A DNA stretch of 36,693 nt from Thermococcus sp. JdFR-02. GTDB taxonomy: Archaea; Methanobacteriota_B; Thermococci; Thermococcales; Thermococcaceae. The notes beneath the pieces were generated by a model, which saw only the letters and a list, made by a program, of their open reading frames with translations, had not been told where the DNA came from and made no database searches. Shown here piece after piece: positions 1 through 36,693 of the stretch (position 1 is the stretch's first letter; each line of letters starts with the position of its first letter). The stretch covers positions 1 through 36,693 of the forward strand of contig MTLP01000038.1 in NCBI GenBank assembly GCA_002009975.1, written 5' to 3'. The position numbers and the translations under genes are program-made.

Positions 1-1136
1 TTTAACGCTACCAAATCAATTTCCTCACTTTTATGCCACCACTTTCCAATCTTAACAAACCTAAAAGGCAGTCTCTTCGCTTTGTTAAACTCAACCAAAA
101 ACTGCTTTGCTATCTTTTCGAATACAAACCCCAAATACTGATTATACTCTTCTTCAAAGCCTTCAATATACCCAAACTCAAGGAGCTGAGAACGATTAGG
201 ATAAACAAAGCGGAACCAGAAGTGATAATAGTTGTCACTAAGGTAATAACGAGCATTTCTCCTCTTCTCCGGTTTTCTAATTGGGTGTTTTTCTTCGATT
301 ATGTGGAGAATTTGAAGGTTGCTCAAATATTGAGAGACAGTTGAACTTGGTAGTCCTGTAAATGAAACTATCTCTCCGAATTTAGTCTTTCCAAAGGCTA
401 TTGCTTTAAGTATTTGGAAATACCTTGCTGGTTCTCTGAGCTCTGTCTTGAGTAAAAACTCAGCCTCATCAAAAAGCGGTTTGTTTGGTTGAAAAACTTC
501 TTCAAGATTTTCCCCGACATTGAATCTAAATTGAACTTCCTTTATATAGGCTGGAATTCCATCTGTTATGCCATAAATTTTCACAAGCTCCTCCCAGCTC
601 TTCTCTGGGAAAAATTCTTTTAGATAAAAGAATTTTAAGGGTTCAAGCTTTATTGAGAGAGTTCTCCTTCCGTAGAGGGGACTCTTGTAATCGAGAACAT
701 GACTTTCTATGAGACTTATTGACGAACCTGTCAAAACAAGCTTGAGTTTTGAATCGATACTATCCCAAATTTTCTGAAATTTCGAAATAATTGCTCTGTT
801 TGATTTAATCAGGTTTGGGAACTCATCAATTATGATCACTATATCTTCCTTGGAGAGGATTTCAAAGAGTTCTTCCCATGTTAACTCAGCCTTAGCTATG
901 AGAGGGTTCTCCAGAGCATAACTTACTAGTTTTCTAAAAGTTTTTAGGTTTTCTTCCTCAAGTGTTTCTTCAGCAAAGAAATAAATATGCCTTTTATTCT
1001 TGACTGATTCTTTCACAAGAGCAGTCTTTCCAATCCTCCTCCTGCCATAAATCACTATGAGCTCTTTTCTATCATTCGAGTATACTTTCTCCAATGCTTC
1101 GAGCTCAGATTTCCGATTAATAAATTGTTCATACAT
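1..1136 (-). CDS. Archaeal AAA-type ATPase with DUF234-like C-terminus, 3' end cut by the window
   Basis: The minus frame is open from ATG at 1136 to the window edge, about 378 residues visible, so the C-terminus is missing. Near the N-terminus it has a Walker A motif (GRRRIGKTALV, about residues 31-41) and later a Walker B (IIIDEFPNL, about residues 98-106). A winged-helix stretch follows (TGLPSSTVSQYLSNL), and the last visible residues, EEIDLVAL, look like the start of the PD-(D/E)XK-type DUF234 domain. This order is that of the Arch_ATPase (PF01637) plus DUF234 (PF03008) family, which is abundant and expanded in Thermococcales; cellular roles are poorly known. It lies outside the attachment site, so I take it as host chromosome. 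Its own promoter is just upstream, and no integrated-element gene is transcribed with it. Confidence 0.85.
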   Translation of the reverse strand, partial: MYEQFINRKSELEALEKVYSNDRKELIVIYGRRRIGKTALVKESVKNKRHIYFFAEETLEEENLKTFRKLVSYALENPLIAKAELTWEELFEILSKEDIVIIIDEFPNLIKSNRAIISKFQKIWDSIDSKLKLVLTGSSISLIESHVLDYKSPLYGRRTLSIKLEPLKFFYLKEFFPEKSWEELVKIYGITDGIPAYIKEVQFRFNVGENLEEVFQPNKPLFDEAEFLLKTELREPARYFQILKAIAFGKTKFGEIVSFTGLPSSTVSQYLSNLQILHIIEEKHPIRKPEKRRNARYYLSDNYYHFWFRFVYPNRSQLLEFGYIEGFEEEYNQYLGFVFEKIAKQFLVEFNKAKRLPFRFVKIGKWWHKSEEIDLVAL

Positions 1137-1157
1137 AATTATGATAATCATGCGTGA

Positions 1158-1169
1158 ACTATTTAAGGT
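1158..1169 (-). promoter_or_regulatory. TATA box of the ATPase gene
   Basis: Read on the minus strand, CCTTAAATAGTT lies about 25 bp before the ATG at 1136, the usual archaeal TATA distance to a start site. The transcript would have little or no leader. Confidence 0.45.
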
Positions 1170-1238
1170 TTTTTATCTTTGGAACTTATCTGAAATGAGG
1201 AGTAACGAAATGTGATTTTTAAAAAGTTTAGTTAGAAG

Positions 1239-1250
1239 TGACATTTGTCA
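1239..1250. promoter_or_regulatory. 12-bp perfect palindrome in the flank beside the attachment site
   Basis: TGACATTTGTCA is a perfect dyad (TGACA-TT-TGTCA) in the 200-bp gap between the ATPase gene and the tRNA half. It could be a regulator site or chance; nothing else supports it. Confidence 0.2.
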
Positions 1251-1340
1251 TTTTAATTAGTTTACAACACTCAAAGATGTTATCTGAGAGAAAATGCATT
1301 CCGATAAAAGTACAAATGAGTTAGGTAAATACTTTTGATC

Positions 1341-1362
1341 AAACTTTTCTGGCGAAAAGTTT
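1341..1362 (-). terminator. Hairpin just 3' of the tRNA-Val half, likely tRNA trailer or terminator
   Basis: AAACTTTTC (1341-1349) and GAAAAGTTT (1354-1362) are perfectly complementary with a TGGC loop. The hairpin starts 5 bp past the CCA end of the minus-strand tRNA. It may mark the 3' end of tRNA transcripts, or belong to the recombination locus. It is not followed by a clean T-run on the minus strand, so a classical terminator is not certain. Confidence 0.4.
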
Positions 1363-2221
1363 GTTATGGTGGGCCCGCGGGGATTCGAACCCCGGACCTC
1401 CGCCGTGTCAAAAGTCTCTAAACGAGTGTTGGAGCAATTATAGAGCCCAATTTGTAGAAAGGCTCTCCACACGAGTAAGCAAACGCACAAGGAAAGACTA
1501 TTTGAGCGCTTTAGATAGATTCTTTGACAAGTATACAATAAAGTCAATTAAAGATTTGAGAAGGGCTATTGAAGCAGAAAATTACAATGAGAAGATTGTA
1601 AAAGGATTGAGGAATTTCATAAACTTCTTGGTAGATGAGCTTATCATTGATGAAGGAACAGCAGCATTACTCAAAAGGCCATTGAAATTCAAGAGAAGTA
1701 CACCAAGACAAGTATTTATAACTGAAACAGAGTTAAGGAAAGCATATTCTATACTGACAGAAAAATTTGGGGAAGAAGCAGAGATTCTCCTTAAGCTCTT
1801 GGTCTTTACAGGCTTAAGGCTGAGACATCTCATTAAAATGCTCAACAACTATGATCCTCAAAATCTCGTTGTCGTGAATGAAAAAGTTGCTCGTTACCCG
1901 ATGATTGCATACAGTAAAGGAACAAAAAAGGCATTTTGGGCTTACATGCCGGCTGACTTTGCCAAGGAACTCAAGAGAATGGACATCACATATTATATGG
2001 CTCAAACGAGGATTAATTACAAGCGTGTTTCATCATCAACAATTAGAAAGTGGTTCTCGAACTTCATGGCTCAAAACAAAGTCCCGATGGAGGTCATTGA
2101 CTTCATTCAAGGGCGCTCTCCTCGTTCAGTTTTAGAAAGACATTATTTAAACATGACGGTTTTGGCAGATGAAGCTTATTCTGGTGTTGTTGATGAGTTA
2201 AAGAAAGTTTTAGAAAAATAA
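1361..2221 (+). CDS. int: SSV-type tyrosine integrase, C-terminal part, int(C)
   Basis: The frame is open through the tRNA half; the first residues (MLWWARGDSNPGPPP) are just translated att DNA, and the TTG at 1361 is not a real start. The rest, about 265 residues, is a tyrosine recombinase. It has a core-binding helix domain (about residues 25-110), catalytic Arg in FTGLRLRHL (R153), basic residues around SKGTKK (185-190), Arg in TIRKWF (R229), and nucleophile Tyr in ERHYLNM (Y262). In SSV-type elements the att site lies inside int, so integration splits the gene; the N-terminal part should be at the right end of the element, outside this window. Expression needs excision to rebuild the gene. 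The split form is inferred from the att position. Confidence 0.85.
   Translation: MLWWARGDSNPGPPPCQKSLNECWSNYRAQFVERLSTRVSKRTRKDYLSALDRFFDKYTIKSIKDLRRAIEAENYNEKIVKGLRNFINFLVDELIIDEGTAALLKRPLKFKRSTPRQVFITETELRKAYSILTEKFGEEAEILLKLLVFTGLRLRHLIKMLNNYDPQNLVVVNEKVARYPMIAYSKGTKKAFWAYMPADFAKELKRMDITYYMAQTRINYKRVSSSTIRKWFSNFMAQNKVPMEVIDFIQGRSPRSVLERHYLNMTVLADEAYSGVVDELKKVLEK
1367..1410 (-). other. Attachment site: 3' half of a tRNA-Val(GAC) gene
   Basis: Read on the minus strand the segment runs from the anticodon loop TTGACAC through the 3' anticodon-stem strand GGCGG, variable loop AGGTC, T arm CGGGG-TTCGAAT-CCCCG, the acceptor strand CGGGCCC, discriminator A and encoded CCA. The anticodon in the loop is GAC (Val). 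The bases further 5' on the minus strand do not form the partner CCGCC, so only the 3' half is present. Archaeal SSV-type integrases typically recombine in tRNA genes from the anticodon loop to the 3' end. The half-tRNA is therefore the left att copy; the complete gene should lie at the other end of the element. Confidence 0.85.
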
Positions 2222-2236
2222 AGGGGGTGGTCGAGG

Positions 2237-2443
2237 TTGGCGCAAAGAGTTAGTGAGAAAGGGGTTATTGTGAGGGGTATTTCTACCGATGTGGACACTG
2301 AAATGATGGCAAAGATCCTTGCAATCGTGAAGAGATCTTCAAAAGCTCAAGTTTACAGAGAAGCAGTAGCAAAACTTTTTAGAGAAGAATTTGGGAATAA
2401 ACCTATACAGCAAGTAATTAAAGAGTTAGGGGTTGAAATATGA
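2237..2443 (+). CDS. Small basic protein, possible DNA-binding
   Basis: 68 residues, start TTG at 2237 chosen because a strong ribosome site (GGGGGTGG, 2223-2230) is 6 bp upstream and no ATG fits. The middle (EMMAKILAIVKRSSKAQVYREAVAKLF) reads as two helices of a ribbon-helix-helix-like fold preceded by a short strand (KGVIVRGIS). It is 15 bp after int and overlaps the next gene by 4 bp. A role in int control or excision would fit the place, but I do not recognise a family. Confidence 0.6.
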   Translation: MAQRVSEKGVIVRGISTDVDTEMMAKILAIVKRSSKAQVYREAVAKLFREEFGNKPIQQVIKELGVEI

Positions 2444-3930
2444 AAAGAGTAAAAGTCGAGTTACTTTGGCTTTTATTCATTGCATTTATTGTTAATTTTA
2501 CAGTTATCTATGGGCGAAAAATGCCTGTTGGAGCAAATGGTGGGGATACAATAATTCACATGGCAATGATTAGGGGAATTTACCTTGGTAGGAATATGTT
2601 TCTAGATCAACACTATAATGTTCCACCAAACTGGTACTCTTTTCTTTATCATTCTTTGATAGCTCTCTTAGCAAAACTCACTCATGCCTCAATTTGGACT
2701 CTCATGATCTGGACTCCCTTATTTTTTGCATTGCTTATGGTCTTTGCATGGTATAAGCTCGGAGAAGAGTTGGATGGAAGGTACGGAGGAATTCTGTTGG
2801 GTTCATTATCTTTTTTGGCCCTTAAATCACAACTTTTTCCCAATCCTAAAGCTTTAATCCCAATTTTCTTGCCCTTCTTTTACCTAATGACCTTAAAATA
2901 TCAAAAAACAAAGGGTTATAGATATGTCATTTTCTCAGGAGTTTTATTGTCAGCAATGCTTTGGACCCATTACAATGCAATATTCTCACTTATTGGAGCT
3001 TTAGGATTCTACGCTTTCCTGAAACTTCGGGAGGATAAAAATTACTTGTTAATCGCTCTAATTGGAGGAATGTTGTTTTTACCCTTTGTTTTGAACATTG
3101 TGATTCATGTTGAACCTGGAGCAACTATGGGTGTTGAGGATGTAAGGCATTATTGGGAATGGGATAATATCTGGAGCCGGCTCAGGAGTATAATTCCAGC
3201 CTACTGGCTACTTCCTCTATGGATATTGGGTTTATGGACAATATACAAACGAAAGAACAAGTTTGATGAGTTTATCCTCACAATTATTTTAGGTATCTGG
3301 ATAATGAGAGTAATTCCAGAGTATTTGAGTTATTTTGGAATTAAAGTGTTTTCAACAAGATTTGTGATACCACTTCATTACACTTATTTGATTGTCTATT
3401 TCTTTGGATTAGAATATATTGTGAGTAGGATTACATTGAAAAGGATATTAACCTACTCAGTTGCATTGATGCTTGTAGTTTATGGTTCATTAAGCTTTGT
3501 AGAGTATAATTACAATTGTTTTAGCTCTAAATACACATATAAAAACTTTGAGGACCTAGCAGGTAACTATACTAGGGGCATTGTAAAAGCCTCTGAATGG
3601 ATTCGTGAGAACGCTAAAAGGGATGACTACCTAATTGGGCATCCTTACACTTTAGAATGGATTGCAGGCTTCACGGGAAGGCCTGTTGTTGCTGTATCCT
3701 ATGGGCATGGAAACCCATTTCTGAATATGAAACAAAGAAGAGAAGATATTAGGGAGTTTTTCACAAATCCAAGGAAAAGAGCAGAAATTATCAAAAAATA
3801 TGGGATTAAATATGTTATTTTAGGCCCATTTGCTGAGAAGGAGTATAACATTACAGTTGAAGATTTTGGCGATGATTTTAGAGTTGTATTTCACCGATGG
3901 AAGTTTTATATCCTGGAGGTGGAAAAATGA
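2440..3930 (+). CDS. GT-C-type membrane glycosyltransferase
   Basis: 496 residues with about 10-12 hydrophobic segments from residue 8 to about 365 and a soluble C-terminal domain. The first external loop carries an acidic-His motif (GGDTIIH, D36-H40), as in lipid-phosphosugar-dependent GT-C enzymes of the PMT/ArnT/oligosaccharyltransferase group. The C-terminal domain (WIRENAKRDDYLIGHPYTLEW and later KKYGIKYVILG) resembles archaeal multi-span glycosyltransferases annotated only as membrane proteins. It probably moves a sugar from a dolichol carrier onto a lipid or surface protein at the outer face. It overlaps both neighbours by a few bases (ATGA junctions), so it is cotranslated with the small transporter behind it. 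Substrate unknown. Confidence 0.7.
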   Translation: MKRVKVELLWLLFIAFIVNFTVIYGRKMPVGANGGDTIIHMAMIRGIYLGRNMFLDQHYNVPPNWYSFLYHSLIALLAKLTHASIWTLMIWTPLFFALLMVFAWYKLGEELDGRYGGILLGSLSFLALKSQLFPNPKALIPIFLPFFYLMTLKYQKTKGYRYVIFSGVLLSAMLWTHYNAIFSLIGALGFYAFLKLREDKNYLLIALIGGMLFLPFVLNIVIHVEPGATMGVEDVRHYWEWDNIWSRLRSIIPAYWLLPLWILGLWTIYKRKNKFDEFILTIILGIWIMRVIPEYLSYFGIKVFSTRFVIPLHYTYLIVYFFGLEYIVSRITLKRILTYSVALMLVVYGSLSFVEYNYNCFSSKYTYKNFEDLAGNYTRGIVKASEWIRENAKRDDYLIGHPYTLEWIAGFTGRPVVAVSYGHGNPFLNMKQRREDIREFFTNPRKRAEIIKKYGIKYVILGPFAEKEYNITVEDFGDDFRVVFHRWKFYILEVEK

Positions 3931-4304
3931 GAACCCTTCCATATTTGATTTTGGGAGCGTGTATTTTACTTGGAGGAACAACACAGATACTCTTTAAGCT
4001 TGGCATGAATTCTGTTGGGACTTTAGACTCTGCTGAAAGAATTCTTTCATTAAAAACTGTTGAACTCGTGTTATCAAACAAATACATACTCTTGGGACTA
4101 GTGCTGTATGGCATATCATCAGTGCTTTGGCTCGTTGGGCTCTCAATGCTTGATGTCAGTTTGATGTATCCATTACTGAGCCTTGCTTATTTTGTCACCA
4201 CTATTTTGGCGTTTTTTATTCTTAATGAACCTGTAAGAACAAGCAGGTGGATTGGAGTGATACTGATTATCATTGGAAGTATTTTAGTAGGGCTGAACAA
4301 GTGA
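3927..4304 (+). CDS. EamA/SMR-like small membrane transporter, possible lipid-sugar flippase
   Basis: 125 residues with four transmembrane helices, the size and pattern of EmrE/ArnE-like half-transporters. Helix 1 carries GGTTQILFKLGM, matching the small multidrug resistance family pattern, and helix 4 ends IGVILIIIGSILVGLNK, a typical EamA/SMR close. Start ATG 3927 has the ribosome site GGAGGTGG and overlaps the stop of the glycosyltransferase (ATGA). A GT-C enzyme directly followed by an SMR-like protein mirrors bacterial ArnT with ArnE/F, where the small proteins flip the lipid-linked sugar. By analogy this pair may load and use a lipid-linked sugar; that is inference. Confidence 0.65.
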   Translation: MRTLPYLILGACILLGGTTQILFKLGMNSVGTLDSAERILSLKTVELVLSNKYILLGLVLYGISSVLWLVGLSMLDVSLMYPLLSLAYFVTTILAFFILNEPVRTSRWIGVILIIIGSILVGLNK

Positions 4305-4307
4305 TTC

Positions 4308-4343
4308 GCTAAATCTTAGCTAACTTTTAGCTAAATCTTAGCT
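4308..4343. repeat. Two direct copies of a palindromic 14-mer, operator-like
   Basis: GCTAAATCTTAGCT occurs at 4308-4321 and 4330-4343. Each copy contains the dyad GCTAA-ATC-TTAGC. The repeat period is 22 bp, two helical turns, so bound dimers would face the same side. The copies lie directly after the transporter gene and just before a TATA-like GCTTAAATGA (4351-4360) that would serve the gene at 4430. Confidence 0.5.
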
Positions 4344-4350
4344 GATACGG

Positions 4351-4360
4351 GCTTAAATGA
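4351..4360 (+). promoter_or_regulatory. Putative TATA box for the surface-protein operon
   Basis: GCTTAAATGA lies about 70 bp before the ATG at 4430, giving a predicted leader of around 45 bases. Placed just after the paired palindromes. Weak match, context-based. Confidence 0.3.
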
Positions 4361-4429
4361 GTTCTTCTAACTTTTCTTAGGCTATCTTACGATAAATGGA
4401 ATCAGGAACAACGTTGTGGAGATGGTAGC

Positions 4430-4564
4430 ATGGAGTTGCTGAAAGAGGATATTGTTTCTCTTCAGGAGAAGCTCAAGCGGATCAAGAAACGCATTACTGA
4501 GCTTAGACGGGAAGAAGCAAGGCTTTTGAGGCAGATAAAGCAGTCAGGGGTGAAAAGTGCATGA
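4430..4564 (+). CDS. 44-residue coiled-coil micro-protein
   Basis: ATG at 4430 opens a 44-codon frame ending TGA 4562-4564, preceded by GGAGATGG. The product is almost wholly a charged helix (LQEKLKRIKKRITELRREEA) with leucine/isoleucine heptad spacing, so a coiled coil. Its stop overlaps the start of the next gene (ATGA), a sign of real translation coupling. It is the first gene of the long membrane/secreted protein run. Function unknown; a small scaffold or assembly protein would fit. Confidence 0.6.
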   Translation: MELLKEDIVSLQEKLKRIKKRITELRREEARLLRQIKQSGVKSA

Positions 4565-4920
4565 AATCAAAAAGCATTGTTCAATTAGTCCTCTTTGTGT
4601 TAATAGCAGTATTCTTCGGCTATGTTGCTTGGGACAGTATAACGAAGGAAGCAGTATTTTTTGGAGCAATTGGTGGGCTCATCATGCATTGGGCCCTGAC
4701 AAACAAGGGCAATAAAAACGTGATTTACTTCAAACCCTTCACAGCGGGATGGAGAGTGCTAATCTACGATATGCTGTTGTTGACATGGCTCATAACTCTT
4801 TATCAGAGTGCTGGAAACTTCAGTGCTTTTCTGAGCTCTTTGGCTGCTTTGAACGAAAAGACTGCTCTTTTGGTTGCAATTTTAGCTGGCATAATCACTG
4901 ACTATGCTGTGGGAGGGTGA
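4561..4920 (+). CDS. Small integral membrane protein (about four helices)
   Basis: 119 residues. Hydrophobic stretches near residues 8-24, 30-48, 66-84 and 96-116. Only short loops, no recognisable motif. The ribosome site GGGGTGA lies 8 bp upstream, and the start overlaps the stop of the micro-protein. It is cotranscribed with the secreted-protein genes behind it. Confidence 0.65.
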   Translation: MKSKSIVQLVLFVLIAVFFGYVAWDSITKEAVFFGAIGGLIMHWALTNKGNKNVIYFKPFTAGWRVLIYDMLLLTWLITLYQSAGNFSAFLSSLAALNEKTALLVAILAGIITDYAVGG

Positions 4921-4924
4921 GAAG

Positions 4925-6748
4925 ATGAAAAGAGTGTTAAGCGTTTTGTTAGGTTTGCTAGTGCTGTTTGGAGGTTTAGTAAATGCTTTGGTGCAGGATG
5001 ATGTCAATAAATTCACTTTAGTGTATGAAACGGATAGCGATAATGATGCAAGTGGTTCGGTGACTTGGGATAGCGTAAAAAGTGCGGTAGCGTTTTCTTG
5101 GAGTGATAGTGGTGGCAATTATGTTTCCTATGCAATATACATGTACAATGAGACATTTAGTTCTACAAAGTTGAGATTTAATGTGTTCGCTTCTGGTGGG
5201 AATGGCACTTATACGGGCGTTTCGGTTGGGGTTATTGTAACAACAACAAGCGGTATTAAGTATGGGTTGCAGTATAAGTCATCAAACAAGTATGGTGGAA
5301 TTCCTACTTCATTAGCTGACCAAAGTTATGACATTATAACTTTGGATAATGCATATAATGGTTGGGTTGAGTTGATAATAGATGTTGTTCAAGAGTTGCA
5401 AAATCAAGGAGTTTCAATAACAGAAAGCGATATCTTAAGCGTTCAGGCTTTTGTTTCACTTTCAGCTTATTCAAGTAGTGTTAATTTATATGTACAGGAC
5501 ATAAGTCCAGCTTATTATAGTGTTACTTTTAACTTAAAAGACGCTTTGACGGGTCAATCTCTTACTGGTGTAACAGTAAAGGAAGGAAACACTACTTTGG
5601 GCACGATTGATGACGGTGGGAGCTTAGAACTAACAAAGGACACTCACACACTCACTTTTGAAAAAACGGGCTATTGGAGCGTTCAAAAGACGATTGACGT
5701 TCAAAGCGATATGAGCGTTACCGTTGAAATGTACCCTGACACCGCTGCTTTCAAGTTCTTTAATTTTCCAAGTAACATTCAAATCTATGAGAACAGCATC
5801 TACGAGCTAACGTTCACATTAAGCCCGATTGATACAAGTGCAACTTATAACACTTACTTAAGCTTAAGCGGGCTTTCTGATGTTTTAGAAGTGAGGAAAG
5901 ATGGACAACTGATTTCTCCAGAGGGAGGAAAATACTATTTGGGAGATATTGGTGGAGATACTCAAGTTAGCATTAAGTTCAAAGCAACAACAGTTGGAAC
6001 TAAGGCATTCTCGATAACTTTGACTTCAAATGATGCCATAATGAGTAAAACATACACCACAAGCAAACAAGTACCTTATGAGGTTGTTCCTCTACCATTC
6101 AGCATTCAGCTTCCGGACTGGACGGTTGGTGAAAATTCCCTTAGAATTGCAGAGAATAGCGGCCAAAACATGGTATTAACTCTTAGTCTCAAAGATTCTG
6201 AAGGAAACGAAGTCTGGAGTGATTCCTATAGCTTTGGACCTTATGAGTCTCATGAATTCACAGTCAACATTCCAAAAGAGGGTGTTTACACTCTTGAGAT
6301 TCAGTTTTCTGGAACTACAGCAGTTTTTGACATAAATGTTAATCCTCCAATTCAATTACTCACAGAGAGCATTACAGTTGGAAAAGGCGATGTTGGAGCA
6401 ATTCAACTGCTTGTTAAGAATCCTTCAAGCCTTACAAAATACTATGAGGTAGTTTTGACTGGAGGATTCATTGAGGGAAACATTACCAAGGCAATTGCTA
6501 TTGCTCCAGCAAGTGAGAAAACTGTTGAGATTGCTTTCCAAGTCCCAAAAGATGTGCAATTTGATGCTTATGATCTCCAGATTGAGATCTTAGAAGGAAA
6601 TGAAGTCCTGTTTAAGGGACTTGTCCATGTCATGATTGACAATTCTGGCTTCAGTCTGCCAATAGGCTCTGGAGGCTCAACACTTCCATTGGCTCTTGGT
6701 GCCTTGATCCTAATTGGTGGAGCCATTTATGTTCTGAGAAGGAGGTGA
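4925..6748 (+). CDS. Large secreted surface protein with C-terminal membrane anchor
   Basis: 607 residues from ATG 4925 (ribosome site GGGAGGGTGAG, 4912-4921). A signal peptide (residues 1-20) is followed by a beta-rich lectin-like region (about 25-200), a PEGA-like domain (about 205-270: LTGVTVKEGNTTLGTI then TLTFEKTGYWS), several further beta-sandwich repeats, and a C-terminal helix LPLALGALILIGGAIYVL with an RRR stop-transfer. This is the layout of archaeal surface adhesins or S-layer-associated proteins. It leads the set of exported proteins in this operon and could be a spike or host-adhesion protein of a particle, or a cell-surface adhesin. No enzyme motif is visible. Confidence 0.7.
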   Translation: MKRVLSVLLGLLVLFGGLVNALVQDDVNKFTLVYETDSDNDASGSVTWDSVKSAVAFSWSDSGGNYVSYAIYMYNETFSSTKLRFNVFASGGNGTYTGVSVGVIVTTTSGIKYGLQYKSSNKYGGIPTSLADQSYDIITLDNAYNGWVELIIDVVQELQNQGVSITESDILSVQAFVSLSAYSSSVNLYVQDISPAYYSVTFNLKDALTGQSLTGVTVKEGNTTLGTIDDGGSLELTKDTHTLTFEKTGYWSVQKTIDVQSDMSVTVEMYPDTAAFKFFNFPSNIQIYENSIYELTFTLSPIDTSATYNTYLSLSGLSDVLEVRKDGQLISPEGGKYYLGDIGGDTQVSIKFKATTVGTKAFSITLTSNDAIMSKTYTTSKQVPYEVVPLPFSIQLPDWTVGENSLRIAENSGQNMVLTLSLKDSEGNEVWSDSYSFGPYESHEFTVNIPKEGVYTLEIQFSGTTAVFDINVNPPIQLLTESITVGKGDVGAIQLLVKNPSSLTKYYEVVLTGGFIEGNITKAIAIAPASEKTVEIAFQVPKDVQFDAYDLQIEILEGNEVLFKGLVHVMIDNSGFSLPIGSGGSTLPLALGALILIGGAIYVLRRR

Positions 6749-6752
6749 GTTC

Positions 6753-8759
6753 ATGAACCCTCTTTTTCAATTCTTTAGTTTTTTCAAGCCAAAGAGAAGA
6801 AGAGCACTTGCACCACTAGCAGTATTAGCAATAATAGCAATTGTCTCAATTGCCTCTGCAGCAGTTACGTACTATGTTACTAAAGAGGACTCTAAAACGT
6901 CTATGACAAGTTACAGTGCATCACGTTATGCAAATCAAACAACTATCACAACTGATGAGGATTTGCTTGAAAGTAAGCAAATTGTCCAAGAGGCAAATCA
7001 ACAGGCTTATCAAAAGATTGCAGAGTTGAATGCAAAGTTGAGAAGCGATCTAACTACTTATGACATTACAGAAACCGGAGCAACTGGAGATTTATGGGCA
7101 AGAGTCTTTGGTCCTGAGAAGATTTATGGATTTTCAGCATTTCCAGTGCAGATTAAAGTTTTCACAAAAGAAAGCCCAATTCCATTTTCAGTCGTTCATA
7201 TAAGATCCGTTAAGGTTTATCTGAAAGATGAAGATGGCAACATTCTTTGGACAAGAACATGGGACTATGGAACCGGATCAGAAGGCTTGAATGGGGAATC
7301 AATAGTTTATTCAACAATCTTGAAAGTTCCAGATCCATTTATTTACCAAGTTGAAAGTGCCATCAACACAGGAGCAATCTCAAAGAACTTAATCGAGAGT
7401 ATTTTCAATGCAAGCACAAAGGCTTGGGAAATACATGTTGATGTTGATGCTTATAGAGAAATGTATCAGAGCACTCCAGTCTCAAGCGTCAATGATTGTC
7501 AGGCTCAAGGAGGCAAGTGGGATTCTCAAACAAATACTTGTTATGTCTTTGTCAAAAATGTTGAGATCAATTATCATGTTGAAACCACCAGTGCATGGAG
7601 ACATGTAACGAGGGCAAAGGATGTTGCCCTCCTAGATGAGGGCATGTATGCAAGTTTACCAATTAAATTCCTTCAGACAAATGAAGCTAGTAAATGGGCT
7701 CTTTATCAAGAGAAATTTGCTGGAGCCCTCTCGAACTTCATAATCCTTACTTATGCGACTCCAGTACATATAATGGGCTCAACAGCTGATTATAAATTCT
7801 TCATTGCTCCAAATCCCGGATACTTTGATCCTTTGAACGTTACATTTAGTGATGATTTCAGATTTGCGTCAGTAAGAGTTTACAAGGATGGACATTGGGA
7901 ATTGGCTGACAGTATAAGAGGAGATTTGGGAACGTTATCTGATGACTCAAGTGTTGAAAAGGTCCTTAATGTTAGATATACAACTGGAGATGATGTTCTA
8001 ACTTACAGGAGCTTTGGACTTGTGTTGTTCACCATAACCCGGGATGATGGGCAACAAATTAAAGTTTGGCTTGTTGCAGAGCCTGATGTTTCAGTTTTGC
8101 AAAATACAAGAGTTGTTTTAGATGATAATCAAGTTGAAATGCTTGCTCAAGTTGCAAGCGATAACCAGATTTCTGAGGATGAAAGAGAGAAGATAATTCA
8201 AACTGCGAACACTCTCATTAATGGACTTAGAGAGAAAATTGATCAGGCTGAGCAGTTAAAGACTAAAGCACAAAATATGGGCAATTCTCAAGCAAAAGAT
8301 TATGCAGAAAAGGCAATTTGGACTTATAATGAGGCAATTAAGGCTTTAGAGAAAGCTAAGGATACAGATGATTCTCAAATGTTTCTTAATTGGTTAAATG
8401 TAGCAAAGAAGTTTGAGCAAGCCGGTGATTTTTACACTAATGCAGCTGATAAAGCTCTCTATAATGAAATCGAGCAAGCCAAGTTAGATGCTAAAGCCGC
8501 AGAGGATCTTGTGAATCTTGCTAATGAGTATAAGCCAGGATTTAATTTAGGTTCCCTTCTAAGCGGAGATCTTCCGTTGGGACTTTCTGAAATGGACATT
8601 GTAGTGATAGTCATTGGCTTCATCGTTGCCTGGTTTGGAAGACAAATGTTTGGCAGCCTTGGAGCCCTTGCAGGCTTAATCGTCATCATTGGATGGTTTG
8701 CAGGAAAAGGAATTGGAATGGGTATTGATTGGCTTGTTGATAAGTTGAAATTCTGGTAA
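6753..8759 (+). CDS. Large membrane-anchored extracellular protein, core gene of the surface module
   Basis: 668 residues. Basic N-terminus (FKPKRRR) then a membrane helix (about 20-42), a long extracellular region with beta-rich parts and few Cys (a near pair around QAQGGKWDSQTNTCYV), then a helical coiled-coil-like segment (about residues 455-595: QVASDNQISEDEREKI onward, Ala/Glu/Lys-rich), and two C-terminal hydrophobic segments (about 615-660). Start ATG 6753 has GGAGGTGAG just before it. Anchored at both ends with an extended middle, it could span or shape an envelope. Virus-like elements of Thermococcales carry comparable large membrane proteins; homology was not tested. Confidence 0.65.
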   Translation: MNPLFQFFSFFKPKRRRALAPLAVLAIIAIVSIASAAVTYYVTKEDSKTSMTSYSASRYANQTTITTDEDLLESKQIVQEANQQAYQKIAELNAKLRSDLTTYDITETGATGDLWARVFGPEKIYGFSAFPVQIKVFTKESPIPFSVVHIRSVKVYLKDEDGNILWTRTWDYGTGSEGLNGESIVYSTILKVPDPFIYQVESAINTGAISKNLIESIFNASTKAWEIHVDVDAYREMYQSTPVSSVNDCQAQGGKWDSQTNTCYVFVKNVEINYHVETTSAWRHVTRAKDVALLDEGMYASLPIKFLQTNEASKWALYQEKFAGALSNFIILTYATPVHIMGSTADYKFFIAPNPGYFDPLNVTFSDDFRFASVRVYKDGHWELADSIRGDLGTLSDDSSVEKVLNVRYTTGDDVLTYRSFGLVLFTITRDDGQQIKVWLVAEPDVSVLQNTRVVLDDNQVEMLAQVASDNQISEDEREKIIQTANTLINGLREKIDQAEQLKTKAQNMGNSQAKDYAEKAIWTYNEAIKALEKAKDTDDSQMFLNWLNVAKKFEQAGDFYTNAADKALYNEIEQAKLDAKAAEDLVNLANEYKPGFNLGSLLSGDLPLGLSEMDIVVIVIGFIVAWFGRQMFGSLGALAGLIVIIGWFAGKGIGMGIDWLVDKLKFW

Positions 8760-8772
8760 AGGAGGTGAAAAA

Positions 8773-9276
8773 ATGGGTGAAAACAATATTTGGGGTTTGA
8801 AGTTTGGACAATGGCTGCTTAAAACGGGTCTTGCAAGCGTATTCCTTGGACTTTTATTTTGGTACGCATCAAACAAAAATGTGACAGTTGCAGAGACAAT
8901 AAATGCTCTTGCAAGTATCCCACTTGCATTTGTAATATTAATAGAGGTCTTTGATAAGGTTGCAGATAAAAATGACTACTACAACAAGCTTGTTGCAACA
9001 TTTGGCGCTAAGAAAAGCCGTGCAACTGCAATTTTAACAAGCATTATCTTTGCAGCCTTAGGCATGATGGCTATAATTTGGGCTCTTGTTGGATCTATAA
9101 CCGTAAATGCTGGAGTCGTTGGAGCTGCAAACTTATTCGTTGCAGGATTAATCAGCCTCTACATCTTTGCTCCAGAGACTGGAGATGATGAGCTTCTCTT
9201 GTGGACTTGGCTTGGTGCCACAATTGCGACAAAGGGAGCATACTTGACACTACTTCCAAGGATGTTCGGAATTTAA
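8773..9276 (+). CDS. Polytopic membrane protein (about five helices)
   Basis: 167 residues from ATG 8773 (GGAGGTG 6 bp upstream). Hydrophobic segments at about 18-34, 45-60, 87-108, 112-132 and 142-160, with a charged cytoplasmic-type loop between the second and third (DKVADKNDYYNKLVA). No family recognised. It stands 13 bp after the large anchored protein and 11 bp before another small membrane protein. Confidence 0.65.
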   Translation: MGENNIWGLKFGQWLLKTGLASVFLGLLFWYASNKNVTVAETINALASIPLAFVILIEVFDKVADKNDYYNKLVATFGAKKSRATAILTSIIFAALGMMAIIWALVGSITVNAGVVGAANLFVAGLISLYIFAPETGDDELLLWTWLGATIATKGAYLTLLPRMFGI

Positions 9277-9287
9277 AGGTGAGAGCA

Positions 9288-9629
9288 ATGCTCGGCAGAA
9301 TTGCAGTAGCCCTCTTGGTCTACATTCTTTGCATTTTCCATTGGCAAGATACAGTAACTTCAGTAGGCCAGCTTTTAGGCTTGGGTGGATTTTGGGCTTT
9401 ATTCATTCCATCAGCTCTTATAGGACTGTCAGTTTACAGGATTGCAGATTTGGACAATTGGGGGATTTGGGATGCTGCAGCAATGCTCACAATTGGAAGT
9501 TTTGCCATGTTAGCGATAACAAACAATCCAGAAGCAACAATATTTGAACTGATAAAAGGCGTTGTTAGCTTTTCAGTTGCAGCAATTCTTGCAGCCTTAA
9601 CACTAAAGAGAGGTGGTTCAAGTGGTTGA
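9288..9629 (+). CDS. Small integral membrane protein (about four helices)
   Basis: 113 residues from ATG 9288, chosen because AAAGGTGAG is at the right distance; an upstream in-frame start would overlap the previous gene by 76 bp without a ribosome site. Almost entirely hydrophobic, ending in TLKRGGSSG. Its stop overlaps the GTG of the next gene. Confidence 0.6.
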   Translation: MLGRIAVALLVYILCIFHWQDTVTSVGQLLGLGGFWALFIPSALIGLSVYRIADLDNWGIWDAAAMLTIGSFAMLAITNNPEATIFELIKGVVSFSVAAILAALTLKRGGSSG

Positions 9630-9870
9630 TGCAAATTCTATCATCAACGGACTTCAGAATTTAGCCCAAACTCATCCATTTCTTGTACTTGGAATAGTCT
9701 TTCTTATCCTCAGTTTTGCTAGTGGGAGCAGAGCCCTCAAGCTGTTATTTGGAGTACTGGCAGCATTTGCGTTTATGAAGGAGTTTTCGTTGTTTGAGGC
9801 TTTTGTGAATCTCCTCAAGTCAATTCCCTCCCTCTTGAAAGATATTGCAAATGCATTTGGAGGTGGTTGA
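9622..9870 (+). CDS. Small two-helix membrane protein
   Basis: 82 residues, start GTG 9622 with AGAGGTGG about 5 bp upstream and an 8-bp overlap with the previous gene. Two hydrophobic segments (about 18-32 and 36-52) followed by an amphipathic tail (LLKSIPSLLKDIANAFGGG). The Gly/Ala-rich short membrane proteins of this operon have the size range of archaeal virus coat or membrane proteins, but the sequence alone does not show it. Confidence 0.55.
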   Translation: MVDANSIINGLQNLAQTHPFLVLGIVFLILSFASGSRALKLLFGVLAAFAFMKEFSLFEAFVNLLKSIPSLLKDIANAFGGG

Positions 9871-9872
9871 AA

Positions 9873-10697
9873 ATGAGAAAGAAGGAAAGGCAATTAATAA
9901 CGTTTGGTTTAGTTATTTTGTTTGTAGGCATTGCATATTGGGCTTACAGCGGCGGAGACTTTGGCTTCATAGACCTAAGCGATTGGCTAAACAGTGAAGC
10001 CCCATACAATGGATCAACAACTAATGAAACATATGAGCTTGGAATTAACTTACAAGCAAGCGCTTTAGAAACAGGAGATGTTCAAATTACCTTTAGCCTG
10101 CTAAATGAGGAATACTTCAATATTTCAAGCGTAAAGCTCTATTATGCCTTAAACGTTGCTGATCCTGCTAACGCTACTTACACTGCACTTTCCCTAACAG
10201 CTGAAAATGGCACATATAAGAGTACAATCGATTCAAGCTTTGGAGACACTGTCTATTACTACATTGAAGTCCAATACATTGAGAATAACGAGACTAAGGT
10301 TTGGAGGTATCCAAGCACTGGCTATGAGAGCATAACTGTTAACGATACTACCGCTCCAACGGTCTCAAATGTAACTGTTTCATATGATAGCACAACCGGT
10401 AACGCCACATTTAGCATTACAGCAAGCGATAACGATGCAATTGACTATGTGATGCTATTCTACGCCATAACAGCCGACGGTAATGCTACAACCTTCCAAA
10501 ACGTTACCTTGAGCACTTCACCATACGAAGTTACCTTAACCATTGACAGCAACGTTACAGATACCACATATTACTACGTTGACTTCTACGTAGAAGCATT
10601 TGACTTGAGTGGCAACAGCGTAAGACTTCCAGTAAACGGTACATTTGAGTTCTACGCCAACGAGACCGTAAGCTTAGTATTCCCACAAAGCGGTTAA
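9873..10697 (+). CDS. Secreted protein with tandem Ig-like/beta-sandwich domains and many N-glycosylation sequons
   Basis: 274 residues from ATG 9873 (GGAGGTGG at 9859-9866). One N-terminal membrane helix (about 8-25) anchors or exports it. The exterior has two similar beta-sandwich domains, about 50-150 and 155-265, sharing the pattern VxLxYA...DPxNAT...TxxYYYxxxY, an internal duplication. There are numerous N-X-S/T sequons (for example NGST, NETY, NISS, NATY, NGTY, NDTT, NVTV, NATF), suggesting heavy glycosylation. The code is strikingly rich in Asn/Thr/Ser/Tyr codons. It may be a major outer protein of the particle or surface layer made by this operon, and the GT-C gene upstream could act on it. 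Confidence 0.65.
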   Translation: MRKKERQLITFGLVILFVGIAYWAYSGGDFGFIDLSDWLNSEAPYNGSTTNETYELGINLQASALETGDVQITFSLLNEEYFNISSVKLYYALNVADPANATYTALSLTAENGTYKSTIDSSFGDTVYYYIEVQYIENNETKVWRYPSTGYESITVNDTTAPTVSNVTVSYDSTTGNATFSITASDNDAIDYVMLFYAITADGNATTFQNVTLSTSPYEVTLTIDSNVTDTTYYYVDFYVEAFDLSGNSVRLPVNGTFEFYANETVSLVFPQSG

Positions 10698-10728
10698 GGG
10701 GCTGATTGAATGAAGCCCCACTCTAACC
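10692..10728 (+). promoter_or_regulatory. RNA hairpin enclosing the start codon of the next gene
   Basis: GGTTA (10692-10696) pairs with TAACC (10724-10728), and GGGGCT (10698-10703) with AGCCCC (10714-10719). The 10-base loop holds the ATG at 10710. The stem also covers the only G-rich ribosome-site candidate. It begins inside the stop codon region of the glycoprotein gene. It may lower translation of the next gene, act as partial terminator, or protect the 3' end of the upstream message. Confidence 0.5.
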
Positions 10729-11186
10729 CTTCTTTTTTCAAGGTTATTTCAAGGATTTTTCTCTTTGTCTTCATCATCTCACTAATCTACTACTATCATG
10801 CCACATTTGCAGAGAACGAGCTTCAAAAAAGACTCTATGAGTTGGGTTATCCCAAAGAAGGCTTCATTGTTTATAATAGTACGTTAAGGTTTGCAGATGG
10901 TCACATTGTACGTTTTGAAGGAAATTATGTTGAAACTTATCCAATCACGGCAGAGGAAGCCCTAAACAGGCTAAACAACTATCTCGCAGAGTATAACCTG
11001 AAGCTCAAGAAGTACAAAATGAAAATTGAGCCTGAAATCAAAAGCATGAGCGAGAAAGAAGAAAATGGCAAGCTGTATTGGGTTTTTGAGCTGTACATCA
11101 AGAAAGGCTCCTCGAAATTCTTTGCTGGTTTGGCTTACGTTGAGCGTAAAGAGGGCTTGATTAAGATAAAAGGGCTTTTGGATTGA
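10710..11186 (+). CDS. Membrane-anchored extracytoplasmic protein
   Basis: 158 residues. A single N-terminal helix (about 11-30, VISRIFLFVFIISLIYYY) anchors a soluble alpha/beta domain that is charged and rich in Lys/Glu. The domain has the order strand-strand-helix (ITAEEALNRLNNYLAEYN)-strands, similar to PepSY/cystatin-like folds, which I state only as shape. The start lies in the loop of a hairpin. No family recognised. Confidence 0.6.
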   Translation: MKPHSNPSFFKVISRIFLFVFIISLIYYYHATFAENELQKRLYELGYPKEGFIVYNSTLRFADGHIVRFEGNYVETYPITAEEALNRLNNYLAEYNLKLKKYKMKIEPEIKSMSEKEENGKLYWVFELYIKKGSSKFFAGLAYVERKEGLIKIKGLLD

Positions 11187-11196
11187 GGTGGGAAAA

Positions 11197-11394
11197 ATGG
11201 GTATTTTGAAGAATGCAGCCAAAATTTTCGTAGTTGTTACAATAGCTTATTTCCTACTTGCAAAATTCCTTGTAATAGGCTTCATTGGGGATATCATAGA
11301 CCTTACGGTTGCAGTGGTAATTGGAGGAGCTTCTGCAGTAGTTTACATCATTCTAGTCATTCTAGCGGGAATTGCAAGATTGTTTCGGAGGTGA
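11197..11394 (+). CDS. Small two-helix membrane protein
   Basis: 65 residues from ATG 11197 (GAGGTGGG at 11185-11192; a GTG three codons earlier has no better site). Two hydrophobic helices (about 10-30 and 34-58) and a terminal RLFRR. Eleven bases after the previous gene. Function unknown. Confidence 0.55.
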   Translation: MGILKNAAKIFVVVTIAYFLLAKFLVIGFIGDIIDLTVAVVIGGASAVVYIILVILAGIARLFRR

Positions 11395-11400
11395 TGACAA

Positions 11401-11847
11401 ATGAAAAAGATTTTGGGCTTATTATTGCTTGTCGGCTTAATAGCAGCTTCAGCTGGTTGCATAAGTTTTGGTGATGGTGGAGCTATCATTTTAAGCTTTG
11501 GAAATGAAACCTACACTTTCACTCTTCCCGAAAACCAAACCAACACAACTACGACCACAACACCAGCTCCAGAGGAGCCGCAAGAATATGTGTATGAAAA
11601 GACCGTTGAAGTTGGGCAAAAACTAACCATTTTGGAGCTTAATTTTGAAATTGCACCAGATTATGACGCCACAGAAGGCAAATTCTTCTTTGTAACCACA
11701 AATGGCGTGTATTGGGAGCCGATGAATATCACAATTGACAATGTGAGCATTCTTGGCGAGGGATATTGGGCAGGAACAACCACGTATGTTGCCAAGATTA
11801 CAATAACCTCCCCAACACCCCTCACTATCGAGGTGACTACAAAATGA
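11401..11847 (+). CDS. Secreted lipoprotein with Thr-rich linker
   Basis: 148 residues. The signal peptide ends in ASAGC, so Cys20 is the likely lipidated residue, as in archaeal lipoproteins. A linker rich in Thr/Pro/Glu (NTTTTTTPAPEEP) leads to a beta-sandwich domain (about 62-148). Such Thr-rich linkers are typical of Thermococcales surface lipoproteins. The stop overlaps the ATG of the following gene, and both genes encode a similar domain beginning VxVGxKLxxxxLxxxI, so they may be partners. Confidence 0.7.
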   Translation: MKKILGLLLLVGLIAASAGCISFGDGGAIILSFGNETYTFTLPENQTNTTTTTTPAPEEPQEYVYEKTVEVGQKLTILELNFEIAPDYDATEGKFFFVTTNGVYWEPMNITIDNVSILGEGYWAGTTTYVAKITITSPTPLTIEVTTK

Positions 11848-12659
11848 AGCGCTTTTTCCTAATATTCATTATAATATTAATAGGAACATTAGGCCTCGTA
11901 TCCGCAACATACTCCTGGACTGGAAGGCTGAGTGTTGGAGATAAACTCTACGTTAATGAATTAATAATTCAAATTGACAAAAATAAGGCCAATAACAAAA
12001 CAGCGGCAATAGTCTATCAAGGAAACCAACTATTGGGTTTAGTCTATGCTGGAGATTCTGAGACTTTTGAAGGGCTTGAGATAAGGATTGATGAGTTCAA
12101 CAATTATGTCCTAGTGAGTATTTCCAGCCAAGAACCTTTCACAATAAGCTTCAACGCAACCGAAGACTATTCTGCAGAGTTGAAAAAGCTTAAAGAAGAG
12201 AATACAAAGCTAAAGCAGGAAAATGAGCAACTGAAAAAGCAAGTTGAGAGTCTAACAAATGAGAACAAGCAGTTGAAGAGAAGAGTTTCTGATTTGGAAA
12301 AGCAGCTCAAAGAAGCCAAAGCCCAAGATGTTTCTAAGCTTCAAGCCAAGATAGCCAATTTAACCAAAGAGAATAGACTTCTTAAGGAAAAACTTGCTAA
12401 TCAAACGAATTTAGTCAATCAATACAAAGCAAAAGCCCAATTCTTAGAACAGCAAAACAACGAGTATAAAACTTTAATTGCAAAGCTCTTAGAAGAGCAA
12501 GCGCAAAAATCAGAGAAAAGCTACATTGAACAGGCTAAAAAAGAAAGACTAATCGGTTCTATCATTATTAAGGCTCTTATAGTTGGAGGCTTGCTTGTTG
12601 GAGGAATAGGATTCTTGCTTTACAGAGTTAAGAAAGGTTGGGAATATGCTGGACTGTAA
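11844..12659 (+). CDS. Exported coiled-coil protein with C-terminal membrane helix
   Basis: 271 residues from ATG 11844 (GAGGTGAC upstream, ATGA overlap with the lipoprotein stop). Signal peptide (1-21), a small beta domain (about 22-112) similar in shape to the lipoprotein's, a long heptad-repeat coiled coil (about 115-230, many KLKQENEQLKKQ-type heptads), then a membrane helix (about 245-262) and a positive tail. The coiled coil would reach about 15 nm from the membrane, a stalk or spacer. It closes the surface module; the gap after it holds a new promoter. Confidence 0.7.
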   Translation: MKRFFLIFIIILIGTLGLVSATYSWTGRLSVGDKLYVNELIIQIDKNKANNKTAAIVYQGNQLLGLVYAGDSETFEGLEIRIDEFNNYVLVSISSQEPFTISFNATEDYSAELKKLKEENTKLKQENEQLKKQVESLTNENKQLKRRVSDLEKQLKEAKAQDVSKLQAKIANLTKENRLLKEKLANQTNLVNQYKAKAQFLEQQNNEYKTLIAKLLEEQAQKSEKSYIEQAKKERLIGSIIIKALIVGGLLVGGIGFLLYRVKKGWEYAGL

Positions 12660-12667
12660 TTCCCTAA

Positions 12668-12729
12668 TCGTAAAAGGAAGAATAGGGAGGATTAAGGAAA
12701 ACAAAGGTTGCTGAGTTCATCTTTTACGA
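12668..12729. repeat. Distant 9-bp inverted repeat before the ATPase gene
   Basis: TCGTAAAAG (12668-12676) and CTTTTACGA (12721-12729) are perfect inverted copies 44 bp apart, in the 132-bp gap between the surface module and the ATPase gene. The second copy touches a TATA-like AAATATAG (about 12733-12740). They could be paired sites for a regulator with DNA looping, or the closing stem of a structured leader. Confidence 0.4.
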
Positions 12730-12791
12730 CGAAATATAGTTTTTTGTTTTGAATAAAGAAAAACGTGAAAGAAAAAGGAGGGTTGGGTTAA

Positions 12792-14195
12792 ATGGCAATA
12801 TCAACACGAGTATCAGCACAAGAAGAAATCGAAATACCTTACTTCAATCCAAGCAGTGGACCATATCTTGGAAGAGCAATGAGCACAAACAAGAAAGAAA
12901 AGCTTTACTTACCGCTTAAAATTGGAGACGCAAATCACATTTTCCTACTTGGGAAAACAGGCTATGGCAAAACATCATTTATGAAGGCAATGGCTGAAGC
13001 ATTGTGGATTTATTATCATGAAGTATTCGGAAAAGAAGTCATGATAATAATCTTCGAGAGAAAGTATGACTATTCAAAATATCAAAAGCTCAAACAGTTT
13101 TGGATTAAGAGAATACAAGAGCTTGGAAAAGCAGAGGCAAGTAGAAGACATCCCTTTCTTGCCAAATACTTTGAGATACAAGAAAAACATCCACAACTCA
13201 AACACATGCTAGGCTTTCCTGGAGACTTTGCGATGGGGCTCCCAAACTACATCCTCATAGACACTTACATTTCAAAAAGACCATATCCCGTAGACATCTT
13301 CACATGGCATGGACTAAGACCAAGAAGCTTCCCAACAAGAAGAATAGTATTTAGACCAACAAGAAGCATCTACGCAATAAAACTCGATAACGGACCAGAT
13401 GCCGAGGTTGTTGAAGGCCACATCCAATACAAGCACTTAACCTTTGATATGCTCACTCAAAAGTTTGACATTCCAAAAGGAACAGCTTACGGCAGACTAA
13501 TTCGCAAGTATTGGAAAGTTTATGGTGTCCATGACCCAAAGAATCTTTTAAGCATGATTTATTCACAAGAACAAGTAAGAGAAAGCACATGGGAATCCAT
13601 CCGCTCAATCATGGAAGAAATTGCCGCTGATCCTCTTTATGTCAAAGACAACCAAAAGGACTTTACAACCTTTTTGACAACCGACAGAATTAATATCATA
13701 GACTTTTCAGACAATTCTAATCTTGATTTGGACGAGCAAAGGCTTATCATGTATCTATTATGGCAACGATTAAAAGCTATTGCAGGAAAAAAGAGAGTAG
13801 ACATTTGGATTTTCTTTGATGAGATTCAGGATTTGATAGGCACGGCTGGTGAGGCCTCAAAGCACAACCTCGCATGGAGAGCAATGGAAGAACTTTACAG
13901 AAAGGGTAGAAGTCTAAGCATCAACGTTGTTGCAGGAACCCAATACCTCTACAGGCTTCCTATGTCTCTAATAATGGGTGCGGCTCATATAGCTGTAATT
14001 GGAGCCCTTGCGAGCCCGAAAGACTTGGACATTCTGAGAGTTGCAATTATGGATGGTGAAAAGCTGAGAATACCTGTCGAGCATGACAGCTTTGAGGAAT
14101 TCATAAAACGTAGAAAGAAGAAAGGAAGAGGCTGGTTTTCTTTTGATAGAGAATTCACCGTTAAAATGTATTTTCGCCCAAATCAAAGCTTTTGA
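12792..14195 (+). CDS. HerA/FtsK-like ATPase, probable DNA packaging or transfer motor
   Basis: 467 residues. Walker A is LGKTGYGKTS (G54 to S62, K60, T61), set after DANHIFLL, the usual opening of HerA/VirB4/FtsK-type motors. Walker B is WIFFDEIQDL (about residues 340-349), with the aromatic-acidic DEIQ pattern of HerA-group enzymes. Then comes LYRKGRSLSINVVAGTQ, matching the sensor/arginine area of the same fold. No membrane helix. ATPases of this group pump DNA in packaging, conjugation or end processing; a comparable gene is, as I recall, a core gene of pT26-2-like elements. It follows its own promoter and leads two charged partners. Confidence 0.8.
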   Translation: MAISTRVSAQEEIEIPYFNPSSGPYLGRAMSTNKKEKLYLPLKIGDANHIFLLGKTGYGKTSFMKAMAEALWIYYHEVFGKEVMIIIFERKYDYSKYQKLKQFWIKRIQELGKAEASRRHPFLAKYFEIQEKHPQLKHMLGFPGDFAMGLPNYILIDTYISKRPYPVDIFTWHGLRPRSFPTRRIVFRPTRSIYAIKLDNGPDAEVVEGHIQYKHLTFDMLTQKFDIPKGTAYGRLIRKYWKVYGVHDPKNLLSMIYSQEQVRESTWESIRSIMEEIAADPLYVKDNQKDFTTFLTTDRINIIDFSDNSNLDLDEQRLIMYLLWQRLKAIAGKKRVDIWIFFDEIQDLIGTAGEASKHNLAWRAMEELYRKGRSLSINVVAGTQYLYRLPMSLIMGAAHIAVIGALASPKDLDILRVAIMDGEKLRIPVEHDSFEEFIKRRKKKGRGWFSFDREFTVKMYFRPNQSF

Positions 14196-14205
14196 GGTGA
14201 TAAAA

Positions 14206-14967
14206 ATGAGGATATTTGATAGATTTAGGAGAAAGAAAAAGAAGAAAGAACCTGGAGTTATTATGAGTGATGAAGAAGCTGCAAGCTATTTCATAAGCCT
14301 TAAAGAGTTTGACTTAGAAGAAGAAATTGAAAAAAGAGTAGAAGAGAGAGTTAAACAAATGCGCATTTTAGCCCAAAGAATGAGCCAAATCAAGCCAACA
14401 TATCAAAAGCTCCTCATAGCAGTGACTCCTGATGAGGGCTCAATCATCTTAGGACACCCTGTAAGCTACATGATAAACTATGATGAGTACTGGATCTATT
14501 ACCAAGAAAGACCTCCGAGTTGGTTAGATTCCCTCTGGTGGAGCTTGGTAAGATTCTTCGGAAGACAACCACCACACAAAATCCTAAAAGCCCACAAGAA
14601 AATAACCAAATTTAACAACGAAGCCATAACAGTTTACTGCCAATCGATAAGCGAGTATAGAGGAACAGGAATACAAGAAGCTATTCCAGTAGTAGTTCAT
14701 CCAGCAATCAAAGCAGGATGGGAAGCTTATGAAGCAGTAAAAGCTGAGCGTGATAAATACAAAGAAAAGTACTTCACACTCTTAAGAGAAGCAAAAAGGG
14801 AAGTTGAGCTCGCATTACATATTAATCCAAGAGTCAAGGTCTATTGGAAGGAGAAAGAACAAAAAGGCAAGAACATCCAAAAAGAGCATTTTGGAGGCAC
14901 AGAACTCACATTCGACAATGAAAACCCAATTAGGAGAGAGCTTAAAGAAATCGTGGGAGAGGGTTAA
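14206..14967 (+). CDS. Unrecognised cytoplasmic protein linked to the ATPase
   Basis: 253 residues from ATG 14206 (TTGAGGTGAT ribosome site); a start at 14143 would overlap the ATPase by 53 bp. Basic N-terminus (RFRRKKKKK) then charged helices (about 25-60), a mixed domain with aromatic motifs (YDEYWIYYQERPPSWLDSLWW), and a helical tail. The amphipathic aromatic stretch could touch the membrane. Always-together placement with the motor gene suggests an ATPase partner or adaptor. Confidence 0.6.
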   Translation: MRIFDRFRRKKKKKEPGVIMSDEEAASYFISLKEFDLEEEIEKRVEERVKQMRILAQRMSQIKPTYQKLLIAVTPDEGSIILGHPVSYMINYDEYWIYYQERPPSWLDSLWWSLVRFFGRQPPHKILKAHKKITKFNNEAITVYCQSISEYRGTGIQEAIPVVVHPAIKAGWEAYEAVKAERDKYKEKYFTLLREAKREVELALHINPRVKVYWKEKEQKGKNIQKEHFGGTELTFDNENPIRRELKEIVGEG

Positions 14968-14969
14968 AG

Positions 14970-15272
14970 ATGGAACTTACAGAACAGAACAATTCCACAA
15001 ATCCAGAGGACCTATTAAAGCAAATCGCAAGCCAAGAGTTTAAAGAAGTTACAGAACCAGTTGAAGAAGAACCCAAAGAGGAGAAAAAAGAGAAAAGAAA
15101 AAGCACATGGGGCTTGAAGAAAAAGAAAGAGCTTAATGAGGAAATCTTGAAAGAAATTCAGAAGAAGTTAGCTCTTGCATGGGAGCTAATGGGGACTGAG
15201 TATGGAAGAAAGCTCATCGAAGATGTTGCAGTGGAGATAAAGAAATTGTGTATCATCAATGAGTTGCCCTGA
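14970..15272 (+). CDS. Highly charged small protein, end of the motor operon
   Basis: 100 residues, ATG 14970, 2 bp after the previous stop. The first half is disordered and acidic/basic (EPVEEEPKEEKKEKRKS), the second half is a helical domain (about 52-100). No family recognised. Probably a small accessory of the ATPase and the 253-aa protein. Confidence 0.55.
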   Translation: MELTEQNNSTNPEDLLKQIASQEFKEVTEPVEEEPKEEKKEKRKSTWGLKKKKELNEEILKEIQKKLALAWELMGTEYGRKLIEDVAVEIKKLCIINELP

Positions 15273-15273
15273 C

Positions 15274-15287
15274 CTTTTTGTTATTTT
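15274..15287 (+). terminator. T-rich terminator after the motor operon
   Basis: CTTTTTGTTATTTT directly follows the last stop codon. Archaeal termination often needs only T-runs. The next gene is on the opposite strand and converges here. Confidence 0.45.
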
Positions 15288-15289
15288 CA

Positions 15290-15871
15290 TCATTTGAGTT
15301 GCAGGATTAAAGATACAATTCCAACAATAGCTGCAATGATAGCACCAGCCGAGCCTAGCAGGAGTAGTAAATCATAACATGACATACAGCTTTTCATTTT
15401 GCTAATTTCCTTCATATCAAGAACTTTAACACGAACACCACCACCCCCAAGGGATATCCATCGCTCATCTCCTATCCGCCCATGTTTTCCAGAAATAGCT
15501 CCGGGGTTTTGTTTCTTCCATTGGGGGTTGCCCCTGACCTCAATTATTTCGATGAGATTAAGCTTTGCTGTTATTCTATATTGGCTAGGTTCCATAAGTC
15601 TAAAATCGAACTTTATTTCCTTAAATTCGTGGGATTCAAGTTTGAATGGTTCAGAAAAACGACTATTGAACGTAGGATACCCTCTACCGGGTTGATGCTT
15701 GATCATTTCGCTCCAAACATCTACTATAAGATATTCATCTTCCTTTGTAGGGTATGGAGCATCAGCATGATTCTTAATACGAATTGTGACAGGCACTTTC
15801 TCTCCAACACGACATATCCGTGGCATTTTAATGTGAATTGAAAGAGCCTGAAACGAGTTCGTCTTCCCCAC
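15290..15871 (-). CDS. Beta-sandwich protein with C-terminal membrane helix
   Basis: 193 residues, start GTG 15871 with GGTGACT upstream; no in-frame ATG is better. Residues 10-150 are beta-rich and begin like an Ig/CARDB-type sandwich (VGEKVPVTIRIKNHADAP). The end (about 165-193) is a membrane helix after a CMSCYD motif. No signal peptide, so the sandwich would face the cytoplasm unless the protein is tail-anchored with N-in. It is the second gene of a two-gene minus operon. Together the two genes look like a membrane-tethered sensor pair; function unknown. Confidence 0.55.
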   Translation of the reverse strand: MGKTNSFQALSIHIKMPRICRVGEKVPVTIRIKNHADAPYPTKEDEYLIVDVWSEMIKHQPGRGYPTFNSRFSEPFKLESHEFKEIKFDFRLMEPSQYRITAKLNLIEIIEVRGNPQWKKQNPGAISGKHGRIGDERWISLGGGGVRVKVLDMKEISKMKSCMSCYDLLLLLGSAGAIIAAIVGIVSLILQLK

Positions 15872-15894
15872 TCATAGTCACCTTATAGACATGA

Positions 15895-16380
15895 TCAGAT
15901 GGGCAATTCAAAGACTTTGAGGCTATCTATGGAAAAGACTTCCTTTTCATCTTTTAAATCTCCGCACTTCACGATTATCCTCATACCGACTTTTCCCGAT
16001 GATGCTTTAATGCCTCCCTTCAAAATTTTTGATGTATTAGCGGGTAAATCAAAAATCTTATAGGGCTCGACTCCAAGAGGATCTCTTCCATATCGATTCA
16101 TGTCTTTTTCATAGCTACTCCAGTCATATAGTGGTTTTGTCTCGACGTCTGTCTGCATAATTGCATAACACTCTCTTAACTCTATTCCTCCTTTATTAGC
16201 AACTTCCACTAAAATAGTAAATGAATAGGTCTCATCTGGCTGTTTGTGAACATCCTTTGTCCTCCAAACATTAATTATTTTTAATTTTGGCCTTTTCTTA
16301 ATCCAGATGTATACGTTGAAAAGTACTAGGGAGGTAGAGGCAGTAGCAGCAATTATGGATGCTATATATGTAGGCTCCAT
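15895..16380 (-). CDS. Membrane-anchored beta-sandwich protein
   Basis: 161 residues from ATG 16380, with a strong ribosome site (GGGAGGTGATC). One N-terminal helix (about 5-24) followed by a KKRPK stop-transfer and a CARDB-like beta-sandwich (about 30-160: SFTILVEVANKGGIELREC). The topology suggests the sandwich is cytoplasmic. It is 23 bp before the 193-aa gene, which has the same kind of fold with the anchor at the other end. Confidence 0.6.
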   Translation of the reverse strand: MEPTYIASIIAATASTSLVLFNVYIWIKKRPKLKIINVWRTKDVHKQPDETYSFTILVEVANKGGIELRECYAIMQTDVETKPLYDWSSYEKDMNRYGRDPLGVEPYKIFDLPANTSKILKGGIKASSGKVGMRIIVKCGDLKDEKEVFSIDSLKVFELPI

Positions 16381-16428
16381 CAGATCACCTCCCGATAGAC
16401 AATTTCACATCAAAATTATTACATTCAT

Positions 16429-16439
16429 CATAATAAAGT
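16429..16439 (-). promoter_or_regulatory. TATA box of the minus-strand sandwich pair
   Basis: ACTTTATTATG on the minus strand, about 50 bp before ATG 16380, predicting a leader of about 25 bases. The remainder of 16440-16600 is AT-rich DNA in which I see no gene. Confidence 0.35.
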
Positions 16440-16601
16440 TTGTGTAATGATTAACTAAAGAAAGTTTAAACTATTCAATGTCAGTTTTTCAACTAACTAT
16501 TTGTCAATAAGTCAATTACTCGTAGGACAAAATATATTTGAGAGTTAAACATCTTTCTAATATAATAAAACCAAAGGCTCCTATTCTTGTAATCAACCGT
16601 T

Positions 16602-16611
16602 ACTTAAAATA
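16602..16611 (+). promoter_or_regulatory. TATA box of the nuclease-like pseudogene
   Basis: ACTTAAAATA lies about 30 bp before the TTG start at 16638 and just upstream of AGGAGGTG (16623-16630). Confidence 0.35.
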
Positions 16612-16637
16612 GCAAAAATTCTAGGAGGTGTTAATTT

Positions 16638-17088
16638 TTGCCAAGAAAAAAAGGTAAAGGTTCTGGCTTTGAGAAAAGAGTAACAAGCAGATATAAGAAA
16701 GGTAGGTATAATGTTAAACAGAATGTGATAGGAAAACGAAATGGTAGGAAATATGAGATTGATGCAATAATAGAAAGAGGGAAAGAAAGATACCCAACAG
16801 AGATGAATGGCGGGAGACAAATTTTAACAACCTCTCAAGTGTTAGCAACCTACAAAAAGCTTAGCTACAGAAAAGGCACACCAACACTCATGGAAGAGAG
16901 ATATAGTCCAGCTGCGGATCTTATTTTATATGCATTCTTTGGCACCATGATATCCATTGTTTGGAATTATGTTCAAAACTACTCCAGTTGGACAATTGGC
17001 TTTGTTAATTGGCATATTTATTTTAGGAGCATTTCTTCTTGGAGTAACACTTTTCATCGTTGAGGAGTACCTAAAAACAATGCTATAA
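16638..17088 (+). pseudogene. PD-(D/E)XK nuclease-like membrane protein, apparently frameshifted
   Basis: Start TTG 16638 with a perfect ribosome site (AGGAGGTG). Residues 1-100 follow the Mrr/resolvase-like plan: basic FEKRV (E12), then KYEIDAII (D42), then YPTEMNGG where the motif Lys is replaced by Asn (E55-M-N57), so the catalytic triad is incomplete. The frame then turns into an unlikely tail and stops at 17063. A different frame, from ATG 16969 to TAA 17088, encodes a clean membrane helix and tail (PVGQLALLIGIFILGAFLL). A single frameshift between about 16930 and 16970 would join them into a nuclease domain plus membrane segment. Alternatively the 39-aa frame is a separate gene without a ribosome site. 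Confidence 0.5.
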
Positions 17089-17133
17089 TCCATTTAAAAT
17101 CATAATAGTAGTTTTGTACAATCTTTCCATTGA

Positions 17134-17349
17134 AAAGAAGAGAGCTTAGGAAAAAAGCAAAAGAAAACATCAACCAAAATACTTGAAGAACTAAAGACCA
17201 GAGAAATAACTGATGACATCAATAGAGAACACCTAACCTTTTGGACATTCCCAAGAAAGCATGTTGAGGATTATTTTGTGATTCTTGGTTACATGCTAGT
17301 GGAGTTGTTGTTCAAGAAAAATCTTATTAACTTAAAAGGTATAGTATAG
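17134..17349 (+). pseudogene. Fragment of a helical protein gene without a start
   Basis: After a stop at 17131-17133 this frame is open for 71 codons, up to TAG 17347-17349, with protein-like content (ILEELKTREITDDINREHL, then FPRKHVEDYFVILGYMLVE). No ATG, GTG or TTG stands at its beginning and no ribosome site is seen. I read it as the 3' remnant of a lost gene. It fills most of the gap between 17088 and 17419. Confidence 0.35.
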
Positions 17350-17375
17350 TACTAAAGAATATTCGTGATTTACTC

Positions 17376-17398
17376 CTTCCAAGCTTAGTACTTGGAAG
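17376..17398. repeat. 8-bp inverted repeat before the 271-aa gene
   Basis: CTTCCAAG (17376-17383) and CTTGGAAG (17391-17398) with a 7-base loop, ending 6 bp before the ribosome site of the gene at 17419. Could be an operator or a leader hairpin. Confidence 0.35.
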
Positions 17399-17418
17399 AA
17401 TACTGGTGGGTGATTTAA

Positions 17419-18234
17419 ATGCCAAGGGTATTTCTAGCCCCATATAGATTTGAGGTTGTGAAATTGCCCTCGAAATATAATGGAAATTTCTTGAAGTTCT
17501 TGGAAACGAAAAAAAGAAAACATTATGTCGATAACAATGATCAAACAGAATTTATTTTGGAGTCAGTTAATGTAGAGGGCAACAAAGCTTGGGGTTATAT
17601 GCAATATGGGAGGTTTGGATCAAAAAGACCAGTAGTCGATGTCAAAACTCAAACAAAAACAAAGGACATAGAAGAATACGAATCACCCTTGGATAACTAT
17701 TTTTATCTCATTGAATACAATCAAAGAACTAAGATCGGATTTATGGTTATTCAGAGGATAGGAAATATTGGTGTTAGATCTGCCTTTTCCAATGCTCTAG
17801 AACAGTGGGATGGGCATTTAAAAATTGATCCTGTAATACTGAAGCTGAATAAACTTTTGGAAAGTCCAATTATGGAAATCAAAATTCGTGTTCCAAAGAA
17901 ACCTAGGGATATAGATTCAAGATTAGACAAATTCAAGATAACAAATGAGAAGGAACTTTATGTTGAGATTTCAATCAAAGCTAGGAGAAACAAAGTTATA
18001 AAGCTAAAAGATGACATTTTGGCGGCAATAAGAAATTATGACCTGAGTAATATCGGATACATCTATGATAAAGATGAAGAAAAGAGTATTGTTGTGAAGG
18101 TTGGAGACAGCAGACGCACTATAAATCTAACAAGAGGAAAAGTTCGCACATGGGTCGAGGTCAAAAATATAAACAAAATAAAAGAAGAGGCAGAGGAAAT
18201 TTTAAAAGAGATTAAAAAGGAACCAATAAAATAA
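17419..18234 (+). CDS. Unrecognised soluble protein, candidate sensor of a two-gene system
   Basis: 271 residues from ATG 17419 with a good ribosome site (GGTGGGTGAT). No membrane segment. The centre has a striking hydrophobic-QR-G motif (KIGFMVIQRIGNIGVRSAF, about residues 108-126). Bacterial proteins of about this size with a similar Q-R-x-G-x-x-G stretch, set in defence islands next to small membrane proteins, come to mind, but I cannot confirm a family. It is followed within 16 bp by a four-helix membrane protein. I infer a soluble sensor with a membrane effector. Confidence 0.5.
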   Translation: MPRVFLAPYRFEVVKLPSKYNGNFLKFLETKKRKHYVDNNDQTEFILESVNVEGNKAWGYMQYGRFGSKRPVVDVKTQTKTKDIEEYESPLDNYFYLIEYNQRTKIGFMVIQRIGNIGVRSAFSNALEQWDGHLKIDPVILKLNKLLESPIMEIKIRVPKKPRDIDSRLDKFKITNEKELYVEISIKARRNKVIKLKDDILAAIRNYDLSNIGYIYDKDEEKSIVVKVGDSRRTINLTRGKVRTWVEVKNINKIKEEAEEILKEIKKEPIK

Positions 18235-18249
18235 TAACTGGTGGTCAGA

Positions 18250-18747
18250 GTGTATGGTCTGATGGATATCAGGGAGATAGTGAAAGATTATTTTAGACAT
18301 ATGCGTAGTGACCTAAGGACATTCCCTTTGATTATCACTCTTATCGTTGTCCCCCTGGTCCTAGCATCTCTCTTTTATTTCCTAATGTATCCGAGCGCAA
18401 ATAAATTCTATAGCCATATAATAACAGTGTCCAGTATTTTGATTCCATTATTGCTTAACCTTTTGATGATAGTGTATTATAGTCTAGAGAAAACCAAAGA
18501 AACTGAGAAAGACAAAATAGGATTCCTAGAACATATAAATTCCACAATCTCTATGACAATATTAGTGTCTGTATTTGTATTATTTTTAGCTATAATTTTT
18601 GCTGGAAGAGAGAATACTCCTCTTTGGGCTAGATGTGCATTATTCTATCTCATTGGATTTCTTATAATCAACGTGATTATCACCCTAGTGAGGATATACA
18701 GACTTATAAGATATGAAATTTATGATGTCAAAAAATATTCAGGTTGA
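18250..18747 (+). CDS. Four-helix membrane protein, candidate effector partner
   Basis: About 165 residues from GTG 18250 (GGTGGTC just upstream; ATG 18262 is an alternative that lacks spacing to a ribosome site). Hydrophobic helices at about 28-48, 56-76, 98-118 and 128-150, in two hairpins linked by a charged cytoplasmic stretch (LEKTKETEKDKIGFLEHI). Ends in a basic-Tyr tail. Cotranscribed with the 271-aa gene. Small four-helix proteins in such pairs often disturb the membrane; that is inferred only from the arrangement. Confidence 0.55.
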   Translation: MYGLMDIREIVKDYFRHMRSDLRTFPLIITLIVVPLVLASLFYFLMYPSANKFYSHIITVSSILIPLLLNLLMIVYYSLEKTKETEKDKIGFLEHINSTISMTILVSVFVLFLAIIFAGRENTPLWARCALFYLIGFLIINVIITLVRIYRLIRYEIYDVKKYSG

Positions 18748-18871
18748 TTATAATAATATTCCAAAGAGAGAAACAAGAATGAAGAAGAAGGTCGAACTAA
18801 CAGAGAAGTATGATATTAGAAGTATTATGCCGAGCTATAAGAACTCTCATTTCACAAGAAATTTTTGATTA

Positions 18872-18886
18872 AGTATAAAAATTTAG
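18872..18886 (+). promoter_or_regulatory. TATA box upstream of the protease gene
   Basis: AAGTATAAAAATTTA, a strong archaeal TATA box. Start site predicted near 18900, giving a leader that contains a tiny frame at 18924. Confidence 0.45.
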
Positions 18887-18923
18887 CACGACATAAACTT
18901 GTTATCAAATCAGAGGGGAGCAA

Positions 18924-18947
18924 ATGACAGAGAAAGATAAAAATTAA
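18924..18947 (+). CDS. Seven-codon leader-type frame
   Basis: ATG ACA to TAA, seven codons (MTEKDKN), preceded by a strong ribosome site GAGGGGAG (18913-18920). It sits between the TATA box and the protease start. It may be a leader peptide or a relic of an older start. Confidence 0.25.
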   Translation: MTEKDKN

Positions 18948-18972
18948 CTTTTATTATCTCATGGTGAGAAAT

Positions 18973-19803
18973 ATGGAAACAATGTCAACATTGGAACAGT
19001 TATTGTACACAACTGTAAGAGTTAGGGCAATAATAGAAGAGGATGTTGAAAATATTGGAACTTCATTTATTTTTAATTACAATGTTGAAGACAAGAATTA
19101 TTTGTTTCTCGTAACTAATAAACATGTAGTCTCAAATGCCAGAGTTGGAGTTCTGACTTTTATAAAAGGAGAAGATGGAAAACCCAAACTTGGAGAAGCC
19201 CACTCAGTAACTATTACAAATTTTAATGAGTTTTGGATATTTGATAGAGAATACGATGTTGCAATAGCACCTCTTGCACCTGTAATAAATTACTTGCAGG
19301 AAAACAAAACTATGATATTCCTTAAAGCAATACCACGAACATTTGTTCCAGATAAAACCCAATTAAAGTCTCTTGATGCAATTGAAGAGGTTGTATTTGT
19401 TGGATATCCTGGTGGATTTTATGATGAAAGACATTTCTTACCAATAACCCGAAAAGGGATAACCGCTACACCTCCTTACATCGATTTTAATGGACAGAAA
19501 GCGTTTTTAATAGATGCCTCTGTTTTTCCAGGGTCTAGTGGAAGTCCTGTGTTTTTGTATAACCGTGGAGGATATTTTGATAAAACTAAGAAATCATTTA
19601 TTATCGGTGCAGAGAGGCTCTTGTTTTTAGGAATTCTTTCCGCAGTGTATTATATTCCAGATACTGGAGAAATTATATACGCTCCTCTCTTAAAAAAGCC
19701 AAGGGTGCAAGTACGGCAATTACTGGATCTTGGAATAGTATATAAGGCTGAGATAATAGTCAGACTAATTGAGGAGTTTTTAAAAAAGCGTGGTGAAATT
19801 TAA
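18973..19803 (+). CDS. Trypsin-like serine protease
   Basis: 276 residues; ATG 18973 preferred over ATG 18961 because GGTGAG precedes it. The chymotrypsin-fold triad is complete: His51 in LVTNKHVVSN, Asp95 in REYDVAIAPL, Ser189 in FPGSSGSPVF. A typical VVFVGYPGGFYD loop lies before the Ser. No signal peptide, so cytoplasmic, unlike secreted subtilases common in this order. HtrA-like but without a PDZ domain. Isolated trypsin-like domains of this type occur in bacterial defence loci, where they may cleave an effector; here the neighbours are a possible defence pair and a PIN nuclease. Target unknown. Confidence 0.8.
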   Translation: METMSTLEQLLYTTVRVRAIIEEDVENIGTSFIFNYNVEDKNYLFLVTNKHVVSNARVGVLTFIKGEDGKPKLGEAHSVTITNFNEFWIFDREYDVAIAPLAPVINYLQENKTMIFLKAIPRTFVPDKTQLKSLDAIEEVVFVGYPGGFYDERHFLPITRKGITATPPYIDFNGQKAFLIDASVFPGSSGSPVFLYNRGGYFDKTKKSFIIGAERLLFLGILSAVYYIPDTGEIIYAPLLKKPRVQVRQLLDLGIVYKAEIIVRLIEEFLKKRGEI

Positions 19804-19917
19804 GTTATCATAACCAAACTGATGACAGAACTACTAACAACAAGGATTTATGAAAATATTTAAAATTAGTAAATTTGGATAATCAAATTACTATTATAAA
19901 GAGAAATAATTGTGGCA

Positions 19918-19929
19918 AAAATTTAAAAG
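19918..19929 (+). promoter_or_regulatory. TATA box of the 240-aa/PIN operon
   Basis: AAAATTTAAAAG, about 50 bp before ATG 19976. Leader of roughly 25 bases with GAAGAGGGA as ribosome site. Confidence 0.4.
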
Positions 19930-19975
19930 CAGTTAAGAATACTATCTAACAGAGAAAAAAGAAGAGGGAACAAGA

Positions 19976-20698
19976 ATGACAACAGAAAGTATGATAACTT
20001 CAACTTATTCTCTTTATGATCTTTTGTCAGATAAATACTCTGATGAGCTATTTGTAGGTATATTAGACTCTATAAAACCGACTTTTTCTGCACTTCCGTA
20101 CATAAAAAGAAAACACCAATCATACAAATTCAGGGCACTAATGAGGATAAAACAAATCTTAGCAGAAAAACAAGAAAAAATCCTTCCAAAACTTTTAGAG
20201 GTTTTGCCTGTGGAGGCAAGAAAAGAGGCATATCTCCAAGCCAAGTATAACATTCTTAAAATCCTAAATGAGGAACTAAAAGATGTAATGGAAGAGCTCG
20301 ATGAGCTCATGAATATAATCAATAAACATGAACTAGAGCGTTCATTAAGAATAGACATTAAAAAACAAATAAGCATCTTAGAATTAATAAGAGACAATAT
20401 TTCTGAAGAAATACTAACGAAAGAGCTCGATGATGAAACCATCGACGCATATTTAACTATAGATCAAGCAATTTCATTGTTAATACACCTATACATGAAA
20501 ATCCTAGAAAAAGGAGTAGAATCCTTAGATTTGTCCCTCTATACTCTAATCCTGAACCTAAGACTCATGGCTATACTTCACAAGAAAGATAAAAAACACT
20601 TAGAACTGCTCAAAGAGGATATAATAGAGATAGCGCCAGAACTAACTCCAAAATCAAGTCCTGAAGAAATTGCTAAGTTATTACAAATGGTGTACTAG
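19976..20698 (+). CDS. All-helical protein, partner of the PIN RNase
   Basis: 240 residues, almost entirely helical with Leu/Ile/Lys/Glu repeats (LNEELKDVMEELDELMNII), no membrane segment, no enzyme motif. Ends 1 bp before the PIN gene. By position it could be the antitoxin or the structural partner of the PIN protein. It is much larger than usual VapB antitoxins and has no DNA-binding motif I can see. Confidence 0.55.
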   Translation: MTTESMITSTYSLYDLLSDKYSDELFVGILDSIKPTFSALPYIKRKHQSYKFRALMRIKQILAEKQEKILPKLLEVLPVEARKEAYLQAKYNILKILNEELKDVMEELDELMNIINKHELERSLRIDIKKQISILELIRDNISEEILTKELDDETIDAYLTIDQAISLLIHLYMKILEKGVESLDLSLYTLILNLRLMAILHKKDKKHLELLKEDIIEIAPELTPKSSPEEIAKLLQMVY

Positions 20699-20699
20699 G

Positions 20700-21398
20700 A
20701 TGCTCAATTTTGTTGATACGAATGTAGTAGTAGCACTACTCTTAGAAACTGATCCCCATCATAAAGACAGTGTTGGGTTTTTTAAAGAAATTAAAATCGA
20801 TATTCCAGAATCCACATACAGAGAAATTAGAAGAACGTTTATGACTAAATATAACACGGCATTACGAGTCCTACTGAAAGCTATAAGCAAAGCTAAAAAA
20901 GAAAACCCTTCAACTGAGGATGAGATGATAGCTCTTGTTGAAAAATTTACCTTAGAGATTGGTGCAAAGGTTGATCCATACTTAATGAATTTTTATGAAT
21001 ATCTGCTTAAGAAAGCAAAAGAACAGAACTTGCTACACTCAAAAAACATTATCAACATAACGAGATACTTCGATGATCATTTAGTAGAACTTTTATCAAA
21101 AATACAAGGATTTGGAAAACCAAACATAATTAAATTAAGCGAAGAAGATTTAGAACTTTCTAAAGAAATTTATCAGCTTGTTGGAGATAAATTTAAAGAT
21201 TTCAACGATGCAGAAATATTCTGTCAAGTAGTCTCAATCCTTATTAAAAGAAAAGAAGAAGGAAAGCTCTACACTTTTGACCAAAATTTTGCAAAAGCCG
21301 GAAGTGAAGCCATCAAAATCCTAAATCGAAAGGGATATGATGTAAATTTAGATGTAATATACTTCCCTTCTATTCTCTCTCAAAAATATCAAAGTTAG
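20700..21398 (+). CDS. PIN-domain RNase with helical insertion
   Basis: 232 residues from ATG 20700. Opens MLNFVDTNVVVALL with Asp6 of the PIN active site, then an acidic E42 (TYREIRR), and acidic residues in DFNDAEIFCQVV and LYTFDQNF near the end. It is about 90 residues longer than VapC toxins, with extra helices (about 50-150) between the first and last motif parts. PIN domains cut RNA. Directly behind the helical 240-aa gene, with no room for another antitoxin, the two genes look like a toxin-antitoxin or defence pair. Confidence 0.7.
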   Translation: MLNFVDTNVVVALLLETDPHHKDSVGFFKEIKIDIPESTYREIRRTFMTKYNTALRVLLKAISKAKKENPSTEDEMIALVEKFTLEIGAKVDPYLMNFYEYLLKKAKEQNLLHSKNIINITRYFDDHLVELLSKIQGFGKPNIIKLSEEDLELSKEIYQLVGDKFKDFNDAEIFCQVVSILIKRKEEGKLYTFDQNFAKAGSEAIKILNRKGYDVNLDVIYFPSILSQKYQS

Positions 21399-21427
21399 GA
21401 GAAACGTTCCCTTTCATATTTGGCTTC

Positions 21428-21685
21428 CTATTTCTTCAATTCTCCAAGAATTGTTGAGAGTAATGCACCTATTAACTCTCCAATAGCTACTCCAATAAGA
21501 TATTTTATCAATAGCTCAATAGCGGAATTCACGGCCCATTCTGAATTAAATATCCCTCCTAAATATGCTAAAAGAATTCCAGACATCAACATTATTGCAC
21601 TTATTTTTTGTTGAGCTTCTTCTACTTTATTCATCGCATCTAAAAAACCCACAACAAATCCAACAAATCCTGGAAACGAGCTCAT
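21428..21685 (-). CDS. Small membrane protein, partner of the PH-like gene
   Basis: 85 residues from ATG 21685 (GAGGGGATAAT upstream). Two to three hydrophobic segments with Gly-rich helix ends (VAIGELIGALLSTILGEL). It follows the PH-like gene on the minus strand by 10 bp. Unknown function. Confidence 0.6.
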   Translation of the reverse strand: MSSFPGFVGFVVGFLDAMNKVEEAQQKISAIMLMSGILLAYLGGIFNSEWAVNSAIELLIKYLIGVAIGELIGALLSTILGELKK

Positions 21686-21695
21686 ATTATCCCCT

Positions 21696-22025
21696 CTATT
21701 TCTCCCAATGCTCAAGCAATTGGTCATAGAGGGGCTTCATAACCTTAAATGGCCCTTCTAAGCTTAGAGTTGTCTTCCCATAAAGCTCAATAATACCCTT
21801 TTTCTTCAAAAGTCCCTTTTCCTTAAACTTAATTCCTTGAAGATCCTCTAACTTCCAAGAAACCAAGTCAATCCTCCTCAAAAGCCCTCTCTTGTTAAAC
21901 AAAATAAAACGCTTATTCGTCAAAACAACCTTCCAACGCTTACCTGCATAATCAATGAACCTATCGCTAACAAAACGAACCTCCTCACCAGGCATAAGAT
22001 AATCATACAGCTCAGCCACTGTCAT
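21696..22025 (-). CDS. PH-like domain protein
   Basis: 109 residues from ATG 22025. The strands VRFVSDRFID, WKVVLTNKRFILFN and KGIIELYGKTTLSLEG followed by a C-terminal helix (PLYDQLLEHWEK) give a bacterial/archaeal PH-like (bPH/YokE-type) barrel. The phrase VVLTNKRFILF is characteristic of that group. Such domains bind peptides or lipids at the membrane; the partner gene encodes a small membrane protein. Confidence 0.65.
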   Translation of the reverse strand: MTVAELYDYLMPGEEVRFVSDRFIDYAGKRWKVVLTNKRFILFNKRGLLRRIDLVSWKLEDLQGIKFKEKGLLKKKGIIELYGKTTLSLEGPFKVMKPLYDQLLEHWEK

Positions 22026-22047
22026 CACCACTTAAGATATGAATTTG

Positions 22048-22060
22048 TTATATAAATAAA
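22048..22060 (-). promoter_or_regulatory. TATA box of the PH-like operon
   Basis: TTTATTTATATAA on the minus strand, about 25-30 bp before ATG 22025, so the message would be nearly leaderless. Confidence 0.5.
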
Positions 22061-22135
22061 TTTGCATAACTATTATTCAGAATAGGCGATAAAGTTTTAT
22101 TCACAAGAATAAATTTCAGCTCTGGTGATGAAATC

Positions 22136-22354
22136 ATGAAGTTGTTTAAGGTTCATGTGTCGAATTATGATGAAGAGGAGGACAGCAAAGCATTTGCAAC
22201 ATTTATAGTGCTGGCAAGAGATGAAGGAAAGGCCGAGCTATTAGTCAAAGAATACATCAAAAAAGAAGAGTTGCTAAAAGGAGATTTGGAGATATTAGAC
22301 GTTGAAGAAGTGCCGATAGATGAGGAGCAAGTACTAGGAATCATTCTTGATTAA
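22136..22354 (+). CDS. Small acidic protein of the mobile element type
   Basis: 72 residues from ATG 22136 (GGTGATGA upstream). Pattern strand-helix-strand (LFKVHVSNYDEEED, then DEGKAELLVKEYI), strongly acidic. It is similar in plan to the proteins at 36376 and 36602 (strand, acidic stretch, helix with an A-x-x-x-V/F-E/K pattern), suggesting a small family. It stands alone between two minus-strand groups. Confidence 0.5.
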   Translation: MKLFKVHVSNYDEEEDSKAFATFIVLARDEGKAELLVKEYIKKEELLKGDLEILDVEEVPIDEEQVLGIILD

Positions 22355-22381
22355 GAAGCTTTATATAATTAATGATTTGCC

Positions 22382-22848
22382 CTAGTCTTCTTCTAAAGCT
22401 TTTAAAACTTTTTCGATATTTTCGTTAAGTTTTTCCAACTCACTAATAGCGCTGTCTACTCCCTCAAAGATTGTTAGTCCAAAAGCCATAGCATTAAACC
22501 AGGCATTGTATAGTACCAACTCAGTGTATACTATATCAAGAAGCCCATTTGTTTTTGAGGATAACTCAAAGAATAGAGTAGATCTTCTATTAACATTACT
22601 TCATAAACTCTAACAAGAAATGGTGAAACAAGAACGGCTTCTTTAGCCTTACCGATTTTTACGCGATACAAATGGAGGATATTCTCTCCTATTCGTCTTT
22701 GATTTAGTTGGAGTTCATTTTTTAGAGCATTAATCAGTTTCTTTTGAGTCTCTCTCTTTGAATGCCATACTTGAAGATATATTCCAATTAAGGCAGAAAT
22801 AGCACCAGCTAATAATGTAAGGAAAAAGGTAAGTAAAATACTAATCAT
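22382..22848 (-). pseudogene. Frameshifted membrane-anchored coiled-coil protein
   Basis: ATG 22848 with AGGAGGGAG opens a protein with one membrane helix (about 3-24) and a charged helix. The frame stops near 22531. A second frame continues with homologous-looking content (KTNGLLDIVYTELVLYNAW and a coiled-coil end ELEKLNENIEKVLKAL) and stops at 22382. The second frame is open back to a stop at 22601, so one frameshift between about 22533 and 22600 explains both. The full product would be about 150 residues, like single-helix proteins with a helical cytoplasmic tail common in accessory DNA. Confidence 0.5.
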
Positions 22849-22910
22849 GAACTCTCCCTCCTAAGGACTTTCTCTATTTTTAGACCTTTTACAGAGTCAC
22901 TGAATGACTT

Positions 22911-24182
22911 TTAAGGAGACATTGTTCGAATTGTCTCTATCCATCTTTCTAGATGTCCTACATATCTTTTTGCAATTGTTTTACTTTTTTCTGAGGCTTT
23001 TATTATATCGACAACTTTTTCTAATATTTTAAGCTCTTCTTGAATATCCACTTTACATTCCCTGTTTCTTTCTTTTAAAAACTCCAACTTTAGTTGATCT
23101 TTTAGCTCATTAATTTTATTCCCTAGTTCTTTGTATCTTTTTTTATCATCATCTGATAATTGAGAGATTCTAAACCCATTGGGAGTCATTCCCTTTTTTC
23201 TAAGCTCTGAATACTCCTTGTCAAGTTGGAATAATGCTCTTATAATATCTAAAACATCTTTTGTTTTGTTGTATCCTAACTGTGCTCCATATTTTACTAG
23301 GATAGGTACTGCAGCTTCTATGGTAAACTCTCGTTTCAAAAAGGGAATATATATTTTGATATATTCCCTACTCACCCAACTTCGGGAGTATCTAACATCC
23401 CCTCCAGACACTCCATGAGATATTCCATATGGTTGAAGAAGTATATCAAAGAAATTTGCATACATTAAAATCACTTTCTCTTTATATTTCTTAATTAGAC
23501 TTACAAATTCATAGTATGCTTGAAGATACTCTTCTGAAATAGATTTTTTATCGAAATCTGTTATCCACAAGCCGAGTATATTTCCAGGAAACTCTTTAAT
23601 ATATTCACTTACTTTCATTTCATCAAGTTGTAAGAGAACATCTTCTTCCAAAATACTTAAAATAGGGAAAATTTCTTTATTGCCAGCAAGTTTACTAGTA
23701 TATTTTGCCAGTTGTATATTGGTTTCCATCCACGGATCATCAAACTCTTCAATAGGGAAATAAGGGGGGATAATCCATCTTGGTTGGAGATTATTATCTT
23801 TTGAGAAATATTGGAGTATCAATGTCTGCTTTGACGGAAGGAAAATAGTATTTTGAAAGGTTATTACATTCCGTACAAATACTTTAGCAAAATCCTCAGT
23901 AAACGTTTCTGGATATATATCCTCTTCTGCAGGTAGACCATATCTTTCTTTTAATTGTTGTATAGATATTCTCTCTTCCTCTTCATTAAACTCTTGGCGA
24001 AATCTATATGTGGAGGGATCAATAGCAAAGGGTTTTTTTATTTTTGTTAAAAATTGAGATAAACTCTTAAACTTCAATAATGCTGTTGAAGCTTCTATCA
24101 ATATACCAGAATAATATTCTTTTCCTTGAATTAGTGCATTTTTATCTTTATCATTATACTTAATTAGAGTTATATCAACCAT
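22911..24182 (-). CDS. Unrecognised 423-aa protein, TIM-barrel-like pattern, paired with a nuclease
   Basis: 423 residues. The body alternates strands and helices in a barrel-like manner (KPFAIDPSTYRF; ILGLWITDFD; EKVILMYANFF; GISHGVSGGD), with a conserved-looking Gly-His-Gly loop, then a Lys/Glu-rich helical end (about 320-423). I do not recognise the family; barrel-type enzymes such as tRNA-guanine transglycosylase-like proteins have similar loops. ATG 24182 overlaps the nuclease gene by 13 bp, so translation is coupled. A two-gene nuclease system is the simplest reading. Confidence 0.5.
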   Translation of the reverse strand: MVDITLIKYNDKDKNALIQGKEYYSGILIEASTALLKFKSLSQFLTKIKKPFAIDPSTYRFRQEFNEEEERISIQQLKERYGLPAEEDIYPETFTEDFAKVFVRNVITFQNTIFLPSKQTLILQYFSKDNNLQPRWIIPPYFPIEEFDDPWMETNIQLAKYTSKLAGNKEIFPILSILEEDVLLQLDEMKVSEYIKEFPGNILGLWITDFDKKSISEEYLQAYYEFVSLIKKYKEKVILMYANFFDILLQPYGISHGVSGGDVRYSRSWVSREYIKIYIPFLKREFTIEAAVPILVKYGAQLGYNKTKDVLDIIRALFQLDKEYSELRKKGMTPNGFRISQLSDDDKKRYKELGNKINELKDQLKLEFLKERNRECKVDIQEELKILEKVVDIIKASEKSKTIAKRYVGHLERWIETIRTMSP

Positions 24183-24532
24183 GAAACATCACCAGGTTTT
24201 AATACTATTTCGGCATGTTTCTTATTGACTGCAATAAGACCCACTCCATAGTATTCAAAAATTGTGAAATCTAACTTGTTTACGATATCTTGTGGAAGAG
24301 CAACATAAGATTCGTCAAAAAAATACGAATTTAGATATGCTTGAAATAATGCTTTTTCCCAATCTCGCATTTTGACTTCAACTGCTGCTTTTTTTGTATC
24401 ATTTATAAAAAGCAAATCTACTCTCTTTCCAGTTTTTAGTGTCCTAAAGATAGGAGCTTCTTTTTCCACATTATGATACCCCAATTCTAAGAACAAATTG
24501 ATAATTGGCCTGTATAATCGCTTCTCTCTCAT
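24170..24532 (-). CDS. Small PD-(D/E)XK nuclease
   Basis: 120 residues from ATG 24532. The active-site plan is clear: Asp39 in GKRVDLLFI, Glu52 and Lys54 in AAVEVKMRDW, with an acidic N-terminal helix and a Q in the helix after the core (KALFQAYLNSY). It resembles minimal restriction-like nucleases of archaeal accessory DNA. First gene of a two-gene minus operon with its own TATA box (ATTTATAAAATTT, 24550-24562). Confidence 0.7.
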   Translation of the reverse strand: MREKRLYRPIINLFLELGYHNVEKEAPIFRTLKTGKRVDLLFINDTKKAAVEVKMRDWEKALFQAYLNSYFFDESYVALPQDIVNKLDFTIFEYYGVGLIAVNKKHAEIVLKPGDVSWLI

Positions 24533-24549
24533 GATATATAATTGTTGCA

Positions 24550-24576
24550 GAAATTTTATAAATATTTTTATAAATC
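24550..24576. promoter_or_regulatory. Divergent TATA boxes for the nuclease pair and the YwgA-like/PIN pair
   Basis: Minus strand: ATTTATAAAATTT (24550-24562). Plus strand: TTTTTATAAAT (24565-24575). Only 76 bp separate the two start codons, so regulators bound here would see both operons. TTATAAATA/TTATAAATC repeats make either box usable. Confidence 0.5.
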
Positions 24577-24608
24577 CACCTCAATAGAAAAAAATTGAGG
24601 GGAAAAAG

Positions 24609-25172
24609 ATGAGAATAGGAAACCTCGAATTAATGATTTTATTGTTATATAGTAGCAAGGACAATAAGATAACTGGTCGGTTACGGTTAGCTAAATTATT
24701 ATTCATAGCTAGCAGAGAAATTTCTTCTCCTAATATAGAGATTGAATCTTCAGAGTTTATTCCCTATAAACAAGGTCCATATCCCTTAGATTTTAATGAT
24801 ATTATTGAGGTAGCCCAAGATAATAGATTACTCGAAGTAGAGGGCAATCAGTTTACCTTAACACCAGAAGGAATTAAGATTGTTGAAGAATTGTTCCTAT
24901 CCAATGAAGAAGGTAGGGAGCTAGTTAACCAAGTGAAACAGATAGTGGAGAGATTTAAAGAGGCCTCAGATGATGCAATTCTTGCATATGTTTATCTAAA
25001 ATATCCTGGATTTGCTACAAAATCTGAAATAAAGAGACTGGTATTCCTAAGAATTAGAGAAGGACTACAGTCATTTATTAGAATGGCAAGAATGGTGGGT
25101 ATAACTGAAGAAGAAATCAATCAATCGCTTGAAAATGCCAGAATGCGTACTCTACAAAAATTATATGGGTGA
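24609..25172 (+). CDS. YwgA/Panacea-like winged-helix protein, probable antitoxin
   Basis: 187 residues from ATG 24609. The N-terminal part is a winged-helix-like domain with the signature of the YwgA/DUF4065 (SocA/Panacea) type: GRLRLAKLLFIASR followed by FIPYKQGPYPLDFND and a wing ending in LTPEG. The C-terminal half is helical. Panacea-domain proteins work as antitoxins with varied toxins. Here the gene is 6 bp before a PIN RNase gene, so I infer a toxin-antitoxin pair. Confidence 0.65.
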   Translation: MRIGNLELMILLLYSSKDNKITGRLRLAKLLFIASREISSPNIEIESSEFIPYKQGPYPLDFNDIIEVAQDNRLLEVEGNQFTLTPEGIKIVEELFLSNEEGRELVNQVKQIVERFKEASDDAILAYVYLKYPGFATKSEIKRLVFLRIREGLQSFIRMARMVGITEEEINQSLENARMRTLQKLYG

Positions 25173-25178
25173 GTATAC

Positions 25179-25670
25179 TTGACCCTCAGAATATTAATAG
25201 ACACAAATGTAATAATATCGGCCTTATTTTTTAATAGGAAGCCTCTAGAACTTCTTGAAAAATGCATCCAGAGTAAATTGGGGATATATCCAATTAAAAT
25301 AGAATATATAATTCCCCAATATGTTCGAGATGAAGTACATGAGGTTATATCTGAGAAATTTCAGGGGAATTATACAAATGAAAAAAGAATATTACTAGCT
25401 AGCATTTTTGAAAGTGCGGAAAATATAACCTATGAGGAACTTAAAGAACATCTCTCTGAAGCTATAGAAATGGTTGGGTCTATTGATGAAAAGGATGTTC
25501 CCGTAGTCGCAGCAGTATTAGCTTCAAAACCTGATTACCTAATAACAGGCAACAAGAAACACTTCTCAAAACTAGAAGATGGAAACAATATAAAAATAGC
25601 ATCTCCTACTGAATTTTTAGATGAGGTTGAAGAAATATCCAAAAGGTTTGAAATGGATATTTACATTTAG
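25179..25670 (+). CDS. PIN-domain RNase, probable toxin
   Basis: 163 residues, start TTG 25179 with GGGTGAG 5 bp upstream. PIN motifs: Asp8 in ILIDTNVIISAL, Glu52 in VRDEVHEV, acidic IDEKDVPVVAAV (D103/D106) and the final YLITGNKKHF, where Asn125 stands at the usual Asp place, a common variant. Length is normal for PIN toxins. The upstream gene encodes a winged-helix antitoxin candidate. Confidence 0.8.
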   Translation: MTLRILIDTNVIISALFFNRKPLELLEKCIQSKLGIYPIKIEYIIPQYVRDEVHEVISEKFQGNYTNEKRILLASIFESAENITYEELKEHLSEAIEMVGSIDEKDVPVVAAVLASKPDYLITGNKKHFSKLEDGNNIKIASPTEFLDEVEEISKRFEMDIYI

Positions 25671-25750
25671 CTTGATATTAAACACAAGATTCTTATCGCT
25701 TTTAAGCATTATTAACAATCAACCTCACTAAGCGACAAAAAGTAACTATC

Positions 25751-25770
25751 TTATACATATTTTTGTATAA
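25751..25770. promoter_or_regulatory. Palindrome TTATACA-N6-TGTATAA, operator candidate
   Basis: Perfect 7-bp arms at 25751-25757 and 25764-25770, about 20 bp upstream of a TATA box (TATAAAAA near 25790). The promoter serves the truncated gene at 25834. Confidence 0.35.
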
Positions 25771-25788
25771 CTTATCTCGCAACCCATC

Positions 25789-25798
25789 AATATAAAAA
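25789..25798 (+). promoter_or_regulatory. TATA box
   Basis: AATATAAAAA, about 45 bp upstream of ATG 25834. Confidence 0.4.
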
Positions 25799-25833
25799 CT
25801 AGTAATAAATTAGTTCCCTAGGTCGGTGTGGCA

Positions 25834-26154
25834 ATGAATGAAGGAGAAAATACTTCTAATGAGACCAAAGATTTTGAGAGTATCATTTGCGAAAGAATAA
25901 AAGAAAATGAAGAATTCTTGAATAAAAATGCAAAAGATGTTTACGAAGAAGTAATCAAACCTCCTCCTATTAATTGTTGTAATTTTTCATTTGCTCTGTT
26001 CTCTAACATTGAATTGTCAATTAAACTTATAAAGTCCTCTTTTTCTTTAGGAATTTGTAAGAATACTATGATGGATTTTCTAAGATATTCAACAATCTTA
26101 TCCAGTATCTCCTTTGCCTTACGTGGTTCTTCAATACATGAAGGAGACCCATGA
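25834..26154 (+). pseudogene. Truncated gene fused by rearrangement to antisense of the HEPN gene
   Basis: ATG 25834 begins with plausible acidic protein (ETKDFESIICERIKENEEF, about 45 residues), with promoter and ribosome site present. From about 25965 the frame is antisense to the 3' end of the HEPN gene and loses protein-like content. I read this as the 5' remnant of a gene cut off when the HEPN gene arrived. The resulting 107-residue product is unlikely to function. Confidence 0.4.
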
Positions 26155-27257
26155 ACAAAACTACTTCTTATTTCGTAACCATCTTTGATAATGTTATAAA
26201 CTTTTATCGGCTGTTTATCAAAAAACTTCATGACCTTGGCAACTCTTTGTGCAAGTCTATGAGACAGCTCTTGTCTTTCTTCAGCCTTTAAATATAATGC
26301 CTCAAGTCCCATTATAGCATAAGCAATTTTGTTTTCTATAGTCTCTGGTTTAGAAATAGCATCTTGATATCTCAATATCGCAATTCCTATTGGATGTGAT
26401 GACAATGGTCTTCCAGTTTTCTCTTCAACTGGCAACTTGTCTTTTATCTCTTTCACAAAATTTGGGAGAGATTCTTTGTCATCCTCGGTAAGAGAGTACT
26501 TGTATGTGATAGTCCAATGAGGTGGATAAGAAACACTACTACGTCCTAAAATTGAGTTAGGTTCCCATTTAATCTGTTTTACTCCTACTGATCCTAGTTT
26601 ATATAGGCGAAGAGACAGCAGTATCTTTTCAAGTTCTGGATAAATAGGAGGTTTAAACTTTATTCGTTTATGTATTTCAAGAATTGCGGAGGGAGTTACA
26701 AATAATCTAGATACAATCGATAGTGGAGAGACTTCGTATTCTATATCTTTTGGTCTAGGTCTTCTTATGAGTATACCTTTCTCTAGTTCTATCTGATCTG
26801 TTCCCATATGTACTCCACTTAGCCATACTGTAATATTCCATTCAACAGGATTACCCTCTAACTCATTTACAAAAGTAACAATTAAGCTAGTGATTGCCTT
26901 AGAATCCAAGTTATCAGTTAAAAATTCATATACTATTTTGTAAACAAACTGAAAAAGCCAAGATTCTGCTTGATCCTCACTAACTCCATATATCTCTGAT
27001 ATTGCTGTTACACACTTCCTAAATTGAGGAGCATTTTTTAATGAATCAACTAATTTATAAATATCCCAAGAATCCCATTCTTCCTTTGTAACAACTTTAT
27101 GAGACCATGAGAATCTCTTTTTTTCATATTCAAACTCTTTGACCTCATATCTTATATAGTCTCTTTTTTCCTTTCGAATTTTTTCTTCTTTTTTCCAAGT
27201 ATCACATGTGCTAGTGACTAGATCTACTAGGTCCTGAAGGAAGATTGCTAACTTCAC
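25941..27257 (-). CDS. Apea-type HEPN RNase protein
   Basis: 438 residues from ATG 27257 (GAGGAGGGAAAT upstream). The N-terminal 280 residues are a mixed, unrecognised domain. The C-terminal part matches an Apea-like HEPN domain: NKIAYAIMGLEALYLKAEE (E319), HRLAQRVAKVM, then the RNase motif R-x4-H in YEIRSSFVHG (R364, H369). HEPN RNases of this type cut RNA in abortive-infection and related systems. The last few residues (GGGLITSS) may be specified by the rearrangement junction near 25965. The gene stands alone, with no obvious antitoxin. Confidence 0.75.
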   Translation of the reverse strand: MKLAIFLQDLVDLVTSTCDTWKKEEKIRKEKRDYIRYEVKEFEYEKKRFSWSHKVVTKEEWDSWDIYKLVDSLKNAPQFRKCVTAISEIYGVSEDQAESWLFQFVYKIVYEFLTDNLDSKAITSLIVTFVNELEGNPVEWNITVWLSGVHMGTDQIELEKGILIRRPRPKDIEYEVSPLSIVSRLFVTPSAILEIHKRIKFKPPIYPELEKILLSLRLYKLGSVGVKQIKWEPNSILGRSSVSYPPHWTITYKYSLTEDDKESLPNFVKEIKDKLPVEEKTGRPLSSHPIGIAILRYQDAISKPETIENKIAYAIMGLEALYLKAEERQELSHRLAQRVAKVMKFFDKQPIKVYNIIKDGYEIRSSFVHGSPSCIEEPRKAKEILDKIVEYLRKSIIVFLQIPKEKEDFISLIDNSMLENRANEKLQQLIGGGLITSS

Positions 27258-27356
27258 ATATTTCCCTCCTCAACTCATTAATCACCTTCTTTCAATCTCA
27301 AATTTCTCAAACTTGCAGCTCATAGATGGTTCTTAATAACTATACGACTCAAGTAT

Positions 27357-28349
27357 CTACATTCTAATAACAATCTCTCTTCTGCGTCCTTTTCTCCTAA
27401 TGCTGCCTTCAAGGATTAAAACTCGCGCACCTAATCTCTGGAGCTTTCTCATGTAATTATCGAGATCCACGTTAGCTCCAACATCAAGGACTACTGCAAT
27501 AACTTCATCAAAATAGTCCACATAGTCCATAACTTGTCCTACAAGACGCTGAAGCTTACTTCTGCTTTCAGCAATTTTAAGCTCAATGCCAACTTCGTTG
27601 CTAATAGCAATGTCAATCTTCTGATCTCCTACAGGTACTTGCCTCCTCACATTACTCCCCAAGCGAGCTCTTAAGAACTGGTACAGCTGCTTTTCAAAAT
27701 CCTCCTCATCTCTAACAGTTTCTGGTCTAAAATCAGCGAGAATGTCAAAGATATCAATCTCCCTTTCAACTTCTTCTTCAAATTCATATTCTTCCTCTTC
27801 AAGAGCTTCCTCTTCCAAAGGTTCTTCAACAGAGATGGTTTCTATCTCTTCAGCTTCCTCTCCAAATATTTCAATTTTGTATCTGTTCAACTCTTCTTGT
27901 TTCCTCTTTTTGAATTCCTCAAGTTTTGCAAAAGCAGAATCTGCCCATCTTTCTAAACTTTCAATGATATTCTTGTAACGCAGTTTATAACGTCTTCCAA
28001 TGTCTTTAACATCATCTAAATCAAGGTGCGAAGCCATTACATCAACAAGTTCTTCCTTGTTGCGAATCTTATATCTCTTCTTTTCTCCATTCACAGTTAC
28101 AACACGATAAGTAGGAATGCTCTTGGCAGCGCATATACTTTCTAACTGCTTCATCTTAAGTTGAGCCAAGATTTCTTTCTTAGCTTCAAACTCACGCCTT
28201 CTATATTCAGAATTGACCGAATCTTCTATCTTCTTAATTTCCATTCTAATTTCGAGGGCTTTCTTTTGATATTTTGCCTCTTTTGCAACTCTATCAGCAG
28301 CTTTCTTTGCGGCCTCCCCAACCTTCTTAAGAGTATCGAAGAGTCCCAT
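27357..28349 (-). CDS. SAP-like plus PD-(D/E)XK nuclease protein
   Basis: 330 residues from ATG 28349 (second of two ATGs; GGAGGG is 7 bp upstream). It begins with an amphipathic helix (LFDTLKKVGEAAKKAADRV). Then comes a SAP-like region (about 65-115: LESICAAKSIPTYR, then IRNKEELVDVMASHL), an acidic disordered linker (about 162-198), and a C-terminal nuclease fold with Asp246 in QKIDIAI, Glu256 and Lys258 in GIELKIAES. The helix could touch a membrane or a partner, SAP binds DNA. This looks like a restriction- or DNA-repair-type nuclease, divergent from the AbrB operon across a palindrome-rich region. Confidence 0.65.
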   Translation of the reverse strand: MGLFDTLKKVGEAAKKAADRVAKEAKYQKKALEIRMEIKKIEDSVNSEYRRREFEAKKEILAQLKMKQLESICAAKSIPTYRVVTVNGEKKRYKIRNKEELVDVMASHLDLDDVKDIGRRYKLRYKNIIESLERWADSAFAKLEEFKKRKQEELNRYKIEIFGEEAEEIETISVEEPLEEEALEEEEYEFEEEVEREIDIFDILADFRPETVRDEEDFEKQLYQFLRARLGSNVRRQVPVGDQKIDIAISNEVGIELKIAESRSKLQRLVGQVMDYVDYFDEVIAVVLDVGANVDLDNYMRKLQRLGARVLILEGSIRRKGRRREIVIRM

Positions 28350-28390
28350 CATAAACCCTCCAAGGTTAATATTTAACAAAGAATTATTAC

Positions 28391-28422
28391 AACAAATAAA
28401 CGTTAATTACGTAATATTTGTT
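28391..28422. promoter_or_regulatory. Nested inverted repeats between the divergent nuclease and AbrB operon
   Basis: AACAAATA (28391-28398) pairs with TATTTGTT (28415-28422), with the 10-bp palindrome ATTACGTAAT (28406-28415) inside. It lies 42-73 bp upstream of the nuclease start, in its promoter. Possible AbrB-family target. Confidence 0.35.
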
Positions 28423-28493
28423 ACTTTAATGTATAAGAAGATTTCGCTATTCCAGCTGAAAAAGCCTAAAATTCGGGATATTATATCACAAAG

Positions 28494-28504
28494 ATTTTAT
28501 ACAA
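28494..28504 (+). promoter_or_regulatory. TATA box of the AbrB operon
   Basis: GATTTTATACA lies 28 bp before an ATG at 28522, the spacing of a leaderless start, and about 90 bp before the preferred start at 28591. Confidence 0.45.
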
Positions 28505-28590
28505 CAGTCGCTCATTAAAAAATGTTAGGATTCATAACAATAAATAAGAAGAACTTTAATGCTAAAATCAGCTTTGGGGGCGGGCGGGCC

Positions 28591-28971
28591 ATGCAAGAAA
28601 AAGAACAGGAACGGATAGTTGAACCTCTAGCAAAATTTCATGTGAAAGTTACCCGTGCAGGTCAATTCACGTTTCCATATTATACTAGAGTATATTACAA
28701 TTTGGGCATTGGAGATTTCGTTGAGTTAATTGTAAGGACTAAAGATAACACATTACGTGGCTTTTTTATTGCAAGGCTTGGAGACAAAGCAGTAGTAACA
28801 ATTCCTGCCGAGATTAGGGCAAAATTAGATATTCATCAAGGTAATGTTGTTGAAATCATCTTAGTCAGATATTATCGTCTTTCAGACATCCTCGGAGACA
28901 GGTTAAAGGTTCTTGAAGAGCTTGCTCTCAAAGGCTATAAAATCATCACACCTAAGGAGGGTGTTGCATGA
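28591..28971 (+). CDS. Double-AbrB DNA-binding protein, copy A
   Basis: 126 residues from ATG 28591, chosen because the other copies begin a few residues before EPLAKFH. An in-frame ATG at 28522 could give 23 more residues on a leaderless message. Two swapped-hairpin AbrB/SpoVT units: residues 10-48 (LAKFHVKVTRAGQFTFP, GDFVELIVR) and 55-90 (IARLGDKAVVTIPAEIR, GNVVEIILV), then a helical tail. AbrB proteins are DNA-binding repressors of plasmid, virus and transition-state genes. First gene of the replication-side operon, overlapping the next by ATGA. The leader is unusually G-rich (GGGGGCGGGCGGG). Confidence 0.8.
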   Translation: MQEKEQERIVEPLAKFHVKVTRAGQFTFPYYTRVYYNLGIGDFVELIVRTKDNTLRGFFIARLGDKAVVTIPAEIRAKLDIHQGNVVEIILVRYYRLSDILGDRLKVLEELALKGYKIITPKEGVA

Positions 28972-29330
28972 GTGAGAAAGAAAAATATGTTCCTATTGAT
29001 GTGTTACTTCCCGCTGATATCTCTGATTGGTTGGAAGAAACAGCAAAAAAGAAGGGGTTAGACCCAAGTGAATTTCTTTCAGCAATAATAAAAGAGGGTC
29101 TGGACAATATTGAAAAATATGAGAAAGCTATAAAGCTCTTTACAGAGGCAATGAAGCTTGAGGAACAATTATTTAAGAAATATGATGAAATTATGGAACT
29201 TTTTGACTTAAAATCTTATGCAGAACTCTATGACTTGAAAATGAAGCTTCTTGTATTCATGTCAGCGTTAACCCCACCAGAGGAAATGAAGAAAATCTTC
29301 AAACAAAAACAAAATGAGGGGGAGAAATGA
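28968..29330 (+). CDS. Ribbon-helix-helix-like protein with coiled tail
   Basis: 120 residues, overlapping both AbrB neighbours by ATGA. The N-terminus VPIDVLLPADISDWLEETA then LDPSEFLSAIIKEGL reads as strand-helix-helix of the RHH type. The rest is a helical, Lys/Glu-rich tail (about 45-120). RHH proteins regulate toxin-antitoxin, plasmid partition and copy-number genes. Its place between two AbrB genes suggests co-regulation. Confidence 0.6.
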   Translation: MSEKEKYVPIDVLLPADISDWLEETAKKKGLDPSEFLSAIIKEGLDNIEKYEKAIKLFTEAMKLEEQLFKKYDEIMELFDLKSYAELYDLKMKLLVFMSALTPPEEMKKIFKQKQNEGEK

Positions 29331-29764
29331 CTAACGGGCAAATAATAGAGCCTCTAGCAAAATTCCATTCAAGCATAAATATTAAAGGACAGTTAGTTGT
29401 TCCTGCTAAGGATAGGGAGATTTTTGGCTTAAATAAGGGAGATTATCTTGAGATTATTGTCAGATCATTTAAAGTCGTTGATGGAAAGCTGAAGATACTA
29501 AAAAGGGCTTACGTTGTTGTAAGACTCAGCTCCAAGGGTTTAATCACAATTCCTGAAGAAGTGAGGAAAGAGCTAAACATTTCTCCTGGCGATACTGTTG
29601 AAATATTAATCGTAGGTTATCATAAGTTTGAGGAGTTAGTTAGCGAGAGAGGTAAGCAGTTATTGGACAATTTCACCCATGTTTTTGATCACTCTATTCT
29701 CACAACAAAAATAAATAATGATAACGTCATAAACCTCTATAGGAGGCATTACGATGACCACTAA
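29327..29764 (+). CDS. Double-AbrB DNA-binding protein, copy B
   Basis: 145 residues. Same plan as copy A: IIEPLAKFHSSINIKGQL then GDYLEIIVR, an inserted loop (VVDGKLKILKR), then RLSSKGLITIPEEVRKEL and GDTVEILIVGY. A longer, different C-terminus. The DNA for the shared start (GAGCCTCTAGCAAAATTCCA) is nearly identical to that of copy A (GAACCTCTAGCAAAATTTCA), evidence of duplication. Overlaps the next gene by 11 bp. Confidence 0.8.
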   Translation: MTNGQIIEPLAKFHSSINIKGQLVVPAKDREIFGLNKGDYLEIIVRSFKVVDGKLKILKRAYVVVRLSSKGLITIPEEVRKELNISPGDTVEILIVGYHKFEELVSERGKQLLDNFTHVFDHSILTTKINNDNVINLYRRHYDDH

Positions 29765-31040
29765 CGCACCCATAGTAAAAACAAGAAAAGAATTCTGGAG
29801 TCTGATGGAAAGGCATGTTTCAAAGACATATTATCACCTAATTGAAGAGGTTAGGCTACCCTATGAGCACAATTACCTAAAGTCCTACCTGATTGAGGTT
29901 AATTCCCTTGATCCTCGAGAAATTCCAATGTACATACGCCAGATCAAACTAAGACAAACCGAGCTTTTTGCTGAGGTAATCCCAACTGACGATCCTCGTC
30001 TGTATAATGTAATACTCATGGCAAGAACAAGACGAAAAGATAAAATCTCAATTAAAAAGGCAGTATTTTACCTTGAGATATCCCCTCAATCTCCACGCTT
30101 TTGGGTATTCCACACCATCGAAAAGAGCCAGATAACTGACTACTTATTAAAATACCTAATCCTAAAACCTGGCTCAAGGCTAGATAGTCCCTGGTTTTCA
30201 ACACCCCTCCTTTTAGACTTTAGCGAAAAACTCGGAGAGCTAAGAGGATTAGGAATCCAATACAAGTACTCAGAAGTGTTTGGAAATGGGTTTGAAGAAG
30301 AGACTAACGAAGACAAAGACAGAGATTTTGAGGAACTCCCCGAAGGTGTCATCTCGCCTGAAGATATTCCTTTCACAGAGGGAATATTCGCCACCGAGTT
30401 CACAATGAGAATTTGGGGAGAAGTCAGCGGGAGAATCCTGAAGAAATTCATAGAAGACGAAGACCTCCAGAAACTCTCCTCAATTTCCAGCATTGGAATA
30501 AAACGCAAAGAAGACCGTGGAGACTTCATAATCGAAGATATAACCTTTTGGGGTAAATTCCTCAGCAGGGGTACTTCATTCTTGGAACACATCAAAACAA
30601 TTCAAGAGATAGAAAGCAGGTATTTTAGAGTCCTGTCCAAAAAAATAGAAACCGAACTACTCTCCGCTGAAAAGAGCAACTTTGGATATCGCCCCAAAGG
30701 CTCACCCTTCATAATAACTCTGAAAAACACCGAACTAACAGACAATCCCAAGTTCTTTGACTCATTCGTGAACAAGATATTCTCTGGAAAACCACCATTT
30801 AGAATCTTCGGAATTAAGAGCAAAGTAGCAAAAGACGAATACGTCATATACGGAACTGACCTACACAACGGCGACCCAATAGAGCTTGAAGTAACGCCTG
30901 AATGGATTACACTCCATTTACGCTCTATCCCAAATAAGAACGTATGCGGAAACACCATCCTAAGATTCTTTACTAACATCCAAAGATATTATGATCCACA
31001 AGCAAAACTGGAGAGTGAGGAAAATGGCCCAATCTTCTAA
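29754..31040 (+). CDS. Unrecognised 428-aa protein, first gene of a three-gene cassette
   Basis: 428 residues from ATG 29754, inside the end of AbrB copy B. Soluble, mixed alpha/beta, no known motif. Recognisable landmarks are an acidic linker (about 182-205: FEEETNEDKDRDFEELPEG), followed by beta-rich domains (EFTMRIWGEVSGRI; SKVAKDEYVIYGTDLHNGD). The code here is C- and A-rich compared with its left neighbours. It overlaps the nuclease-like gene by 17 bp. Translational coupling to a PD-(D/E)XK protein suggests one complex. Confidence 0.5.
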   Translation: MTTNAPIVKTRKEFWSLMERHVSKTYYHLIEEVRLPYEHNYLKSYLIEVNSLDPREIPMYIRQIKLRQTELFAEVIPTDDPRLYNVILMARTRRKDKISIKKAVFYLEISPQSPRFWVFHTIEKSQITDYLLKYLILKPGSRLDSPWFSTPLLLDFSEKLGELRGLGIQYKYSEVFGNGFEEETNEDKDRDFEELPEGVISPEDIPFTEGIFATEFTMRIWGEVSGRILKKFIEDEDLQKLSSISSIGIKRKEDRGDFIIEDITFWGKFLSRGTSFLEHIKTIQEIESRYFRVLSKKIETELLSAEKSNFGYRPKGSPFIITLKNTELTDNPKFFDSFVNKIFSGKPPFRIFGIKSKVAKDEYVIYGTDLHNGDPIELEVTPEWITLHLRSIPNKNVCGNTILRFFTNIQRYYDPQAKLESEENGPIF

Positions 31041-31995
31041 AGATATCTCCACAAGTACATACCTGACTAATGTCGCCCTAAGACTAGCGAAACGGAAAGA
31101 TAGCCCACTGCGAAAGTACAATTATGAGATTGACATCATAGATTTAACCGATGATATCATTAATCCTGACGTTGTTTTAACGTCATTTGATTATGGCCAC
31201 AGCATTCTATTTGAGTGCAAATCCCAATCCCTCAAAGAGAAACAGCTAAAGAATTATTGGGATTTCATTCAGAATCCACAAATATTTCTACGTGCATTTA
31301 CCCTCGTCGATTATGGTCGGATGGACGACTATTACATTGATGTACCCATACTCACATTGTACTCTCAAATTTGTAATGATTCCCGACTTAAAAAGTACCC
31401 CCTTCCAGTTCTAGAACTGGATCAATCTACAAGCAAAATCTGTCTCGTATGTAACGACTTCCAGCCTGGACACATGTATCAAATCATGCACAAAATCTTC
31501 AACTGCATGGACGTACCTGAACAAATTCTTAAACTCCATACAGCCCACTACATAGATCCCAATGACGACTGCAGAGCCTTCGTAAAACGCCTTCTTGGGG
31601 AAGCCATCCTCACATTTCTGCTAAGTCAAGTGCCATCAGAAGTCAAAACAAAGCCCGCAGAGTCCAATGAAAAGGACATTAAACCCATCGAACTTGAGCC
31701 CGAGGAACTTGCCAAAATAATGTACGGCGACTTGTGGGGCTTAATTTCCCCACAAAAGCAAAAACAAATCCGAAACAAGATTTTGAGAGTGTTCAAAAGA
31801 CTAACCCACAGAGACAACAAGTACCTAAAAGGCATCGCAGAATTCCAAAAAGGAAAATTGATAATCAAAGCTGATGTCTCAACCCATGAAGCCATAAGAA
31901 AATTAGGGACACGTCTTGAAGCCTCTCTCGACTTCGTGATCAACGTAGTATGCAAAGGCAGAGAAACCACAATCGAAGAATTCATGAAGAGGTGA
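31024..31995 (+). CDS. PD-(D/E)XK nuclease-like protein of the cassette
   Basis: 323 residues from ATG 31024 (GTGAGGAAA upstream). The core is Asp49 in INPDVVLTS, Glu64 and Lys66 in SILFECKSQSL, with a preceding DII strand; the spacing fits the restriction fold. Four Cys occur later (LVCNDF, FNCMD, DDCRAF, VVCKG) without a clear zinc spacing. The C-terminal half is helical (KQIRNKILRVFKRL). Overlaps the 428-aa gene and is 7 bp before the 130-aa gene. A cassette nuclease is the likely effector. Confidence 0.6.
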   Translation: MAQSSKDISTSTYLTNVALRLAKRKDSPLRKYNYEIDIIDLTDDIINPDVVLTSFDYGHSILFECKSQSLKEKQLKNYWDFIQNPQIFLRAFTLVDYGRMDDYYIDVPILTLYSQICNDSRLKKYPLPVLELDQSTSKICLVCNDFQPGHMYQIMHKIFNCMDVPEQILKLHTAHYIDPNDDCRAFVKRLLGEAILTFLLSQVPSEVKTKPAESNEKDIKPIELEPEELAKIMYGDLWGLISPQKQKQIRNKILRVFKRLTHRDNKYLKGIAEFQKGKLIIKADVSTHEAIRKLGTRLEASLDFVINVVCKGRETTIEEFMKR

Positions 31996-32002
31996 ACTAA
32001 TT

Positions 32003-32395
32003 ATGAAAGATAAAGTCGAAATCCCAATTACTGTTGAATACTTCGGCGAAGACCCGCTATGGAAACATATAAGCTCAAAAGGGGAGCATAAAGAGGTAGA
32101 ACTCGCAGAGGGTATAAAACTCCGATACGATAGAACCGAGTTTAAACTGGCTTTAGGACATCCGCAAGTGGACTGGTTCTCATTAATAATCATCCCCTTT
32201 ATAGTCGGATATGTCGGGCACAGAACGTACCCATATATCGACAAGGCAATTGACAAATTAGTAGCCCTTATCAAGCAAGGATATATAAAAGCGGTTAAAA
32301 TAGGCGCGAGGAAGATATCCCCAATGCACTATTCAGAAGAAGAGCTCAAGCAGATAATCAAAGAAGCTATTGACGAATATATCAGAGGTGAGTAA
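32003..32395 (+). CDS. 130-aa protein with one hydrophobic segment, third cassette gene
   Basis: 130 residues from ATG 32003. A beta-rich first half (VEIPITVEYFGEDPLW), a hydrophobic segment (about 54-68: FSLIIIPFIVGYVG) that could be a membrane helix or core strand, and a basic-acidic helical end (YSEEELKQIIKEAIDEYI). Its stop touches the ATG of AbrB copy C. No family recognised. Confidence 0.5.
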   Translation: MKDKVEIPITVEYFGEDPLWKHISSKGEHKEVELAEGIKLRYDRTEFKLALGHPQVDWFSLIIIPFIVGYVGHRTYPYIDKAIDKLVALIKQGYIKAVKIGARKISPMHYSEEELKQIIKEAIDEYIRGE

Positions 32396-32791
32396 ATGAA
32401 AGAAGCCAAAGAACCACTGGCAAAGTTTCATGCACAGGTGTTATATAATGGTAGGATAAGTATCCCCGAAAATACTAGATTAAGATATGGTATTGAGAAG
32501 GGGGACTATGTAGAAATTATAATCAGGAAAGTAGGACTTAATAATGGACCAATCCTTGGAAGGGGGCATTTTGTTGCTAGGGTCTCAAATAAGGGGTTAA
32601 TCACAATCCCCAAAGGATTAAGATCCGAACTAAACATCAAGGAAAAGGATGTTGTTGAGATAGTTTTAATAGATTATTTTAAAATCACAGCTCTCCTCGG
32701 TAACAAATCCAAACGCCTCTCCAAAATCATCAAGAAGGGCTATGAGATTTTGGATGAAGAGTCTGAAAAAGAGCTTCTTATTTGGCATTAG
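32396..32791 (+). CDS. Double-AbrB DNA-binding protein, copy C
   Basis: 131 residues, ATG directly after the previous stop (TAAATG). KEPLAKFHAQVLYNGRIS and GDYVEIIIR, then ARVSNKGLITIPKGLR and VVEIVLIDY. Same layout as copies A and B, with a C-terminal helix. Ends the first transcription block; a T-rich stretch (CCCTTTTCTTTTTCG) follows. Confidence 0.8.
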   Translation: MKEAKEPLAKFHAQVLYNGRISIPENTRLRYGIEKGDYVEIIIRKVGLNNGPILGRGHFVARVSNKGLITIPKGLRSELNIKEKDVVEIVLIDYFKITALLGNKSKRLSKIIKKGYEILDEESEKELLIWH

Positions 32792-32796
32792 GGCTC

Positions 32797-32810
32797 CCTT
32801 TTCTTTTTCG
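32797..32810 (+). terminator. T-rich stretch after AbrB copy C
   Basis: CCTTTTCTTTTTCG follows the stop of copy C and precedes a new promoter; probable partial terminator. Confidence 0.3.
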
Positions 32811-32816
32811 TAGTTA

Positions 32817-32834
32817 TGTTCTATTTACAGAACA
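32817..32834. promoter_or_regulatory. Inverted repeat TGTTCT-N6-AGAACA upstream of the TATA box
   Basis: Perfect 6-bp arms at 32817-32822 and 32829-32834, about 27 bp upstream of the TATA box. Could be an activator or second operator. Confidence 0.35.
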
Positions 32835-32860
32835 ATAAATCCCATTAATTTAACAAAACA

Positions 32861-32868
32861 TTTATATA
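32861..32868 (+). promoter_or_regulatory. TATA box of the AbrB-D/replication operon
   Basis: TTTATATA, with a start site predicted at about 32887, inside the paired palindromes. Confidence 0.55.
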
Positions 32869-32874
32869 TTCTTG

Positions 32875-32903
32875 CAACTTAGTTGTAAATAGCAACTGAG
32901 TTG
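32875..32903. promoter_or_regulatory. Tandem palindromes CAACT-N-AGTTG overlapping the start site
   Basis: CAACTTAGTTG (32875-32885) and CAACTGAGTTG (32893-32903), both perfect dyads with a one-base centre, 18 bp apart. They lie right after the TATA box and before the ribosome site of AbrB copy D. A repressor there would block initiation. Confidence 0.55.
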
Positions 32904-32918
32904 TTAGAGGTGTTAATT

Positions 32919-33206
32919 ATGAATACAAACATACTCGCATACTATCAAGCACGAGTTATGAATGATGGGTATAGAATAACAATACCTTACACAACAAGAG
33001 AAAAGTACAACATAAGAGAGGGTGATTATGTAACTGTCAAGATAAAGAAACAACAAGAGGCAATTTTCACAGCAAAAGTATCATCCAAGGGGCTTATAGC
33101 AATCCCACAAAAAATCGTGAAAAAACTTGCCATTCTCCCAAATGACGTAATAGATGTCTCTCTTCTCGAATGTTACCACCCCCCAACGGTGATCCTAAAT
33201 GAGTGA
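32919..33206 (+). CDS. Double-AbrB DNA-binding protein, copy D (short)
   Basis: 95 residues from ATG 32919 (AGAGGTG upstream). AYYQARVMNDGYRITIP and GDYVTVKIKK, then AKVSSKGLIAIPQKIVK and VIDVSLLECY. It lacks the EPLAKFH start and the long tail of copies A-C, so it is the most diverged. First gene of the replication operon; it probably represses its own promoter through the palindromes just upstream. Its stop overlaps the next gene. Confidence 0.75.
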   Translation: MNTNILAYYQARVMNDGYRITIPYTTREKYNIREGDYVTVKIKKQQEAIFTAKVSSKGLIAIPQKIVKKLAILPNDVIDVSLLECYHPPTVILNE

Positions 33207-33585
33207 AAATATCTCTCAAATTATTTCACTCCTTGAAAAGTATGGTATAACTGAGGAGGATTGGAACGGTTTGTATGCTACTCTTCTTCAGCTTGGCATA
33301 AAAGACAAAGCCGAAATCACAAGAGCAATTTACAACTACCTCATAGCAAAATACCCACAACACGTTGCTTTGGGTGTTCTAACAATCATCAGAGTCAAAT
33401 ACTTCAACGAACTCTTCGACAAAGCCTACTTCTTCAACGGTTATCACCTGAGCAAAACTGCACTCCTCGTTTTTGACGAGCTCACAAAGCCAAAACAAGA
33501 GAAAAAGATTCCCCCAAGCGAAATCCAGCCAATTGAGCCAGACCCAAGCACGATAGCATACTGGCTCAAGGAGGTGAAAACATGA
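33199..33585 (+). CDS. 128-aa helical protein upstream of mcm
   Basis: 128 residues, overlapping AbrB copy D by 8 bp and mcm by 4 bp (ATGA). A helical first part (ISQIISLLEKYGITEEDWN) and a Pro/Glu-rich end (KKIPPSEIQPIEPDPSTIA). No family recognised. The coupling to mcm suggests a helicase loader or origin-binding partner, purely by position. Confidence 0.55.
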   Translation: MSENISQIISLLEKYGITEEDWNGLYATLLQLGIKDKAEITRAIYNYLIAKYPQHVALGVLTIIRVKYFNELFDKAYFFNGYHLSKTALLVFDELTKPKQEKKIPPSEIQPIEPDPSTIAYWLKEVKT

Positions 33586-36347
33586 CAGAAACACTTGAAA
33601 AAGTTAGAGAAGCCGCAAGCATGCTCAGAGACAAACTCATTGTCGAAATGCTCAAGCTCATCAAACAAATGGACGACGAAGGCTTAGACAAAATCAACCC
33701 ACAAGCACTAAGCCCAATGCTAAGAGCATGGATCAAAGGTCACTACGGCATAGTCCCAAACACCATCACAAAGGACCTACTCAAAACATACATCGAAGTA
33801 CTTGAAAATTATGGGATGTTCGTTCGGGATACGAACATTGACGAACAAACCGTTCGTGGTGAATTAACAGAGAAAAATAACGAACATCAAGTGTTCGGAG
33901 CGTTCGTATATCGTTCTTTGAAAAAGCAACTTGGTGACGAGAAATTTGAAACATTGCTAAAGAGCATCAAAGAAACATATGGCTTGCCTAGGCCTGTACA
34001 TGCAAATACATTGTTGGTAATGTTAGACATCATGGAAAACGACAGGATTGAGGTAATTCCAATCAGCCTTATTGAAAAGAGGCTCAAAGAGGATGCAGGT
34101 TTCACTAAGAGTATGATAGATAGAATGAGATGGGATTTCTTTGGAAATGGAAATGTTGCAAAGGCTCTTCAGGCTGTTCTGTTTGATGCTGTTGGTATTG
34201 TGAATGGGGAGAAGGCGTTCAAGTTGAAGGATTCTGTTGTTAAGTTCATTAAGGCTAAGGTTCTTGAGCTTTTAGGCTATGAGCAGGAAGCTGAGGAAAT
34301 GCTTGATTACACGAACAATGCTAAGGAATTCCTGAGGAACTTCAGGAAGGATGGGGAGGCAGTTTACCTTGAAAAGATCAAGGACATTGTTCTTGGCGAG
34401 AAGGTTGATTACTTCTATATTGACTACTTGGACTTGGCAAAGTATGATCCTAGGTTGGCAAGGCGTCTCTTTGACGAGCCGGAGTTTGTTCTTGGAGCTT
34501 TTGAGAATGCAGTAATGGAGCTTCAGGAAGAGTTGTTCGAGGAAATTTCGTCAGAGAATCCAGAGTTGTTTGATGAGGAGTTCAAGCCGGTGTTCCTTGA
34601 GGTTCATGTTGGTAATTTCCCACATGTTATTAGACCTCGTGATGTTAGGACTGATTTTGCTGAGAAGTTCGTGGCTGTTGAGGGGATTATTACGTCAGCT
34701 TCGAAGGTTGTTCCGTTCTTTGAGATTGCTACATATGTGTGCAAGCATTGTAGTAAGGAGATTGGTTTGTTCAATAGGCCAACAAGAATACCTGCTAAAC
34801 CACCAAGCAAGTGTCCTGATTGTGATGCCAAGGGTTCGTTTGAGCTTGATGTTAGAAAGTCAAAGAAGGTTGAGATTCAGCATTTTATTGTTAGAGATGC
34901 TCCTGAGATGCTGAATGTTGGTGAGAATGCTAAGGAGCTTGAAGCATATTTGCTCGGTAAAATGGCTGGTGCTGTTGATGTTGGTGATAAGGTAATCTTG
35001 TATGGTATTCTTAGAGTAAAAGAAAGGCTCAGTAAAAAGATTGCTGAGACTGATTACGTTCTTGAAGTCATTCATGTGGAACAGTTGAACAGGGGTATTC
35101 AGCTTGAATTGAGCAAGAAGGACGTTCAAGAGGTTCTTAAGCTCGGTGAGATGTTTGGTGAGGACTTGCCAGATGCCGTTGCACGTTCTATTGCTCCGTG
35201 GATCAGGGGTTATGAGGAAGTCAAGAAGGCGTTGGCGTTGGCTGTTGTTTCTGCTGAGGGTTTGTGGGATAAGAGGACGACGATTCATGTTTTGTTGGCT
35301 GGTGATCCTGGTGTGGGTAAGTCAAGGTTGGCGTTGGATTTGGAGAATGTTGCCCCAAAGTTTCTTTTAGCTGAGGGTGGCGGTTCCTCAAGAGCTGGCT
35401 TAACAGCAAGCTTTGAAAAAGATGAATTGACGGGCAAGTTCACTGTTCGTGGTGGCTTGTTAGTCCTTGGTAGTGATGGAATTGTACTTGTCGATGAGTT
35501 CAGCAATTTGAAGAGAGAGGATATCAATGCGTTGAAGACGTGTATGGAGCATGGTTTTGTTGCTCCTGCAAAGGCTGGAATTTCAAATGTCAAGTTGAGA
35601 GCTACTGCAACTATTGTTGGGACTGCAAATCCAAAAGCTGGCAAAATTGATAGGACAAGGCTTTTGATTGACCAGTTGGATATCCCATTCCCTGTGCTAA
35701 CGAGATTTGACTTGATTTTTGCGTTCTTTGATGAGCCAGATGAAGAGAAGGACGAGGAGATTGGTTGGAGCATTCTAAGTGAGGTTAAGCGCAAGAAGGG
35801 TGAACCTCCAAAGAGGATTATACCTGCGGAGCTTTTGAAGAAGTTGTTTGCCTATGCAAGGTTTAATGTATTTCCAGAGGTTACTGAAGAGGCTCAACGG
35901 CTCATGGTTTCTGAGTTTGTTAAGTTGAGAAAGAAGACAAGCACAAATGGAAATTCTGTCAGCAGACGCATTATGGACGCTCTTGTTAGGCTTAGTTATG
36001 CGCATGCGAAGCTTAGACTTGCTGACAAGGTTGAGAAGGTTGATGTTGAGGAGGCTGTGAGGCTGATTTGGAAGAGTTTGGAGTATGTAGCCTATGATCC
36101 TGAGACTGGTGAGATTGATGTAAGCATTCTCCAAGTTGGAGTTCCTTCCAGAGAAAGGGAGAAGTTCGAGCTGTTTATTAGAGTCATGGAAAATCTTGCA
36201 AGGAAATACGGGAATATCCGAATTGACATTATCAAGAATGTTCTGAATGAAAAGGGGCTAAGTGACGATGAGATTGAAAGATTCTTGGAACGTGGTGAGA
36301 AATTGGGCTATTTGAGACAATTAGGGGATTTTGTCGAATGGTCATAA
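33582..36347 (+). CDS. mcm: MCM replicative helicase with long N-terminal extension
   Basis: 921 residues against about 650-700 in usual archaeal MCMs. The first ~285 residues are extra, helical and unlike standard MCM. The normal N-terminal domain starts near DLAKYDPRLARRLFD. It has a zinc ribbon (C387, C390, C411, C414), Walker A GDPGVGKS (574-581), Walker B IVLVDEF (D638, E639), sensor Asn686 in GTANPK, arginine finger R708 in LTRFDLIF, and a winged-helix end. A DNA helicase, probably hexameric. The first ~80 codons are C/A-rich and the rest G/T-rich. The start overlaps the previous stop; ribosome site GGAGGTGA. Thermococcus kodakarensis is known to carry extra MCM genes in or near integrated elements. 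Confidence 0.9.
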   Translation: MTETLEKVREAASMLRDKLIVEMLKLIKQMDDEGLDKINPQALSPMLRAWIKGHYGIVPNTITKDLLKTYIEVLENYGMFVRDTNIDEQTVRGELTEKNNEHQVFGAFVYRSLKKQLGDEKFETLLKSIKETYGLPRPVHANTLLVMLDIMENDRIEVIPISLIEKRLKEDAGFTKSMIDRMRWDFFGNGNVAKALQAVLFDAVGIVNGEKAFKLKDSVVKFIKAKVLELLGYEQEAEEMLDYTNNAKEFLRNFRKDGEAVYLEKIKDIVLGEKVDYFYIDYLDLAKYDPRLARRLFDEPEFVLGAFENAVMELQEELFEEISSENPELFDEEFKPVFLEVHVGNFPHVIRPRDVRTDFAEKFVAVEGIITSASKVVPFFEIATYVCKHCSKEIGLFNRPTRIPAKPPSKCPDCDAKGSFELDVRKSKKVEIQHFIVRDAPEMLNVGENAKELEAYLLGKMAGAVDVGDKVILYGILRVKERLSKKIAETDYVLEVIHVEQLNRGIQLELSKKDVQEVLKLGEMFGEDLPDAVARSIAPWIRGYEEVKKALALAVVSAEGLWDKRTTIHVLLAGDPGVGKSRLALDLENVAPKFLLAEGGGSSRAGLTASFEKDELTGKFTVRGGLLVLGSDGIVLVDEFSNLKREDINALKTCMEHGFVAPAKAGISNVKLRATATIVGTANPKAGKIDRTRLLIDQLDIPFPVLTRFDLIFAFFDEPDEEKDEEIGWSILSEVKRKKGEPPKRIIPAELLKKLFAYARFNVFPEVTEEAQRLMVSEFVKLRKKTSTNGNSVSRRIMDALVRLSYAHAKLRLADKVEKVDVEEAVRLIWKSLEYVAYDPETGEIDVSILQVGVPSREREKFELFIRVMENLARKYGNIRIDIIKNVLNEKGLSDDEIERFLERGEKLGYLRQLGDFVEWS
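33818..33906. other. Iteron-like cluster, putative replication origin inside mcm
   Basis: GTTCG occurs at 33818, 33822, 33852, 33893 and 33902; CGAAC at 33832, 33842 and 33881 (start positions). They include a 10-bp direct repeat (ACGAACATTG/ACGAACAAAC, 33831-33850). They also form inverted pairs: GTTCG-N5-CGAAC (33822-33836), ACGAAC-N5-GTTCGT (33841-33857) and CGAACA-N5-TGTTCG (33881-33897). The even 5-base gaps are unlikely by chance. The composition of the + strand inverts here (see findings). Together this suggests the element's replication origin. Confidence 0.6.
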
Positions 36348-36375
36348 CGCGCATCTCTCGTTTGGAGGTGAAGGT

Positions 36376-36597
36376 ATGAGTAAGTGGGTCGTGGATTGGG
36401 AGATTCCGGAGCTTGGTGAAGGTGGTCTTGAGGTAATTGAAGCCAGAGATGGAGACGAAGCCTTGAAGAAGTTCTTAGAGCGGTTCATGAGGGAAGAGCT
36501 ACCCAAATACAAGGGCAAAGAGGGAAAATTAAAGGTTCATGCTATGCCTGTCTGGAAGGCGAGGAAACAAGGCTTGTTATGGGAAGCCGTGGGGTGA
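36376..36597 (+). CDS. Small acidic/basic protein after mcm
   Basis: 73 residues from ATG 36376 (GGAGGTGA upstream; an earlier ATG at 36331 lies inside mcm). Strand-helix-strand plan (VVDWEIPELGEGGLEVIEAR, then DEALKKFLERFMREEL, then KLKVHAMPVWKARKQG). Similar in plan to the protein at 22136. Unknown role, cotranscribed with mcm. Confidence 0.55.
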   Translation: MSKWVVDWEIPELGEGGLEVIEARDGDEALKKFLERFMREELPKYKGKEGKLKVHAMPVWKARKQGLLWEAVG

Positions 36598-36601
36598 GAG
36601 C

Positions 36602-36693
36602 ATGACATATCGCATTTGGATTGCGGATCGTAATAATACTGCGAATGTCTTCTATGAAGACTACGAGAGCTACGAGGAAGCGGAAGAGAAGGC
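36602..36693 (+). CDS. Small acidic protein, cut by the window end
   Basis: ATG 36602, 4 bp after the previous stop, GTGAGAG upstream. Thirty residues visible: YRIWIADRNN, then an acidic Tyr-rich stretch (YEDYESYEEAEEK). Same kind of small protein as its neighbour. Incomplete. Confidence 0.45.
   Translation, partial: MTYRIWIADRNNTANVFYEDYESYEEAEEK

Follow-up and report, generated by a model that had tools for sequence, protein, structure and literature searches.

Bacteriophage lambda is a known case of a replication origin embedded in the gene of its own initiator, with ori forming part of gene O (PMC5043065, PMC4488673), and the placement that the original prediction called unusual is therefore not without precedent. 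In lambda, inverted iterons inside the initiator coding sequence are read by the initiator's own DNA-binding part, giving a specific origin–initiator pair, and we propose the same for the mcm gene of an archaeal mobile element. The two systems differ in that O is a non-helicase that works with P to bring host DnaB, whereas the gene here encodes an MCM helicase, and in that the repeated words measure ~5-8 bp rather than 19 bp. The protein under study is an MCM helicase whose extension has no Pfam match, and it shows no sign of descent from lambda O.

Thermococcales viral MCMs with an N-terminal winged helix include those of the 'Yamaviridae', TKV4 and the virus-like Thermococcus nautili plasmid pTN3, and the accessible text of a 2026 preprint proposes that such MCMs recognise the origin themselves, no Orc1/Cdc6 or ORB having been found (PMC12934983). 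The MCM described here has the protein architecture given in that text, which names no cognate site, whereas our candidate sites lie inside mcm and come with co-varying words and skew evidence. The backbone of our element belongs to the pT26-2 family, whose origins have been predicted, as here, from skew and repeats; those are often near the rep gene, mostly in intergenic regions or small doubtful ORFs, share no consensus and, unlike the present site, have no link to a reader domain (PMC6972569). In the openly readable literature searched, we found no prior account of these arrays.

Origins of the Orc1/Cdc6–ORB type resemble our proposal in that a winged helix reads repeated sites adjoining the initiator gene; here, by contrast, the sites are inside the helicase gene and ORB-like sequences are not enriched. 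The window, by which we mean the whole stretch of DNA analysed (36,693 bp, an entire contig of a Thermococcaceae genome, G000:C19), holds 19 matches at ≤2 mismatches to TTCCANTGGAAA, taken here as the ORB core, against 22 expected, and none is exact. No Orc1/Cdc6 gene was found among the window proteins scanned with Pfam, a subset of the ORFs. Exact TTCCANTGGAAA sites cluster on host contig C2 (45007-48259), likely a chromosomal origin.

An integrated element whose backbone is of the pT26-2 type lies in the window, and four genes for MazE/AbrB-like DNA-binding proteins lie upstream of mcm (28522-33206).

1361-2221: archaeal integrase (Pfam)
6753-8759: protein with T26-6p Ig-like and helical domains (Pfam)
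33199..33585, + strand: small ORF 5' of mcm; place of a second in-frame array in four relatives, absent in the window
33582..36347, + strand: mcm, MCM helicase of 921 aa with an N-terminal extension of ~246 aa (Pfam PF14551 from aa 247, PF17207, PF00493, PF17855)
33582..33815, + strand: codons 1-78, helical N-terminal domain (AlphaFold model)
33816..33890, + strand: codons 79-103, disordered linker coinciding with most of the array (AlphaFold pLDDT <50)
33909..34271, + strand: codons 110-230, winged helix-turn-helix domain, proposed array reader (AlphaFold mean pLDDT 90)
34107..34142, + strand: codons 176-187 (KSMIDRMRWDFF), second HTH helix, proposed recognition helix, differing between word types

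The encoded protein falls into the Thermococcales mobile-element class of MCMs, in which the core follows a ~200-aa extension with a winged helix. Its full-length identity to the pTN3 MCM is 72%, suggesting that the replication gene was exchanged between element families, which left a pTN3-type mcm on a pT26-2-family backbone. Residues 1-246 match no Pfam family, and the winged helix has no significant sequence match among solved structures. Its fold matches in the PDB are winged-helix proteins, including MarR-type regulators and chains of ORC/MCM complexes, with weak scores (best match E 0.13, TM about 0.5).

33818..33906, no strand: iteron-like array of eight GTTCG/CGAAC words, direct and inverted (word search, shuffles)
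about 33814-33916: conserved cassette frame of the array, ending in TATCGTTC

Exact word counting bears out the predicted eight pentamers in 89 bp, and all lie within the 921-codon frame of mcm. They start at 33818, 33822, 33832, 33842, 33852, 33881, 33893 and 33902, three in one orientation and five in the other, with 10-bp steps along 33822-33832-33842-33852. The gene thus carries multiple short inverted and direct repeats inside the coding sequence of a putative initiator. Second-order Markov versions of the whole window (60 runs) reach at most three GTTCG per 89 bp, and mcm recoded synonymously 5,000 times carries 1.2 words on average and five at most, compared with the eight observed. Whether the array is kept beyond codon need, a question raised with the original prediction, is answered in the affirmative both by these shuffles and by a layout that persists while the words change, as described below. 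A hairpin explains the array poorly: the single-strand folding z-score is -2.1, and every copy, direct ones included, switches word jointly.

33794..34100, no strand: strand-asymmetry switch (detrended GC-skew minimum with third-codon GC and TA change points)

Along the same-direction genes between 28.5 and 36.6 kb, third-codon GC skew flips at 33986 from -0.21 to +0.44 (bootstrap 33815-34115) and third-codon TA skew flips at 34100 (bootstrap 33909-34166), with gene direction unchanged across the flips. The hand counts behind the original prediction, made in six 60-base lines, are exact (left 50 C/27 G, right 23 C/58 G). The skew minimum expected near 33.85 kb is present once the cumulative GC skew is detrended (global minimum of 1301-36693 at 33794); the raw sum has its minimum elsewhere than at the array, and the contig ends 2.8 kb right of the array. 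In pTN3, a complete circle, the detrended minimum is broad and falls at 13924 (mcm orientation), between arrays at 13803 and 14234 and close to the mcm start at 13937, and third-codon TA switches at 14347 (14137-14452). In both the window and pTN3, no block shuffle out of 200 equals the strength of the change points found at the array.

Four other Thermococcaceae genomes contain a pTN3-type mcm 72-74% identical to that of the window (L009, L010, L011 and L012, L011 being the same as pTN3); searches of the viral_contigs and genome_contigs sets by protein, alignment and pattern found no relatives. All four carry an array at the same position in mcm with almost identical spacing, so that the five arrays have spacing in common although their words differ (GTTCG in the window, GTTCC in L009, GTTCA in L010-L012). 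L009-L012 have a second in-frame array in the small ORF that precedes mcm, 431 bp upstream of the one in mcm; it is missing from the window, and its words are GATCG in L009, GTTCC in L010 and L012, and GTTCG in L011. Each array repeats its own word 7-9 times and contains no word of another type, except for one GTTCG in the upstream GATCG array. What the relatives keep is the layout and not the exact GTTCG pentamer, which is replaced by GTTCC, GTTCA or GATCG; since the one is conserved and the other is not, absence of the repeats from relatives, first named as evidence against an origin, is the wrong test. A pattern search of 94 genomes places the exact layout in only two adjacent places within pTN3-type modules.

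The upstream word is always unlike that of the same element's mcm array and, the GATCG type excepted, matches the word of some other element's mcm array. The upstream arrays of L010 and L012 are 85-88% identical to the mcm array of L009 (88% for L010), and that of L011 is 70% identical to the window array. These patterns allow the upstream array to be a decoy, a helper site or a leftover.

Comparison of close relatives connects the words to the winged helix. Outside two divergent islands, L009 and L010 show 97-98% identity across 3.3 kb; one island is the upstream array (~120 bp) and the other a ~320-bp block made of the mcm array and the adjoining winged-helix codons. At the protein level their cores are 98% identical, whereas the array peptide falls to 40% and the winged helix to 60%; L010 and L011, which use the same word, retain 97% and 92% identity in these two parts. 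Likewise, L021, L022 and L023 share 91-94% of the core, 28-41% of the array part and 68-72% of the winged helix. The exchanged block stops directly after the helix formed by residues 176-187, in which L010-L012 differ strongly from the window, making this helix the likely reader of the array. In L024 and L031, a nearly identical winged helix, differing at two residues of the putative recognition helix (LSHSSLKKAM vs LSHNSLKMAM), accompanies different words and different MCM bodies. The predicted winged helix, with which the word is co-inherited, is our candidate for a DNA-binding domain of the initiator specific to the repeats.

Arrays of the same kind recur in distant mobile-element MCMs that have the extension and are 31-39% identical in the core. 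These in-gene arrays sit directly before the winged helix and have their own words: TTTCA in L003, TGCAA in L004, GGAAC in L021, GTTGA in L023, TCCCA in L024, GGGAC in L026, TATCCA in L031, TTCCA in L078 and CCCCA in L081, L003 and L004 coming from the host genome that also contains the window. In 12 genes none of 200 synonymous shuffles reaches the observed array, compared with 1/200 for L081 and 3/200 for L021, and the L022 array is marginal. Chromosomal mcm genes without the extension show no array excess (the observed value is equalled or exceeded in between 18 and 200 of 200 shuffles), and no in-gene array appears in six MCM genes from other archaeal plasmids and viruses. Among extension MCMs, in-gene array and skew switch are both missing from L079, L080 and L082, while L025 has an array ~0.8 kb upstream and none in the gene.

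A T/A switch within mcm codons 60-243 is found in 13 of the 14 array-bearing genes, L003 being the sole one with only a weak switch, and in one of 15 genes without a significant array, namely L022, whose switch is strong despite its marginal array. It is absent from the extension MCMs that have no in-gene array (L025, L079, L080, L082) and from ten chromosomal or short MCMs. The association gives a Fisher p of about 3e-6 when taken naively and 0.007 with related genes merged, both values being rough because the genes are related and the group counts were set by hand.

Two further observations come from other archaeal elements. The mcm of Methanocaldococcus fervens tailed virus 1 (L109) has a third-codon GC switch at codon 99 and no detected in-gene array. 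Within 1.5 kb upstream of mcm, a Methanocaldococcus plasmid (L106) and an Altiarchaeum virus (L107) carry repeat arrays of GATAA and ATATC, respectively, possibly non-coding versions of the same arrangement.

The reading of the array as an origin within mcm is well supported computationally: the skew change at the array is unexplained by gene direction, the geometry is conserved, the words are linked to the winged helix, and arrays and switches occur together in distant genes. From the computed array, layout, word swaps and skew switch we infer binding, helicase loading and initiation, and consider it probable that the array is the iteron part of a theta-type origin, bound most likely by the helicase's own winged helix, at which two forks start. 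In this model the iterons would be written in the disordered-linker codons of the element's own MCM, and the winged helix encoded directly downstream would most likely bind the eight words. The bound domain would gather MCM at the array without Orc1/Cdc6, after which MCM would load as the helicase and two forks would depart in opposite directions; forks leaving both ways would render the + strand G+T-rich on the right and C+A-rich on the left. Lying within ~330 bp of each other, site and reader would be inherited and exchanged together, with words that differ among elements. Counting against the model are the genes in which array and skew switch do not go together (L003, L022), the extension MCMs with no in-gene array (L025, L079, L080, L082), the weak fold scores of the winged helix, and the upstream array, whose word differs from that of the same element's mcm array and is not accounted for by a single initiator of a single specificity.

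The array could instead be mainly an autoregulatory operator through which MCM or another element protein limits mcm transcription, the origin being nearby or elsewhere. Iteron binders often control their own gene, four MazE/AbrB-like regulators are encoded just upstream, and the same co-variation of word and reader would be expected. A position 230-320 nt into the gene would, however, be unusual for an operator, and the skew switch coincides with the array rather than with a boundary between genes and is seen again in distant mcm genes that bear arrays; we regard this alternative as improbable, although an origin in mcm may have an autoregulatory role besides.

It is likewise distinctly unlikely that the array is an origin or partition site read by another element or host protein rather than by the MCM winged helix. 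The mcm and upstream arrays of one element differ in word, which may point to one or more additional readers, but the swapped segment terminates just past the putative recognition helix and no array is present in chromosomal MCMs lacking the extension.

Because two in-frame copies occur in neighbouring genes, we also considered a selfish palindromic cassette that inserts in frame, like the Rickettsia palindromic elements, and has no role in replication. The missing upstream copy in the window and the presence of one type at either place (mcm array of L009 and upstream array of L010) would fit such a cassette. We reject it as highly improbable: the 94-genome search revealed only the two adjacent places and no many-copy spread in unrelated genes, the array moves along with winged-helix codons, and distant mcm lineages have their own arrays at the matching place.

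Chance or codon usage, which GTTC and GAAC might favour by suiting common codons, is rejected with near certainty by the synonymous shuffles of the window mcm and of the 12 genes above, and by the shared layout of relatives with different words.

If the array is an origin, it provides at least a dozen MCM elements apparently without Orc1/Cdc6, including pTN3 of T. nautili and integrated elements of other Thermococcus, with a short candidate site open to testing, and the set of different words offers a way to decode winged-helix recognition. The lambda-style placement of an origin in its initiator would then have arisen separately in archaea, on the helicase itself, suggesting that portable replicons whose non-interfering origins are built in could serve Thermococcus genetics. 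A more speculative and rather doubtful extension is that the MCM replicons of Thermococcales form a lock-and-key code, in which a private word, set in a disordered linker next to its winged-helix reader, is traded with that reader as a cassette between helicases and unrelated plasmid or virus backbones, and the upstream array serves as a decoy or helper that binds rival helicases.

A separate GGTGA/TCACC array lies inside a gene downstream of mcm in L009 (5057-5286, 19 copies in 230 nt) and also in L010, L012 and L021-L024. Its word is constant across elements, unlike those of the mcm arrays, and at the place matching the gene that holds it pTN3 has a zinc-finger gene.
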